From Oscillospiraceae bacterium (GTDB taxonomy: Bacteria > Bacillota > Clostridia > Oscillospirales > Oscillospiraceae), in the NCBI GenBank assembly GCA_902761635.1, contig CACWLG010000013.1:1-54374 (forward strand): a stretch of 54,374 nt of DNA. Direction: 5' to 3'. The position numbers and the translations under genes are program-made. This document shows positions 1-54,374 of this stretch, in pieces (position 1 is the stretch's first letter; every line of letters begins with the position of its first letter). Under the pieces are notes generated by a model, which was not told the DNA's origin, ran no database searches, and worked only from the letters and a program-made list of their open reading frames with translations.

Positions 1-195
1 GCCGACGTTGTACTCGCTCTCCTGCACGAACTTCTTGAGCCATGCCTTCTTCACGTTGTTCTTGAACTCCACGCCGAGGGGGCCGTAGTCCCAGGAGTTG
101 GCGAGGCCGCCGTAGATCTCGCTGCCCGCGTACACAAAGCCGCGGTTCTTGCACAGAGCGACGATCTTGTCCATTGTCTTTTCGTTGTGTTCCAT
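1..195 (-). CDS. glyQS: Glycyl-tRNA synthetase, alpha2 type (N-terminal 65 codons; runs off the window)
   Basis: The first 65 residues of a class II glycine-tRNA ligase, which charges tRNA-Gly in the cytoplasm. The segment with [20 protein letters not shown] followed by [16 protein letters not shown] is the characteristic N-terminal block of the homodimeric (bacterial/eukaryal-like) enzyme rather than the alpha2beta2 form. The ATG at 193-195 has a purine-rich AAGGAAG site upstream. The gene continues beyond base 1, so catalytic motifs 2 and 3 and the anticodon-binding domain are not visible. It is divergent from the glycan operon that starts at 549. Confidence 0.93.
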
Positions 196-406
196 TTTTT
201 CTTTTCTTCCTTTCCCACGGCTGGATGCCGCGGAGATTTATTAACGCTGTACTCTGTCGCAAGGAAGGCACTTTTCACCCGCCCTGCCGCATGGTACAGG
301 GTTTTACAAAACGGCTTTCGCAGCGCCGCGCCGCTCGGGAGGGATTGATCGCCCGCCCCGCGCGACAGGGTTTGCAGCCCAAGGCCGCTTGCCCCAACAA
401 AGCTAT

Positions 407-435
407 ATATTATCAGAAATGCCCGCGTTATTCAA
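407..435 (-). promoter_or_regulatory. Predicted sigma-A promoter of glyQS
   Basis: TTGAAT (430-435) and TAATAT (407-412) are separated by 17 bp on the minus strand. Transcription would give a leader of about 205 nt. No T-box signature (AGGGTGGNACCGCG) was found in that leader. The rest of the 196-548 gap is GC-rich and holds no convincing gene. Confidence 0.5.
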
Positions 436-475
436 CACCAAAACCCAATTGTGGAAAAGATAACACGTTCCACTC

Positions 476-505
476 TTGTTCTTGATTATTTATCCCGGAT
501 ATGAT
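476..505 (+). promoter_or_regulatory. Predicted promoter of the deacetylase-formyltransferase operon
   Basis: TTGTTC (476-481) and TATGAT (500-505) with an 18 bp spacer, about 40 bp upstream of the first start codon at 549. It is divergent from and close to the glyQS promoter. Confidence 0.45.
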
Positions 506-548
506 AAAGTTATGTTAATCGACAAATACAGACACAGGGAGAGAAGCT

Positions 549-1220
549 ATGAAATATCTGATCGTTGTAGCCCATCCGGATGACGAATGCCTCGGCGCCG
601 GCGCCACGATCCACCGTCTGATAAAGGAGGGGAACCCTGTCGCCGTGGCGACGATGGCAAACCAGGCTGCGGCGCGCGCGAATCTCTCCTCCACCCTGGC
701 CGAGGAGCAGCAGCGCGCCTTTGCGATCCTGGGGGTCGAAAAGGACTATGCCGCGGACTTCCCCAACATCAAAATGAACACGGTGCCCCACCTGGAACTG
801 GTGCAGTTCATCGAGAGCTGCATCGCGGACTTCGGCGCCGAAGCGATCATCACCCACCACCCCAGCGACACCAACAGCGATCATGCCATCACAAGCGGCG
901 CAGCCCAGGCCGCCGTGCGCCTGTTCCAGCGGCGGGAGGGCGTACCCGCCCTGCGGGAGCTGCGGTACATGGAGAACGCCTCCTCGACCGAATGGTCGCT
1001 GGACAGCTCCCTCAACCGCTTCCTTCCGAACCATTTTGTGGAGATCGGGGAGGAGGGACTGGCGATCAAGCTGCAGGCCCTCGCCTGCTACAAGGGCGTC
1101 ATGCGTCCCTATCCGCACCCCCGCTCCGCCGAAGCCTTGAGAGGTCTGGCCGCCTGGCGCGGCGCCCAGGCCGGCTGCCTGTATGCCGAGGCCTTTGAAA
1201 CCGTGTTCCGCCGGGACTGA
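549..1220 (+). CDS. PIG-L/LmbE family N-deacetylase
   Basis: A 223-aa protein of the PIG-L family of zinc-dependent deacetylases, which remove acetyl groups from GlcNAc-containing lipids, nucleotides or small thiol sugars. The metal-binding HPDDE motif is at residues 9-13 and a second metal-ligand/catalytic segment, THHPSDTNSDH, lies near residues 100-110. The length fits the family. It is first in a compact plus-strand operon with a phosphoglycosyl transferase, a formyltransferase and a PqqD protein, so the likely substrate is an N-acetylated sugar in surface glycan assembly. No signal peptide, so it acts in the cytoplasm. The exact substrate cannot be read from sequence. Confidence 0.88.
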   Translation: MKYLIVVAHPDDECLGAGATIHRLIKEGNPVAVATMANQAAARANLSSTLAEEQQRAFAILGVEKDYAADFPNIKMNTVPHLELVQFIESCIADFGAEAIITHHPSDTNSDHAITSGAAQAAVRLFQRREGVPALRELRYMENASSTEWSLDSSLNRFLPNHFVEIGEEGLAIKLQALACYKGVMRPYPHPRSAEALRGLAAWRGAQAGCLYAEAFETVFRRD

Positions 1221-1242
1221 ACATGCGTTGAGGTGATTTTGC

Positions 1243-1935
1243 ATGCACACGTTTTATCTCTTTGTAAAGCGCCTGTTTGACATTGGCTGTTCCCTGGCGG
1301 GCCTGATCGTGAGCGCGCCGCTGTGGCTGCTTACGGCGATCGGCATTGAGCTCTCCGATCCCGGCCCCATCTTTTACATCGCCCGGCGCACCACCAAGGA
1401 CGACCGGGTCTTCAACATGCTCAAGTTCCGCTCCATGCGCCAGGGCAAGGCCAACGAAGCGGTGTTTCGCGGCGAGGAGGACCGGATCTTCCCCTTCGGG
1501 CGCTTCATCCGCGCCGTAAAGCTCGACGAGCTGCCGCAGCTTGTGAACATCCTGATCGGGGACATGAGCATCGTGGGCCCCCGCCCCGCCTCCGTGGAGC
1601 AGGTGCAGCTCACCCGCGGCGGCCGCTTTGCCCGCACGGCCGAGGTACAGTCCGGCCTGACCGGGCCCTCCGCCCTGTATGACTATCTCTACGGGGATCT
1701 GGTGGAGGATCAGGAGGACTACATGCGCGACGTGCTGCCGATCCGGCTGGAGCTGGATCTGGTGTACCTCGACAAGCGCGGCATCGGCTTCGACCTGAAA
1801 ATGATCTGGTGGACGGTGATCTGCATCGTCTCCCACATACTCGGGCACAGGCCCGAAAAGCTCTTCGGCACGCTGCTGCGCTGGGCGGAGGAGCACCGGA
1901 AGCAGGAGGTGGAAGAATGTCTGACAACAGGCTGA
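1243..1935 (+). CDS. Monotopic phosphoglycosyl transferase (bacterial sugar transferase)
   Basis: A 230-aa small PglC/WcaJ-type enzyme that transfers a phospho-sugar from a nucleotide sugar to undecaprenyl phosphate at the inner membrane face, the first committed step of a surface glycan. An N-terminal re-entrant hydrophobic helix lies at about residues 5-33. The KFRSM motif (61-65), the catalytic Asp-Glu dyad in KLDELPQL (D95, E96) and GDMSIVGPRP (107-116) are all intact. It starts 22 nt after the deacetylase and overlaps the formyltransferase gene by 19 nt, implying coupled translation. The long glycosyltransferase/flippase operon usually found beside such enzymes is absent. Confidence 0.9.
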   Translation: MHTFYLFVKRLFDIGCSLAGLIVSAPLWLLTAIGIELSDPGPIFYIARRTTKDDRVFNMLKFRSMRQGKANEAVFRGEEDRIFPFGRFIRAVKLDELPQLVNILIGDMSIVGPRPASVEQVQLTRGGRFARTAEVQSGLTGPSALYDYLYGDLVEDQEDYMRDVLPIRLELDLVYLDKRGIGFDLKMIWWTVICIVSHILGHRPEKLFGTLLRWAEEHRKQEVEECLTTG

Positions 1936-2708
1936 GAGTCATCGTCATGACCCAGGCCGACCGCTTCTTTATCCCGAAGAACATCGACCGGGCGGCCCAG
2001 GTCTGTGAGCTTCTCGAGATCGTGGAGGTCAACTGCAAGTCCGCGCTGGAAAACCGCCTGTCGGACTATCTCAAATGGTTCGGCCCTTGGCAGTGCGCGA
2101 AGATGGGCGTCGTCACCGTGGGGCGCGAGGCGGAAAAGCTCCTCGACCGCCTTGCGGGCTATCGGCTCTTTCACGGGCACTGCTCGGTCGCTGACGCGGC
2201 AAGGAAAAACGGCGTGCCCCACCGCGTCATCACCGACAGCAACGATCCCGCCTTTGTGCAGCATGTCCGGGAGCTGGCCCCCGATCTCATCATCTCCTAC
2301 TCCGCCCCGCAGATCATCAAGCCCGAGCTTCTCAGCGTGCCGAAGTACGGCGTCATCAACGTGCACGGGGCGCTGCTGCCGGACTACCGGGGCTGCCTGC
2401 CCTCCTTCTGGTACCTGTATAACGGCGAGAAGCTGGGCGGCGCCACCGTCCACTACATGAGCGCGAAGATCGACGACGGGGACATACTCGAGCAGGGCAG
2501 CGTGGACATCTCCGACTGCCGGAGCATGTTCCGCCTCATGAAAAAGACCAAGGCCCTCGGCGGGGAGCTGATGCTGCGCGCGCTGGAGGACATTGCCGCC
2601 GGCTCCGTCGAGAGGAGAAAAAACGAGACGGACAAGGGAAGCTATTTCACCTGGCCTACCGTGGAGCAGGCGAGGGAATTTCGCCGCCGGGGCAAACGGC
2701 TGATCTGA
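1917..2708 (+). CDS. Formyltransferase-fold enzyme, probable sugar N-formyltransferase
   Basis: A 263-aa protein with the N-10-formyl-tetrahydrofolate-dependent formyltransferase fold shared by Fmt, ArnA and sugar N-formyltransferases. The catalytic block INVHGALLPDYRG (Asn148, His150) and the Asp-containing IDDGDIL motif (185-191) are present. The HGALLPDYRGxxPxxW pattern is closest to ArnA-like and sugar formyltransferases. It lacks the C-terminal tRNA-binding domain of Fmt. The ATG at 1917 lies inside the end of the upstream gene; an in-frame upstream start at 1809 would only add a shadow of that gene. With a deacetylase two genes upstream, replacement of N-acetyl by N-formyl on an amino sugar is a reasonable inference. 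Confidence 0.82.
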   Translation: MSDNRLRVIVMTQADRFFIPKNIDRAAQVCELLEIVEVNCKSALENRLSDYLKWFGPWQCAKMGVVTVGREAEKLLDRLAGYRLFHGHCSVADAARKNGVPHRVITDSNDPAFVQHVRELAPDLIISYSAPQIIKPELLSVPKYGVINVHGALLPDYRGCLPSFWYLYNGEKLGGATVHYMSAKIDDGDILEQGSVDISDCRSMFRLMKKTKALGGELMLRALEDIAAGSVERRKNETDKGSYFTWPTVEQAREFRRRGKRLI

Positions 2709-2745
2709 TTCAGGTCGGCGAAGGCAGTGAAAGAGGGATAGGCGC

Positions 2746-3006
2746 ATGAAGCTGAGCAACAAATTCGTCACCTACAACAGCCGCCGTGACAGTCTGCTTG
2801 TTCCGACGGGCAAAGCGGACTTTGCCGGGCTCGTGCGGGGCAACAAAACCCTGGGCGCCATTCTGGAGCTTTTGAAAAAAGACACGGACGAGGCCGGGAT
2901 CGTCAAGGCCCTGTGTGCCCGTTTTGACGCGCCGGAGGCTGTGATTGCCGCCGACGTGGAAAAGGCGCTGGCAGAGCTGCGCAATATCGGGGCGCTGGAG
3001 GAATAG
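2746..3006 (+). CDS. PqqD family stand-alone RiPP recognition element protein
   Basis: An 86-aa protein with the PqqD pattern: an N-terminal strand region, a central LGAILELLKKDTDEAGIVKAL helix pair and a C-terminal DVEKALAELRNIGALEE wing. In PQQ and many peptide-modification pathways this domain binds the leader of a ribosomal precursor peptide. Here there is no radical SAM partner in the window. It is the last gene of the plus-strand glycan operon (37 nt after the formyltransferase) and faces, convergently, an operon with a 40-aa acidic peptide. PqqD-like proteins also occur in polysaccharide loci with unknown roles, so its partner is uncertain. Confidence 0.75.
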   Translation: MKLSNKFVTYNSRRDSLLVPTGKADFAGLVRGNKTLGAILELLKKDTDEAGIVKALCARFDAPEAVIAADVEKALAELRNIGALEE

Positions 3007-3047
3007 GCCGCCGCGCGCCTTGCCCGTAAAGAAGAAATCGTAAAGAT

Positions 3048-3074
3048 GGGGCTGTCTCAAAAGGAGACAGCCCT
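3048..3074 (+). terminator. Stem-loop after pqqD-like gene
   Basis: GGGCTGTCTC/GAGACAGCCC perfect stem with a short A/G-rich loop, 41 nt after the stop codon. The U tract is weak, so it may act together with the stronger hairpin at 3092. Confidence 0.4.
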
Positions 3075-3091
3075 TGCATAAAAATGTATGT

Positions 3092-3120
3092 CGTAGGGGC
3101 CGACGGCCCCTACGGTTTTT
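3092..3120 (+). terminator. Intrinsic terminator of the glycan operon
   Basis: GTAGGGGCCG/CGGCCCCTAC stem with a minimal loop followed by GGTTTTT. It separates the convergent operons. Confidence 0.7.
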
Positions 3121-3148
3121 CATGTATATACGTTTTGAGGCAGCGCCA

Positions 3149-3634
3149 TCAGTTCAGGGAAACGGCGGGAAGAACGGGCGCGCTGGGGATGGGCTGCGTG
3201 GGTGCGTCGTCAACCACCGCTTTCAGGTTCACGAACTTGAAGCCGTACAGCTGCGCGATCCGAAATGCCTCGGTCTTCGGATAACCGTATACCGTTACAT
3301 CGTGGCAGCCCTCAAAGGCCTGGTCGTGGATCTCGGTGACCGACTTGGGAATCGTGATCTCCCGCAGATTGTCACAATCCGCAAAGGCGCGCTTCCCGAT
3401 GGCGGTCACGTTATCCAGAACCTCGACGCTTGCGGCCGCGATTGCCTCAAAGGCGCTCTCGTCGATCTTTACCAAAAGCTGCGGCAGTGTCAGTGCGTTC
3501 CGGTCATCAGCCAGCACCGCAACGCCGATACCGTCCTCCCTGATCACCTCGACCCACTGCCCGTCCTCCGCCCAGGCGGCGGAGGTCAGGCTGAGCAGGA
3601 GAACAAGGGCCAGCAGGATCGCTGTTTTTTTCAT
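3149..3634 (-). CDS. Small secreted BspA-type leucine-rich repeat protein
   Basis: A 161-aa protein with a clear Sec signal peptide (residues 1-22, cleavage after AWA). Its body carries LRR_5/BspA-like repeats: VTAIGKRAFADCDNLREITIP and SVTEIHDQAFEGCHDVTVYG. Such repeats occur on surface proteins that bind host or polymer ligands. It is the last gene of a three-gene minus-strand operon (large Gly-rich lipoprotein, 40-aa peptide, this gene), 25 nt after the peptide, with an AGAGAGGT ribosome binding site. No sortase motif or membrane anchor is seen, so it is probably released or wall-associated. Ligand unknown. Confidence 0.8.
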   Translation of the reverse strand: MKKTAILLALVLLLSLTSAAWAEDGQWVEVIREDGIGVAVLADDRNALTLPQLLVKIDESAFEAIAAASVEVLDNVTAIGKRAFADCDNLREITIPKSVTEIHDQAFEGCHDVTVYGYPKTEAFRIAQLYGFKFVNLKAVVDDAPTQPIPSAPVLPAVSLN

Positions 3635-3659
3635 GCCTATACCTCTCTTTCCGATGCAC

Positions 3660-3782
3660 TTAAGGCAGCTCCTGCCCGCCTGTATCGCCTTCCTTGCCGG
3701 TGTCGGTTTCCGAAGAAGTCCGGATCACATCCTCCGTCTCAAACACCGTTATTTCACAGACGAGCGGTTCATACTTTTCCAT
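3660..3782 (-). CDS. 40-aa acidic peptide with E-x-I-x-F-x-x-EDVI-x-TS pattern
   Basis: A 40-residue ORF starting MEKYEPLVCEITVF and followed by ETEDVIRTSS, with a strong AAAGGAG site seven bases upstream of the ATG. It sits 13 nt after the 1346-aa lipoprotein gene and 25 nt before the LRR gene, so it is almost surely translated as part of that operon. Short peptides of this general shape (aromatic/acidic N terminus, hydrophobic-acidic EDVI block, Ser/Thr/Gly-rich acidic tail) are familiar from gut Clostridia but have no function I can name. No signal peptide or membrane segment. The nearby PqqD protein makes a modified-peptide precursor thinkable, but no modification enzyme is visible. Confidence 0.6.
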   Translation of the reverse strand: MEKYEPLVCEITVFETEDVIRTSSETDTGKEGDTGGQELP

Positions 3783-3795
3783 GGTCTTTCTCCTT

Positions 3796-6700
3796 TCACG
3801 CGGTAGGAGGCGAATACGCAGCTGCCGCCATCGCATAGTTATACAACGCCGTGAACGCCATTTTCTCCTTTTCGGACGCGCTGCCCTTTCCAAGCGCAAG
3901 ATTCACATAGGAGAGGGCGGAGATTCTGAGATCAAAAACCTTGGTGCCGTTAACATAGCACCGGAAGGCATACGGAATCCCCAGCGCGTTGGCCGGGATT
4001 CCTTCGAGGCAGACGACCTCGCTGCTGCCGGCTCTCTTCCAGTGCCGCAGCTCCTGCGTTCCGACCTTGCCCGTGACGATATCGTCCCCGTTTTCCAGGT
4101 ATACCCTCACGTTCAGCAGGGTGTCGGCGTCCAGCGTCAGATAAAATTCCGTCTTCTTCACGTTCTGGAAATAAGCCTGTGCTTTTTGGAACACGAAGCC
4201 GTATTCCCCGGCCGGGTTGCCGCTGTACGGAATTGCGTTGTAAAGGTCCATTTCGGCATGATCGACGCCCACCGTCCAGCCGTTGTTCTCCGCGAGATAG
4301 GGCTGAATGTAGTGCCCGTAGTTTGCGGTCGCCTGCGCAAGATTGATGGCCTCCGCGCTCAGGTTCTGCCGGTATGCGGGGCTGAGCAGCGTGCTCAGGT
4401 ATTGCTTTACCGTGTATTCATACTCCGCGGCCTTCCCGCCTGCGTAGTAGTATTCCGCCTTGATGGTATCCGCCATCTGGTATGCGTTCACGGGGCAGGC
4501 GAAGTAATCCTTGCCGTCACCTGTCGCGGAAGCGTCATAGGGCACCGTCCTGGTTTTCAGGCCGTTTACGCTGAATTCCATCCGATCACCCGTGGGGTCC
4601 CAGCCGTCGGGATATTTCATGTAGAAGCGCATGTTCAGTGTGCCGCCGAGCTCCAGCTCCGCCCGGCTGAATTCCGGCAGACTCCTCAGCGCCGCTTCAC
4701 CGTCCTCGCTGACGACCTTGTACTGCGCGTCGTCACTGACGAAAGAGGAGATGCTTCCTCTGTCCCCGAGACCCTGCGTGACCACGAGCGGCTGATTGTT
4801 CCCGGGCCGGAACAGGCTGCCGACGCCGACGGTGCTGCTGTCCGAAAGCGTGCCGTCAATCGCAATGCGCGCATCCTCCTCCGCCAGGACGACATTGGAG
4901 GCCGCCCCGCGATAGGTGTTGCCGGAGATGTTGACGCTGCCGCCGAGAGAGAGCTGCGCGCCCTCATCGACGAAGACGCCGCCCGCCAAGCCTTTTTCCG
5001 TACCGTTGCCGGAGATCTCGCCGCCGTGCATCCTGAGCTTGGCGCCGACATGGACATCAACGCCGCCCGCCGAGTTGGGACTGCTGTTGAAGCCGCCCGT
5101 CAGCTTTCCGCCGCCCTTTCCATCCTCGAGCGTCAGATCGCCATAAACCGCCATGACCTGCCCGTTCTCTTTCCGGTCTGATTCGGCAGACAGGCCGCGG
5201 TTCAGCTTGTGACCGTTGAGATCGAGCGTGAGCGTCTTGCCCGCCGGGATCACCAGCGCCTCGTCGTCATCCCGGGCGGTCAAATCCCGCGGCAGGACGA
5301 TCCTGCTCCCATCCAGGGCGTATATCAGGGTATTCCTCAGGCCCTTCCAGCTGGTGATCTCCCTGACCACCTTGATATCCACATCCGCGTCCGGCATGTG
5401 ATCGTACTCGTACATGCCCCAACCATAATCGGGGTTCGGCGCCGGTATGACCTTGTCCGGTTCCAGGGTATGGGTTTCCCCGTCCTTTTTATAGCTTGCC
5501 GTAACAGTCGCGCTGCCTCCTGCTATCACTGTGAAGTTTGCCCCGGCGGACAGATACTGGGGGGATTCCTCATAGAATATACCGTCTATGGACAATGCGG
5601 CCATCACATCGCCGTAAATGCCGAGGTTCACGGCGTGCTGGGCATGCCCGCAGGCACAAAGGCGGGTTTCCTTGTCAAAGCGGTGATTCTCTTCCGCGAC
5701 GCGGTCCTCTCCGACGCAGTATTTGCAGCTTAGCCGGTGCTGATACGGGGTGTAGTCCTCGAGCGCGACGTCCGGATGATCGCAGGGGGTGATGTCCGTA
5801 AAAACCTGCGACTGGCAGGCGCTTACACGCTTGGCGCTCTCGATGCGGGTCAGACTGTCTTCCTTCGGGCCCGCGCTGACTGCGGCCGTGTCATAGAGAG
5901 TCAGACTGCCGTCCCTGTCGCCGCCGTCGCCCCTGCCGATGGCCCTGGCGGTATTCATGCCGGCGTTTGCGAACACGCCGGCTCCGCCCGAGATGGTCAC
6001 CGTGCCGCCGTCGCCGTCGTCGCCGCCGCCGATCCCCGCGCCGCCGTACTCGCCGGAGAAAATCAGTTCAATGACAAAGTCCGCGATCTTATCGTAGCAA
6101 TAGCTGTCCATCGTACCCTGGCCGGCGTTCATCCCGCCCTTGATGCCGCTGGCGGAGCCGTGGATAGACGCGCCGACATGCTCGTTTTCCGCGATATAGC
6201 TGTACTCAAGATGTCCGCCCGAGGCGATGACCGTACCGCCGGAGATGGTGATGTTGCCGCCGTTGCCGTCATTGCCGCCGCCGATCCCCGCGCCCTTTGC
6301 GAGGGAGACGGCGGTGACGATGCTGTCGATGATGGTGATGCTGCCGCCGTTGCCGCCGTTGTCGTAGCCCCGGGGGCCGCCGCCGCCGCCGATCCCCGCG
6401 CCTTCAAGGCTGCTGGCCAGAACCAGCGCGTTGCTGATATTGATCGTGCCGCCGTCTCGGCCATCATCATCTGAACTGCCGCCGCCGATGCCCGCGCCGG
6501 TGTGGTCGCTGATCGCCATGACATGCCCGCCGAGAATATTGATCTCGCCGCCCTGCGCGCTATCGTATCCCGAACCGATCGCCGCACCGTAGCTGCCGTG
6601 CGCTTCGACGATTCCTCCGCTGATTTCAATCTCGCCGTTCTTTCCTCTAAAACCGCCGCCAATGCCGGCAGCGCAACTGCCGCACTCTGCGTACACTTCA

Positions 6701-7836
6701 CCGCCGGTAATATTGACGTAGCCGCCATCGCCGCCACCGCCATAGTGCTGGCCGCCGCCGATGCCCGCAGCGTACGAGCCGCCGACCGCCTCAACCTTGC
6801 CGCCGGTAATCTGCACAGCGCCGCCCTGGCTGCCGCCGTCGCCGCCGCCGATCCCTGCGCCGTCGTGTCCGCCATAGGCTTTCAGCGTACCGCCGTTGAC
6901 CGTCACCGTGCCGCCGGAGCGGTCTTCGCCGCCGCCGACGCCTGCGCCTAACTCGCCGCCATGGGCTTCCAGCGTGCCGCCGTTGACCGTGATGTCGCCG
7001 CCGGAGCCGTATTGTCCGCCGCCGACGCCCGCGGCGTACTCGCCGCCGTAGGCAATGACAGTCCCGCCGTTGACGGTCAGCTCGCCGCATGAGTTCTCTT
7101 CGCTGCCGCCGATCCCGGCGTCATAGTCCCCCGCAGAGACCCGCAGACAGCCGGTATTATACTTCTGCCCCCAGACCGTAAGCGAGCCGCCCGGTCCCAG
7201 TTCAAGGCCGCCGTTGACCGCAAGCGTGGCGCCGTCCGCGAGGATCAGGTTGACATTGTTGTAAACAGTAAATCGGTAATTGATCGTCAGGCTGCTCCCA
7301 AGATAATACCAGTCGTTCACCCAGGGCGTTCTGCTTGCGGGTTCAATGTGCGACGGCTTCTGGATATTGCCGTCCAGATCGACATACCAGGCTGTGTCTT
7401 CCACAATGGAATAGCTGCCGAACCAGGAGCCGGCGGGATGCGTCATGTCGACGGCCTGGGTATTCAGACCCTCGGCAAAATCCCCCTCATGGAGGAACTG
7501 CAAATACTCAGACAGTACGAGGTATCGACAGCTGATGACGACTTTGGTGGGGATTTTGTCAAAGGCCATCGTTGTGCTTTCCTCGTCCCAGAACGCGGCC
7601 CCGTCATGGGGCTTCCAGGAGCCGACATTTTCATCCCCGCAAAAAAAGTCGATCGACAGATCCGAAAAGTCGGATTCGATGGACAGGCGCCTGGGCGAAA
7701 AATAGATCCTATACCGGGCGCCGGACGGCTCTTCCGCATACGCGCTCTGCTTCGGCAGCAGCTCCTTGAGTCCCGTCAAATCCGCACAACCGAAAAGCAG
7801 CGTGATTATCAGGAGCCACGCAAACACTTTCTTCAC
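3796..7836 (-). CDS. Very large secreted lipoprotein with Gly-rich GIGGG beta-helix repeats
   Basis: A protein of about 1346 aa. The N terminus has a basic-hydrophobic signal ending in LLFGC, a plausible lipobox, so it is probably lipid-anchored outside the cell. Residues about 225-640 contain roughly eleven repeats of the form AGIGGG...GGxxTVxGGxVxAxGG, predicting a long right-handed beta helix of the kind seen in Cthe_2159-like carbohydrate-binding proteins. A second short helix block (DLTLEDGKGGGKLTGG, then MHGGEISGNG) follows a Cys-rich middle part. The last 280 residues, with NLAQATANYGHYIQPYL, resemble a C-terminal domain common in clostridial surface proteins. The GTG at 7834-7836 was chosen for the signal peptide; an in-frame TTG at 7881 is possible. 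Confidence 0.75.
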   Translation of the reverse strand: MKKVFAWLLIITLLFGCADLTGLKELLPKQSAYAEEPSGARYRIYFSPRRLSIESDFSDLSIDFFCGDENVGSWKPHDGAAFWDEESTTMAFDKIPTKVVISCRYLVLSEYLQFLHEGDFAEGLNTQAVDMTHPAGSWFGSYSIVEDTAWYVDLDGNIQKPSHIEPASRTPWVNDWYYLGSSLTINYRFTVYNNVNLILADGATLAVNGGLELGPGGSLTVWGQKYNTGCLRVSAGDYDAGIGGSEENSCGELTVNGGTVIAYGGEYAAGVGGGQYGSGGDITVNGGTLEAHGGELGAGVGGGEDRSGGTVTVNGGTLKAYGGHDGAGIGGGDGGSQGGAVQITGGKVEAVGGSYAAGIGGGQHYGGGGDGGYVNITGGEVYAECGSCAAGIGGGFRGKNGEIEISGGIVEAHGSYGAAIGSGYDSAQGGEINILGGHVMAISDHTGAGIGGGSSDDDGRDGGTINISNALVLASSLEGAGIGGGGGPRGYDNGGNGGSITIIDSIVTAVSLAKGAGIGGGNDGNGGNITISGGTVIASGGHLEYSYIAENEHVGASIHGSASGIKGGMNAGQGTMDSYCYDKIADFVIELIFSGEYGGAGIGGGDDGDGGTVTISGGAGVFANAGMNTARAIGRGDGGDRDGSLTLYDTAAVSAGPKEDSLTRIESAKRVSACQSQVFTDITPCDHPDVALEDYTPYQHRLSCKYCVGEDRVAEENHRFDKETRLCACGHAQHAVNLGIYGDVMAALSIDGIFYEESPQYLSAGANFTVIAGGSATVTASYKKDGETHTLEPDKVIPAPNPDYGWGMYEYDHMPDADVDIKVVREITSWKGLRNTLIYALDGSRIVLPRDLTARDDDEALVIPAGKTLTLDLNGHKLNRGLSAESDRKENGQVMAVYGDLTLEDGKGGGKLTGGFNSSPNSAGGVDVHVGAKLRMHGGEISGNGTEKGLAGGVFVDEGAQLSLGGSVNISGNTYRGAASNVVLAEEDARIAIDGTLSDSSTVGVGSLFRPGNNQPLVVTQGLGDRGSISSFVSDDAQYKVVSEDGEAALRSLPEFSRAELELGGTLNMRFYMKYPDGWDPTGDRMEFSVNGLKTRTVPYDASATGDGKDYFACPVNAYQMADTIKAEYYYAGGKAAEYEYTVKQYLSTLLSPAYRQNLSAEAINLAQATANYGHYIQPYLAENNGWTVGVDHAEMDLYNAIPYSGNPAGEYGFVFQKAQAYFQNVKKTEFYLTLDADTLLNVRVYLENGDDIVTGKVGTQELRHWKRAGSSEVVCLEGIPANALGIPYAFRCYVNGTKVFDLRISALSYVNLALGKGSASEKEKMAFTALYNYAMAAAAYSPPTA

Positions 7837-8094
7837 GTTTTCACCACGTTCCTTTCCTAATCCAAGGATAGGCTGAATCAATCACCGCGCACATCCTGAC
7901 GGTTTCTTTTCCGCCCGGTTTTGTCTCGAAATCTTGATGTACACAAGGCAAATCTGTTCATCAATCTGCACGCTTCGATTGAATCAGCGCTTTCTCAATT
8001 CACCGGTTCCGCTTCTTCTGATACACCGCTTCCTGAAAAGCAGGACTCCTCTGAAAGCCCTGACAGGCGTATGATCTCCTACCTTACTCATTAT

Positions 8095-8123
8095 ATTATA
8101 TTCCAGCCGCCCTGCAGGCGCAA
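8095..8123 (-). promoter_or_regulatory. Predicted promoter of the surface-protein operon
   Basis: TTGCGC (8118-8123), 17 bp spacer, TATAAT (8095-8100); a second TATAAT is at 8090-8095. It leaves a leader of about 250 nt (7837-8088) that contains no recognised riboswitch and no convincing gene. Confidence 0.5.
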
Positions 8124-8142
8124 GAAAAATATGAGGATACGA

Positions 8143-8183
8143 TAAAAAACGAGGGTACAGCATTCTTTTGCTTGCACCCCCGT
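8143..8183 (-). terminator. Intrinsic terminator of the ytfQRT-yjfF operon
   Basis: On the minus strand ACGGGGGTGCA pairs with TGTACCCTCGT (two wobbles) and is followed by TTTTTT. It lies about 50 nt after the yjfF stop. Confidence 0.7.
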
Positions 8184-8230
8184 TTTCACGGTTTTTCGAT
8201 TCAGCGTGTGCCTGCTGAGGCACGGCAGGC

Positions 8231-9304
8231 TCACTTTTTTCTCTTGTTCTTGCGCATCAGCACCACGCTCTGCAGCAGGATGAAGAAGCACAGCATGGCG
8301 CCGGTGGTAATGCTCTGCCACCAGGGGTCGCGCAGACCGGAGGTCGTGACGATGGACTTGATGGTGCTGAGCGTCAGGACCCCGAAGAAGGTGCCGATCA
8401 CATTGCCGACGCCGCCGGTCAGGAGCGTGCCGCCGATGATGGAGGAGGCGATGGCGTTCATCTCCGCCGCGGTGGCGTTCGTCGCGTTGCCGGCACCGGT
8501 GTGCATCATGAACACAAAGCCCGCAATGCCGCTCAGAAGCCCGCACAGCAGATGCGCCATGAAGCGGGAGCGGCGCACGTTCACGCCCAGCATCAGCGCG
8601 CTCTGGCGGTTGCCGCCGACGGCGTAGAAGCTGCGGCCGAGCTTCGTACTGCGCAGCAGCAGGTATACCAGCACCACGATCACGAGCGCGATCACGACGC
8701 CGATCTCCATGCGGGCCGGGATGACCACGCCCTTTTTGTTGGGCGAGCCGAGCCAGGCCATCTCGATGCGCTTCTGGAGAATGTCCATCAGATTCTGCGG
8801 GCCCTTCTGCGGGTCCACGCTGATGATGGTGATCATGCCGCGGGCAAAGAACATGCCGGCGAGCGTGATGATAAAGGGCTGGATCTCGAGATGGGCGATC
8901 AGATAGCCCTGCACGAGACCGAAGGCCAGACCGATGAGCAGGCTCATGAGCAGCGCGAAGACGATGCGCGCCCCCTCCCCCATGCCCAGCGCGGCAATGA
9001 GGCCGTTAAAAAGCGTGAGGTTTCCGTTCAGGATCATGACGCCCACCATGGCGACCAGCGCCGTCACACCGCCGACCGAGATATCTATGCTGCCGGTGAT
9101 CATGACAATGGTCAGGCCGCAGGAGATGATGACGAGGTAGGCGTTGTCGTTGAGCATGTCAAAGAGCATCTGCGGCTTTTTGAAGCCGCCGCCCCAGATC
9201 AGGATCGCAAGGATGTACATGCCGATAAAGATGCAGACGGTGATGGTCATGAGCAGCTGCGTATCCGTGATCGGTTCTCTGCGGAGCTTTCCCTTTTCTT
9301 CCAT
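8231..9304 (-). CDS. yjfF: Sugar ABC transporter permease, YjfF-like
   Basis: A 357-aa polytopic membrane protein of the RbsC/BPD_transp_2 family. The conserved region SCGLTIVMITGSIDISVGGV and the cytoplasmic coupling helix region ending NRQSALMLGVNVRRSRF are present, with about eight to ten hydrophobic segments. It is last in the order binding protein, ATPase, permease, permease, which matches the galactofuranose operon ytfQ-ytfR-ytfT-yjfF of Escherichia coli. It starts 3 nt after the preceding permease and would form the heterodimeric channel with it. Substrate by context: a pentose or furanose sugar (galactofuranose or arabinofuranose). Confidence 0.85.
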   Translation of the reverse strand: MEEKGKLRREPITDTQLLMTITVCIFIGMYILAILIWGGGFKKPQMLFDMLNDNAYLVIISCGLTIVMITGSIDISVGGVTALVAMVGVMILNGNLTLFNGLIAALGMGEGARIVFALLMSLLIGLAFGLVQGYLIAHLEIQPFIITLAGMFFARGMITIISVDPQKGPQNLMDILQKRIEMAWLGSPNKKGVVIPARMEIGVVIALVIVVLVYLLLRSTKLGRSFYAVGGNRQSALMLGVNVRRSRFMAHLLCGLLSGIAGFVFMMHTGAGNATNATAAEMNAIASSIIGGTLLTGGVGNVIGTFFGVLTLSTIKSIVTTSGLRDPWWQSITTGAMLCFFILLQSVVLMRKNKRKK

Positions 9305-9307
9305 GGC

Positions 9308-10384
9308 TTAAGCCGCCTCCTTCTCTGTACCGGATCTGCGGGCTGCGCGGATGCGCTTCGTGACGCGGTCGGCTGCCTCCTTCACCACGGGGGAGCCCAT
9401 GACCACGAGCAGCACGATGACAACGGCCTTATAGGCCTTGACGTCGGTGGAGGGGACCTTCATGGCGTAGAGGGTGATGGTCAGCGCCTGGATGGCATAG
9501 GCGCCGAGGACCGAGCCGATCATCTTGAATTTGCCGCCGCCGAGGTTGTTGCCGCCGATGGCCACGGCGAGGATGGCGTCCATCTCGATGTTGATGAGCA
9601 GGGTCTCGTGGTTGATAAGTCCCAGGCGGCTCACCCCGATCATGCCGGCGACCGCGCAGCAGACGCCGAGAATGACGAAGGACAGGAGCTTGATGCCGAC
9701 GGCGTTGATACCGTTGAGCCGGGCCGCGCTCTGGTTGATGCCGACCGACTGGATATAGAGGCCGAGGGTCGTGAAGCGGAAGAGCAGCGCGAAGAGGCCG
9801 CCCATCAGGAGCACGATCAGAATCGGCGTCGGAATGGGTACGCCGGGGATGAAGCTGCCGATGGCGTTGATGATGGGGCTGGCGACGGTGGGCGTCGCGC
9901 CGCCGTTGATCCAGTAGGCGATGCTGCGCCCGCAGGTGAAGAGGATGAGCGTTGCGATCATCGGCTGAATATTAAAGAAGGCGACGAGGCTGCCGTTGAA
10001 GGCGCCGAAGACCATCGCCACGGCGCAGCACATCAGAAAGCCCCCCAGCACCAGCAGCGGGCTGATGCTGCCGCCGCTCTTGAGCACCTTGACAAAGACG
10101 CTGCCCGCAATGGCCGCGAGGGCGCCGACGGAGATATCCTGTCCGCCGCAGGCCGCGGTCACGAGCGTCATGCCCATGGAGAGGATCACGAGCTCGGAGG
10201 CGCCGTTGAGGATGGAGATGAGGTTGCCCTGCAGGACAGGGTCGCCGTTGTTGTTGGCAGTGAGACCCACGGAGAAGAAGCTGGGGTCCCGGATGAGGTT
10301 GAAGATCACGAGTACCAGAATGGCGATCAGCGGGACCAGAAGCTGCGAATACCTGGACAGGCCCCCTCTTTTGTTTTTATTCAC
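9308..10384 (-). CDS. ytfT: Sugar ABC transporter permease, YtfT-like
   Basis: A 358-aa RbsC-family inner membrane permease, with the motif SELVILSMGMTLVTAACGGQDISVG near the first third and GINQSAARLNGINAVGIKLL as the coupling region. The GTG start at 10382-10384 overlaps the end of the ATPase gene by 8 nt and has GGGAGGAGG-like pairing upstream; a longer in-frame start would run back into the ATPase gene and add an unrelated 25 residues. It pairs with the downstream YjfF-like subunit. Confidence 0.85.
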   Translation of the reverse strand: MNKNKRGGLSRYSQLLVPLIAILVLVIFNLIRDPSFFSVGLTANNNGDPVLQGNLISILNGASELVILSMGMTLVTAACGGQDISVGALAAIAGSVFVKVLKSGGSISPLLVLGGFLMCCAVAMVFGAFNGSLVAFFNIQPMIATLILFTCGRSIAYWINGGATPTVASPIINAIGSFIPGVPIPTPILIVLLMGGLFALLFRFTTLGLYIQSVGINQSAARLNGINAVGIKLLSFVILGVCCAVAGMIGVSRLGLINHETLLINIEMDAILAVAIGGNNLGGGKFKMIGSVLGAYAIQALTITLYAMKVPSTDVKAYKAVVIVLLVVMGSPVVKEAADRVTKRIRAARRSGTEKEAA

Positions 10385-11891
10385 TCTCGCCGCCTCCTCC
10401 CGCGATGGTATGCATGACATGGCTCTGGGTGAGCTCATCCCCCGTGAGCTCGCCGACAATGTTCCGGTCGCGCATGACGATGAGCCGTGAGCAGGTGCGC
10501 AGCATCTCCTCGATCTCCGAGGAGATGAAGGTGACGCTCATGCCCTCCTCGGCAAGCTTCAGCACCAGCTTCTGGATCTCGGTCTTGGTGCCGACGTCGA
10601 TGCCGCGGGTCGGCTCGTCCAGGATCAGGTATTTCGGATGGGTGAGCAGCCACCGGGCCAGGATCACCTTCTGCTGGTTGCCGCCGGAGAGAGATCCGAT
10701 GGGGGTTTCGGTCGAGGCGGTCTTGATAACCAGCGCCTTGATATACTCGTCGGCAAAGGCCTCGGCCTTCGCCCGTGAGATCGGATGTCCCATGCCCCGC
10801 AGGACCTGCAGGGCCAGGATGATGTTGTCGCGCACGGAGAGATCGGCGATGATGCCGTCGCGCTTGCGGTCCTCCGGCAGGTAGCCGATGCCGTTTTTCA
10901 TGGCGTCCAGGGGCTTTGTGATGCGGACCTTTTTCCCCTCCATCGTCACCTCGCCGCCGGTAACGGGATCGGCGCCGAAGATGGCGCGCACGCTCTCGCT
11001 GCGCCCGGAGCCGAGAAGGCCCGTGAAGCCGTTGACCTCGCCCTTCCCGATGTAGAAATCGAAGGGGCGGCTTTCGGTGCTTGAGAGCTGCTTTGCCTCG
11101 TAGCGCACCTCTTTTTTCGCCGCGGCGGACGGATTCTCCTTCTTGATCACCGACAGGTTTTCCAGCTCCCTGCCGATCATCATGGCCACAAGCTGCACCT
11201 GCGGCAGCTTCTCCACCTCAAACTCGCCCACCAGCTCCCCGTTTCGCAGGACCGTGATGCGGTCGCTGACCTCGTAGACCTGCTCCAGGAAGTGGGTGAC
11301 AAAGATGATCCCGACGCCGCGCGCCTTCAGATCCCGCATCAGGCGGAAGAGCATCTCCACCTCCTTGTCGTCCAGGGAGGAGGTCGGCTCGTCCAGGATC
11401 AGGACCTTGCAGTCGGTATCCACCGCGCGGGCGATGGCGACCATCTGCTGCACCGCGAGGGAGCAGTTCGAGAGCTGCTGGCGCGGCCGGGCCGGAATGC
11501 CCAGAGAGTCGAGCAGCTCGCCCGCCCGCTTCTCCATGGCCTTCCAGTTGACAGTGCCGCCCTTGGTGCGGCCGATGAACATATTCTCCGCCACCGTGAG
11601 ATTGGGGCAGAGGCTGATCTCCTGATACACGGTGCTGATGCCGTAGTTCTGCGCCTCCTGGGGCGAGCGGATCGTGATCGCCTCCTCGACGCCGTCCACG
11701 CGGATCTCACCGGCGTCCTTCGGGTACACCCCGGTCAGCACCTTGATCAGCGTGGATTTCCCGGCGCCGTTCTCCCCCATCAGCGCGTGGATCTCGCCCT
11801 TGCGCAGGGTGAAGTCCACATCGTTGAGCGCCATGACCCCGGGGAAGATCTTGCATATCCCGCGCATGGTCAGAACAATATCCTCTTTCAT
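10377..11891 (-). CDS. ytfR: Sugar ABC transporter ATPase with two nucleotide-binding domains, YtfR-like
   Basis: A 504-aa RbsA-type ATPase with two fused ABC domains. Domain 1 has Walker [10 protein letters not shown] (residues 38-46) and Walker [12 protein letters not shown]; its signature segment NCSLAVQQMVAIARA is degenerate, as in the family. Domain 2 has a degenerate Walker A (GLLGSGRSES), signature [15 protein letters not shown] and [13 protein letters not shown]. It powers the YtfT/YjfF channel from the cytoplasmic side. A terminator-like hairpin lies between this gene and ytfQ. Confidence 0.9.
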   Translation of the reverse strand: MKEDIVLTMRGICKIFPGVMALNDVDFTLRKGEIHALMGENGAGKSTLIKVLTGVYPKDAGEIRVDGVEEAITIRSPQEAQNYGISTVYQEISLCPNLTVAENMFIGRTKGGTVNWKAMEKRAGELLDSLGIPARPRQQLSNCSLAVQQMVAIARAVDTDCKVLILDEPTSSLDDKEVEMLFRLMRDLKARGVGIIFVTHFLEQVYEVSDRITVLRNGELVGEFEVEKLPQVQLVAMMIGRELENLSVIKKENPSAAAKKEVRYEAKQLSSTESRPFDFYIGKGEVNGFTGLLGSGRSESVRAIFGADPVTGGEVTMEGKKVRITKPLDAMKNGIGYLPEDRKRDGIIADLSVRDNIILALQVLRGMGHPISRAKAEAFADEYIKALVIKTASTETPIGSLSGGNQQKVILARWLLTHPKYLILDEPTRGIDVGTKTEIQKLVLKLAEEGMSVTFISSEIEEMLRTCSRLIVMRDRNIVGELTGDELTQSHVMHTIAGGGGESE

Positions 11892-11920
11892 CCGCTTATC
11901 TCCTCAGCTTTGCATTCGAT

Positions 11921-11963
11921 AAAACGCGGTGTGGACCGCGGATTTCTCCACTCCCACACCGCG
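11921..11963 (-). terminator. Hairpin with U tract between ytfQ and ytfR (attenuator)
   Basis: CGCGGTGTGG/CCACACCGCG stem with a 19-nt loop, then TTTTAT, 36 nt after the ytfQ stop. It probably lowers ATPase/permease expression relative to the binding protein or protects the ytfQ 3' end. Confidence 0.6.
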
Positions 11964-11999
11964 CTGTTTTGTTCTTTTCTATTGGCTTTCGCCGGGCAA

Positions 12000-12986
12000 T
12001 CAGCCGACGGTGACGTCCTCGCCAAGACCGTAGGTGAGGATATCCTCTTCGGTGATCGTGCGGGCGTCAAAGCCCTTTTCAACGGAGATGACCTGCTTGC
12101 TCTCGTTGAGGCCCTCGATGGTGCCGCCGGCCTCGAGAACATGGATCATATCGCTGATCACCTGCGCCTGGAAGGGGCTGCACTGGCCGTCATAGTTCCA
12201 GTTGCCGGCCTGGAGCTCACGCAGAGCCCACTTGTTGCAGTCAAAGCCCATCACGATGACGTCCTTGTCCACGCCGTGGGTGATGCCGGCCTCGTCGAGC
12301 GCTGCGACAGCGCCCTTGGCCATGCCGTCGTTCTCAGCGTAGATGACGTTGAAGGCGTCGCCGGAGTTGATGACGGACTCCACGATCTTCTTGGCCTCGG
12401 CCTCATCCCAGGTGGCGGTCTGCTGCACGACCTTGGTCATCTTGCCGGAGGCGAACTGCTCGTCGAGCGCGCCGGTACGGCCAAGCTGTGCGTCACTGCC
12501 CATGGCGCCCTGGATGTGGATCACGTTGTAGGTGTCCAGCTTCTGATCCAGCAGCCAGCCGACAGCGGTCTCGCCTTCCTTGGCCATGTCGGAGACAACG
12601 GCGGCCTCAAACAGGGCGGGATCGCAGTCGATCATACGGTCGAAGAGGAATACGCCGATGCCGGCTTCCTGAGCGTCTTTCAGAACGGCGTCCCAGCCGG
12701 TGGTCTCGGCAGCGGAGATCAGCAGGTAATCCACGCCGTCGGTGATGAACTGACGGGCGGCGCTGAGCTGCTCATCGTTCTTGATGCTGTAGAAGAAGCT
12801 GGCGTCGTAGCCGTTCTCTTTGGTGAAGACATTGATGAAGTCGTTGACGTTGGCTTCACGGTAGCCGGACTCGGAAGGCGGATTGTTGACCACGCCGACC
12901 TTGATCACGTCGTCCGCGGCGAAGGCTGCGGGCATCAGGGACAGGCACATTACGATGACAAGCGCAACAGCAATCAGTTTTTTCAT
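12000..12986 (-). CDS. ytfQ: Extracellular sugar-binding protein, YtfQ-like
   Basis: A 328-aa periplasmic-binding-protein-like (peripla_BP_4) protein with a signal peptide (residues 1-23, AFA cleavage site). The segments PPSESGYREANVNDFI, GVDYLLISAAETTGWDAVLKDAQEAGIGVFLFDR and NVIYAENDGMAKGAVAALDEAGI match the YtfQ galactofuranose-binding family pattern. No lipobox Cys, so membrane attachment in this Gram-positive is unclear. It is first in the importer operon and divergent from araR across a 417-nt region. Arabinose-type sugar is favoured by the neighbouring AraR. Confidence 0.85.
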   Translation of the reverse strand: MKKLIAVALVIVMCLSLMPAAFAADDVIKVGVVNNPPSESGYREANVNDFINVFTKENGYDASFFYSIKNDEQLSAARQFITDGVDYLLISAAETTGWDAVLKDAQEAGIGVFLFDRMIDCDPALFEAAVVSDMAKEGETAVGWLLDQKLDTYNVIHIQGAMGSDAQLGRTGALDEQFASGKMTKVVQQTATWDEAEAKKIVESVINSGDAFNVIYAENDGMAKGAVAALDEAGITHGVDKDVIVMGFDCNKWALRELQAGNWNYDGQCSPFQAQVISDMIHVLEAGGTIEGLNESKQVISVEKGFDARTITEEDILTYGLGEDVTVG

Positions 12987-13248
12987 GATGATGTTCCCTC
13001 ACTTTTCATAAATTTGGACCGTTACTGTCCTTGGTCCTATGAAACCACGAAAGCCGCCTGGCGTCAAGGGTTTCGGGGCCCTTGCAATGCAAATCGTGAA
13101 AGCGAATAAATACAACTTTATCGTTTACTGAAATGTTTCCGTACAACTTTGCAAAAATGTTTGGTTTCTTAAGTCCCGCGGGGCAGGAGGTTGAAAATCC
13201 TACGATCCGCACCGGCGTCACCCCCCTGCCCGGCCTCGGAAAATTGCC

Positions 13249-13287
13249 AAAAAATCACACGCCCGTCTGTTTTTTTACGGGTGTGTG
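13249..13287 (-). terminator. Minus-strand intrinsic terminator upstream of ytfQ
   Basis: CACACACCCGT/ACGGGCGTGTG stem followed on the minus strand by ATTTTTT. No minus-strand gene ends nearby; it would stop antisense transcription running through araR from the sensor operon. Confidence 0.6.
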
Positions 13288-13360
13288 AAAAAACTGGATG
13301 GATAATCTAACCTTAACCGTCCTGTGTTATGCGGAAAAAATGTGTTGGAAGCGGCCGGGA

Positions 13361-13378
13361 TGTGGTATACTGACCACA
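13361..13378 (+). promoter_or_regulatory. araR extended -10 with overlapping inverted repeat
   Basis: TGTGGTATACTGACCACA: TATACT (13366-13371) preceded by TGG, and perfect 6-bp arms TGTGGT/ACCACA around it. This is the geometry of an autoregulatory operator. The -35 is weak (TGTTGG, 17 bp upstream). Confidence 0.45.
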
Positions 13379-13403
13379 GAAAACAGGAAAGGCGGTGGAC
13401 GCC

Positions 13404-14465
13404 ATGGCGGCCCGATACAGACAGATTGCCGCAGAGCTTAAGCAGCTCTGCCTCTCCCTGCAGCAGCAGGGGCAGAGCCGGCTCCCGGGAGAGCTTGCGC
13501 TCTGCGAGGCCTGCCACTGCAGCCGCGAGACCGTGCGCCATGCCCTGGCCCTGCTGGAGGAGGAGGGGCTTGTCCTGCGCATGCACGGCAGCGGGACCTA
13601 CATCGCCGGCGGCCCGGCCCGGGGGCGGCGCATCGCCGTCGTGACCGCCGCGCTCAACACCTATCTCTATCCCCAGCTCCTGCGGGATCTGGAGCGCGTC
13701 TTTTCCGCCCAGGGCTTTTCCATGGAGGCCATTGCCACCGGCGGCCGGGTCATGACTGAGCGCGCCGTGCTCGAGCGCCTTGCCGCCGCTCCGCCTGCCG
13801 GCATCCTCCTGGAGGCGGCGAAGAGCGCCCTGCCGAGCCCGAACCTGGATGTGCTCACCCGTCTGGAGGCGCTGCACGTTCCCCTGGTATGGCTTTACGC
13901 CGCCCTGCCCGTGCCCGAAGGGGCGCCCTGCCTCCGGGACGACGACGCGGGCGGCGCAAGGACGCTGACCCGCTATCTGCTGGACAAGGGGCACCGGCAC
14001 ATCGCCGCCGTGCTGAAAAGCGACGATCAGCGCGGCCACGCGCGCTATGACGGCTATCTCACAGCCCTGCTGCAGGCGGGCGCCGATGTGCGGGAGGACA
14101 GCGTCTTCTGGTTTGACACCGCCCAGCGCGACGCCCTGATCGCCGGGCGGGACGAGTGGATGTATGCCTTTATCCGGCGGCGCCTGCCCGGCTGCAGCGC
14201 CGTGGTCTGCTACAGCGACGAGATCGCCTACCCCCTGATCCACTGCCTCAGGGCCGAGGGGCGGCGCGTGCCGGAGGATGTGGCGGTGGTGAGCTTTGAC
14301 AACAGCCATTACTGCACCGCGGGCCCGGTATCCATCACGTCGCTTGCCCATGAGCGCCATGAGTTCGGAAGCCTTGCCGCCGGGATGCTGCTCGACCGCA
14401 TCCGCGCCCGCCATGTCGACGACGCCCTGCTCCCCTGGACCCTCCGCGAGCGCGAGAGCGGATAG
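13404..14465 (+). CDS. araR: AraR-like arabinose repressor (GntR HTH + LacI-type sensor)
   Basis: A 353-aa regulator. Residues about 3-68 form a GntR-type winged helix (RYRQIAAELKQLC, then CHCSRETVRHALALLEEEGLV and HGSGTYI). The rest, from RRIAVVTAALNTYLYPQLLRDLERVF onward, is a LacI/GalR periplasmic-binding-like sensor. This GntR/LacI hybrid architecture and length are typical of AraR, which represses arabinose uptake and catabolism genes and is released by L-arabinose. The ATG at 13404 has an AAGGCGG site 8 nt upstream; a GTG at 13395 is an alternative. It is divergent from ytfQ and convergent with the sensor operon, only 13 nt from its last gene. Confidence 0.88.
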   Translation: MAARYRQIAAELKQLCLSLQQQGQSRLPGELALCEACHCSRETVRHALALLEEEGLVLRMHGSGTYIAGGPARGRRIAVVTAALNTYLYPQLLRDLERVFSAQGFSMEAIATGGRVMTERAVLERLAAAPPAGILLEAAKSALPSPNLDVLTRLEALHVPLVWLYAALPVPEGAPCLRDDDAGGARTLTRYLLDKGHRHIAAVLKSDDQRGHARYDGYLTALLQAGADVREDSVFWFDTAQRDALIAGRDEWMYAFIRRRLPGCSAVVCYSDEIAYPLIHCLRAEGRRVPEDVAVVSFDNSHYCTAGPVSITSLAHERHEFGSLAAGMLLDRIRARHVDDALLPWTLRERESG

Positions 14466-14478
14466 GGCCTGGGCCTCG

Positions 14479-15459
14479 TCAGTACTCCCGCTCGCGGATC
14501 AGCTCCTCCGTGAGCATGGTGCGGTCGAAGGCGAGCTCATCGACAAAGGTGAGCTTGGCCGGGGCGCCGCCGCGGGCGAGCTCCTGCAGGAGCGAGGCAA
14601 CCCGCGGGCCGTGGAGGGGATTGCACTCAACGCAGAGGCTGATCTTCCCGTCCCGGCAGAGCTCCAGCGCCCGGCGCACCGCGTCAAAGGAGAGGATCAT
14701 GATCTCCCCCTCCCCGCCGCAGGGGATGCCCGCCTCCTCCAGCGCCCGGATGGCGCCGAAGGACATGTTGTCGTTCTCGCTGTAAATGACGTCGATCTCC
14801 TGCCCGGTCTGCAGAAAGTCGCGCATCAGCTCATAGCTTTTGGCCTCGGTATACTCGCCGGGAAGCTGAGCGACGAGCTCCCAGCCGGGGTGCGCCGCCA
14901 GCGCCTCTGTCAGCGCACGGGTGCGCTGGAGCTGAGCCGTCGCGCCGTAGGTACCCTGGATATGCAGGATGCGAAGCTTTTCCTCCGCCCGGCCCTGGGC
15001 CTCAAGCTGCTGCTCGAGCCACTTTACCGCCCTGCGCCCCTCCGCCAGAAAGTCCGAGCCGACCCAGCTTGTATACAGGCTCTCATCCGCCACATCAATC
15101 CGGCGATCCACGATGATCACGGGGATGTGGTTGTTTTTTGCCTCCTGCAGCACGTCATCCCAGCCGGACTCGGTAATGGGAGCCAGCACGATATAGTCCA
15201 CATCCTGCTGGATGTAGTTGCGGATCGCAAGCAGCTGATTTTCCTGGCGCTGCTTGGCGTTATCGAACAGGAGTTCATAGCCGTTGGCCTCGCTCAGAGC
15301 CGCGACCATCGAGGCCGTGTTGGCGATGCGCCAGTCCGACTCCGAGCCGACCTGGGAAAAGCCGACGCGAATGAGATGCTCTTCCTCCGGGCCGCTTCCG
15401 GCGCAGCCGGGCAGGAGCAGGAGCAGGGAGAGCAGCAGGCAAAGCCAGGCTTTTTTCAT
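14479..15459 (-). CDS. Sugar-binding lipoprotein of a two-component sensor operon (YtfQ-like)
   Basis: A 326-aa YtfQ-family binding protein. The signal ends in LLLLPGC, a good lipobox, so it should be membrane-tethered. HLIRVGFSQVGSESDWRIAN, DYIVLAPITESGWDDVLQEA and VIYSENDNMSFGAIRALEEAGI match the family. It has no permease partner of its own; instead it overlaps the histidine kinase gene by 4 nt (ATGA) in the order RR, HK, binding protein. A role as extracytoplasmic sugar sensor that presents ligand to the kinase is the natural inference, and similarity to the nearby transport YtfQ suggests the same ligand. Confidence 0.85.
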   Translation of the reverse strand: MKKAWLCLLLSLLLLLPGCAGSGPEEEHLIRVGFSQVGSESDWRIANTASMVAALSEANGYELLFDNAKQRQENQLLAIRNYIQQDVDYIVLAPITESGWDDVLQEAKNNHIPVIIVDRRIDVADESLYTSWVGSDFLAEGRRAVKWLEQQLEAQGRAEEKLRILHIQGTYGATAQLQRTRALTEALAAHPGWELVAQLPGEYTEAKSYELMRDFLQTGQEIDVIYSENDNMSFGAIRALEEAGIPCGGEGEIMILSFDAVRRALELCRDGKISLCVECNPLHGPRVASLLQELARGGAPAKLTFVDELAFDRTMLTEELIREREY

Positions 15460-16880
15460 GTTCCGTCCTCCTTCTGTGCGGGAAAGCGGATGGTGATGAC
15501 CGTGCCGCTCCCCTCCTCACTGTTGATCTCAAAATCCAGCGCCTCGCCGTACATGAGCTTGAGGCGCTTATAGGAAGCCTGCAGGCCGAAGCCCTGTCCC
15601 GCGTCCGATTCCAGGGTGTTCCTGAGCTCCTCCACCTTCTCATGCGTCATGCCGCTGCCGGTATCGCGCACCGTCACCTCCGCCCGGTCGCCGACGGGGC
15701 GGCTGCTGACGGTGATGACGCCGCCGCCGCGCTTGGCCTTGATGCCGTGATAGAGCGCGTTCTCCGCCAGCGGCTGCAGGGTGAGCTTGGGGATACGGCA
15801 CTCGTCCAGGGCCGGGGCCATGTCGATCTCATAGCGCAGGATATCCGAATAGCGCACCTGCTGGATCTCCAGATAGCTGCGCACATGCAGCGCCTCCTCC
15901 CGGAGCGTCACGATGTCCTTGCCGTTGGAGAGGAAGGAGCGGAAATAGGTGGACAGGCTCGAGACCATCTCCACCGCCTGCTCGTTCTTCCCGGTCTCCA
16001 CGAGCCACACGATGGCGTCGAGGGTATTGTAGAGAAAATGGGGGTTGATCTGCGCCTGAACCAGGGCCAGCTCCATCCGGCGCAGACGGTCCTGCTCCTG
16101 CTGGTTGAGGGCCATCTGCTCGTTCAGGCGGGCCGCCATCTCCTCCACCCCTTCGCCGAGGGCGCGCAGCTTGCTGTCCTCCGCCTCCACCGGCGGCCGG
16201 ACGGAGAGATCCCCCCGGCCGATCTCCAGCACGCGCTGATAGAGCTCGTCAATGGGCCGGGTGATGCTCCGGGTGATCTGGAAGCTGCGGCGCAGGGAGG
16301 TGACGATGACCACCAGCATGACCCCCGCCGAGACGAGGAGCCCCGCAGCGAGCCAGACGTTCTGGGTATGCCGCAGCTCCGCCAGCTCTCCGGCCTCATG
16401 GTAGAGGTAGGTGTACATGTATTCCTTGATGAGCTGGGTGATCACGTAGATATTCGTCTCGAGCTGGTGGATGCGCAGGTCATAGCCCTCGGTGGCCTTG
16501 ATGTCGGCAATGCAGTCCTTGAGGTTTGTGCATAGCTTCAGGACGCTGCTGGCCGCCCGGCGGCTCTCGCGGTTGCGGGTGTCAGCCAGCAGCTTTGCCG
16601 CAAGCTCCTCGGCGGTGTTGACCTCGTCATCCGGCGTCTCGTCGCTGCTGCCGCTGACGAAGTAGTACATCTTGAGGTCCACCTCGTCCTTGAAGTTCTG
16701 GTTGAATTGGGAGGCGGTGGAGATATTGCGGCTGATCTGGGCGTAGCGCAGGCTGTAGAGCAGGAAGACCAGCAGAATGAACACCGCGAGAACACACAGC
16801 GGGATCGCGAGGCTCCAGATCAGTTTTCTGATCCGGCTGCTGATGGAGGCCGGGTCCCGGGACGCTGTCTCCTGTCTCAT
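15456..16880 (-). CDS. Sensor histidine kinase, YesM-like (His_kinase family)
   Basis: A 474-aa membrane kinase. Transmembrane segments lie at about residues 20-43 and 177-197, enclosing an extracytoplasmic helical domain of about 130 residues. A HAMP linker follows, then the His_kinase box QAQINPHFLYNTLDAI with the phospho-accepting His, and a HATPase domain with LQPLAENALYHGIK, DTGSGM and GFGLQASYKRLKLMYG. It overlaps the response regulator gene upstream and the lipoprotein gene downstream by 4 nt each, so the three proteins form one translationally coupled signalling unit. Confidence 0.92.
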   Translation of the reverse strand: MRQETASRDPASISSRIRKLIWSLAIPLCVLAVFILLVFLLYSLRYAQISRNISTASQFNQNFKDEVDLKMYYFVSGSSDETPDDEVNTAEELAAKLLADTRNRESRRAASSVLKLCTNLKDCIADIKATEGYDLRIHQLETNIYVITQLIKEYMYTYLYHEAGELAELRHTQNVWLAAGLLVSAGVMLVVIVTSLRRSFQITRSITRPIDELYQRVLEIGRGDLSVRPPVEAEDSKLRALGEGVEEMAARLNEQMALNQQEQDRLRRMELALVQAQINPHFLYNTLDAIVWLVETGKNEQAVEMVSSLSTYFRSFLSNGKDIVTLREEALHVRSYLEIQQVRYSDILRYEIDMAPALDECRIPKLTLQPLAENALYHGIKAKRGGGVITVSSRPVGDRAEVTVRDTGSGMTHEKVEELRNTLESDAGQGFGLQASYKRLKLMYGEALDFEINSEEGSGTVITIRFPAQKEDGT

Positions 16881-18472
16881 CGTTCTGTCTCCCCTGACCG
16901 ATACTCCCGGGGCGTGCAGCCCTGGGTCTTCTTGAACACGAAGCTGAAGTAGCGGGGGTCCCGATACCCGACCTCCGCCGCCACCTCGCCGGTGCGCCTG
17001 CCGCCCTGGCGCAGGAGCTGGCGGGCCCTGGCCATGCGCTTCTGGGTCAGGTATTCCACAAACGAAAGGCCCATCTTATGGCTGAATACGGCGCTGAGAT
17101 AGTTGGTGCTGATGTTGATGGCGCGGGCCACCGTGTTCAGAGAGATATCCTCCTCCGTATAGTGGAGGTCGATGTACTCGATGGCGCTGTCCACGATGCC
17201 GCCGCCCTGGCGGATCGACTCCTCATCCCGCATGGCGATCGCGGTGCGCAGCACCTGCACGAAATACCCCCGCAGGGCGCTCGCCGTATCCAGCGCCGGC
17301 TGCGGCAGGCGCTCTGCCAGCTCCCCGCGCTCCAGCCCCAGCTTCTCCGCCGCGGCCAGGGCATTGATCCGCGCGCTCAAAAGCAGATAATGCCGGAACA
17401 TCAGGGAATCGCAGGCGTCCCCGAGGCCGTCAAAGAACTCGTTGGCAAAATCCTCGATCTCGTTCTCCAGGCCGTTCTGGATAAAGCCCTGGATCAGCGT
17501 CGGGTCGAGGCGCCCCTGGTCGGCCGCGCTGTAGGTGCTCAGCTTGCCGCTGTGCTCCACAAGGTCTGTGTTGAGGATATGGACATTCGGCATCAGATGA
17601 CGGTAAGCCAGGGCATGGTTCGCCGCGGCGTAGCAGCGCGGCAGGCTGCTCAGCCGCTCTGTCGGCGTGCCGACCGCCACATACCAGTCCACCAGGGCCT
17701 CGCCGCCGCGGCAGCGCTGCTCGATCAGCTCGGTGCAGCGCCTTGTCTGCGCCTCCATCTGGTCCCGGTTCCCCTTGAGCAGCACCGCATAGCTCAGGGC
17801 GTTGCCGCGAAAGACCAAAAGATCCGGGTATTGCAGGAAATCCTGCAGGAGGTTGTCCTGCAGGGCAGCGCTCTGCTCGGAGTAGGCAGTGGCGCTCTCC
17901 TTCGGCTGAAGGGTAAAGAGGACGATGTTGTAGACTTCCGCGTCCAGCTCCAGCTCCAGGCGCTTGGCCTGCTCATAGATCTCCGGCACGCGCAGCTCTC
18001 CTCCCACCAGCTTCTCAAAAAACAGGCGTCTGGCATAATGCTCGTACTCCTGGGACTCACGCACGAAGCGGCGGCGGTAATCCTGCTGATCCCGCTCCTC
18101 CTCGATGCGCGCCTTTGTCTGCTCGAGCGCCTGGATCATGCTGGCCCGGGTGATGGGCTTGAGCAGGTACTGATCCACGTGCAGCTCGATCGCCTGCTGG
18201 GCGTAGGCAAAATCGTCATAGCCGGAGAGGATGATGATCTTCGTGTCGGGCAGCTCTCTGCTGACGAGGCGGCTGAAGGCCAGCCCGTCCATAAAGGGCA
18301 TCTTGATATCCGTGATCAGCACGTCCGGCTTGATCTTCCGCACCAGCGGCAGAGCCATCTCCCCGTCGGAGGCCTCCCCGGCGAAGACATAGCCGACCTG
18401 CTCCCAGGGGATCATATCCCGAAGCCCCTCGCGCACGAGGCGTTCATCCTCCGCCAGAAACACCTTGAGCAT
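16877..18472 (-). CDS. Response regulator, YesN-like (REC + AraC HTH)
   Basis: A 531-aa regulator. The N-terminal receiver domain has LAEDERLVREGL and the phospho-acceptor Asp55 in VLITDIKMPFMDG. A middle region of about 280 residues is helical and poorly conserved, as in YesN proteins. The C-terminal AraC HTH has IDLHYTEEDISLNTVARAIN, then STNYLSAVFSHKMGLSFVEYL and EVAAEVGYRDPRYFSFVFKK. It is first in the sensor operon. Probable targets are the adjacent ytfQ importer and possibly other pentose genes in the window. Confidence 0.92.
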   Translation of the reverse strand: MLKVFLAEDERLVREGLRDMIPWEQVGYVFAGEASDGEMALPLVRKIKPDVLITDIKMPFMDGLAFSRLVSRELPDTKIIILSGYDDFAYAQQAIELHVDQYLLKPITRASMIQALEQTKARIEEERDQQDYRRRFVRESQEYEHYARRLFFEKLVGGELRVPEIYEQAKRLELELDAEVYNIVLFTLQPKESATAYSEQSAALQDNLLQDFLQYPDLLVFRGNALSYAVLLKGNRDQMEAQTRRCTELIEQRCRGGEALVDWYVAVGTPTERLSSLPRCYAAANHALAYRHLMPNVHILNTDLVEHSGKLSTYSAADQGRLDPTLIQGFIQNGLENEIEDFANEFFDGLGDACDSLMFRHYLLLSARINALAAAEKLGLERGELAERLPQPALDTASALRGYFVQVLRTAIAMRDEESIRQGGGIVDSAIEYIDLHYTEEDISLNTVARAINISTNYLSAVFSHKMGLSFVEYLTQKRMARARQLLRQGGRRTGEVAAEVGYRDPRYFSFVFKKTQGCTPREYRSGETER

Positions 18473-18505
18473 TTTTCTTCCCCTCCTCTGCGATTACTCG
18501 ATCCT

Positions 18506-18534
18506 ATTATAGTAAGGGATGATGAAATCGGCAA
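18506..18534 (-). promoter_or_regulatory. Predicted promoter of the sensor operon
   Basis: TTGCCG (18529-18534), 17 bp spacer, TATAAT (18506-18511), about 30 nt upstream of the response regulator start. Confidence 0.55.
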
Positions 18535-18564
18535 GACCCGAAAAACAAGCGCAAAAAGAAATAC

Positions 18565-18594
18565 GATCCCCCGGCGGAAATCCGCCGGGGGATC
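18565..18594 (-). terminator. Terminator of the diguanylate cyclase gene
   Basis: Perfect 14-bp stem GATCCCCCGGCGGA/TCCGCCGGGGGATC with a 2-nt centre, followed on the minus strand by GTATTTCTTTTTG. Confidence 0.65.
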
Positions 18595-18656
18595 GCAATG
18601 TCGACCGCCGCTTCGCGCACCCCGGACGGGGCAGCCGCGAAATACGGCATTCGTAT

Positions 18657-19757
18657 TCAGGAATCGATCGGAGAGCTGTCTCTGTTTTTTCTGCGGCGAT
18701 CGTGGCCGCCGAATTCCGGGGAATGGGTTTTCCGCTTGGCCACGTACAGGCTCTCGTCCGCCTTGCCGATCAGCTTGAACAGCATGTCGTGATCCTCCGG
18801 CACCCCGTCGGCGTGGCCGATGCTGAGCACGATCTTCTCATCGGGGATCGCGGGGACATGGAAGCTGTAGTGGTCATAGTTATAGGCGCTGCCCGTTGTA
18901 TGCAGCACGAGAAATTCATCGCCGCCGAAGCGGTAGCAGCGGCTCTCCGGGAAGAGGCTGCGAAGCTGCTGCGCCGTCTCGTGCAGCACCTGGTCCCCGG
19001 CAATATGTCCGTAGGTGTCGTTGATCTCTTTGAAATAATTGACGTCGAGCATGTACGCGCCGACCTGTCGGCCTATGAACTTGGACACATCCTCCTCCAG
19101 CGCCTTGCGGTTTCTGAGCCCTGTCAGCCCGTCGTGCCGGTTTGCGTATTCCAGCTGGCTGGTGTGCTCCTCATGGGAGATGGTCATTCTCGCAAGCCTG
19201 GCCTGGGAGTGGAAGCGGACGATCATGCCGATGATCGAGGCAAACACCAGCACGATGTAATTGATTGCGTTGAGCCCGACCGCCCCGTTGATCATCACGA
19301 GGATGATATAGAGATCGGCATAGACCCCGAGCATCAGCACAACGCTCATCCAGGGTCTGAGCGTAATGAAGCACACGATCATCAGCTCCACCGTGAAGAA
19401 GGTCAGCAGCTGGTCGCCGCGGGTGTACTGCCGCTGGGAGACCCATAAGGCCCACGCAGACAGGATGAGGCAGTAGAGCACCTGAAAAGCAATGACCGCG
19501 CCGTGCGGAATGGGTTTTTTCAAAATCAGCCGCGCACAGTTCCGGCCGCAGAAGCATAGCAGGACGCAGAGCAGCACGCGGACCATGCTGGCCCGGCCTT
19601 CGCTGTCAAGCTGCCCGCCGGTGAGGAAAAACACCGGGATCGTGAGCAGCTCGAACAGCCCGACGACCAGGGACAGGTGATAAATATTCTTAATGCTCTC
19701 TGTGTCTATGATTTGTTCGGCGCGAGAGTCGAGCGTGGGGAACAGATAATCTTTCAT
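18657..19757 (-). CDS. Membrane diguanylate cyclase (GGDEF)
   Basis: A 366-aa protein with about six hydrophobic segments in residues 25-195, then a short linker and a GGDEF domain (about 205-360) with DGLTGLRNRKALEED, DVNYFKEINDTYGHIAGDQVL and the intact catalytic motif YRFGGDEFLVLH. It should make cyclic di-GMP from GTP. The RxxD inhibitory site is absent at the usual position (FPES there). The ATG at 19757 with AAAGGAA five bases upstream was preferred to an ATG six codons earlier that has no such site. It is followed by its own terminator and preceded by two cNMP-binding-domain genes. Confidence 0.9.
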   Translation of the reverse strand: MKDYLFPTLDSRAEQIIDTESIKNIYHLSLVVGLFELLTIPVFFLTGGQLDSEGRASMVRVLLCVLLCFCGRNCARLILKKPIPHGAVIAFQVLYCLILSAWALWVSQRQYTRGDQLLTFFTVELMIVCFITLRPWMSVVLMLGVYADLYIILVMINGAVGLNAINYIVLVFASIIGMIVRFHSQARLARMTISHEEHTSQLEYANRHDGLTGLRNRKALEEDVSKFIGRQVGAYMLDVNYFKEINDTYGHIAGDQVLHETAQQLRSLFPESRCYRFGGDEFLVLHTTGSAYNYDHYSFHVPAIPDEKIVLSIGHADGVPEDHDMLFKLIGKADESLYVAKRKTHSPEFGGHDRRRKNRDSSPIDS

Positions 19758-19809
19758 GGCTTTCCTTTCCGGCATAGATGGGCTGCCCTCGCGGGCAGAT
19801 TTTCAGGAG

Positions 19810-19837
19810 ATTTTACCACAAAAAAATTGATTTTCAA
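19810..19837 (-). promoter_or_regulatory. Predicted promoter of the diguanylate cyclase gene
   Basis: TTGAAA (19832-19837), 16 bp spacer, TAAAAT (19810-19815) preceded by TGG. Between this promoter and the hairpin at 20046 (about 200 nt) nothing else was recognised. Confidence 0.55.
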
Positions 19838-20045
19838 GTCTTTTTTTCTCCGGATGGAAATCTTATGAAAATTGCACAAAGCTGGCGGCCGTTCGTCTCC
19901 GGCAAAAGGTGCCGCTTTCATGCCAAAGGCGCTGTCTCAAAACGGATATGGCTGCAAATCGCAGGGGGTCGATGGCCAGATCGCCCCGCCGAAAAACGCG
20001 GAATGCTGCAAAACGGCGGGCCGATGAGGGCAGAAGGTGAATTGT

Positions 20046-20081
20046 CAACAGGCCACCGGTCAAATAACCGATGGCCTGTTG
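20046..20081 (-). terminator. Hairpin after the cNMP-binding gene pair
   Basis: CAACAGGCCATCGGT/ACCGGTGGCCTGTTG, 15 bp with one mismatch, about 45 nt after the second gene. The U tract is poor, so termination is probable rather than certain. Confidence 0.5.
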
Positions 20082-20127
20082 GCAAGAGAGGCCGGCCTGG
20101 GCTGTCGGCCCCTGCGGTATTTTCTAT

Positions 20128-20592
20128 TCAGTCGACCCAGTGTTCGCTGTAGAATTTTGCGTAACGATCCAGTTCCTGCAGGAGCTCCGGCTGATCGTCC
20201 CCCTGCTCCTCCGCCTTTTTATGGCGGCTGACGGTGCCGCACAGCTCCGTGTACTTCCTCGTCGTCTCGCGCAGGCGCTCGCTGAGCTGGCGCATGAGCT
20301 GCAGGACCTTTGCGGGATCATCCTTGAAATACGCCTCGAGATCGTCTTCGACAAGCTCGCTCAGCACAACCTGCTCGCTCAGCGCGACTGCGGTAGCCGA
20401 ACGCGGATAGGCCTCGATCATGCCCATCTCGCCGAGGATCTGCCCGTCATCGAGTTCAGCGATCTTATCCTCCTGTTCGCCCTGATAATCATTGTATATG
20501 CCCACTTTTCCGCTGACGATATCGTACATGACGTTCGCGATGTCTCCCTGGCGGAAAATGATGTCACCCTTTGCAAATGTAAGCTGTCTCAT
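20128..20592 (-). CDS. Small cyclic nucleotide-binding-domain protein (second of a pair)
   Basis: A 154-aa protein made of one Crp/PKA-type beta-barrel domain (residues about 1-120: LTFAKGDIIFRQGDIANVMY, then GQILGEMGMIEAYPRSATAVAL) and a C-terminal helical tail of about 35 residues. There is no HTH, so it is not a Crp-like transcription factor. The phosphate-binding cassette position GEMGMIEAYPRSAT resembles the cNMP cassette GE(L/I)xLxxxxxRxAT and keeps the Arg. It follows a close paralogue by 13 nt. It could sense a cyclic nucleotide or simply use the fold for dimerisation. Confidence 0.82.
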   Translation of the reverse strand: MRQLTFAKGDIIFRQGDIANVMYDIVSGKVGIYNDYQGEQEDKIAELDDGQILGEMGMIEAYPRSATAVALSEQVVLSELVEDDLEAYFKDDPAKVLQLMRQLSERLRETTRKYTELCGTVSRHKKAEEQGDDQPELLQELDRYAKFYSEHWVD

Positions 20593-20605
20593 GTCTGCAC
20601 CTCAC

Positions 20606-21085
20606 TCAAGAATCCTGATGACTGCCGGCGCGGGTAAAAAATTCGCACAGCTTTTCGATGCGCTCAAGCAGGGACTTGCTCTTCTTCTCGCCGCTCTTTT
20701 TTGTCTCGACCGTGTCATATACGGTGTGGCAGGCTTCGATATAGTTCTTTGTCGTCTCCCGCAGGCGGTGGCACATCTGCTGCACAATGCTCAGCACCTT
20801 GGAAGGGTTCTCTCTGTAGTACTCAAAAAAGTCCTCTTCCGTGATGGTCGTCACGACCGTGTTGTCATCCGCGGACACCACCGTGGCAGAGCGCGGCGTG
20901 TGCTCCACAAGGCCCATCTCACCGAACACCTTGCCGCCGAAGAGCTCCGCGATCTGTTTTTCCTCCGTCTCACCGTAATGCTGGTAAACGCGGACCTTGC
21001 CGGTCTCGATCTCATACATGCAGTTGCCGGGCTCCCCCTCACGGCAGATGATCTCGCCGTTTTTGTATAGCTTTGTATTGTTCAC
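20606..21085 (-). CDS. Small cyclic nucleotide-binding-domain protein (first of a pair)
   Basis: A 159-aa paralogue of the next gene: one cNMP-binding domain (LYKNGEIICREGEPGNCMYEI, then GKVFGEMGLVEHTPRSATVV) and a helical tail rich in Lys/Glu. No DNA-binding or catalytic domain. The GTG at 21085 was chosen because AGAGGT lies 6 nt upstream and the product then aligns with the start of its paralogue; an ATG six codons earlier lacks a ribosome binding site. The pair sits between the FucI-like isomerase operon and the diguanylate cyclase on the same strand. Confidence 0.8.
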   Translation of the reverse strand: MNNTKLYKNGEIICREGEPGNCMYEIETGKVRVYQHYGETEEKQIAELFGGKVFGEMGLVEHTPRSATVVSADDNTVVTTITEEDFFEYYRENPSKVLSIVQQMCHRLRETTKNYIEACHTVYDTVETKKSGEKKSKSLLERIEKLCEFFTRAGSHQDS

Positions 21086-21117
21086 AGAAATACCTCTTTC
21101 CATTTCACATATACCTT

Positions 21118-21145
21118 GGGCGCCGGCCGGAGCCGACCGGCACCC
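21118..21145 (-). terminator. GC-rich stem-loop after the FucI-like gene
   Basis: GGGTGCCGGTC/GGCCGGCGCCC, 11 bp with wobbles, directly after the isomerase stop. No U tract, so read-through into the cNMP-binding genes is possible. Confidence 0.4.
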
Positions 21146-21156
21146 GCATTTCAGCC

Positions 21157-22635
21157 TCAGGCCCAGGGATTCTCCGTGGGATAGGGCAGGCTCTTGGGCT
21201 GGTTGCGGCCGATGTCCTGCACGCCCAGGAACTTGAAGACCTCAAACAGGGCCCGGCCGTGGTGTCCGAAGGCCACCGCGCCGTGGTGGGGGAAGCGCTT
21301 CTCGATCAGTACATGGCGGTAGAAGCGGCCCATCTCATGGATGGCGAAGACGCCGATGCCGCCGAAGGAGGTCGTCGCGACGGGCAGCACCTCGCCCTCG
21401 GCGATGTAGGAGCGGAGCTTGCCCTCCGAGTCGCACTGCAGGCGGAAGAAGGTGATCTCACCCGGCGCGATGTCGCCCTCAAGGGTGCCGCGGGTGAAGT
21501 CGGGCTCGGAGCCTTCCGGCTCAAGAAGCCTGTGCTGGATGAGCTGGTATTTGACGGCGCGGTCGGCGCACATCTTGCAGCTCGGCGTGTTGCCGCAGTG
21601 GAAGCCCATGAAGGTGTCGGTCAGGCTGTAGTCGTACTTGCCCTTGATCTGGCTCTCCCACATCTGAGCGGGGACGGAGTTGTTGATATCGAGGATAGTC
21701 ACGGCATCGCCGGAGATGCAGGAGCCGATGTACTCGGAGAGGGCGCCGTAGATATCCACCTCGCAGCTGACGGGGATGCCGCGGGCGGCGAGACGGGAGT
21801 TTACGAAGCAGGGCTCAAAGCCGAACTGCTCGGGGAAAGCGGGCCAGCACTTGTCGGCAAAGGCGACATACTTGCGCGCGCCCTTGTGCTCCTCCGCCCA
21901 GTCGAGCAGCGTCAGCTCAAACTGCGCCATGCGCTCCAGGAGGTCGGGGAAGTATCTGCCCTCGCCCATCTCGGCGGCCATGTCGGCGCAGACCTCGGGG
22001 ATGCGCTTGTCGCCTGCGTGGGCCTTGTAGCTGACCAGCAGATCCAGCTCAGAGTTCTCCTCGATCTCCACGCCGAGCTCATAGAGGCCCTTGATGGGGG
22101 CATTGCAGGCGAAGAAGTCCTGAGGACGGGGGCCGAAGGTGATGATCTTGAGGTTCTGCACGCCGATCACTGCGCGGGCGATGGGGTAAAACTCCTTGAT
22201 CATGCGGCCGATATCCTTCGCCGTGCCCACCGGGTACTCGGGGATATAGCCCTTGAGATGGCGCATGCCGAGGTTATAAGAGCAGTTGAGCATGCCGCAG
22301 TAGGCGTCGCCGCGGCCGTTGATGAGATCGCCGTCTCCCTCGGCGGCGGCCACGAACATGCAGGGGCCGTCAAAGTTTTTGGCGATCAGGGTCTCCGGCG
22401 TCTCGGGGCCGAAGTTGCCGAGAAAGACAACAAGGGCGTTGCAGCCCGCGGTCTTCACGTCCTCGACCGCCTTGAGCATGTCCTTCTCGTTTTCCACGGT
22501 GACAGGGCACTCATAGATATTGCCGCCGCAGGTTTTCACGATCGCCTCGCGCCGGGCCACCGACAGGCCGATGGGGAAGCAGTCGCGGGATACGGCGACG
22601 ATGCCGAGCTTGACTTCGGGAATGTTGGTCATCAT
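21157..22635 (-). CDS. L-fucose/L-arabinose isomerase family protein (FucI-like)
   Basis: A 492-aa protein with the FucI/AraA fold: an N-terminal sugar-isomerase half (KLGIVAVSRDCFPIGLSVAR) and a C-terminal half with CEVDIYGALSEYIGS, TILDINNSVPAQMW, GFHCGNTPSC and FGHHGRALFEVFKFLGV. The Glu, Asp and His residues in these motifs are those expected to hold the Mn ion. It overlaps the DUF4867 gene by 4 nt and lies in one operon with xylulokinase, so the product is probably a ketose that XylB can use; interconversion of D-xylose and D-xylulose or of another pentose is inferred, not shown. Its identity to true fucose isomerase looks modest. Confidence 0.8.
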   Translation of the reverse strand: MMTNIPEVKLGIVAVSRDCFPIGLSVARREAIVKTCGGNIYECPVTVENEKDMLKAVEDVKTAGCNALVVFLGNFGPETPETLIAKNFDGPCMFVAAAEGDGDLINGRGDAYCGMLNCSYNLGMRHLKGYIPEYPVGTAKDIGRMIKEFYPIARAVIGVQNLKIITFGPRPQDFFACNAPIKGLYELGVEIEENSELDLLVSYKAHAGDKRIPEVCADMAAEMGEGRYFPDLLERMAQFELTLLDWAEEHKGARKYVAFADKCWPAFPEQFGFEPCFVNSRLAARGIPVSCEVDIYGALSEYIGSCISGDAVTILDINNSVPAQMWESQIKGKYDYSLTDTFMGFHCGNTPSCKMCADRAVKYQLIQHRLLEPEGSEPDFTRGTLEGDIAPGEITFFRLQCDSEGKLRSYIAEGEVLPVATTSFGGIGVFAIHEMGRFYRHVLIEKRFPHHGAVAFGHHGRALFEVFKFLGVQDIGRNQPKSLPYPTENPWA

Positions 22636-23273
22636 TTTTCAATGTCCTCCTTGATGTCTGTATTGAGTCCGCGCAGTCCGATGTGCGCGCCATGTTTTGC
22701 CTCGTTTGAATCCGGATGGGCCAGCAGCCATTTGTTGCGGGCCGTCATCCAGGTGTCCTCCTCGCATTTGGGGGTGAAGGACGGCTTGTCCGTATTCGTC
22801 CCCTTCGGGAGGACCACCGCCACGCGAAAGCCCGCGTCCGCGTCCGTATGGCAGGGGGCGTAGTGCAGCGTGGTGGCATACACCTCCACCGGGACCCCGG
22901 CGGGCACGCGGAAGGCCTTCACCTTCCCGGTGTCGACAACACCGTCCTCGATCTCCTCCTGGCGGGCCAGCAGGAGAATGAAGTCGGCCGAGCCTATGTT
23001 GACCTCGCTGTCCCGGTGATACTCCAGGCAGTTGAGCTTCGTGTTGTGTCCCCAGCACATGCCGAGCTGGATGGGCATGCCGCCGTAGGCCCGATCCCGC
23101 AGATCGGCGAAAACGGCGCAGGCCTCCAGACTTTCGATGCCGGGCTCATAGGCCGTGCCGGCAGCAGGCAGGGCAATTTTCTCCATCGCCTTCGTCAACT
23201 CCGCCGTGTCATAGCCCTCCAGGATCCTGCCGTAGGCCTTGAAGGCCGGATCGGCAGCCGAATGGATCTGCAT
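22632..23273 (-). CDS. DUF4867 family cupin-like protein
   Basis: A 213-aa cytoplasmic protein. A likely metal-binding cupin block reads WGHNTKLNCLEYHRDSEVNIG (His, Glu and second His in spacing typical of cupins), followed by a turn-rich FRVPAGVPVEVYATTLHYAPC strand pair. I recognise the pattern as DUF4867, a family that tends to lie beside FucI-like isomerases and xylulokinases in Clostridia. It may be a sugar mutarotase or isomerase helper. It lies 12 nt after xylB and overlaps the isomerase start by 4 nt. Confidence 0.78.
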   Translation of the reverse strand: MQIHSAADPAFKAYGRILEGYDTAELTKAMEKIALPAAGTAYEPGIESLEACAVFADLRDRAYGGMPIQLGMCWGHNTKLNCLEYHRDSEVNIGSADFILLLARQEEIEDGVVDTGKVKAFRVPAGVPVEVYATTLHYAPCHTDADAGFRVAVVLPKGTNTDKPSFTPKCEEDTWMTARNKWLLAHPDSNEAKHGAHIGLRGLNTDIKEDIEK

Positions 23274-23285
23274 GCTTTTTCCCCC

Positions 23286-24770
23286 TTATTGTTTCATTAA
23301 TTCCTTGAACAGGGTCTTCATGCTCGGGTAGATGCGTTTGAACTGCTGATAGCGCTCTTCATAGCGCGCGGCGATCTCGGGGTCGGGCGTCACCGTCTCC
23401 CGGATGCGGACAAAGCGGGCGCAGGCGTCAGCCACGCTCTTAAAGTCGCCGCAGCCCACCATAGCCAGCAGCGCCCCACCGTAGCCGGGGCCCTCCTCGG
23501 TCTGCGGGATATCCAGGGAGATATTCAGGACGTTGGCAATGATCTTCCGCCACAGCGGGGAACGGGCGCCGCCGCCGCAGAGCTTGGAGCGCCGGATATC
23601 AATGCCGAGGCTCTTTGCCACCTCGAAGGAATCCCGGATGGCGAAGGCCACGCCCTCCAGCACCGCCTGCAGCATGTCCTCCCGGCCGGTGTCCATGCTC
23701 ATGCCGACGAAGGTCCCGCGGGCATCGGTGTCATTGATGGGGCTGCGCTCGCCCATCAGATAGGGCAGGAAGTAGACGCGGTTGCGGCCGAGCTTCCCGT
23801 CTGTGATACCGACCTGCTCGGCGGCGTAGTCCCCGGTTTTGAGGATCTCGTCGCAGAACCACTTGTTGCAGCTTGCCGCCGAGAGCATGCAGCCCATCAG
23901 ATGATAGTGCCCGTCGGCATGGGCAAAGGCGTGCAGCGCGTTGTTGGGGTCCACGCCGAAGCGCTCCGAGGAGATGAAGATCGTCCCCGAGGTGCCGAGA
24001 GAGAGATTGCAGGCCCCCTCCCCCACCGTGCCGGTGCCGACAGCGGCGGCGGCATTGTCGCCCGCGCCGGCCACGACCCTGCATGTGCGCGGCAGGCCCA
24101 GCGCGCCGGAGACAAAGCCCTGGAGTGTGCCGATGACGTCAAAGCTCTCAAAGAGCTTCGGCATCTGTTCTTCCGTTACGCCGCAGATCTCCAGCATTTC
24201 CTTTGACCAGCACCTGTGCTCCACATCCAGCAGCAGCATGCCGCTTGCGTCAGAGTAATCGCAGGCGTGGACGCCGGTGAGGCGGTAGTTGATATAGTCC
24301 TTTGGCAGCATGATTTTTTTGATGCGGGCAAAGTTCTCCGGCTCATGCTTTTTCATCCAGAGAAGCTTCGGCGCGGTGAAACCCGCAAAGGCGATGTTCG
24401 CTGTGAGCGCGGAGAGCTTCTCCCGCCCGACGACGGTGTTGAGGTACTCTGTCTCCTCCGCGGTCCGCCCGTCATTCCAGAGGATCGCGGGGCGTATGAC
24501 CGCGTCGTCTTCGTCCAGCGCCACAAGTCCGTGCATCTGGCCGCCGCAGCCGATCCCGCAGATCTGGGACTTGTCCACATGCTCGGTCAGCTGCAGGATG
24601 CCGAACATCACGGCCTTCCACCAGTCGGCAGGGTCCTGCTCGGACCAGCCGGGCTGCGGGAAGGACAGGGGGTATTCCTTGGTAACGCTGCCGCGGATCA
24701 CACCGTCCTCGTCCACCAGCAGCAGCTTGACCGCTGAGGTGCCGAGGTCGATCCCAATGTAATAGCTCAT
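23286..24770 (-). CDS. xylB: Xylulokinase
   Basis: A 494-aa FGGY-family kinase that phosphorylates D-xylulose to xylulose 5-phosphate. The N-terminal ATPase-fold loop is YIGIDLGTSAVKLLLVDEDG, the substrate loop GCGGQMHGLV, and the C-terminal nucleotide loop VVAGAGDNAAAAVGTG; SLGTSGTIF and the late GGGARSPLWRKIIANVLN are typical of XylB. The ATG at 24770 has GGAGG upstream; the reading frame is open for 33 codons further but without a site. It is first in the operon xylB, DUF4867, FucI-like. Confidence 0.93.
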   Translation of the reverse strand: MSYYIGIDLGTSAVKLLLVDEDGVIRGSVTKEYPLSFPQPGWSEQDPADWWKAVMFGILQLTEHVDKSQICGIGCGGQMHGLVALDEDDAVIRPAILWNDGRTAEETEYLNTVVGREKLSALTANIAFAGFTAPKLLWMKKHEPENFARIKKIMLPKDYINYRLTGVHACDYSDASGMLLLDVEHRCWSKEMLEICGVTEEQMPKLFESFDVIGTLQGFVSGALGLPRTCRVVAGAGDNAAAAVGTGTVGEGACNLSLGTSGTIFISSERFGVDPNNALHAFAHADGHYHLMGCMLSAASCNKWFCDEILKTGDYAAEQVGITDGKLGRNRVYFLPYLMGERSPINDTDARGTFVGMSMDTGREDMLQAVLEGVAFAIRDSFEVAKSLGIDIRRSKLCGGGARSPLWRKIIANVLNISLDIPQTEEGPGYGGALLAMVGCGDFKSVADACARFVRIRETVTPDPEIAARYEERYQQFKRIYPSMKTLFKELMKQ

Positions 24771-24787
24771 TGTGTTCCTCCAAGATA

Positions 24788-24815
24788 TACTGTAAAAGCT
24801 GACGCCTTTATAGTA
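24788..24815 (-). promoter_or_regulatory. Inverted repeat over the probable xylB promoter
   Basis: TACTATAAAGG and CTTTTACAGTA form 11-bp imperfect arms around a 6-nt centre. The left arm contains the best -10 candidate, TATAAA. This is a candidate operator for a pentose regulator; the -35 is weak. Confidence 0.4.
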
Positions 24816-24901
24816 ATTTTTGAGTGTGCGAAAACCCCGCCGCTCACGCGGCAGCCGGATTTCACGCACATGCAGATCCCCATGGATCCGCTTTTATTCA
24901 T

Positions 24902-24920
24902 TGCGGCGGGCTTGCCGCAT
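24902..24920 (-). terminator. Small stem-loop after the 142-aa gene
   Basis: TGCGGC/GCCGCA with a short loop, followed by a T-poor stretch, then a second small hairpin (CCGC/GCGG) with GGGGTTTT about 60 nt on. Together they probably end the small membrane-protein operon. Confidence 0.35.
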
Positions 24921-24934
24921 GGGGGGATTACCTG

Positions 24935-25363
24935 TCAAACCGCCCTGAGCTTTTTCAGAATCTTATCCTGCACCGGCAGGCGCTCATGGCGGGGATATTG
25001 CGCGGCATAGTGCTCTGCCAGCGCCGCAGCGTCGGCGTGGTTCAGGCGATCGACCAGATCCATGCCGAAGCCCTGCACGGCAATGAGCATCCAATAGGCG
25101 CTCTTCAGCTCCCGCCAGGGCTCAGCCGCGGTAAAAAGGCGGCGGAGCAGCGCGGCGCACTCCCCGGAGTCCGGGGCCGTATCCCGGCAGTCGTCCAGCA
25201 GCTTCTTCACATCCGCCGCGAAGCGGTCATGGCAGGGGTTGTCTGCCGGGCCGGGGCGCAGACCGAAGAGCCCGTCACCGATTTTCCGGTTCCGTTCAAG
25301 CTCCTGCACCTGATCGGTATAGTCGCGAATCAGCGCCTCAAGGCGCGAAAGCCAGGATTCCAT
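24935..25363 (-). CDS. Hypothetical 142-aa helical protein
   Basis: Not recognised. The protein is predicted to be soluble and mostly helical (ESWLSRLEALIRDYTDQVQELERN at the start, KILKKLRAV at the end) with many Ala, Asp and Leu and no signal or membrane segment. Its ATG overlaps the stop of the YczE-like gene (ATGA), so it is translationally coupled to it; a Lys-rich AAGGAGC site precedes it. It is the last gene of a three-gene operon with two membrane proteins. Confidence 0.7.
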   Translation of the reverse strand: MESWLSRLEALIRDYTDQVQELERNRKIGDGLFGLRPGPADNPCHDRFAADVKKLLDDCRDTAPDSGECAALLRRLFTAAEPWRELKSAYWMLIAVQGFGMDLVDRLNHADAAALAEHYAAQYPRHERLPVQDKILKKLRAV

Positions 25364-26013
25364 CAGCGTGCTCCTTTTTTCAGACAGACTTCCACCAGCC
25401 GACGGCTGAAGGGCATGAAAAGCTGGGCCGCAGGGCCCACCACAAAGGCGCAAACCAGCGTGCCGACACCGACGGTGCCGCCCAGCAGCCAGCCCGCGAG
25501 GGCGAAGAGCAGATCCACCGCCACCCGGACAGGTCCGAAGGGCTTGCCCAGCTTCTCGCTGAGCACCACGGCCACCAGGTCGTTCGGGCCGGTGCCGGCC
25601 TCGGAGCGGATGACGATCGTCATGCCGAAGGCGAGGATCACACAGCCGAGCACCAGAAGCGGCAGACGCAGGGCCAGCGGCCCGTCTCCCCGGATGAGCG
25701 GAGAGAGCCAGGCGGAATAGACATCAATGATCGGTCCGCCGAGTGCCATGCACAACAGCGTCCCCACCCCGATGTAATGCCGGTCGACGACAAGAAGGAT
25801 CAGCACGATCAGCACCGACACCAGCAGATGTACCCGACCGTGGCTCAGAAGCGGCTGGTCGATCGTCCGGCAAAGCCCCTGGATCAGGACGTTGAAGGGA
25901 TCGGAGCCCAGCTCCGTCAGCAGAAAGAGGGTCACACCCAGATGGGCGACGGCGAGGCCCAGCAGCAGAAGCAGAACCCGGATCCAGAATTCCCGTGAAA
26001 AGGTCTTTTTCAC
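25363..26013 (-). CDS. YczE/YitT-like integral membrane protein
   Basis: A 216-aa hydrophobic protein with about five to six membrane helices, matching the YczE-type family: LGVTLFLLTELGSDPFNVLIQGL near the start and IVIRSEAGTGPNDLVAVVLSEKLGKPFG in the middle, an internal duplication typical of the family (GSDP and GTGPND turns). It uses a GTG start at 26013 that overlaps the previous gene's stop by 4 nt. Function of the family is not established; regulatory or transport roles have been proposed. Confidence 0.8.
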   Translation of the reverse strand: MKKTFSREFWIRVLLLLLGLAVAHLGVTLFLLTELGSDPFNVLIQGLCRTIDQPLLSHGRVHLLVSVLIVLILLVVDRHYIGVGTLLCMALGGPIIDVYSAWLSPLIRGDGPLALRLPLLVLGCVILAFGMTIVIRSEAGTGPNDLVAVVLSEKLGKPFGPVRVAVDLLFALAGWLLGGTVGVGTLVCAFVVGPAAQLFMPFSRRLVEVCLKKGAR

Positions 26014-26309
26014 GTCTCGTCCTCCGTGCTCTCTTCCGTCTGTGCGCTCTCCGGCAGCCGTGCCGCCTCCACCTCGATCCGCCAGCGGCGGATCAGATAG
26101 ACGACGAAGGCCACGGCAGCCAGCGCAAAGAAGGCCGCCGCCGCATAGCCGACAGCCGGGGTCATTGTCGATTCCCCGCTGCGCACGCCCTGTATGATCT
26201 GCCAGGCAAGGTATGCCAGATACCCTGCCACCGCTGCGCGCAGGGTCGCGCGCGTACCGGCGCGGGCGCGCTGCTGCACGTCGTATTCGATATGCTCATT
26301 GCTCTGCAT
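26010..26309 (-). CDS. Hypothetical small protein with two membrane segments
   Basis: A 99-aa protein with a basic N terminus, a hydrophobic segment near residues 20-40 (LRAAVAGYLAYLAWQIIQGV) and another near 50-72 (AVGYAAAAFFALAAVAFVVYLI), then an acidic tail. The ATG at 26309 with GGAGGG at correct spacing was chosen. It is first of a coupled trio (this gene, YczE-like, 142-aa protein). I do not recognise the family. Confidence 0.7.
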   Translation of the reverse strand: MQSNEHIEYDVQQRARAGTRATLRAAVAGYLAYLAWQIIQGVRSGESTMTPAVGYAAAAFFALAAVAFVVYLIRRWRIEVEAARLPESAQTEESTEDET

Positions 26310-26332
26310 GTGCTGCCCTCCCGGACCGAAAG

Positions 26333-26366
26333 CGGGCAGCGGCATACCGTGTATTTCCGCTGCCCG
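26333..26366 (-). terminator. Terminator after gguB
   Basis: CGGGCAGCGG/CCGCTGCCCG stem with a 14-nt loop followed by CTTTCGG; only partial U tract. It separates the importer operon from the small membrane trio. Confidence 0.5.
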
Positions 26367-26383
26367 GAATGTGCAGTGTCTGC

Positions 26384-27550
26384 TCAGCCGGCCTTGCCGG
26401 TCTTATGGTTGGAGACAACGTCGAAGATGACCGCGACCAGAAGCACCGCGCCCTTGACGATGTACTGCCAGTTGTTGTCGAGGCCTATGATGGACATGCC
26501 CTGGTTGATGACGCCGAGGAAGATGGCGCCGATGCAGATGCCCGCCACCGTGCCGGAGCCGCCGTAAGCGGAAGCGCCGCCGATGAAGCAGGAGCCGATG
26601 GCGTCCATCTCGAAGGCATTGCCGGTGTCGCCGTTGACGGAGGCAATACGCGCCGCCATCAGCAGGCCCGAGAGGCCCGCGAGGAAGGACATGGACAGAT
26701 AGGCCAGGAAGTAGACCTTGCGTGTGTCGATACCGGAGAGCTTGGTCGCCTTCTCATTGCCGCCCACGGCGTAGAAGTAACGGCCCAGGGCGGTCTTGCT
26801 GGTGATGAAGGAATAGATGAACACCACCGCCAGCACCCAGATCAGCATGACGGGAATGCCCTTGTAGTTGGTGAGCTTCCAGGCGTAGAACACGACCAGC
26901 GCCGCAATGATGAGCTTCTTGCCGAGCTCCGGGGCAAGGGCGCCGACTGCGTAGCCCTTGCTGGCCCTCTTGGCGCGGCCGGTGAAAACGCTGACGACGA
27001 GAAACAGCGCGATGGCGCAGCCGATGATGAGCGCGGACCATTTCTTCGCATCGTCAAGGCCGGGGATCTGAACGTAGGAGGCGAAGATGTTCAGGAACAG
27101 CTTGTTCTTGACCGGCACGGTCTTGGACTGGAGGATGACACGGCCAAGGCCGCGGAAGAGGAACATGCCGGACAGGGTGCAGATGAAGGGCGGGATGTGG
27201 ACATAGCCGATCCAGAAGCCCTGCCAGCCGCCGATGATGGCGCCGACCATCAGGCACAGGAAGATGACCGGGATGGCGTTCATGCCGGATTTATCCATAA
27301 GCTGGGCGGCGAGAGCGCCGACCAGACACACCGTGGAGCCGACGGACAGGTCAATGTTGCCGCCGGTCAGGATGCACAGCAGCATGCCGCAGGCCAGCAC
27401 CAGAACATAGGAGTTCTGAAGAAGGAGGTTGGACATGTTCTGCGGATACAGCAGGCGGCCGTGGGTCAGAAAGCCAAACAGCGCAAATACCGCCACCAGC
27501 GCGATGACCATGGTATACTTTTTGACAAAGGCTTTCACATTGATATTCAT
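26384..27550 (-). CDS. gguB: Monosaccharide ABC transporter permease, GguB-like
   Basis: A 388-aa RbsC-family permease of the long GguB/XylH type, with [20 protein letters not shown] early and [27 protein letters not shown] as coupling region; about ten membrane helices. It overlaps the ATPase gene by 4 nt. Single permease gene, so it works as a homodimer with GguA and ChvE-like partners. The downstream xylulokinase operon suggests D-xylose as one substrate. Confidence 0.85.
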
Positions 27551-29103
27551 GATGCTCTTTCTCCTTCTTCGTTCTTTTCGGATTTGAGGATGGCGGCCAT
27601 GATCTTCTCCTGCGTCGCCTCCTCAACGGGCATCTCGCCGACAATGCGCCCCTCGTTCATGACGTAGATGCGGTCGCACATGCCGAGGATCTCCGGCATT
27701 TCCGACGAGATCATGATGACCGATTTCCCCTGCGCCACCAGATCGTTCATGATGCAGTAAATCTCAAACTTGGCGCCCACGTCGATGCCGCGGGTCGGCT
27801 CGTCCAGGATCAGAACATCGGCGTCGGCGTACATCCATTTGGCAAGCAGCACCTTCTGCTGGTTGCCGCCGGAGAGATTGCCCGCAAGCTGCTGGACGCT
27901 GGGTGTCTTGGTCTTGAGCTTTTCGCGGTAATCGTCCGCCACCAGGTTCTCCTTCACGGTGTCGATCACGCCGCCGGAGCAGACCTTGTCAAGGCGGGCA
28001 AGCGTGGTGTTCACGGCGATGGTCTGCGGGAGGATGAGGCCGTTGCCCTTGCGGTCCTCCGTGACATAGGCAAGGCCGGCTTCAATGGCCTGGCGCTCAT
28101 TGCGCAGGTGCACCTCCTTGCCGTTGATGAACAGCTGCCCGCTGATGCCGGCGCCGTAGGAGCGGCCGAAGATGGACATGGCAAGCTCCGTGCGCCCCGC
28201 GCCCTGCAGGCCGGAGAAGCCCACGATCTCGCCCTTGTGCACATTGAAGGAGACGTTGTCGTCCACCACCTTCTCGGTGTAGACCGGGTGATGGACCGTC
28301 CAGTTCTTGACCTCCAGGCCGATCTCGTCGCTGACGTGGTGCTCGCGCCGCGGGAAGCGGTCCGACAGCTCGCGCCCGACCATGCCGCGGATGATGCGGT
28401 CCTCGTCCACGCTGCGGTCCTGGTTGTTTATCGTTTCAATCGTTGAGCCGTCACGCACGACCGTGATCCTGTCCGCCACATAAGCGATCTCGTTGAGCTT
28501 ATGGGAGATGATGATCGAGGTCATGCCCTGCTTCTTGAAGGAAAGCAGCAGATCAAGAAGCATCCTGGAATCCTCCTCGTTCAGGGAGGAGGTGGGCTCG
28601 TCGAGAATGAGCAGTTTTACGTTTTTCGACAGCGCCTTGGCGATTTCGACAAGCTGCTGCTTGCCGGTGCCGATGTCCTTGATGAGGGTATGCTCGCTCT
28701 CCTTCAGGCCCACCTGATCCATGTGCGTGCGCGCCTCATGATAGGTCCGGTCCCAGTCGATGCCGAAACGGCCTTTTCTCTCGTTGCCGAGGAACATGTT
28801 CTCGCCGATAGACAGCTCCGGGATCAGGGCCAGCTCCTGGTGGATGATGACGATGCCCAGCTTCTCGCTGTCTCGCAGGGTATTGAAATGGCAGACCTCA
28901 CCGTTATAGATGATGTCGCCGGTATAGCTTCCGTAGGGATACGTGCCCGACAGCACGTTCATCAGGGTCGATTTTCCCGCTCCGTTTTCTCCCACCAGAG
29001 CATGGATCTCGCCGCGCTCGACCTGGAGGTTGACATTGTCAAGCGCCTTGACGCCCGGGAACTCCTTTGTGATGTTCTTCATCACAAGAATGTGATCAGC
29101 CAA
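27547..29103 (-). CDS. gguA: Monosaccharide ABC transporter ATPase, GguA-like
   Basis: A 518-aa ATPase with two ABC domains. Domain 1: Walker [11 protein letters not shown]-loop region [22 protein letters not shown], Walker [16 protein letters not shown]. Domain 2: degenerate A loop [11 protein letters not shown], signature [15 protein letters not shown] and [13 protein letters not shown]. The phrase [17 protein letters not shown] is typical of the GguA/XylG branch. A strong hairpin with a U tract lies between it and the binding-protein gene. Confidence 0.88.
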
Positions 29104-29125
29104 AGTGAAACCCCTCCTCTATGCT

Positions 29126-29157
29126 AAAAAGAGGGGCGGGGGTGAACCCCGCCCCTC
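29126..29157 (-). terminator. Hairpin with U tract between chvE and gguA (attenuator)
   Basis: Perfect 11-bp stem GAGGGGCGGGG/CCCCGCCCCTC, then TTTTTAG, 25 nt after the binding-protein stop. Confidence 0.7.
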
Positions 29158-29181
29158 GGTGTGTTGCCTTGTTTCAGGAAA

Positions 29182-30297
29182 TCAGCCGAGCGTGGAAACC
29201 AGATACTGGTTGTTGGCATCCCATTTGTAGTTGCCGGTCTCAACGAGCAGGTCGAGGTTGCTCTTGTCGATGGAGTAGGGAACCAGCAGGTAGGAGGGAA
29301 CAACGCCCTTGCCGTTGTCGTAGGTCTCGGTGTCGAAGGCGGCCTCAGCGCTGAACTTCTCGCACAGCTCTGCACCGGGCTTCTGGCCTTCCAGAATGGC
29401 GGAAACCAGAACGAGGGTGACGCCGGCTTCATCGGAGACGTTCTTGTAAACGGTCATGGTCTGGTGGCCGTCAACAATGTTCTGGAGGTTGCCGATATCG
29501 CCGTCCTGACCGGTGACGATGGGCTGGTTGGTGCCGGCATAGTCGGTGATGATGGCCTGGGCAACGCCGGCTGCGGTGGAGTCATTGGAGCACAGAGCGA
29601 TGTCAAGCACGGTGCCGTCGCCGTAGTAGGAGGCGAGGGTGTTCTGGAAGTTCTCCAGAGCGGTGTCGGTGCTCCATGCGGGCGTTGCGACCTGCTCAAA
29701 GCTGGTCTTGCCGGAGGGGATCTTCAGGGTGCCGGCGTCGATGAAGGGCTTGAGGGTATCGAAGGCGCCGTTGAAGAAGTAGCCGGCATTGGTGTCGGCG
29801 GGGTCACCGGCGGTGAACTCGATGTTGTAGGTCTTGTCGCCTGCGTTCTCAAGGTCAAGAGCCTTGATGACGTACTGGGCCTGCAGGACGCCGACGGTGT
29901 AGTTATCGAAGGAGACGTAGTAGGCAACGTCCGCGTTCTCGATCAGACGGTCATAGGCGATGACAACGATGCCGGCATCGGCAGCGTCGGCCAGCGTCTG
30001 GCTCAGGGTGGCGGAGTCGATGGCGGTGATGACGAGCACCTCAACGCCGTCGGCGATCATGTTGGCGATGTCGTTGTTCTGCTGAACGGAATCGTTATCG
30101 GAATAGGTCAGCTCGACCTGGTAGCCGGCCGCTTCGAACTGCTCCTTCAGGTAAGAGCCGTCACGGTTCCAGCGCTCCAGAGATTTCGTGGGCATCGAGA
30201 TGCCGACCTTGTGGGCACCGTCTGCATAGGCCAGGCTCGTGCAGGTCAGTGCGAAGACCATGGTAAGAACCAGAATCATTGCAAGAACTTTTTTCAT
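29182..30297 (-). CDS. chvE: Sugar-binding protein, ChvE/XylF-like
   Basis: A 371-aa extracellular binding protein with signal peptide (residues 1-25). KVGISMPTKSLERWNRDGSYLKEQFEAAGY, VLVITAIDSATLSQTLADA and ALCSNDSTAAGVAQAIITDYAG are typical of the ChvE/XylF branch that binds D-xylose, glucose, arabinose and galactose. It is first in the operon, directly behind a promoter with a palindromic operator, and divergent from a ROK regulator. No lipobox. Confidence 0.87.
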   Translation of the reverse strand: MKKVLAMILVLTMVFALTCTSLAYADGAHKVGISMPTKSLERWNRDGSYLKEQFEAAGYQVELTYSDNDSVQQNNDIANMIADGVEVLVITAIDSATLSQTLADAADAGIVVIAYDRLIENADVAYYVSFDNYTVGVLQAQYVIKALDLENAGDKTYNIEFTAGDPADTNAGYFFNGAFDTLKPFIDAGTLKIPSGKTSFEQVATPAWSTDTALENFQNTLASYYGDGTVLDIALCSNDSTAAGVAQAIITDYAGTNQPIVTGQDGDIGNLQNIVDGHQTMTVYKNVSDEAGVTLVLVSAILEGQKPGAELCEKFSAEAAFDTETYDNGKGVVPSYLLVPYSIDKSNLDLLVETGNYKWDANNQYLVSTLG

Positions 30298-30331
30298 TGG
30301 TTTCTTCCTCCTGTAAAAATTTTTGATTTTT

Positions 30332-30348
30332 GAAGTTGTTCCAACTTC
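30332..30348. promoter_or_regulatory. Palindromic operator in the chvE leader
   Basis: GAAGTTG-TTC-CAACTTC, perfect 7-bp arms, 10 bp downstream of the predicted -10 of the chvE operon. Its position fits a repressor, most likely the divergent ROK protein. Confidence 0.55.
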
Positions 30349-30357
30349 GTTAAACTT

Positions 30358-30386
30358 ATTTTACTGAGGTTACTTCCAGAAATCAA
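30358..30386 (-). promoter_or_regulatory. Predicted promoter of the chvE-gguA-gguB operon
   Basis: TTGATT (30381-30386), 17 bp spacer, TAAAAT (30358-30363). Confidence 0.6.
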
Positions 30387-30521
30387 GATGTTTTTGTATT
30401 ATTGCCATTCATTCGGCAGTTTTGCCGTTTCTTGCCAGCATTATTTATGCAAGCTGCCAGATAATTTGCTTTCCCTCTCGCGGTTTTATAAATGCATTTT
30501 ATAAAAGTTTGCGCAATCGCC

Positions 30522-30549
30522 TTGACAAGCCCGGCAGGCATGGTACAAT
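30522..30549 (+). promoter_or_regulatory. Predicted promoter of the ROK regulator
   Basis: TTGACA (30522-30527), 16 bp spacer, TACAAT (30544-30549): near-consensus sigma-A promoter 32 bp before the start codon, giving a very short leader. Confidence 0.65.
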
Positions 30550-30580
30550 TTCATCATCAATCAGGAAAGGCGGCGGACTT

Positions 30581-31711
30581 TTGAAAAATACATTTCTGAA
30601 TACGGCGCCGCTCATTGCGCCGCGCAGCCGGATCTATCGGACCCTGTATGACGCGAAGGACTTCTGCTCCCGGCAGACGCTGGCGAGGGACTGCGCTCTG
30701 AGCCTGCCGACGGTGCACCAGTATTTGACGGAGCTGTTTCAGCTCGGGCTTGTGCGCTATTCCGGCGAGGAGCGCGCCACCGGCGGGCGGCGGGCCCAGG
30801 GGATCGAGATCGTCCCGGACGCCCGCATCGCCCTCGGCATCTCGGTCACGGGGCGCTATCTGCGCCTGTCGGCGGTGGATCTGCGGCTGCAGGAGCTGGC
30901 CTACTGCCGGGAGACCTTTGATCTTGACTCCCATCTCGGGAAGCTCGACGGGGCAATGGCCGGGATCATCGAGAAGTTTCTGGATGACTTTCATCTGGAC
31001 CGCAAGCGCCTGCTGGGTGTGGGCATCGCCGTGCCCGGTCTCATCAGTCCCGACGGGCAGCGCATCAGCACCGCGCCGACGCTGGGGATCCGGGACGCGC
31101 CGCTCTATGCCCTCACCCGCGGCATCGACTATCCGGTGCACGTGGAGAACGATGGCACCGCAAGCGGCCATGCGGAGAGCGCCTTCCACCGCCAGAAGAA
31201 GAGCATGGCCTACCTTTCGCTGGAGGATGGGATCGGCGGCGCGGTGCTGATCGACAGCGTCCCCTACCCGGGGGACAACGCCAAGAGCGGGGAGTTCGGC
31301 CACATCTGTGTGGAGCCGGGCGGCCTGCAGTGCAGCTGCGGCTGTCACGGCTGTCTGGAGGCCTACTGCTCCGCCAGCCGGATCGAGACGACCTTCGGCG
31401 TGAGCCACGAGGAGTTTTTCCGCGGCGTGAGGGAGCACCGGCCCGATTATGAGGCGCTGCTGTTTGACATGCTGCGGCACCTGGCCGTCGGGATCAACAG
31501 TATTCACATGGTGCTCGACTGTGACGTGGTGCTGGGAGGCTTTTTTACGGAATATCTGCAGGACTGGCTGCCGGTTCTGAAGCAGTATGTGACGGCGGGC
31601 AACCCCTTCACCGAGAACGCGGACTTCGTCCGGCTCAGCACCCTGCGCCGCCACATCACCTCCCACGGCGCGGCGCTCTTTTACGTGCGGGAGTTTGTCT
31701 CCGGGATATGA
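30581..31711 (+). CDS. ROK family transcriptional regulator (XylR-like)
   Basis: A 376-aa regulator. The N-terminal HTH (about 15-65) reads FCSRQTLARDCALSLPTVHQYLTELFQLGLVRY; the C-terminal ROK sugar-kinase fold has GVGIAVPGLISPDG, SLEDGIGGAVLID, EFGHICV and the zinc motif CSCGCHGCLEAYCS. It probably binds a sugar or sugar phosphate and represses the divergent chvE operon. The TTG at 30581 was chosen: AGGAAAGGCGG lies just upstream, and the promoter ends before any earlier start. XylR of Firmicutes has this architecture. Confidence 0.87.
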   Translation: MKNTFLNTAPLIAPRSRIYRTLYDAKDFCSRQTLARDCALSLPTVHQYLTELFQLGLVRYSGEERATGGRRAQGIEIVPDARIALGISVTGRYLRLSAVDLRLQELAYCRETFDLDSHLGKLDGAMAGIIEKFLDDFHLDRKRLLGVGIAVPGLISPDGQRISTAPTLGIRDAPLYALTRGIDYPVHVENDGTASGHAESAFHRQKKSMAYLSLEDGIGGAVLIDSVPYPGDNAKSGEFGHICVEPGGLQCSCGCHGCLEAYCSASRIETTFGVSHEEFFRGVREHRPDYEALLFDMLRHLAVGINSIHMVLDCDVVLGGFFTEYLQDWLPVLKQYVTAGNPFTENADFVRLSTLRRHITSHGAALFYVREFVSGI

Positions 31712-31851
31712 GCTCTGTCCGCTTCCCGAATCCTGTGACACTTGTGTGACATTTGGCGTGCTAAGATGCACCCGTAAGCAAGAGAAAAACAAAGCGGGCT
31801 TCTCCGGGGAACGGAGAGCCCGACAGAACTGGAGAAAGAGGGTTATAAAAA

Positions 31852-32220
31852 ATGGAAGAATTTGCAGTGACTTATCAGAACTATCAAAGCAACACGACTT
31901 TGAATATCATCATGCTGGCGCTCGGCATCCTGGCCGTGATCGGCGCATGGCGCGTCTTTGTGAAGGCGGGCGTCCCCGGCTGGCACAGCCTCATCCCCAT
32001 TCTGAGCACCTATGACATCTGCAAAATTGCGATGACGGAGAATGTGGGGCTGTTCACCGTGCTGAGTGTTCTGCTCCCCATCGTATACATCTACCCCTGC
32101 ATCAAGCTGGCAAAGGCCTTCGGAAAAGGGACCGGCTTCGGCATCGTCCTGTTCCTGTTCAACTTCATCGGCTTCCCGATCCTCGGCTTCGGCGACGCCG
32201 CGTACCTCGGCCCCCAATAA
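31852..32220 (+). CDS. DUF5684 family small membrane protein
   Basis: A 122-aa protein with three to four membrane helices. The family pattern is clear: AWRVFVKAGVPGWHSLIPILSTYDICKIA in the first half and FGFPILGFGDAAYLGP-like ending (here IGFPILGFGDAAYLGP). Function unknown; DUF5684 proteins occur beside signal peptidases and in many Firmicutes. It has its own ribosome binding site (AAAGAGGG) and ends before a terminator shared with the convergent phosphatase gene. Confidence 0.8.
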   Translation: MEEFAVTYQNYQSNTTLNIIMLALGILAVIGAWRVFVKAGVPGWHSLIPILSTYDICKIAMTENVGLFTVLSVLLPIVYIYPCIKLAKAFGKGTGFGIVLFLFNFIGFPILGFGDAAYLGPQ

Positions 32221-32240
32221 CGTAAGGCCAGCATGGCAAA

Positions 32241-32280
32241 GCTCCGGCGAACTTGTACTGATCATGTTCGCCGGAGCCTT
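32241..32280. terminator. Bidirectional hairpin between convergent genes
   Basis: GCTCCGGCGAAC/GTTCGCCGGAGC, 12 bp, 13-nt loop, followed on the plus strand by CTTTGTGTT. It serves the DUF5684 gene and may also serve the phosphatase. Confidence 0.6.
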
Positions 32281-32309
32281 TGTGTTATGGGATTGTTCTC
32301 AGCATGAAA

Positions 32310-33635
32310 TTACGCCGCAAGCGGAAGCTCTTCCTGTTCGCTGTACTGCTCCACCAGCAGATCATAGGCGTCGATCGCGCTGTCCAGGCGTGCCAGGAGA
32401 TCGGCCTCGGCGATCATCCCGTCCGCGTTGGTTTCCAGACCGTCAAACGCAATGGCCGTCTTTACCGGCGGGTTATCCAGCGACAGGCGGGTGTATTCGC
32501 GCAGCTGCTCCGTGCTCTGATAGACAAGGCTCACCTTATAGAAGGCCTCTCCGGCCTCGTTCAGCCAGCGCTCGAATACGAGCTTGGAGCCGATGGGCGT
32601 CTTGGGCTCGATCGTATCCGGCAGTGTATACTCCGTCACGCCGAGAGAAGCCAGTACGCTTGCGATATTGGAGTCGTGTCCGCACAGGAAGCTGAACCGG
32701 CGCTCCGGTGCCTGCAGCTCGGAGCGGATCTCCTGCAGCAGCGGGTGCGCCACATTCACGCAGACAAGGGGTCTTGTGAAGAGCATATCGCTGTAGGTGT
32801 CCACAATGGTGTGCAGCTTCAGCCAGTCCTCCCGGCTCAGCTCCTTCCCGAAGGCGGCCTTGACGGGATCCGCTTCCTCATAGGACTGAAGCGTCAGCGC
32901 GTCCACCACGGAGGTTGCGGTCTTGATCGGGCCGCTCATGCCCGGCTCCTCGCCGAGCTCCAGGATGAGCGTCGTCTCCCCCTCGGTCAGCTCTCCGACC
33001 TTACCGGATTTGTATGCCTCGCTCTCGCGGATATCCGCCACATCCATCAAAAGCTCCATGGCGTCGTGCAGCTTGTCCAGGATGCCCTGCATGCCGGCCT
33101 CGCCGCCCATTTCCGCGACCTGCGCCCGGACGTCTTCCGCATAGGCGTCGTTCACGAAGGTCAGCCCCGGAAGGAAGGTGGGGTCCATGGTGTCATAGGC
33201 TGCATGGTTCTCGATCTCCACCTTGGCCACCGGCAGCAGGCCCGCCGAGAAGTAGCGCGCCGTGGCAAGCGTGCGCTGCTTGGAGTTTGCGTAGAAGCGC
33301 ACGGCCCCGCTCTCCGGCTGGTAATTGAGCGGGAAAAAGCCCTCGTCCTCCAGCCAAAGGCGGAAATACTGGCCCATCAGGGTCTCCAGCAGCGCCCCGC
33401 GCAGAGAGAGCTCACTTGGCTTGCTTGTCCACTCGAACCACGCATGCGGCGTGATATCCCCGAGCAGGGAGCCGCTGCCCGAAAGCGGGGAGCGGATATT
33501 GTGGCGGCTCAGGATCACGATGCGATCGAGCGTGCAGGCGTCTGTAGATTTCGTATCCTGCGCGGACGCCGTCACCGCCGTCATGCCGAGCAGGAGCGAG
33601 GCAAGCAGCAGCGTGGCAATCAGTTTTTTCATCAT
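32310..33635 (-). CDS. Secreted histidine acid phosphatase (Agp/AppA-like)
   Basis: A 441-aa protein with signal peptide (residues 1-26). The catalytic RHG-type motif reads ILSRHNIRSPLS (the RHN variant is found in Agp-type glucose-1-phosphatases) and the proton-donor motif is GHDSNIASVLASLGV. Such enzymes hydrolyse sugar phosphates or phytate outside the membrane. The chosen ATG at 33635 has GGAGAAAAAG upstream and gives a clean signal peptide; the frame is open further upstream through araD. It follows araD by 55 nt with no terminator, so it is probably part of the arabinose operon. Confidence 0.87.
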   Translation of the reverse strand: MMKKLIATLLLASLLLGMTAVTASAQDTKSTDACTLDRIVILSRHNIRSPLSGSGSLLGDITPHAWFEWTSKPSELSLRGALLETLMGQYFRLWLEDEGFFPLNYQPESGAVRFYANSKQRTLATARYFSAGLLPVAKVEIENHAAYDTMDPTFLPGLTFVNDAYAEDVRAQVAEMGGEAGMQGILDKLHDAMELLMDVADIRESEAYKSGKVGELTEGETTLILELGEEPGMSGPIKTATSVVDALTLQSYEEADPVKAAFGKELSREDWLKLHTIVDTYSDMLFTRPLVCVNVAHPLLQEIRSELQAPERRFSFLCGHDSNIASVLASLGVTEYTLPDTIEPKTPIGSKLVFERWLNEAGEAFYKVSLVYQSTEQLREYTRLSLDNPPVKTAIAFDGLETNADGMIAEADLLARLDSAIDAYDLLVEQYSEQEELPLAA

Positions 33636-33690
33636 TCTTTTTCTCCGTTTCCGGCAGCGCGGCGGCAGACGGCGGCTGCCCGTTCCTTGA

Positions 33691-34386
33691 TCAGTTCTGG
33701 CCGTAATAGGCGTTTGCGCCGTGCTTGCGCAGATAGTGCTTGTCTTGCAGCTCCTGCGGGGCGGGCTGCACCCGGGGATTGATCGTCTCGCAGCGGTAGG
33801 CCATCTTCGCGACCTCTTCGAGCACCACCGCATTGTGCACCGCTTCGAAAGCGTCCTTGCCCCAGGCGAAGGGCCCGTGGTTTTTGCACAGGCACCCGGG
33901 CACGGCGACGGGGTCCTTCCCGATCCGCGCAAACTCCGACACGATCAGAAGCCCCGTGTTGCGCTCGTAGGCCTCCTCGATCTCCTCCTTTGTCAGGCAG
34001 CGGAAGCAGGGAATACCGCCGTAGAAATAGTCCGCATGGGTCGTGCCGTAGCAGGGGATGTCCCGTCCGGCCTGCGCCCAGGAGGTGGCATAGCTGGAAT
34101 GGGTGTGGACGATGCCGCCGAGCGCGGGGAAGGCCTTGTAGAGCTCGAGGTGCGTGGCGGTGTCGCTGGAGGGCTTCCACTTCCCTTCCACGACCCTGCC
34201 GTCCAGATCAACAACCACCATGTCCTCCGGGCGCATACCGTCATAATCCACGCCCGAGGGCTTGATGACAAACAGGCCCTTCTCCCGGTCGATGCCGGAG
34301 ACATTGCCCCAGGTGAAGGTCACAAGATTATATTTCGGCAGGAGGAGGTTGGCCTCACAGACCTGTCTTTTGAGTTCTTCCAGCAT
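33691..34386 (-). CDS. araD: L-ribulose-5-phosphate 4-epimerase
   Basis: A 231-aa class II aldolase-fold enzyme that converts L-ribulose 5-phosphate to D-xylulose 5-phosphate with zinc. [61 protein letters not shown] (zinc His residues) and [25 protein letters not shown] are the usual AraD motifs, and the length is standard. The ATG at 34386 has AAAGGA six bases upstream; a TTG at 34404 falls in the preceding hairpin. Confidence 0.95.
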
Positions 34387-34403
34387 AACAATTCCTTTCT
34401 TCA

Positions 34404-34435
34404 ATCAGGCGGCCAGAGTGATCTGACCGCCTGAT
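34404..34435 (-). other. Stem-loop between araB and araD
   Basis: ATCAGGCGG/CCGCCTGAT stem extended by CAGA/TCTG, directly before the araD ribosome binding site. No U tract, so it is more likely an mRNA processing or stability element than a terminator. Confidence 0.5.
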
Positions 34436-34447
34436 CTCACATTATAC

Positions 34448-36001
34448 TTACAGGACCTCGGTTGCTTTCTTCTCCATCGGCAGGGCCTTTTTATAGCGCT
34501 CCAGGAAGACGGAGAAGCCCGCGATATCCGCCTGCTCCGCCATCAGCGTGGAGGACTTGGCGCCGGCGAAGACCTTGTTGTCCAGATAATCCGCCAGCGA
34601 CTCGCCCTGTTCCTTCCAGAGCATGTAGGCGCAGAGCAGGGCCATACCGTAGGGGCCGCCCTCCCCCGCCGTCTCCATGACGGAGACCGGGGCGCCCACC
34701 GCCGCCGACAGCATCCGCTGTCCGACAAGCGGGGTCTTGAAGAAGCCGCCGTGGCCGTAGAGCTTGTCGATGGGCACCTGCTCGGTCTGCGTCAGGATGT
34801 CCAGGCCGATCTTGAGGGTCGCAAGCGCGGAGAGGATGTGCGTGCGCATGAAGTTTGCCAGGGTGAATTTCGCGTTGGGCGTTCTGGCAAAGACCGGGCG
34901 GCCTTCGTCCAGATCGGTCACGCCCTCGCCGGAATAGTAGTTGAAGCTCATCAGGCCGCCGCAGTCGGGATCCCCCTCCAGCGCCTTGTTGAAAAGCTTC
35001 ACATAGAGCTCGGACTTGCTCACCTTCGCACCCGTCAGCTCGCAGAATTCAGCCAGGAGGCTGACCCAGGCATTGATGTCCGAGGTGCAGTTGTTGCAGT
35101 GCACCATCGCCACCGGCGCGCCTGCGGGGGTGGTGACCATGTCGATCTCCCGGTGCACGCCGAGGGGCTTTTCCGTGACGATCATGGCAAAGTCCGAGGT
35201 GCCGGCCGACACGTTGCCGGTGCGCACACGCACGGAGTCTGTCGCCGCCATGCCGGTGCCCGCGTCGCCCTCACAGGGGGCGACGGGGATGCCGGGCCTG
35301 AGCGTGCCGGTCGGGTCGAGAAAGCGCGCGCCCGCCTCGGTGAGGGTGCCGCCGCTCTCGCCGGCGGTCAGGACCTTCGGCAGGATGTCGCGGAGGCTGA
35401 TGCCGGTGAGCTTTTTGAACTTCTGCACCATCTCCTCGTTATAGTCCAGCTTCCCGCTGTCGATGGGGAACATGCCCGACGCCTCGCCCACGCCCATGAC
35501 CTTCTCGCCGGTGAGCTGCCAGTGGATGTAGCCGGCAAGGGTCGTGAGATAGGCGATGCTGCCCACATGCTCCTCCCCGTTCAGATACGCCTGATACAGG
35601 TGCGCAATGCTCCAGCGCTGGGGGATGTTGAAGCCGAAGAGCTCCGTGAGCTTTTCCGCCGCCTCGCCGGTGATGGTGTTGCGCCAGGTGCGAAATTCCG
35701 CAAGCTGCCTTGCGTCCCTGTCGAAGGGCAGGTAGCCGTGCATCATGGCGGATACGCCGATGGCGCCCACCGTGGTGAGCTCCACGCCGAATTTGGCCTT
35801 GACATCGGCCTTGAGATTGGCAAAGCAGGTCTGAATTCCCTTGTGCACCATGTCCATCGAATAGGTCCAGATGCCGTTTACCAGCTGGTTTTCCCACTCA
35901 AAATCACCCTGGGCGATGGGGATGTGTTTCTCGTCGATCAGTACGGCCTTGATGCGGGTCGAGCCCAGCTCAATGCCGAGCGCGGTTTTTGTAAGATCCA
36001 T
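34448..36001 (-). CDS. araB: FGGY-family kinase, probable L-ribulokinase
   Basis: A 517-aa carbohydrate kinase with [19 protein letters not shown] at the N terminus, [44 protein letters not shown] and the late [20 protein letters not shown] nucleotide loop. It belongs to the clostridial ribulokinase type rather than the E. coli type. Located between araA and araD in one operon (9 nt after araA), so phosphorylation of L-ribulose is nearly certain by context. Confidence 0.9.
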
Positions 36002-36010
36002 GGCTTCTCC

Positions 36011-37477
36011 TTACTTTAACTTCCAGATCAGATCCTTGACCAGCAGCTCTTCCTCCAGCTTCTCGGGGGTGGTATCCGCGCCGATGTGGACAAATTCAAT
36101 GTCCATCATCCGCGCCCAGTCGCGCATCTGCTCGGCCGTCACATCGTAAGAGAGCACCGTATGGTGCGCGCCGCCCGCGGTGATCCAGCACTCCACGCCC
36201 GTGGTGAGATCGGGCAGCGCCCGCCACATGACGCGGGCTACCGGGAGATTGGGCATGGGCATGATGGGCTTGACGGCCTCGATGTCCTGGACGATGAGGC
36301 GCAGTCTCCCGCCCATGTCGATGAGCGACACGACGATGCCCTTGCCGGCCTTGCCCTCAAACACCAGACGGGCGGGGTCCTTTTCATTCATGCCGATGCC
36401 GAGGTGGTGCGTCTCGATGCGGGGCTTGCCTGCCGCCAGCGACGGGCAGACCTCCAGCATATGCGCGCCGAGGGAGTATTCCTGCCCCTCGACCAGATGA
36501 TAGGTGTAGTCCTCCATGAAGCCGGAGGCGCCGTTGCCGCCCTCGCCCATGGCCTTGAGGATCGCGGTCATCGCGCTGACCTTCCAGTCGCCCTCACCGC
36601 CGTAGCCGTAGCCCTGGGCCATGAGGTGCTGGGAGGCAAGGCCCGGGAGCTGCTCCATGCCGTAGAGATCCTGGAAGGTATTGGTGAAGGCTTTGCAGCC
36701 CTCGCGGTCCAGCATCTTCTTCATGGCGATCTCTTCCTTCGCCTGGTAGCGGATGGCGGCGGTGTTGTCGGTGGCGATGTCGTAGGAGGACTCATACGCC
36801 TTCACCAGCGCGTCGATCTCCGCCTCGGTGACCTTGCCCATTTCCTTCACGAGATCGCCCACGGCCCAGGTGTTCACCTGCCAGCCGAGCTTCGTCTGCA
36901 CCTCGACCTTGTCGCCCTCGGTGACGGCGACCTCGCGCATGTTGTCGCCGAAGCGCATAACCTTCATGTCCTTCGAGACAGCCACGCCCACTGCGGCGCG
37001 CATCCAGTCGCCGATGCGCCGGTGGACCTTTTCATCCTGCCAGTAGCCCGCCACGATCTTGCGGGGCTTGCGCAGCCGGGCGCCGATGAAGCCGTGCTCC
37101 CGGTCGCCGTGGGCGGCCTGGTTGAGGTTCATGAAGTCCATGTCGATCTCGTCGTTCGGGATCTCCTTGTTGTACTGGGTGGCGAAGTGGAGCCAGGGCT
37201 TCTGCAGATCCCGGAGGCCGTCGATCCACATCTTGCTGGGGGAGAAGGTGTGGCACCAGGTCACGATGCCGGCGCACTCGTCGCGGTAGTTGGCCTCCTT
37301 GACCACATCGCGGATCTCCTTGTTGGTTTTGGCCGTCACCTTGTACACCATGGGATACGGCAGCACCTTGGAGAGAGCCGCCGCCATCTCTTTGGCGCGC
37401 GCCTCGACCGTCTCCAGAACCTCCGGGCCGTACAGGAACTGACTGCCGACCACAAACCAAAATTCGTATTTCTTCAC
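36011..37477 (-). CDS. araA: L-arabinose isomerase
   Basis: A 488-aa enzyme converting L-arabinose to L-ribulose. FWFVVGSQFLYGPEVLETV at the start, WCHTFSPSKMWIDGL, ATQYNKEIPNDEIDMDFMNLNQAAHGDREHGFI, GYGYGGEGDWKVSAM and HMLEVCPSL are AraA signatures, and the metal-binding Glu and His residues in these blocks are intact. It starts with GTG (37475-37477) after AAGGAG. It lies 22 nt after the last transporter permease in the same operon. Confidence 0.96.
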   Translation of the reverse strand: MKKYEFWFVVGSQFLYGPEVLETVEARAKEMAAALSKVLPYPMVYKVTAKTNKEIRDVVKEANYRDECAGIVTWCHTFSPSKMWIDGLRDLQKPWLHFATQYNKEIPNDEIDMDFMNLNQAAHGDREHGFIGARLRKPRKIVAGYWQDEKVHRRIGDWMRAAVGVAVSKDMKVMRFGDNMREVAVTEGDKVEVQTKLGWQVNTWAVGDLVKEMGKVTEAEIDALVKAYESSYDIATDNTAAIRYQAKEEIAMKKMLDREGCKAFTNTFQDLYGMEQLPGLASQHLMAQGYGYGGEGDWKVSAMTAILKAMGEGGNGASGFMEDYTYHLVEGQEYSLGAHMLEVCPSLAAGKPRIETHHLGIGMNEKDPARLVFEGKAGKGIVVSLIDMGGRLRLIVQDIEAVKPIMPMPNLPVARVMWRALPDLTTGVECWITAGGAHHTVLSYDVTAEQMRDWARMMDIEFVHIGADTTPEKLEEELLVKDLIWKLK

Positions 37478-37499
37478 GTTTTGCTCCTTATACTTACTC

Positions 37500-38465
37500 T
37501 TACTTGATGACCTTCAGTGCCTTGCGGTCGATGGTCAGGGCGACGAACAGCAGGAAGATGATGCCCTTGATCAGCTGCTGCGTCTGCGACTCAAAGCCCA
37601 TCATGACAAGGCCGTTGTTGAGGACCGTATACATCAGTGTGCCGACGATGATGTTGGAGAAGCGCACCTTTGCACCGCCGGTGATCGGCAGGCCGCCGAG
37701 GACCAGGGAGATGAGGATCTGCGTCTCGAGCTGGTTGCCGGCTGTGGCCGTGATGGAGCCGACCTTGATGACGTTGACGAAGGCCGCAAGACCCGTGAGG
37801 GCGCCGGCCGCCACGAAGACCAGGAACTTGACCCGGTCCGTCTTCACGCCGGAAAAGCGCGCCGCCGTCTCGCCTGCGCCGACCGCCTTCACGTCATAGC
37901 CGATGCGGGTAAAGCGGAAGAGGAACCAGGCAATCAGCAGCACCGCCACCGTGATGGTGATCTTCAGCCAGTTGAGATCGAGGGCCTTGATCGCCGCGCT
38001 TGCCGGTACGGCGCTCTCCGTCGTCATATAGGCGCACACGCCGCGGAACAGGTACATGGTACAGATCGTGATGATAAAGCTTTGCAGCTTGAACTTCACG
38101 TGGAAAAAGCCGTTGATCGCACCGATGGCGGCGCCGGTCAGGATGCCGCCGACGATGGCGAGGGGGATGCTGTAAAAGGAGAGCTTGCTGATGACGATGG
38201 AGGCAAGACCCAGGGTCGAGCCCTCTGTAAAGTCGATGGAGCCGAGCGTCATGACAAAGAAGACGCCGGTGGCAACGATCATCGGGTAATACACCTGCGA
38301 CAGGAGCAGACGAAGACGCTTGGCTGTCAGAATCTTCCCCTGGGTCAGAATGTTCATCACAATGACGATGACCACGAGACCGATGACGGGCAGCAGCCCC
38401 TTGAAGGTGTCGCTGCTCAGAAAAGCGCGGAGCTTGGACGGTTTCTGATTGTTGTTATTCTGCAT
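37500..38465 (-). CDS. Sugar ABC transporter permease (second of the arabinose operon)
   Basis: A 321-aa RbsC-family permease with ATGVFFVMTLGSIDFTEGSTLGLASIV and AVGAGETAARFSGVKTDRVKFLVFVAAGAL. The start at 38465 was chosen because GAGGAG lies 9 nt upstream; two codons earlier another ATG is too close to it. It follows the ATPase by 13 nt and precedes araA. With the permease at 39989-40939 it forms a heterodimeric channel. Confidence 0.85.
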   Translation of the reverse strand: MQNNNNQKPSKLRAFLSSDTFKGLLPVIGLVVIVIVMNILTQGKILTAKRLRLLLSQVYYPMIVATGVFFVMTLGSIDFTEGSTLGLASIVISKLSFYSIPLAIVGGILTGAAIGAINGFFHVKFKLQSFIITICTMYLFRGVCAYMTTESAVPASAAIKALDLNWLKITITVAVLLIAWFLFRFTRIGYDVKAVGAGETAARFSGVKTDRVKFLVFVAAGALTGLAAFVNVIKVGSITATAGNQLETQILISLVLGGLPITGGAKVRFSNIIVGTLMYTVLNNGLVMMGFESQTQQLIKGIIFLLFVALTIDRKALKVIK

Positions 38466-38478
38466 CTTCATCACCTCC

Positions 38479-39978
38479 TCAGACCATTTTGGCAATCAGA
38501 TCTTCTTCGCTCAGGTTGCGGTCACGCATGAACTCGCCGCTGATGACGCCGTCCTTCATGACAAGGATGCGGTCCGCCATGCCCAGCAGCTCCGGGATCT
38601 CTTCCGAGATCATGATGATCGACTTGCCCTGTCTGCGCAGATCCGCCATCAGGGCGTAGATGGCCTGCTTGACCTTGACGTCGATGCCGCGGGTCGGGGA
38701 GTCAAGCACCAGGATGTCGCTGCCCTTGCCGAGCCAGCGGGCCAGCACGACCTTCTGCTTGTTGCCGCCGGAGAGGTCGGACACAAACTGCTGGACATTC
38801 TGCATCTTGGTCTGCATATCCTTTGCGTGCTTGTCGGCAAAGGCGGTGAGCTTGCGCTCGTTGAGCACGCCCTTCGATGCCAGATCGTCAATGGACGGCA
38901 GGACAATGTTGTTGCGGATGGATTCGTTGATGATGATGGACTCGTTGTCGCGGTCCTTGGAGGCGTAGGCGATGGAGTGGCTGATGGCGGTGGTGATGCT
39001 GTTGATCGCCGTGCCGTCCGCCAGGGTGACGCTGCCGGTGCGGTCCCAGGAGGCGGCGAAGATCGCCTTGCCCACCTCGTGCATGCCGCATTCGGACAGG
39101 CCGCCGAAGCCGAGGATCTCGCCCCGGTGGAGCTTGAAGCTGACGTTGCTGATCTGGCCCGGAACACTCACGTTGTCCACGCTCAGCACGACCTCGTCTG
39201 CGATGGGCTCGCCGTAGTCGTCGCGGTAGTAGGACGAGCCGATCTCGCGCCCGACCATCAGGCGCTTGAGGTCATCCTCGGTCATGTCCGCGGTGCGGAC
39301 CGTGCCGATATATTCGCCGTCGCGCAGGACGGTGACGGAGTCCGTGTGGGTCAGGACCTCGCCGAGGTCATGGCTGATGAAGATGACGGTGCGCCCGTCG
39401 GCGCGGATGGCGTCCATGATCTTGTAGAGCTCCAGACGGCCGTTCTGCGAAAGGGCCGTCGTCGTCTCGTCCACCACGAGGATCTGCGGCTTCATGTAGG
39501 TCGCCTTGACGATCTCCACAAGCTTGCGGTCCTCAAAATTATAGTGGTCGATCATGTCCGCAGCCTTGATGCGCCCGAAGCCGTACTCGTTGAGCAGGCG
39601 CTGGGCCTCGCGGTTCATGGCGTGGCTGTCCTTGACGCCGAAGTGCATGAAGGGCCCCTCATGTCCGAGGAAGATGTTTTCCGCCACGGTAAGCCCCGAG
39701 AGGGTGCCCATCTCCTGCACGATGATGGCGATGCCCTCGTTGTTGGCCTCGACCTGGTTGCGGGGATGGATCTGTTTGCCGTTGAGGGTGAAGGTGCCGC
39801 CGCCGATGCTGTAGATGCCGCAGAGCATCTGGGAGAAGGTGGACTTGCCGGAGCCGTTCTCGCCGATCAGGCCGCGGATCTCGCCGGCGTCGATGGTGAG
39901 GGACACGTCGTTGACGGCGTGGGTGATGCCGAAGCGTTTGTCGATATGCTCGGCAACGAGAAGCGTTTTCTTTTCCAT
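38479..39978 (-). CDS. Sugar ABC transporter ATPase (arabinose operon)
   Basis: A 499-aa RbsA-type ATPase with two ABC domains. Domain 1: Walker A GENGSGKST, IVQEMGTLSGLTVAENIFLG, ILVVDETTTALSQNGRLE (Walker B with a Thr-rich D-loop). Domain 2: degenerate A loop GFGGLSECGMHEVGKAIFA, signature LSGGNKQKVVLARWL and ILVLDSPTRGIDVKVK. The ATG at 39978 has GAGGTG six bases upstream; the frame continues to a GTG at 39987. It is flanked by two permease genes. Confidence 0.86.
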   Translation of the reverse strand: MEKKTLLVAEHIDKRFGITHAVNDVSLTIDAGEIRGLIGENGSGKSTFSQMLCGIYSIGGGTFTLNGKQIHPRNQVEANNEGIAIIVQEMGTLSGLTVAENIFLGHEGPFMHFGVKDSHAMNREAQRLLNEYGFGRIKAADMIDHYNFEDRKLVEIVKATYMKPQILVVDETTTALSQNGRLELYKIMDAIRADGRTVIFISHDLGEVLTHTDSVTVLRDGEYIGTVRTADMTEDDLKRLMVGREIGSSYYRDDYGEPIADEVVLSVDNVSVPGQISNVSFKLHRGEILGFGGLSECGMHEVGKAIFAASWDRTGSVTLADGTAINSITTAISHSIAYASKDRDNESIIINESIRNNIVLPSIDDLASKGVLNERKLTAFADKHAKDMQTKMQNVQQFVSDLSGGNKQKVVLARWLGKGSDILVLDSPTRGIDVKVKQAIYALMADLRRQGKSIIMISEEIPELLGMADRILVMKDGVISGEFMRDRNLSEEDLIAKMV

Positions 39979-39988
39979 AGCCGTCACC

Positions 39989-40939
39989 TCACTTCACTAC
40001 GCTGCCCTTGCTTCCGCGGGCCGTCAGGGAGACGATCGCGAGCAGGGCCGCGCCCGTGACCACATTCTGGATGGTGGTCGGCGCGCCGAGGGCCACAAAG
40101 CCGTTGAAGATGATGGAGATGATGAACTCACCGACGATAATGGCCGTGATCGGCATCTTGTACTTGCGGAAGGCGACGCCGAAGAAGGTGCCCATGAGCG
40201 GCTGGAAGTTGCGGCTCATGGTGCTCATGCCGGTCAGAGCCGTCATGGTCGTGCCGTAGGAGACGGTGAGGATCGCCATGATGCCCACGAAGAAGTGCAG
40301 GAGCATGAAGCCGATGAGCTTGTACTTCTTGACGTTGATGCCCATGTTCTTCGCGACAAACTCATTGGAGCCGATGGCGTTGCAGTAGGTGCCGATCTTG
40401 GTATAGTTCAGGATGAAGTACATCAGAAGAAACGCAAGGCCCGCGAGGATGATGTTGCCCGGCGCGCCGGAGAAGAAGCGCAGGTTTTCATCCAGGGTCT
40501 GCTTGACGCCGCCCGCCACGAAAACCGCCAGGCTCTCGAAGATCAGCATCAGGCCGACCGTCACGATCATGGAGGGCACGTTCAGATTGTTGTAGAGCAT
40601 GCCGATCAGAAAGCCGATCAGCGTGCCGCAGCCGAGGCAGCCGAGGATAAAGCCGGCATACCCGTAATGCTTGGACAGGATGACGCCCACGATGGACGAG
40701 AGCACGATGTTCGCGCCCACGGCAAAGTCGAACAGGCCCATCACAACGATGAAATACAGGCCGCAGCCGCCGACGGAATAGATGATGGACGACTGCAGGT
40801 AGGAGTACAGATTGCTGGGGGAGCCGAAATTGCTCGGCGTCAGGATCTTAAAAAAGCCATAGAAAAACAGAAGCATCGCGGCCAGCAGGAACAGGCCGTA
40901 ATAGCGGCTGCTTTTCAGCTTCTCAATGGTTTTCGACAT
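39989..40939 (-). CDS. Sugar ABC transporter permease (first of the arabinose operon)
   Basis: A 316-aa RbsC-family permease with FIVVMGLFDFAVGANIVLSSIVGVIL, IGSNEFVAKNMGINVKKYKLIGF and GAPTTIQNVVTGAALLAIV. Lys/Arg residues flank the likely membrane helices. The ATG at 40939 is preceded by GGGAGGG at a long spacing; the frame extends into the attenuator hairpin upstream, which cannot be coding. It starts just after a terminator-like hairpin that follows the binding-protein gene. Confidence 0.85.
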   Translation of the reverse strand: MSKTIEKLKSSRYYGLFLLAAMLLFFYGFFKILTPSNFGSPSNLYSYLQSSIIYSVGGCGLYFIVVMGLFDFAVGANIVLSSIVGVILSKHYGYAGFILGCLGCGTLIGFLIGMLYNNLNVPSMIVTVGLMLIFESLAVFVAGGVKQTLDENLRFFSGAPGNIILAGLAFLLMYFILNYTKIGTYCNAIGSNEFVAKNMGINVKKYKLIGFMLLHFFVGIMAILTVSYGTTMTALTGMSTMSRNFQPLMGTFFGVAFRKYKMPITAIIVGEFIISIIFNGFVALGAPTTIQNVVTGAALLAIVSLTARGSKGSVVK

Positions 40940-40972
40940 GGTATGCCGCTTCCCTCCCTTAAGGATTTTTTC

Positions 40973-41004
40973 AAAAAAAGGGTGCGGGTCAAAGACCCGC
41001 ATCC
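40973..41004 (-). terminator. Hairpin with U tract after the binding-protein gene (attenuator)
   Basis: GGATGCGGGTC/GACCCGCACCC with a 3-nt loop, then TTTTTTT, 18 nt after the binding-protein stop and 34 nt before the permease start. Confidence 0.7.
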
Positions 41005-41021
41005 TTTCAGATTATGTGCGA

Positions 41022-42143
41022 TCAGCCGGCGTGGCGGGCAACAACGTCTTCAACAGACAGGGACGCGCAGGCCTTGGCCAGGTCGTCATAGCTCAGACCG
41101 GCCAGGGAAACGATCTCATCGTTGTAGTAGGGCAGCTCGCTGCCGGTGAAGTACTTGGCGTAGTTGGCGTAGTCCTCGGGAGAGGCAACGTACATGTACG
41201 GGAAGACCATGTCATAGAAGCCGTCGGTCGCAACGGGGTAGTTGCCCTTGATGGCATTGTAGACCATCAGGAAGGCAAAGAAGGGGTCGGCATAGTGGCC
41301 GCCGGACTCGGCTGCCATGGCGCCGGTCTCGAGCTTGACGTCGAGGTCGGGCAGGAAGTCGGTGGAGACAACGGCGATCTTGCCGGTCAGGCCCAGAGCC
41401 TCGATGCCGGCGATCGCGCCGAGCAGGGTGTCACCGCCGCCGCCGGCAACGATCAGAGCGTCGATGTCGGGATTGGCCTGGATGATGGCTTCGGCAGCAG
41501 CGCGGCCGGTGTCGGTGGTGGTGCGGCCGTACTGGGGCTCAAGCAGGGTGATGGGATCGTCGGCGTGCTCGGCATTCCATGCCTCAACGCCGGCCTTGTA
41601 GCCTTCCCAGCGGCCGAGGAACGTGGCGTCGCCCGGCTCCCAGCCTTCAAGGCCGATCTTGCGGCAGCCCTTCTCGCCCAGGATGGTCACGAGGGTCTTG
41701 CCGTTGTCGAACTCGGACTCATGCACAGCGCCGACATAGTAGGGGGAGGCGGAAGCCTGCGCATACTCGTCGGGGTTGGCGTCCTTGTCGATGACGCGGA
41801 AGAACTGGGCCACATAGACCTCGTTCTCATCGCAGGTCTTGATGACGGAGCCCATCTCTGCGGAAGCGGAGTTGCAGATGATGATGCCGTCGCAGTCAGC
41901 CAGAGCGAGGGTCTCGGCAGAGGCCGTGACCTGCTCGGAGATGTGGGCCTGGTCGACCCACTGGGTCTCAACGCCCAGGGCTTCGGCCGCGGCGTCGATC
42001 ATGCGTTTGCATTCGCTGCCGAGGGTATCGGTGGAGCTCCAGATGGAGATGCCGATCTTGATCTTGTCGTCCGCCGCAAAGGCCGGCACAGACAGGCTGA
42101 AGACCAGGGTCAGTACAAGTACGAGTGCCAGGATCTTTTTCAT
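41022..42143 (-). CDS. Extracellular sugar-binding protein (probable L-arabinose)
   Basis: A 373-aa peripla_BP_4 family protein with signal peptide (residues 1-23). IKIGISIWSSTDTLGSECKRMIDAAAEALG, DGIIICNSASAEMGSVIKTCDE and PDIDALIVAGGGGDTLLGAIAGIEALGL mark the two lobes. It heads the operon with two permeases, an ATPase, araA, araB and araD, so L-arabinose is the likely ligand. No lipobox Cys. Confidence 0.85.
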   Translation of the reverse strand: MKKILALVLVLTLVFSLSVPAFAADDKIKIGISIWSSTDTLGSECKRMIDAAAEALGVETQWVDQAHISEQVTASAETLALADCDGIIICNSASAEMGSVIKTCDENEVYVAQFFRVIDKDANPDEYAQASASPYYVGAVHESEFDNGKTLVTILGEKGCRKIGLEGWEPGDATFLGRWEGYKAGVEAWNAEHADDPITLLEPQYGRTTTDTGRAAAEAIIQANPDIDALIVAGGGGDTLLGAIAGIEALGLTGKIAVVSTDFLPDLDVKLETGAMAAESGGHYADPFFAFLMVYNAIKGNYPVATDGFYDMVFPYMYVASPEDYANYAKYFTGSELPYYNDEIVSLAGLSYDDLAKACASLSVEDVVARHAG

Positions 42144-42186
42144 TGTGATTCCTCCATTTCATATTTTGCCGTACAGGCTTATGATA

Positions 42187-42215
42187 ATTATAAAATTTCA
42201 AGCTTTATTTGTCAA
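42187..42215 (-). promoter_or_regulatory. Consensus promoter of the arabinose transport/catabolism operon
   Basis: TTGACA (42210-42215), exactly 17 bp, TATAAT (42187-42192): a perfect sigma-A consensus 43 bp upstream of the binding-protein start. A promoter this strong normally needs tight repression, as by AraR. Confidence 0.75.
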
Positions 42216-42281
42216 TGAAAATCATTAACCCTATACAAATTTTCCGGCGTCCGGCTCTTCCAGGTCTTCTGAGCTTGAAAC

Positions 42282-42317
42282 AAAAAACCTCTCTTGTCAT
42301 GGTAGACAAAAGAGGTT
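42282..42317 (-). terminator. Terminator of the nucleoside permease-family gene
   Basis: AACCTCTTTTGTC/GACAAGAGAGGTT stem with one mismatch, then TTTTTTG on the minus strand. Confidence 0.7.
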
Positions 42318-42387
42318 CTTTACATGCCTTGTGTGACCAAAAAAAGATATCGTATCTCTATCGGTCGTAATCGCCAGCCTATCCGGA

Positions 42388-43413
42388 TCAAAATTGCTCG
42401 GTCAGTATTCTGTCGATGATGTTCCGGCCCACTTTGAAGTTGTTTTTCATGGCGGTCACAAAAATGTCCGCCGCCTCGACGCTTTCCTCACTTGCCAGCG
42501 TGACTGCACTCGCGTCTCTCCAGAGACTTTCCGGCGTGTCGCCAAGCATGAATACGTCCATGTTCACGCTGACCCGAATCATGATCAGGCGATCCAGCAT
42601 ACCCATCCGCTCTACAGTCCGTGCAACAGCCACATCCTCCATTTCCGTCGTCGCATACGGATCAGGGCACTGATAGACCTCCGTCATCCGCAGGGCGTTC
42701 AAGTGTCCGTATTGACCTTTCCAGTAATTGTCACCTGTGACCGTGGTCCCCCGCAGCACCTTGGGATCCCGCACGGCCCAGTCTGCGCCGTCAAAAGCCG
42801 CCCGCATGTAATTGCGGGTGACTTCCGTGGTTTCGACAGGCGTATCCTTCGCCAGTGCATAGACCTTATCCATTAGCTCCGGATTCAGGCGGACCACGGC
42901 CGCATCGTCAAAATCAGCATCGTGGAACCATGTCGTTCCTTCCGGGTCCGAAAGCTCCCGGGCATCCGCATGGTGGCCCAGATCATAGTCCACTGCGGCA
43001 GTGATCAGGAACACATCGCCCATGACGGTAGTCCCAGCGGACGATCCGGCGCAGCCGGTTGAAATAATGTAAGCCTCCGAGCAGTCAAAACGCGTGTCGG
43101 AAAGAATTGCCATGGTACTCAAGGCTGAGTTGATCTTGCCCATCCCCAGCACGCACATTGCGACGCCGTCTTTATAATACAGTTTGCCGGGACCGTATGG
43201 AATGTCGTATTCCTCGGCACCCATCAAATACTGCTCATAGTAATACTGCGCCTCTCCGGGGAAATCACCGGCCATTTTTTCAATCTCAAATTTGGGAAGC
43301 AGTAGAACTTTCACCGGCAAGGGCAATGTCTGCGCTGCCGCTTCTTCCGTCGTGGAGACTGCTCCTGCCGCAATTAAAACAACAGCCAGAACAGTTAACA
43401 GTAGTTTTTTCAT
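42388..43413 (-). CDS. Purine nucleoside permease (NUP) family protein
   Basis: A 341-aa protein with signal peptide (residues 1-25). PVKVLLLPKFEIEKMAGDFPGEAQYYYEQYL, GVAMCVLGMGKINSALSTMAILSD, YIISTGCAGSSAGTTVMGDVFLITAAVDYDLGHHADAREL are the NUP (PF06516) pattern, which is related in fold to nucleoside phosphorylases. Despite the name it has no multi-spanning membrane region; an extracellular nucleoside-binding or -cleaving role is more likely. It has its own terminator. The chosen ATG has GAAGGGG upstream. Confidence 0.82.
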   Translation of the reverse strand: MKKLLLTVLAVVLIAAGAVSTTEEAAAQTLPLPVKVLLLPKFEIEKMAGDFPGEAQYYYEQYLMGAEEYDIPYGPGKLYYKDGVAMCVLGMGKINSALSTMAILSDTRFDCSEAYIISTGCAGSSAGTTVMGDVFLITAAVDYDLGHHADARELSDPEGTTWFHDADFDDAAVVRLNPELMDKVYALAKDTPVETTEVTRNYMRAAFDGADWAVRDPKVLRGTTVTGDNYWKGQYGHLNALRMTEVYQCPDPYATTEMEDVAVARTVERMGMLDRLIMIRVSVNMDVFMLGDTPESLWRDASAVTLASEESVEAADIFVTAMKNNFKVGRNIIDRILTEQF

Positions 43414-43480
43414 ATATCCCCTTCTAACAATCCCAATTTGTTCAAGAAGAAGTATAACCTGAGAGCAGTCTGATTTCAAG

Positions 43481-43624
43481 TCAGAACGCATCGTAATCAC
43501 TTTGTGTAGCGACAGTCGCGTAGTTGTAATCGTCGTTCCTGCTCTCTGCGTACATATCATTCACCATGCCGATGGTCAGCAAATCCAAATCCCGGATGAA
43601 ACAATTGAAACCGTGGCCGGTGGC
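43481..43624 (-). pseudogene. C-terminal fragment resembling a phage tail assembly protein
   Basis: The last 45 codons read FIRDLDLLTIGMVNDMYAES, then RNDDYNYATVATQSDYDAF and a stop. A short acidic tail ending in ATQxDxDxF is reminiscent of the end of small phage tail assembly/chaperone proteins. There is no start, ribosome binding site or upstream domain; the frame dissolves into IS21-like repeats. I read it as a relic of a deleted prophage. Confidence 0.4.
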
Positions 43625-43668
43625 AGAGACAGAGATAGCTACAACCCACGCACAAAAAAGTATTAATT

Positions 43669-43832
43669 GTCCAGAGATTGGGGCCTGAACGATAAGAAGT
43701 GTCCAGTTTTTGGGGTGCATTCAGCCGGAGAAGGACAAACTGAGCGATTACAGGAATTATGTAAACCAAACGAAGAATTGCCCGGCAAAGTGAACGATTG
43801 CTCGGCAAAGTGAACGATTACTCGGGGAGCAA
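43669..43832. mobile_element. Remnant with IS21-like end repeats
   Basis: Two exact copies of CGGCAAAGTGAACGATT (43783-43799 and 43803-43819, period 20) follow degenerate copies (ACTGAGCGATTACAGG region near 43740) and two TGTCCAG words (43668-43706). Arrays of about 20-bp repeats of this kind form the ends of IS21-family elements. No istA or istB coding region is present here, so only an end is left. Confidence 0.45.
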
Positions 43833-43916
43833 GGGCAAAAAAGGGCTGCAAGAAGCGAAAAATCGGCTGCAGAAAAATGGCCGCGACCGAAAGAGATTTG
43901 AATTTTAAAGTGAAAA

Positions 43917-43955
43917 ATGCGAGGAAATAGCTGGATTTTGGCTATTTCTTCGCAT
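43917..43955 (-). terminator. Strong stem-loop in the scar region
   Basis: ATGCGAAGAAATAGC/GCTATTTCCTCGCAT, 15 bp with one wobble, followed on the minus strand by TTTTTC. A second terminator behind that of the tRNA. Confidence 0.5.
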
Positions 43956-43963
43956 TTCTAGGC

Positions 43964-44004
43964 AAAAAGTTTAGGTAGGCTATTCTATCAAAACAGCCTA
44001 CCTA
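43964..44004 (-). terminator. Terminator downstream of tRNA-Ser
   Basis: TAGGTAGGCT/AGCCTACCTA perfect 10-bp stem just after the CCA end, then AACTTTTTG. Confidence 0.65.
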
Positions 44005-44007
44005 ATA

Positions 44008-44148
44008 TGGCGCAGAAGGAGGGATTTGAACCCTCGCGCCGGGTCTAAACCGGCCTACTCCCTTAGCAGGGGAGCCCCTTCGGCCTCTTGGGTATATTCT
44101 CGCTGACTCCCGGTATTTTTTTCCGCTTCAGGGAACTTTTCCTTCTGC
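44008..44148 (-). tRNA. tRNA-Ser(GCT)-like gene with a 47-nt insertion between acceptor and D arm
   Basis: On the minus strand: D arm TACCCAAGAGGCCGAAGGGG, anticodon arm CTCCC-CTGCTAA-GGGAG (anticodon GCT), long variable arm GCCGG...CCGGC, T arm GAGGG-TTCAAAT-CCCTC, then CTTCTGC-G-CCA. These are all sound class II tRNA-Ser parts. The nucleotides directly 5' of the D arm do not pair with CTTCTGC. The exact complement GCAGAAG lies at 44142-44148, separated from position 8 by 47 nt (44095-44141). Either a disrupted pseudogene or a tRNA with an inserted element; no clear promoter is seen upstream. Confidence 0.6.
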
Positions 44149-44163
44149 GCGCCGTCTAACGGG

Positions 44164-44171
44164 CATACAAT
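44164..44171 (+). promoter_or_regulatory. Possible sporulation-type -10 element
   Basis: CATACAAT matches the sigma-E -10 pattern, 21 nt before the 25-codon gene and upstream of two coat-like genes. No matching -35 is evident, so this is weak. Confidence 0.25.
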
Positions 44172-44192
44172 GCAAACGAAGGAGAGTGCACC

Positions 44193-44270
44193 ATGGACGA
44201 TCTCAAATACGATCCCTCCGCGCTGCTGATTCTGGGCATGCTGATCGGCGTGGCATATGCGCTGCTGTAA
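44193..44270 (+). CDS. 25-aa hydrophobic peptide upstream of spore coat genes
   Basis: A short ORF, MDDLKYDPSALLILGMLIG then VAYALL, with GGAG eight nt before the ATG and a terminator about 30 nt after the stop. It has a charged head and one hydrophobic helix. Small membrane peptides of this kind are common in sporulation loci; the context (a coat-F pair downstream) supports that but the family is not recognised. Confidence 0.45.
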   Translation: MDDLKYDPSALLILGMLIGVAYALL

Positions 44271-44299
44271 CGGCTGATTATAACGGGGGAGAACAAAGC

Positions 44300-44337
44300 G
44301 GAAAGGCGGTCCGGACAGGGCCGTCTTTTCCTTTTTA
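44300..44337 (+). terminator. Terminator after the 25-aa gene
   Basis: GGAAAGGCGGTCC/GGGCCGTCTTTTCC with wobbles, followed by TTTTTAAG. Confidence 0.6.
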
Positions 44338-44423
44338 AGTAACATGCATAATCGTGCGCGCGCGGGAAATACTGAGGCACAGAGGGACCGATCCCGGTCC
44401 CGGATTTGGAAAGGAGATTTTCG

Positions 44424-44597
44424 ATGACCACTAAAGAACTTCTCTACGTGGATGATGCCCTGTCCCACGCGCAGCTTCTGGCGTCGCAGTTCGACAATGC
44501 CGCCGCCCGGCTGCAGGACAACGCCCTCAGAACCCAGGTGCAGCAGATGGCCCAGCGCCACCGCCAGGTGTACCGGAAATTCTACGAGCTTGTGTGA
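44424..44597 (+). CDS. Coat-F-like small spore protein (57 aa)
   Basis: A 57-aa helical protein: LLYVDDALSHAQLLASQF, then DNAAARLQDNALRTQVQQMAQRHRQVYRKFYELV. This is the first helical hairpin of the ferritin-like coat F fold (PF07875-type), in which small Firmicute coat proteins form helix bundles. It starts with ATG after AAAGGAG and is 10 nt from the next, longer coat-F-like gene, so the two are cotranscribed in sporulation. Confidence 0.7.
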   Translation: MTTKELLYVDDALSHAQLLASQFDNAAARLQDNALRTQVQQMAQRHRQVYRKFYELV

Positions 44598-44607
44598 GGT
44601 GAACGAT

Positions 44608-44856
44608 ATGGATGACAAATGCATTATGGAAGGCCTGCTCCTGGACGCGAAGGGCGTCTGCGATCTGTATATGCACGGGGCGATCGAGTCCAGCACCGAA
44701 ACTGTGCGGCGCACCTTCTCCGCCGCCTTTGACGATGCCCTCTCCATGGGCGACAGCCTCTACCGGCAGATGGCCGCCAAGGGCTGGTATCAGATCGACA
44801 CCGCGCCCCAGCAGAAGCTCCAGCAGACGAAGCAGAAATTCAACCCGAGCTGTTAA
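44608..44856 (+). CDS. Coat-F-like spore coat protein (82 aa)
   Basis: An 82-aa protein with two to three helices: IMEGLLLDAKGVCDLYMHGA, then ESSTETVRRTFSAAFDDALSMGDSLYRQMAAKGWYQIDTAPQQKLQQTKQKF. The MxxKGWYQ segment near the end is typical of CotF-family proteins. It is coupled to the 57-aa gene (GAGGTGA site) and ends 7 nt before a strong terminator. Confidence 0.8.
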   Translation: MDDKCIMEGLLLDAKGVCDLYMHGAIESSTETVRRTFSAAFDDALSMGDSLYRQMAAKGWYQIDTAPQQKLQQTKQKFNPSC

Positions 44857-44863
44857 GGCAATA

Positions 44864-44897
44864 CCGGGAGGACCGCTGTCCTCCCGGCTGTTTTTTT
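44864..44897 (+). terminator. Terminator of the coat gene pair
   Basis: CCGGGAGGAC/GTCCTCCCGG with a 4-nt loop, then CTGTTTTTTT. It overlaps the end of the convergent rdgB gene. Confidence 0.8.
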
Positions 44898-45480
44898 ATT
44901 CCATGGCCTCCAGCTTTTTCACAAGCTGACGCAGGGCCTTGCCCCGGTGACTGATGCGGTTTTTCTCCTCCGCGCTGAGCTCGGCCGTACGCAGGCCCCG
45001 CTCCGGCAGGAGGAAGAGCGGGTCATAGCCGAAGCCGTTGCTGCCTTTCTCGTCATGGGCGATCTCGCCGTAGAGATAGTCCTCCGCCGTCACGGTCTTT
45101 CCGTCCGGCCAGACCAGGGCAATGGCGCAGGTGTAGTGGGCGCCGCGCTCAGAAACCCCCTCGAGCTTTTGCAGCAGGAGGCGGTTGTTGGCTTTGTCGT
45201 CCCCGTGCACGCCGGAGAAGCGGGCCGAGTAGATCCCGGGGGCGCCGCCCAGCGCGTCGACGCACAGGCCGCTGTCGTCGGCTATGGCGCAGCAGCCGGA
45301 GAGCTCGGCAAGCTCTCTTGCCTTTTTCAGAGCGTTTTCCATGAAGGTCTGCCCGTCCTCCACGGTCTCATGCTCGATCCCCGCCTCGCGCATGGACTGC
45401 ACATCGTCAAAGAAGGGGGCGAGGATGGCCTTCATCTCGGTGAGCTTGTGAGCATTGTTGGATGCAATGATGAGTTTCAT
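44896..45480 (-). CDS. rdgB: XTP/dITP pyrophosphatase (RdgB/HAM1)
   Basis: A 194-aa house-cleaning enzyme that removes deaminated purine nucleoside triphosphates. KLIIASNNAHKLTEMKAIL, IADDSGLCVDALGGAPGIYSARFSG, GSNGFGYDPLFLLPE and SHRGKAL are the family motifs. The ATG at 45480 has AAGGAGA upstream; the upstream frame is open but without a site. Convergent with the coat genes. Confidence 0.95.
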   Translation of the reverse strand: MKLIIASNNAHKLTEMKAILAPFFDDVQSMREAGIEHETVEDGQTFMENALKKARELAELSGCCAIADDSGLCVDALGGAPGIYSARFSGVHGDDKANNRLLLQKLEGVSERGAHYTCAIALVWPDGKTVTAEDYLYGEIAHDEKGSNGFGYDPLFLLPERGLRTAELSAEEKNRISHRGKALRQLVKKLEAME

Positions 45481-45600
45481 ATCTGTCTCCTTTTCCGGCA
45501 CGCCGCCGATATTGTCTGCCGCTATTGTACTATAAATTCGCTGCGGCGGCAACTTGAATTACAGGCGAAGGCATGGTATCATGCTGTAGAATATACCCAG

Positions 45601-45720
45601 GGCAATACCGCATAATTCGGCAAGAGCAGATCCTGAGAAAATTTGGGTTCTGATAAAGGCACTTTTTCGCAGATGTACTTTGTGTACCTCAAGAAAAAAG
45701 GCGGATTGTGCGGTGTTGCC
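45601..45720. mobile_element. MITE-like element, copy 1 (120 bp)
   Basis: Starts GGCAATACCGCATAAT and ends ATTGTGCGGTGTTGCC, near-perfect inverted ends. Flanked on both sides by CCAG, a likely 4-bp target duplication. It shares about 90 bp of almost identical sequence with the element at 49333. No coding capacity of its own. It lies directly before the ribosome binding site of the TSCPD gene and may carry part of its leader. Confidence 0.8.
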
Positions 45721-45741
45721 CCAGAGCAGGAGGACAACACC

Positions 45742-45996
45742 ATGAAGATCACATACCGCCCGAAAGGGGTCTGCTCCAGACTGATGGAGATCGAGGTGGA
45801 GGACGACAGGATCGTCTCCGTGGAGGTCACCGGCGGCTGCGACGGGAACCTGAAGGGCATTGCCAGCCTTTTGCGCGGCATGCCCGTGGACGAGGCTATC
45901 CGTCGGATGGAGGGTATCCGCTGCGGCTTCAAGGCCACATCCTGCCCCGACCAGCTCTCCAAGGCCCTGCGCGGCTGGCGTGAAGCCAATGCGTAA
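45742..45996 (+). CDS. TIGR03905-type TSCPD domain protein
   Basis: An 84-aa protein: MKITYRPKGVCSRLMEIEVED, then VTGGCDGNLKGIASLLRGMPVDEAIRRMEGIRCGFKATSCPDQLSKAL. The TSCPD motif with three conserved Cys (VCS, GGCDGN, TSCPDQ) suggests metal binding; the domain also occurs at the end of some ribonucleotide reductases. Function of the stand-alone form is not known. AGGAGG is well placed. It overlaps the next gene by 8 nt. Confidence 0.85.
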   Translation: MKITYRPKGVCSRLMEIEVEDDRIVSVEVTGGCDGNLKGIASLLRGMPVDEAIRRMEGIRCGFKATSCPDQLSKALRGWREANA

Positions 45997-46891
45997 GAGC
46001 CTTTTCAGCGCGCTGCTCGCCCTGACGCTGCTGCTCGCAGATCCCGCGCAGGCGGCGCTTGCGGCGGGCTCACCCGCGCCTGCGTCCCTGCCGCCCCTTG
46101 TGCAGCGGGAGACGCCTGCGAATTTCTCAGCCGTGCCGGTCTACCTGGACGGCCTGCTGCTGTCGCGTGCCTGTCAGTGGGGCGACACCGTGTATGTGGC
46201 GCTGCGGCCCCTGTGCCGGTGGGCGGGGCTTGAGATGAGCTGGACGGGGGACGCGGAGCATCTGTCCCTGGAGCTTGACGGGCTCAAGGTCGAATGCCGG
46301 GCCGGCGATCAGTATTACCTGGCCGACGGGCGCTACATCTATGCGCCGGAAAACTGGTTCGTTCGGGGAAACGAGCTCTATCTCCCCCGCTATGCCCTCT
46401 GCAAACTCCTGAATCTCCGGGATGAGCTGCGCGACGGCGCGCTGCTGCTCGACGGCAGTCAGCTCCGGGTCCTGCGGGGCGGGAAGGATTATTACGATCT
46501 CAACTTCCCCCTGGAGGATGTCTACTGGCTTTCGCACATCATCGGCTCCGAGGCCGGGATCGAGCCCATGGAGGGCAAGATCGGCGTGGGCAACGTCGTG
46601 ATGAACCGGGTGCGTGATCCGGATTTCCCGGACACGGTCTTCGGTGTGGTCTATGATTACGAGCACACGGTGCAGTTTGAGCCCGTGTCCAAGGGCACCA
46701 TACACGACGACCCGAAGCAGGAGGACATCATCGCGGCCTACATGGTGCTGGAGGGGGCCAACACCGCGGGCGAGTGCATCTATTTCGTCAACCCCGATTA
46801 CGGCAGCTTCTGGTTCGACAACAATCTGGACTTTGTGAAGAAGCTGGGCCGCCATAATTTTTATGTCAGAAAAGGGAGCGGCAATGGCTGA
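45989..46891 (+). CDS. Secreted SleB-like cell wall hydrolase with copper amine oxidase-like N domain
   Basis: A 300-aa protein. After a signal peptide (residues 1-27) comes a stalk/beta domain of the copper-amine-oxidase N-terminal type (VPVYLDGLLLSRACQWGDTVYVALRPLCRWAG), then a Hydrolase_2/SleB-like catalytic domain with HIIGSEAGIEPMEGKIGVGNVVMNRVRDPDFPDTVFGVVY; the Glu in SEAG is the expected catalytic residue. It should cleave peptidoglycan, possibly spore cortex. Overlaps both neighbours (8 nt each), so it is coupled to the TSCPD gene and rsmG. Confidence 0.87.
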   Translation: MRKSLFSALLALTLLLADPAQAALAAGSPAPASLPPLVQRETPANFSAVPVYLDGLLLSRACQWGDTVYVALRPLCRWAGLEMSWTGDAEHLSLELDGLKVECRAGDQYYLADGRYIYAPENWFVRGNELYLPRYALCKLLNLRDELRDGALLLDGSQLRVLRGGKDYYDLNFPLEDVYWLSHIIGSEAGIEPMEGKIGVGNVVMNRVRDPDFPDTVFGVVYDYEHTVQFEPVSKGTIHDDPKQEDIIAAYMVLEGANTAGECIYFVNPDYGSFWFDNNLDFVKKLGRHNFYVRKGSGNG

Positions 46892-47600
46892 ACAGCAGTT
46901 GGAAACGATACTCCGGCAGGGGCTGGAGGAACAGGGTCTCCCCGCAGACGGCGAGACTCTGCGGCGCTTTCGCGTCTACTATCAGAATCTGGAGCAGGCC
47001 AATCAGGTCATGAACCTCACCGCCATCACGGGCGAGGAGGACGCGGCGCGCCTGCATTTTCTGGACTGCGCGGCCCTCGCCGCGGCGGTCGACCTGCGGG
47101 AGAAAAGCCTCCTTGACGTGGGCACGGGCGCCGGCTTTCCCGGCCTGGTGCTCAAGATCCTGTGCCCGGAGCTCAAGCTCACGCTGCTCGACAGCCTGGA
47201 CAAGCGCCTGCATTTTCTGGAGGATACCTGCGAAAAGCTGGGCTTTGCGGATGTAGCGCTGGTGCATGCGCGGGCCGAGGAGCCGCCGGAGGGCTTCCGG
47301 GAGAGCTTTGATTTTGCCTCGGCCCGGGCGGTGGCGCGGCTCAACGTGCTGTGTGAGCTGTGCCTGCCCTATGTAAAGGCGGGCGGCGCCTTCCTTGCGA
47401 TGAAGGGGCCGGAGCTGGACGCGGAGATCCGGGAAGCCTATGTGGCGCTCAAGACCCTCGGTGCTTCTCTCGAGCAGCAGATCCGCTATGCCGTTCCCGG
47501 TACAGACCTCGACCACCGCATTGCCATACTCCGCAAGACGGGGCCAAGCCCCAAAAAATACCCCCGCCGCTGGGCGCAGATCCGGAAGAAGCCCCTGTGA
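46884..47600 (+). CDS. rsmG: 16S rRNA (guanine527-N7)-methyltransferase
   Basis: A 238-aa SAM-dependent RNA methyltransferase: AITGEEDAARLHFLDCAAL, the SAM loop LLDVGTGAGFPGLVLKIL, KLTLLDSLDKRLHFLEDTCEKLGF and ASARAVARLNVLCELCLPYVKAGG. Standard length and domain order for RsmG/GidB. The ATG lies inside the end of the hydrolase gene. Confidence 0.96.
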   Translation: MAEQQLETILRQGLEEQGLPADGETLRRFRVYYQNLEQANQVMNLTAITGEEDAARLHFLDCAALAAAVDLREKSLLDVGTGAGFPGLVLKILCPELKLTLLDSLDKRLHFLEDTCEKLGFADVALVHARAEEPPEGFRESFDFASARAVARLNVLCELCLPYVKAGGAFLAMKGPELDAEIREAYVALKTLGASLEQQIRYAVPGTDLDHRIAILRKTGPSPKKYPRRWAQIRKKPL

Positions 47601-47620
47601 TTCATGAACACACTGTTAAC

Positions 47621-47655
47621 TTTTACCCCTGAAACCACCGTTTTCGGGGGTAAAA
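47621..47655 (+). terminator. Stem-loop after rsmG
   Basis: TTTTACCCCTGAAA/TTTTCGGGGGTAAAA nearly perfect 14-15 bp stem, 21 nt after the stop; the A/T flanks make it terminator-like in both directions. Confidence 0.5.
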
Positions 47656-47657
47656 AT

Positions 47658-47686
47658 TTGACAAGCGGGGCTTTTTGTGGTACAAC
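47658..47686 (+). promoter_or_regulatory. Predicted promoter of the alpha-amylase gene
   Basis: TTGACA (47658-47663), 17 bp spacer, TACAAC (47681-47686) with TGTGG before it, 41 bp before the start codon. Confidence 0.6.
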
Positions 47687-47726
47687 ATGCGAAACTCATC
47701 GAGATTACACGGAAAGAAGGGATTTG

Positions 47727-49199
47727 ATGAGTACAAACAAAACCATGATGCAGTATTTTGAATGGTACCTGCCGAATGACGGACTCTGGTGGAAGCGCTG
47801 CGCCGCGAAGGCGGACAACCTCGCCGCCCTCGGCATCACGGAGGTTTGGCTGCCGCCCGCCTATAAGGGCACCTCGCAGGAGGATGTGGGCTACGGCGTA
47901 TATGATATGTATGATCTCGGAGAGTTCGACCAGAAGGGAACGATCCGCACCAAATACGGGACCAAGGAAGAATACCTGGAGGCGATCCGCGCCTTCCATG
48001 CCGTCGGCATCGAGGTCTTTGCCGACATCGTGCTCAACCACCGCATGGGCGGTGACGAGCTGGAGGAGATCACCGCCGTCACCGACAACCCCGACAACCG
48101 CTGGGAGCAGATCGGCGACAAGCAGACCATCCGCGCCTGGTCGAAGTTCACCTTCCCCGGCCGCAACGGTACATACAGCAAGTTCACCTGGGACCACCGG
48201 CACTTCACCGGCACCGACTGGGACGAGGACGCGAAGGAGCAGGGCAACATCTATCGCTTCACCGGCAAGAACTGGAATCAGACCGACCCGGAGAAGGGCA
48301 CCTTCGACTACCTGATGGGGATGAACGTGGACATGTCCAACCCCACCGTCGTGAAGGAGACCAAGCGCTGGCTCAAGTGGTACCTCAAGGAGACGGGGGT
48401 GGACGGGCTGCGCCTCGACGCGGTCAAGCACATCAGCTTCCCGTTCTACAAGGAGCTGCTGCACGATATCCGCGAGGAAAAGCACCGGGAGCTGCCCGCT
48501 GTCGGCGAATACTGGAGCGGCAATCTCGAGCGCCTGCTGCACTATCTGGACGCGGTGGACAATGAGATGAGCCTCTTTGACGTGGCGCTGCACTACAACA
48601 TTTTCCACGCCTCCGAGGGCGGGGAGAACTATGACCTGCGCACGATCCTGGACAACACCCTCGTCAAGGCTCGGCCTATGAACGCCGTGACCTTTGTCGA
48701 TAACCACGACACCCAGTACGGTCAGAGCCTGGAGTCCTTTGTGCAGGACTGGTTCAAGCCCCTGGCCTACGCGCTGATCCTGCTCCGGCAGGACGGCGTG
48801 CCCTGCGTGTTCTATTCCGACTATTACGGCAACCCTGTCAAGAACCGCCCGCTGGTGCCGAATCTCGGCAAGCTCATCAAGCTGCGCCGGGCCTACGCTT
48901 ACGGCGAGCAGGAGGACTCCTTCGTCGATGAGCATCTGATCGGCTGGGTCCGCCGGGGCGACGAGGAGCACGAAAACTCCGGTCTCGCGGTGGTCATGTC
49001 CAACAGCGCCGAGGGCGGCAGTATCCGCATGTACATGGGCACCCAGTACGCCGGTGAGAGCTTCCACGACGTGCTCGGCAACTGCACCGAGCCCGTGGTC
49101 ATCGGTGAGGACGGCTGCGGCGATTTCGCCACCCAGGGCAGCAACGTGGCCATCTGGGTACGCAAGGCCGCCTTTGAGGATCTGGTTGTCAACGAGTAA
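47727..49199 (+). CDS. Cytoplasmic alpha-amylase (GH13_5-like)
   Basis: A 490-aa glycoside hydrolase family 13 enzyme. MMQYFEWYLPNDGLWWKRC at the start, DIVLNHRMGGDE (region I), GLRLDAVKHI with the nucleophile Asp (region II), PAVGEYWSG with the acid/base Glu (region III) and FVDNHDTQYGQ (region IV). No signal peptide, so it acts on intracellular alpha-glucan or imported maltodextrins, as AmyA does in enteric bacteria. The ATG at 47727 has GAAGGG upstream; the open frame to 47604 crosses the promoter and hairpin. Confidence 0.93.
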   Translation: MSTNKTMMQYFEWYLPNDGLWWKRCAAKADNLAALGITEVWLPPAYKGTSQEDVGYGVYDMYDLGEFDQKGTIRTKYGTKEEYLEAIRAFHAVGIEVFADIVLNHRMGGDELEEITAVTDNPDNRWEQIGDKQTIRAWSKFTFPGRNGTYSKFTWDHRHFTGTDWDEDAKEQGNIYRFTGKNWNQTDPEKGTFDYLMGMNVDMSNPTVVKETKRWLKWYLKETGVDGLRLDAVKHISFPFYKELLHDIREEKHRELPAVGEYWSGNLERLLHYLDAVDNEMSLFDVALHYNIFHASEGGENYDLRTILDNTLVKARPMNAVTFVDNHDTQYGQSLESFVQDWFKPLAYALILLRQDGVPCVFYSDYYGNPVKNRPLVPNLGKLIKLRRAYAYGEQEDSFVDEHLIGWVRRGDEEHENSGLAVVMSNSAEGGSIRMYMGTQYAGESFHDVLGNCTEPVVIGEDGCGDFATQGSNVAIWVRKAAFEDLVVNE

Positions 49200-49302
49200 T
49201 ATAGAAGAAGCTCTGAAAAAATCTTCACTGTTCATACCGCGTAATATCAGCACCGCAGGGGCTGGCGCCCTCGCCCTCCCGGCGGAAAAAACACAAAAAA
49301 TA

Positions 49303-49489
49303 CAGACCTTCGGCGAATTTGGATTTTTTTATGGCAATACCGCATAATTCGGCAAGAGCAGATCCTGAGAAAATTTGGGTTCTGATAAAGGCACTTTTTC
49401 GCAGATGTACTTTGTGTACCTCAATTTTCCAGGAGATGCCGAAGGCGGATTGTGCGGTGTTGCCTTATGTTTTCGCCGAAGGCTGTTTT
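49303..49489 (+). terminator. Alpha-amylase terminator split by a MITE-like element
   Basis: CAGACCTTCGGCGAA (49303-49317) pairs with TTCGCCGAAGGCTG (49472-49485), which is followed by TTTTCATTTT. The element at 49333-49464 sits in what would be the loop. Without it the hairpin has a loop of about 20 nt. Confidence 0.55.
49333..49464. mobile_element. MITE-like element, copy 2 (132 bp)
   Basis: Begins GGCAATACCGCATAAT and ends ATTGTGCGGTGTTGCC, with TTAT on both sides as a likely 4-bp target duplication. It matches the element at 45601 over the first 90 bp and over the last 22 bp; the junction differs by a 12-bp longer segment here (TTTTCCAGGAGATGCCG versus GAAAA). Confidence 0.8.
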
Positions 49490-49616
49490 CATTTTATGAG
49501 GCTCTTCTTCGCGTGGCGTCCGGGAGGCCGCCCCCTGCGAAGGCAGCCGACTTTTTTTCACAGCCTCTTCTTTGCTGAATCGTTTCAGGATTGTTTCAAG
49601 CCTTTGGGGAATTATC

Positions 49617-49645
49617 TTGCGCGCTGCCTTATAGTATGATATTAT
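49617..49645 (+). promoter_or_regulatory. Predicted promoter of the LRR protein gene
   Basis: TTGCGC (49617-49622), 17 bp spacer, TATTAT (49640-49645), 50 bp upstream of the start. The rest of the 49200-49694 gap holds the MITE-like element and the split terminator. Confidence 0.45.
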
Positions 49646-49694
49646 AAAACATAGCTATGATACTGTAAAATCATTCAAAAAGGGAGCGTCTGTC

Positions 49695-51653
49695 ATGAAG
49701 ATTACAAAACACATTTTCCCTTTGCTGTTCTGTCTCACGCTGTTCCTGTGTCTGATTCCCTCTGCCTTTGCCGAAGGAAAAGCTGTCCGGCTTCCGGGAG
49801 ATGTAAGCGTAATTGAGAATGAGGCGTTTTATAACTGTACAGATATGGAAAGCGTGACGATTCCGGCGAGTGTAATGCGCATCGGCCGCGGCGCCTTTTA
49901 CGGCTGTACGCACTTGACCGATGTGTATTATGAGGGCACAGCGGAAGACTGGAATAATATAACCATCGATGCAAATAATGGCCCGCTCACCGGCGCGAAT
50001 ATCTATTTCGCCGGTATTGCCATTGATGCCTCCAATTTCCCTGATGAACATTTTCGGTCCTGTGTGTCCAAAAACTGTGACACGATCGTAAAGGACGGCT
50101 ATCTCAGCTCTGCCGAGATCGCGGCTGTAACCTGGCTCGACTGTTCCGGCTCTGAGGAGGAACGCGGTTCGATCGTCTCTCTGGACGGAATCGGCTTCTT
50201 CACGGCGCTTCAGGGGCTGGACTGCTCCAGCAACGCGCTGACTGCGCTGGATCTCAGCGCAAACACCGCACTGACCTGGCTGGACTGCTCCAACAATGCC
50301 CTGGCCGGTCTCCGCATTGAAAAATGCGCCGCGCTGGAGACCGTGTGGTGCTATGACAACCGGCTCGAGGCGCTGAATCTCAGCGGGAATCCGGCGCTGC
50401 TGGAGTTCTGGTGCAACGGCAATCAGCTCAGCTCCCTCGACGTGAGCCGGAACACCGCCCTTGCCGCGCTTTGGTGCTATGACAACCAGCTGTCCGAGCT
50501 GGATATTCGCAGCAACGCCGCCCTCACCACGCTCAGCTGCGCGGCAAACCGGCTGACGAGCCTTGATGTGAGCGCGAATCCTGCCCTCACGACCTTGTGG
50601 TGCTTTGACAACCAGCTGACAACTCTCGACATCACGGGCAATTCGGACCTGCGTGTGCTCGGCTGCTACCAGAACGAGATACGGCTTCTCGATCTGAATA
50701 GCTGCCCGCTGCTGCAGGCGCTGGTAACGACGCATTCCTATATGCTGTTGGAGCCGGATGATATCAAGCGTTACATGGATGAAACCGGGTCCGAGCCGGT
50801 CTACCTTCTTTGCGACGAAAGCGTTGCGCTTAAGGCTGTGCAGACGGACTTTCCCGTGTCCATTAACGAAACCACTTTCCCGGACGAACAATTCCGCCAA
50901 TATGTTCTTGATGAAATTGATACGAACGGCGATACCCGGTTAAGTGAATCGGAGGCAGCCGAAACGGCAGAACTCTGGTGCCCCGGAGGGATTAAGGATC
51001 TGACGGGGTCGCAGTATTTCTATGCATTAAAAGAGTTGAGCTGTAGTTATTCAAATGCTTTGGTACAGCTTGATCTCAGGAGCTTCCCATTACTGGAAAA
51101 ACTGGTTTGCGGCGGCAATGAACTCACCACGCTCGACACCAGCAATAATCCGGCGCTGTATTGGCTGGACTGTCGAGACAATCAATTGAAATCGCTCAAT
51201 GTCAGCCGAAATACTTCCCTGCTCTATTTCAATTGCAGTGGTAATTCTTTGACAGAGCTTGACGTCAGCATGCTGCCTGAACTGTATATGCTCCACTGTA
51301 ATATTAACTCCTTGGATGTTCTCGACGTCACACATAATCCAAACCTGTCCAGTCTGGTCTGCAGCGATAACCGGCTGCGCAAACTGGATGTCAGCTCGAA
51401 CACAAAGCTGGAAGGGCTGTGCTGCGAGAACAATCTTCTGACGAGCCTGACGCTCGGTGAAAACGAGCAGCTGCGATGCCTGACCTGTGAGGGAAACCGG
51501 CTTTCCGCGCTGCATATAGAGGGCTGCCCGGTCCTGACCGCCATCATAAAGCCGCAATATCTGGTACCGGATGACAATATGTATATCTACGAATCCTTTG
51601 AGGACAGCTTTATCATCCTGAGGTGTGACAAGATCCCGATCCACACAGCCTGA
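49695..51653 (+). CDS. Secreted two-module leucine-rich repeat protein
   Basis: A 652-aa protein with a signal peptide (residues 1-26). An LRR_5/BspA-like block follows (FYNCTDMESVTIPASVMRIG, then AFYGCTHLTDVYYEGTAEDWNN). Two similar modules come next, each starting with a FPDExFRxxV segment (IDASNFPDEHFRSCV; INETTFPDEQFRQYV), an EF-hand-like loop (degenerate in module 1; DTNGDTRLSESEA in module 2) and about eight internalin-like repeats such as LTWLDCSNNALAGLRI and LTTLWCFDNQLTTLDI. No LPxTG or membrane anchor. It resembles clostridial surface/adhesion proteins; ligand unknown. SD GGGAG before the ATG. Confidence 0.88.
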   Translation: MKITKHIFPLLFCLTLFLCLIPSAFAEGKAVRLPGDVSVIENEAFYNCTDMESVTIPASVMRIGRGAFYGCTHLTDVYYEGTAEDWNNITIDANNGPLTGANIYFAGIAIDASNFPDEHFRSCVSKNCDTIVKDGYLSSAEIAAVTWLDCSGSEEERGSIVSLDGIGFFTALQGLDCSSNALTALDLSANTALTWLDCSNNALAGLRIEKCAALETVWCYDNRLEALNLSGNPALLEFWCNGNQLSSLDVSRNTALAALWCYDNQLSELDIRSNAALTTLSCAANRLTSLDVSANPALTTLWCFDNQLTTLDITGNSDLRVLGCYQNEIRLLDLNSCPLLQALVTTHSYMLLEPDDIKRYMDETGSEPVYLLCDESVALKAVQTDFPVSINETTFPDEQFRQYVLDEIDTNGDTRLSESEAAETAELWCPGGIKDLTGSQYFYALKELSCSYSNALVQLDLRSFPLLEKLVCGGNELTTLDTSNNPALYWLDCRDNQLKSLNVSRNTSLLYFNCSGNSLTELDVSMLPELYMLHCNINSLDVLDVTHNPNLSSLVCSDNRLRKLDVSSNTKLEGLCCENNLLTSLTLGENEQLRCLTCEGNRLSALHIEGCPVLTAIIKPQYLVPDDNMYIYESFEDSFIILRCDKIPIHTA

Positions 51654-51852
51654 TCCCGAAAGCAGGAGAGATATGATGTCAGGCCATTTACTCTCCCGTT
51701 CTGCAGCTTTGGCTCTGACATGGCAAAGGACACGGCTGGCTGCCGTGTCCTTTGTCGTTACGATATCGCAGAAGAGATATGGCCAGGAAGGCCAATGCAG
51801 TATGGCACTGTTACTGCCGAAAGGGCTGTCAGATTCCTATCAGGGGATAGCA

Positions 51853-54153
51853 TTATACCGCAATTCTCGTCGGCTCCTTGGGGTGGATGCCGAGGTGGGC
51901 CAGGAGCTCCTCCACGTCCGTGACGGGGACGATCTCGAGGGCTTCCTTCACCTCGGAGGCGACCTCGCGCAGATCGTCAAGGTTCTCCTCGGGGATGAAC
52001 ACCTTCGTCACCCCGGCGCGCTGGGCCGCCATGAGCTTTTCGGGCAGGCCGCCGATGGGCTTGACCTCGCCCTGCAGCGACACCTCGCCCGTCATGGCGA
52101 TCGTGGGCGGCACGGGGACGCCGGTCACGAGGGACGCCAGCGAGCTTGTGAGCGTCACGCCGGCGGAGGGTCCGTCCTTGGGCGTGGCGCCGTCCGGCAC
52201 GTGGATGTGCAGGTCGTTGTGCTCAAAGAGATCGGCATGCTCCGGGAAGAGGTGCTTGACAAGGCTCACGGCAATCTGGGCCGACTCCTTCATCACGTCG
52301 CCGAGGCGGCCGGTGATGACGGTCTTGCCGCTGCCGCGGGTGAGCAGGGTTTCGATGTACAGCACGTCCCCGCCCACAGGGGTCCAGGCGAGGCCCGTGA
52401 CCACGCCGGGCTTCGACTCCGCCTTCACATGGCGGTGCGGAAGCGCTCGCATGTCCAGAAGCTCCCGGAGATCGTCGGGCGTCACCTTCAGGGGCTTTTC
52501 ACCGCCGCGCACGAGATGGACCGCCGCCGAGCGGCAGAGCGTGTCCATGCACTTTTTGAGTCCGCGCACACCTGCCTCGCGGGTGTAGTCGTCGATGACG
52601 GCCTGCACAGTCTCGGGCGCAAGCTCCAGCTCCCCTTCCCCGATGCCGACGGCCTCCATCGCCTTCGGCAGCAGGTGCAGCCGCGCGATCTCCTGCTTCT
52701 CCGTGGGCGTGTAGCCCTGGAAGGAAATGACCTCCATGCGGTCGAGCAGGGGCTGGGGGATGGTGTCGAGGGAGTTTGCCGTGCAGATGAAGAGCACGTC
52801 CGACAGGTCAAAGGGCACGTTCAGATAGTGGTCGGTGAAGCTCTTGTTCTGCTCGGGGTCCAGGACCTCCAGCAGGGCGCTCGCGGGGTCGCCGTTATAG
52901 GACATGGAGAGCTTGTCCACCTCGTCGAGAACCATGACGGGGTTGGAGACGCCGCACTTCTGGATGCCGTCCAGGATGCGGCCGGGCATGGCGCCGATGT
53001 AGGTGCGGCGGTGGCCGCGGATATCTGCCTCATCCCGCACGCCGCCGAGGCTCACGCGCACGTACTCGCGCCCGAGGGCTTTGGCGATGCTCTGGCCGAT
53101 GCTGGTCTTGCCGGTGCCGGGGGCGCCGACGAAAAGCAGGATGGAGCCGGACTGGAGCCTGCGCAGATTCATGACGGCGATCTGCTGGATGATGCGGCGC
53201 TTGACTTTGCTCAGGCCGAAGTGGTCCGCGTCCAGGATCTTCTCGGCCTCGTCGAGGTCGATGTCCTTCGCCTCCGCCTTCTGCCAGGGCAGGCTTGCCA
53301 GAAAGTCCAGGTAGTCGTACAAAAGACCGTATTCCGCGCTGTTCTTCCCCTCCTGCCGCAGGCGGGAGAGCACCTTGTCGCTCTCCTTGCGCGCAAGCTC
53401 GTTGAGGGGCGCGTCCTTGAGGCGCTGCTCCAGCTTCTGCAGATCCGAGATATTCTCGGGGTGCATCTCGTCGAGCTCGTTCTGCAGGTACTCGAGCTGC
53501 TTTTTGATGGCGGCCTCGCGGTAGAGCTTCTGGTGATCCTCCTCCTGGGCGGTGCGCACCTCGTTGCCCACCTTCATGAGCTCGAGGTTTTCATAGAGCA
53601 TCTTCTCCATCATCTCAAAGCGCTTTGCCTTGCTGTCCTCGGCGAGCAGGGCGTAGCGCTCCTCGCTCTTGCCGGGCATCCACGGGGAGAGGCCCGCCGC
53701 AATATCGCCCATGGTGGTCCACATGGACGCGAAGACGCGCAGGGCCGGCTGCCAGGGCTTGCCCTCGGCAAAGGCCAGGACCTCCTCCTTCATGGCGGTG
53801 ACGCGCCGCTGCGCGTCCGCCGGGTCGAGATCCTCGATGTCGGGCCGGCGCGAGACCTCCACCTTGATGGTCTTGTCCGGCTGGATGGTGAGCTCCTCGA
53901 TATTGACGCGGCTTCTGAGCTCCACGGGCACGAAGCCCTGCACGTTTGTCTCGCGCACGATGCCGGCCACGCCGACGGGATAGAAGCTCTCGGGCTTCAC
54001 CTCGGCGCGGGCCATGGGCTCTTTGGTGACGACGAGGATGACCTTCGCGTCCTGCTGAGGCTCGCGCCCGCTCATGCTGCGGTAATAGTCGGGGCGGAAA
54101 TAGACCGTCGAATCCGGTACGGCGACGGCGTTATGTACAGGTAAAACAGGCAT
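51853..54153 (-). CDS. lon: ATP-dependent protease La (Lon)
   Basis: A 766-aa Lon protease. N-terminal substrate domain (PVLPVHNAVAVPDSTVYFRPDYYR), coiled middle region (AIKKQLEYLQNELDEMHPENI), AAA+ module with Walker A FVGAPGTGKTSIG and Walker B VMVLDEVDKL, and C-terminal protease domain with catalytic Ser in KDGPSAGVTLTSSL and Lys in PIGGLPEKLMAAQRAGV. Degrades misfolded and regulatory proteins in the cytoplasm. ATG at 54153 with GGAGGG upstream; a further in-frame start at 54192 lies in the heat-shock operator. HrcA control is indicated by a CIRCE element. Confidence 0.96.
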   Translation of the reverse strand: MPVLPVHNAVAVPDSTVYFRPDYYRSMSGREPQQDAKVILVVTKEPMARAEVKPESFYPVGVAGIVRETNVQGFVPVELRSRVNIEELTIQPDKTIKVEVSRRPDIEDLDPADAQRRVTAMKEEVLAFAEGKPWQPALRVFASMWTTMGDIAAGLSPWMPGKSEERYALLAEDSKAKRFEMMEKMLYENLELMKVGNEVRTAQEEDHQKLYREAAIKKQLEYLQNELDEMHPENISDLQKLEQRLKDAPLNELARKESDKVLSRLRQEGKNSAEYGLLYDYLDFLASLPWQKAEAKDIDLDEAEKILDADHFGLSKVKRRIIQQIAVMNLRRLQSGSILLFVGAPGTGKTSIGQSIAKALGREYVRVSLGGVRDEADIRGHRRTYIGAMPGRILDGIQKCGVSNPVMVLDEVDKLSMSYNGDPASALLEVLDPEQNKSFTDHYLNVPFDLSDVLFICTANSLDTIPQPLLDRMEVISFQGYTPTEKQEIARLHLLPKAMEAVGIGEGELELAPETVQAVIDDYTREAGVRGLKKCMDTLCRSAAVHLVRGGEKPLKVTPDDLRELLDMRALPHRHVKAESKPGVVTGLAWTPVGGDVLYIETLLTRGSGKTVITGRLGDVMKESAQIAVSLVKHLFPEHADLFEHNDLHIHVPDGATPKDGPSAGVTLTSSLASLVTGVPVPPTIAMTGEVSLQGEVKPIGGLPEKLMAAQRAGVTKVFIPEENLDDLREVASEVKEALEIVPVTDVEELLAHLGIHPKEPTRIAV

Positions 54154-54185
54154 GGGATTCCCTCCTTGACATAGAAGCGGGGACT

Positions 54186-54212
54186 TTGGCACTCTTTTCC
54201 TTCGAGTGCTAA
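54186..54212 (-). promoter_or_regulatory. CIRCE element (HrcA operator) upstream of lon
   Basis: Minus strand TTAGCACTC-N9-GAGTGCCAA; consensus TTAGCACTC-N9-GAGTGCTAA, one mismatch. It lies 33 bp upstream of the lon start. Confidence 0.88.
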
Positions 54213-54221
54213 GTCCTGGGC

Positions 54222-54253
54222 AAAAAAGAGTTCCCCGGCGGGGGAAGGCTCTT
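54222..54253 (-). terminator. Terminator upstream of lon
   Basis: AAGAG-CTTCCCC/GGGGAA-CTCTT stem with one bulge, followed on the minus strand by TTTTTTG. It ends transcription from a minus-strand gene beyond the window, or acts as leader control for lon. Confidence 0.55.
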
Positions 54254-54256
54254 ATC

Positions 54257-54272
54257 CTTTACAGGTGTAAAG
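54257..54272. promoter_or_regulatory. CTTTACA-N2-TGTAAAG palindrome
   Basis: Perfect 7-bp arms with core TACANNTGTA, the operator core of BlaI/CopY/MecI-type repressors. Which gene it controls is not visible. Confidence 0.35.
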
Positions 54273-54290
54273 ATTCTGATACTATTTCTC

Positions 54291-54355
54291 GATTAAATTC
54301 TTTAATCAAGAAAGCCGCAGTTCCTGCGGCGTTTTCAGCGTGAAACGCTGAAAAC
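54291..54355. other. Three consecutive perfect stem-loops at the window end
   Basis: GATTAAA/TTTAATC (54291-54307), GCCGCAG/CTGCGGC (54314-54330) and GTTTTCAGCG/CGCTGAAAAC (54331-54355). The middle one is followed on the minus strand by TTTCTTG and may be a terminator of an unseen gene. Confidence 0.4.
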
Positions 54356-54374
54356 ACGTCTCATACAAGAACCT

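Follow-up and report, generated by a model that had tools for sequence, protein, structure and literature searches.

A 159-bp type II MITE of an Oscillospiraceae genome and the putative mobile structured-RNA module in its interior

Two short repeats in the genome of an Oscillospiraceae bacterium are real copies of a type II MITE, a kind of non-autonomous transposable element. Its conserved interior is an imperfect hairpin in which the stems covary and several internal-loop motifs are constant. Taken as a whole, the family is very probably a 159-bp type II MITE moved by an IS5-family transposase, with sizes distorted by assembly in this genome and a mobile structured-RNA module as its interior. 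We consider the interior to be the larger finding: it is conserved, covarying, widespread and placed between different ends, and it has neither a match in Rfam nor an earlier description in the literature that we searched. The features of the window (the whole 54,374-nucleotide stretch analyzed) are as follows.

45597..45600, no strand: CCAG, left target duplication of copy 1
45601..45720, plus strand: MITE copy 1, type A ends; 120 bp in the assembly, natural length 159 bp
45669..45693, plus strand: apical part of the copy 1 hairpin module (GCAG, stem, loop TTTGT, stem, CAAG), set against order-level module sequences
45698..45699, no strand: artificial joint in copy 1, between an upstream piece of 98 bp and a downstream piece of 23 bp; the right arm is partly missing
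45721..45724, no strand: CCAG, right target duplication of copy 1
49329..49332, no strand: TTAT, left target duplication of copy 2
49333..49464, plus strand: MITE copy 2, type A ends; 132 bp in the assembly, natural length 159 bp
49401..49424, plus strand: apical part of the copy 2 hairpin module, one base short at the joint, set against order-level module sequences
49424..49425, no strand: artificial joint in copy 2, between an upstream piece of 92 bp and a downstream piece of 42 bp, with a two-base overlap
49465..49468, no strand: TTAT, right target duplication of copy 2

Direct re-reading of the sequence confirmed the coordinates, inverted ends and CCAG and TTAT flanks of the original prediction. 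The parts shared by the two copies, put there at about 90 bp on the left and 22 bp on the right, measure 92 identical bases (45601-45692 and 49333-49424) and 23 identical bases (45698-45720 and 49442-49464). The termini are GGCAATACCGCA on the left and, inverted, GGCAACACCGCA on the right, and are terminal inverted repeats of MITE size (about 4-30 bp).

The family occupies 92 tabulated places in the draft genome. Allowing up to two mismatches, the end pattern occurs there 91 times in forward and 75 times in reverse orientation; read backwards, the same pattern occurs 1 and 0 times, so the abundance of the true pattern is far beyond chance. Perfect 4-bp duplications flank 34 of 52 two-ended copies, versus 6.7 expected from shuffled flanks, and include 12 of TTAA, 9 of ATAA/TTAT and 4 of CTAA/TTAG. 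The reading of the repeats as MITE-like transposed copies is thus upheld, and the identical flanks that had been named as evidence against it were not found: flanking sequence differs from copy to copy. The natural length is 159 bp and one variant has 225 bp, both below the 500-bp limit for MITEs. A search of the genome with the element sequence found no protein-length element containing it.

Insertion by transposases of the IS5 kind produces 4-bp YTAR target duplications, and the duplications of this family are YTAR-like. IS5-family insertion sequences (assigned by NCBIfam NF033581) with matching ends, GGCAAYACCGCA, are present in a congener (G012) and in other Clostridia. Among 44 loci scanned, 28 have an end pair of this kind and 15 a perfect 4-bp duplication, of the same kinds as those of the family (TTAA, ATAA/TTAT, CTAA/TTAG). 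Compared with locus L139 and its relatives, the MITE matches in its first 12 bases on the left and 15 on the right; the likeness is confined to these ends and, unlike the insertion sequences, the MITE has no transposase. The R1 structure model of the module has no match inside the insertion sequences of the loci searched (57 named), with a weak match only beside L217. A full-length insertion sequence with the same ends, which had been proposed as a check, was found in a congener and other Clostridia; none with a matching-end transposase is present in the organism's own assembly (a draft, 85.8% complete). In line with the original prediction of no transposase in the window, its contig has no match to DDE_Tnp_1 (PF01609), the transposase family searched there; matches to it elsewhere in the genome are located away from the copies. 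Since matching-end IS5-family elements occur elsewhere and none in this assembly, we infer that the family is a type II MITE probably moved in trans. Because the terminal 12-15 bases match, the likely mover would be an IS5-family transposase, which most likely inserts the element into YTAR-like sites and so generates the 4-bp duplications. Among the loci examined, no autonomous element has ends exactly of type B (see below).

The lengths of 120 and 132 bp are artefacts that arose in the assembly of a high-copy repeat. The original prediction took the junction difference of about 12 bp to indicate at least two variants, and this did not hold. Of 38 abnormal copies with two ends, 36 have their longer piece on the contig-upstream side, whatever the orientation of the element (19 of 20 plus-strand and 17 of 18 minus-strand copies). 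For this comparison, 52 copies were reduced by three with N runs, eight full copies of 159 bp, one full copy of 225 bp and two of 43 bp; the 38 retained include five of 158-160 bp, some of which owe their break to divergence and not to a joint. The break therefore follows the contig and not the element. Nine contig ends are located within a copy, seven of them 93-97 bp in; in the two window copies, the inner junction comes after 98 and 92 bp, counted from the upstream side of the contig. A sample of 68 copies of type A or B from other genomes contains 64 of 159 bp, and all seven copies measured in a closed genome (G470) are 158 bp. Genuine internal deletion could be proposed, as other MITEs are described as varying in size in this way (PMC10969869), and a few diverged short copies, e.g., of 70 and 79 bp, may be real. 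Given the contig-frame bias, the clustered contig ends and the uniform copies of the closed genome, natural deletion variants were rejected and are extremely improbable as the source of the two window forms. The junction difference is present in the sequence file yet is not natural: it lies at the position where this draft is prone to break, both in joined copies and at contig ends. When repeats differ in length in a draft metagenome genome, the difference may thus be purely a product of assembly, and a break position that tracks the contig frame is the tell-tale.

MITE interiors are often taken for remnants. In this family, the structure model R2 matches copy 1 at 45634-45727 (36.9 bits) and copy 2 at 49366-49451 (22.8 bits). 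The covariation score for 27 cores is 0.246, versus 0.127 for shuffled and at most 0.071 for slid controls. Covariation is also present inside end type A alone and inside type B alone, where two pair-type measures were equalled in 33-36 of 500 shuffles. At the level of the order (40 cores, 35 genomes) the score is 0.589, versus 0.188 shuffled and at most 0.208 slid, for copies that, like those of the class, were gathered with structure models, which favor paired sequences (alignment A7 has 40 rows, of which A8 took 34). In Watson-Crick columns of 82 genus cores, G.T departures number 61 and A.C departures 10; in the order set these values are 30 and 9. The internal loops GCAG/CAAG and AAGG/AACG are kept across the order while the stems vary. 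Loop constancy is a property of these particular motifs at order level and not of the genus-wide average: within the genus, average conservation is lower in unpaired than in paired columns (entropy 0.46 and 0.36).

These patterns bear on the view that nothing sets the element apart from other type II MITEs and that its interior is passive, the arms staying complementary only through arm-to-arm quasi-palindrome correction during replication. Such correction would likewise yield paired double changes, and both the average conservation of unpaired columns in the genus and the lack of orientation bias relative to genes (below) agree with it. However, correction should erase internal loops, yet the two loop motifs persist, and acting on two strands it predicts equal numbers of G.T and A.C departures. 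An interior common to elements with different ends also argues against it, and we consider a passive interior unlikely. Somewhat less improbable, though still doubtful, is a module that works as single-stranded DNA and not as RNA, for example as a hairpin recognized by a protein in replication or transposition. Single-stranded DNA also tolerates G.T wobble, and a mobile element without gene-orientation bias is expected if transcription is irrelevant. Constant internal loops combined with covarying stems are, in contrast, typical of structured RNA, and neither form has a known protein partner. We read the interior as a putative MITE-borne mobile module of structured RNA (or single-stranded DNA). 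One strand would act when single-stranded, probably as RNA bound via the conserved loops, possibly to the benefit of the element or its host.

Model searches identified carriers of the module in 69 of 101 sampled genomes of the genus, 38 of 197 of the order and 90 of 391 of the class. Copies per genome are lower bounds, with at most 34 (genus), 17 (order) and 11 (class) candidates scored per genome, and the copies examined in detail are part of the places that these searches listed. The same interior sits between several different terminal sequences. Many of the order- and class-level copies lack clear inverted ends or a duplication, which counts against the main reading. A first classification of 92 best-strand matches gave 52 of type A, 31 of type B and 9 unclear; a stricter one gave 49 A, 23 B, 2 of a type C and 18 unclear (two matches cut by the end of a stretch, L032 and L334:1-103, were left out). 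In a tree of cores (54 labeled A, 30 B and 3 C, the C label of L044 being doubtful; 4 of 91 rows unlabeled), the end types are interleaved, with 10 changes, at least three of them forced for A and for B. Most likely, the module has spread with MITEs that swapped their ends or adapted them anew to other transposases. Tentatively, and at somewhat less than even odds, we suggest that a previously undescribed, class-wide structured RNA rides on MITEs and outlasts single transposases by change of ends: the hairpin, carried on three IS5-like kinds of ends in one genus and on others elsewhere, would be the conserved unit and the ends replaceable. A covarying interior of this breadth would in itself give the interior that status, and raises the question of its binding partner.

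It is also conceivable that the sequence is a host non-coding RNA gene that was duplicated and is not truly mobile. The structure is conserved, and some genomes of the order and class sets have a single match. One genome (G467) has five copies with five different complementary ends and no obvious duplication. Against this, the organism's own genome contains many near-identical copies at different sites with 4-bp duplications, and the element ends match those of IS5-family sequences. In a congener (G022), moreover, the two genes that flank copy 1 lie next to each other and the element is missing. Of the 20 copy 1 loci retained, no other shows this arrangement, and the G022 spacer fails to align; the search for empty sites thus yielded a gene pair without the element and no exact empty site, and no locus carrying both neighbors of copy 2 turned up. 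We therefore regard an immobile host gene as very improbable. The original prediction had named a conserved RNA gene lacking empty sites as the finding that would overturn it; the conserved, RNA-like character proved apt, and the immobility did not, as the interior is mobile.

Upstream neighbor genes, called with a codon score that we trained and not with a gene finder, are co-directional with the element in 35 of 79 cases. Because orientation relative to genes is unbiased, a cis-regulatory role or placement is not supported.

The family resembles described bacterial type II MITEs, e.g., QMITE2 of Coxiella and Chunjie of Geobacter, in being shorter than 500 bp, with terminal inverted repeats, direct repeats, many copies, predicted structured transcripts and similarity to autonomous elements at the ends only (PMC10969869). 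The examples described there occur in one species or close relatives, whereas the covarying interior reported here occurs with different ends in many genera. Correia/NEMIS and ERIC sequences are likewise abundant intergenic hairpin repeats, and cleavage of their transcripts has been reported, by RNase III for Correia and RNase E for ERIC (PMC10969869, in its account of these repeats); they differ in hosts and ends. REP/REPIN sequences are GTAG/CGTC-tagged units with a RAYT transposase. They are also described as hairpins spread in trans by a transposase, but as much shorter units of 20-40 bp (PMC3733652), and size and the IS5-type ends make them an unlikely fit. Covarying stems and constant loops are shared with the structured RNAs of Rfam 15, but no family there matches the module above its gathering score, and identity with a known RNA family was rejected on this basis. 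A blastn search of plasmids and phages gave no match, nor did viral contigs with the left end as query; the apical motif is present in two viral contigs.

Two elements with inverted ends and CCAG and TTAT duplications had been noticed in the window, and we confirmed their coordinates, identity and flanks:

45601-45720, plus strand: copy 1, MITE-like element, flanked by CCAG/CCAG
49333-49464, plus strand: copy 2, MITE-like element, flanked by TTAT/TTAT

The copies are identical over 92 bases at the left and 23 at the right, and have the inverted ends GGCAATACCGCA and GGCAACACCGCA (type A). Copy 1 is flanked by a Ham1-family gene and a TSCPD-domain gene; the neighbours of copy 2 are an alpha-amylase gene and a leucine-rich-repeat gene. 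When the window was scanned with an 87-nt structure model of the inner module (part of the conserved interior hairpin, or core), these were the sole matches, both on the plus strand. A 17-nt inverted repeat at 47618-47658, 3' of a GidB gene, looks terminator-like.

The elements belong to a large family. In the draft source genome (3.59 Mb, 176 contigs, completeness 85.8%), the end pattern occurs 91 times forward and 75 times reverse (a control pattern, 1 and 0). We tabulated 92 places, and both ends are present in 52. Perfect 4-bp duplications surround 34 of these 52, vs a mean of 6.7 and a maximum of 16 in 5000 trials with shuffled right flanks. The most frequent are TTAA (12), ATAA/TTAT (9) and CTAA/TTAG (4). 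By DNA search, 18 of 36 congeners contain the element; none of 23 genomes of other genera does. Also present in the source genome (G000) are two 43-bp mini-palindromes with ends as in the element (C23:25629-25671 and C42:27363-27405), neither with a matching 4-bp duplication. One locus on contig C16 (L014, 2583-2634) has an Rfam match to the Streptococcus sRNA SpF59 (68.1 bits, above the gathering score).

The different sizes of copies 1 and 2 had been taken to suggest at least two variants, a reading that did not survive comparison with the contig frame. Full-length forms among the 52 two-ended copies are 159 bp (8 copies) and 225 bp (one, L069, C3:63010-63234, its apical loop enlarged by 66 bases; other copies of this variant are interrupted by joints or N runs). 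Excluding these nine, three copies with N runs and the two of 43 bp left 38 abnormal copies. By contig frame, the upstream piece is the longer one in 36 of the 38 (19/20 on the plus strand, 17/18 on the minus strand), and a piece of 88-102 bp lies on the upstream side in 28 and on the downstream side in two. Nine contig ends fall within a copy, seven of them 93-97 bp in. Left ends (40 forward, 31 reverse) and right ends (36 and 27) are lopsided the same way as the pieces. Because contig orientation is invisible to any biological process, the window sizes are a product of contig joining: contigs ending about 95 bp inside the repeat were joined, giving copies 1 and 2 their assembled lengths. We infer that these endings are a k-mer effect. 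The outer flanks and duplications are untouched by the artefact. In a closed genome, G470, all seven measurable copies (nine fetched) are 158 bp, and 64 of the 68 copies of type A or B taken from other genomes are 159 bp, counted as core match plus two 16-base ends.

A transposase search (PF01609, 38 genomes) found an element of 1,766 bp in a congener (L139, G012:C59) with ends as in the window MITEs; its flanks, CTAA and TTAA, agree at three of four bases. Related elements, about 1,133 bp long, are present in Angelakisella massiliensis (5 loci), Anaerotruncus colihominis and others. An end pair like that of the window MITEs is present at 28 of 44 loci scanned, and a perfect 4-bp duplication at 15. 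The transposases of elements sharing these ends are IS5 family by NCBIfam. The transposase of this lineage has no match in the source assembly, a draft 85.8% complete, from which multi-copy insertion sequences could easily be missing. The ends of a second IS5 lineage are GGAAACACTGATTTAA and GGAAACGCTGAATAAA, and its duplication is TTAA. The L139 element also contains a group II intron (496-1093) 5' of its transposase, with two Rfam matches:

L139 496-728: group II intron match, RF02005
L139 1018-1093: group II intron match, RF00029

The frame list for this region includes no reverse-transcriptase-sized frame. A weak match to the module (25.1 bits) at another locus, L217 (1265-1450), runs up to the left end of an element of the IS5 family.

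Congeners carry elements of equal length in which the same core has different ends: GTAAACGATGATTAAA in type B, GGAAGCGCTGATTAAA/GGAAACGCTGAATAAA in type C. At the right end, type C agrees with the second IS5 lineage in all 16 bases, and at the left in 13 of 16; only two of its copies are firm. Types A and C co-occur in G093 and G123, and A and B in G032 and G022 (the G022 type A copy is known by its right end only). A tree of 91 cores (127 columns, few forks resolved) requires 10 end-type changes, and well-supported branches force at least three for A and likewise for B.

The core model matched 69 of 101 sampled genomes of the genus and 38 of 197 of the order (25 of 111 genera), the source genome included in both. 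The 87-nt model matched 90 of 391 sampled genomes of the class (59 of 223 genera). Inverted ends around the module in other genera include GGAACCTCTGAATA, GGCAATGCCGAGAC, AGAACCTGTTCCCA and GGGTACCTCTAAAA; further ones are GGTGTATCTGAAAA, AGGAACAG and TAGTACTCTG. An end pair with at most three mismatches plus a perfect 4-bp duplication was found at 8 of 48 loci, vs a mean of 0.1 in permuted flanks. In a second set at least 12 of 16 end bases match at 20 of 34 loci, vs 4 of 292 when flanks were exchanged among genomes, although the lower stem of any long hairpin is complementary anyway. Duplications in G470 (7 copies) are 3 bp at five and 4 bp at one. In many copies the duplication is absent or inverted ends are not clear. 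For this reason, and because of the complementary lower stem, confidence that the module lies between different transposon ends varies: it is firm with types A and B and with G470, fair with type C, and no more than likely with the remaining carriers.

Five copies in one genome (L463-L467, G467) have complementary ends that differ in every one. Copies L470-L474 (G325, G357) lie in long conserved flanks where inverted ends are not clear, perhaps in another carrier; one of them has a stretch that looks T-arm-like to us. Two IMG/VR contigs classed as viral (L418, L419) contain the module, and L419 has type-B-like ends. In G248 a TPP riboswitch (L396, 343-448) is immediately 3' of a module copy.

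The whole element folds into a single long imperfect hairpin (DNA z -9.2; RNA z -12.1). Among 27 cores, double changes occur at 17 of 45 pairs, with a covariation score of 0.246 vs 0.127 in shuffled controls and a maximum of 0.071 in slid ones. Scores are also raised within type A alone (0.189 vs 0.109) and type B alone (0.218 vs 0.116, using the structure of a type A copy); further pair types within A and B are less clear (36 and 33 of 500 shuffles equally high). In a structure-free alignment of 40 order-level cores (35 genomes), double changes occur at 15 of 16 inner pairs, one of the 16 being unpaired in 30 of 39 rows. The score is 0.589 (0.188 in shuffled controls, no more than 0.208 in slid ones), for cores that came from a structure-model search, a bias toward pairing. 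RNAalifold of 34 inner modules gave 29 pairs, of which 27 show a double change. GCAG, CAAG, AAGG and AACG motifs are near constant and most stem columns vary. Genus-level conservation is on average lower in unpaired than in paired columns (entropy 0.46 vs 0.36 bits), which counts against a simple picture.

Departures in Watson-Crick columns (82 distinct cores, 41 genomes) are G.T in 61 cells, 21 of them from one column, and A.C in 10 (22 vs 10 by columns). Judging by this asymmetry, it is apparently the plus strand that pairs. No Rfam family covers the module, and a literature search, mostly without subscription papers, returned no description of it. The window elements have the type II MITE features listed in PMC10969869; they differ in their conserved, covarying interior, common to elements with different ends.

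We suggest that an IS5-family transposase would bind the ends and insert the element at YTAR-like sites, and that the hairpin may be maintained through a loop-dependent activity of one strand, most likely as RNA; action as single-stranded DNA is possible. Copies lie within predicted frames in 10 of 96 cases. Upstream neighbours are co-directional with the element in 35 of 79. As the copies show no orientation bias relative to genes, we favour an effect in trans or on the element itself over regulation of neighbouring genes.
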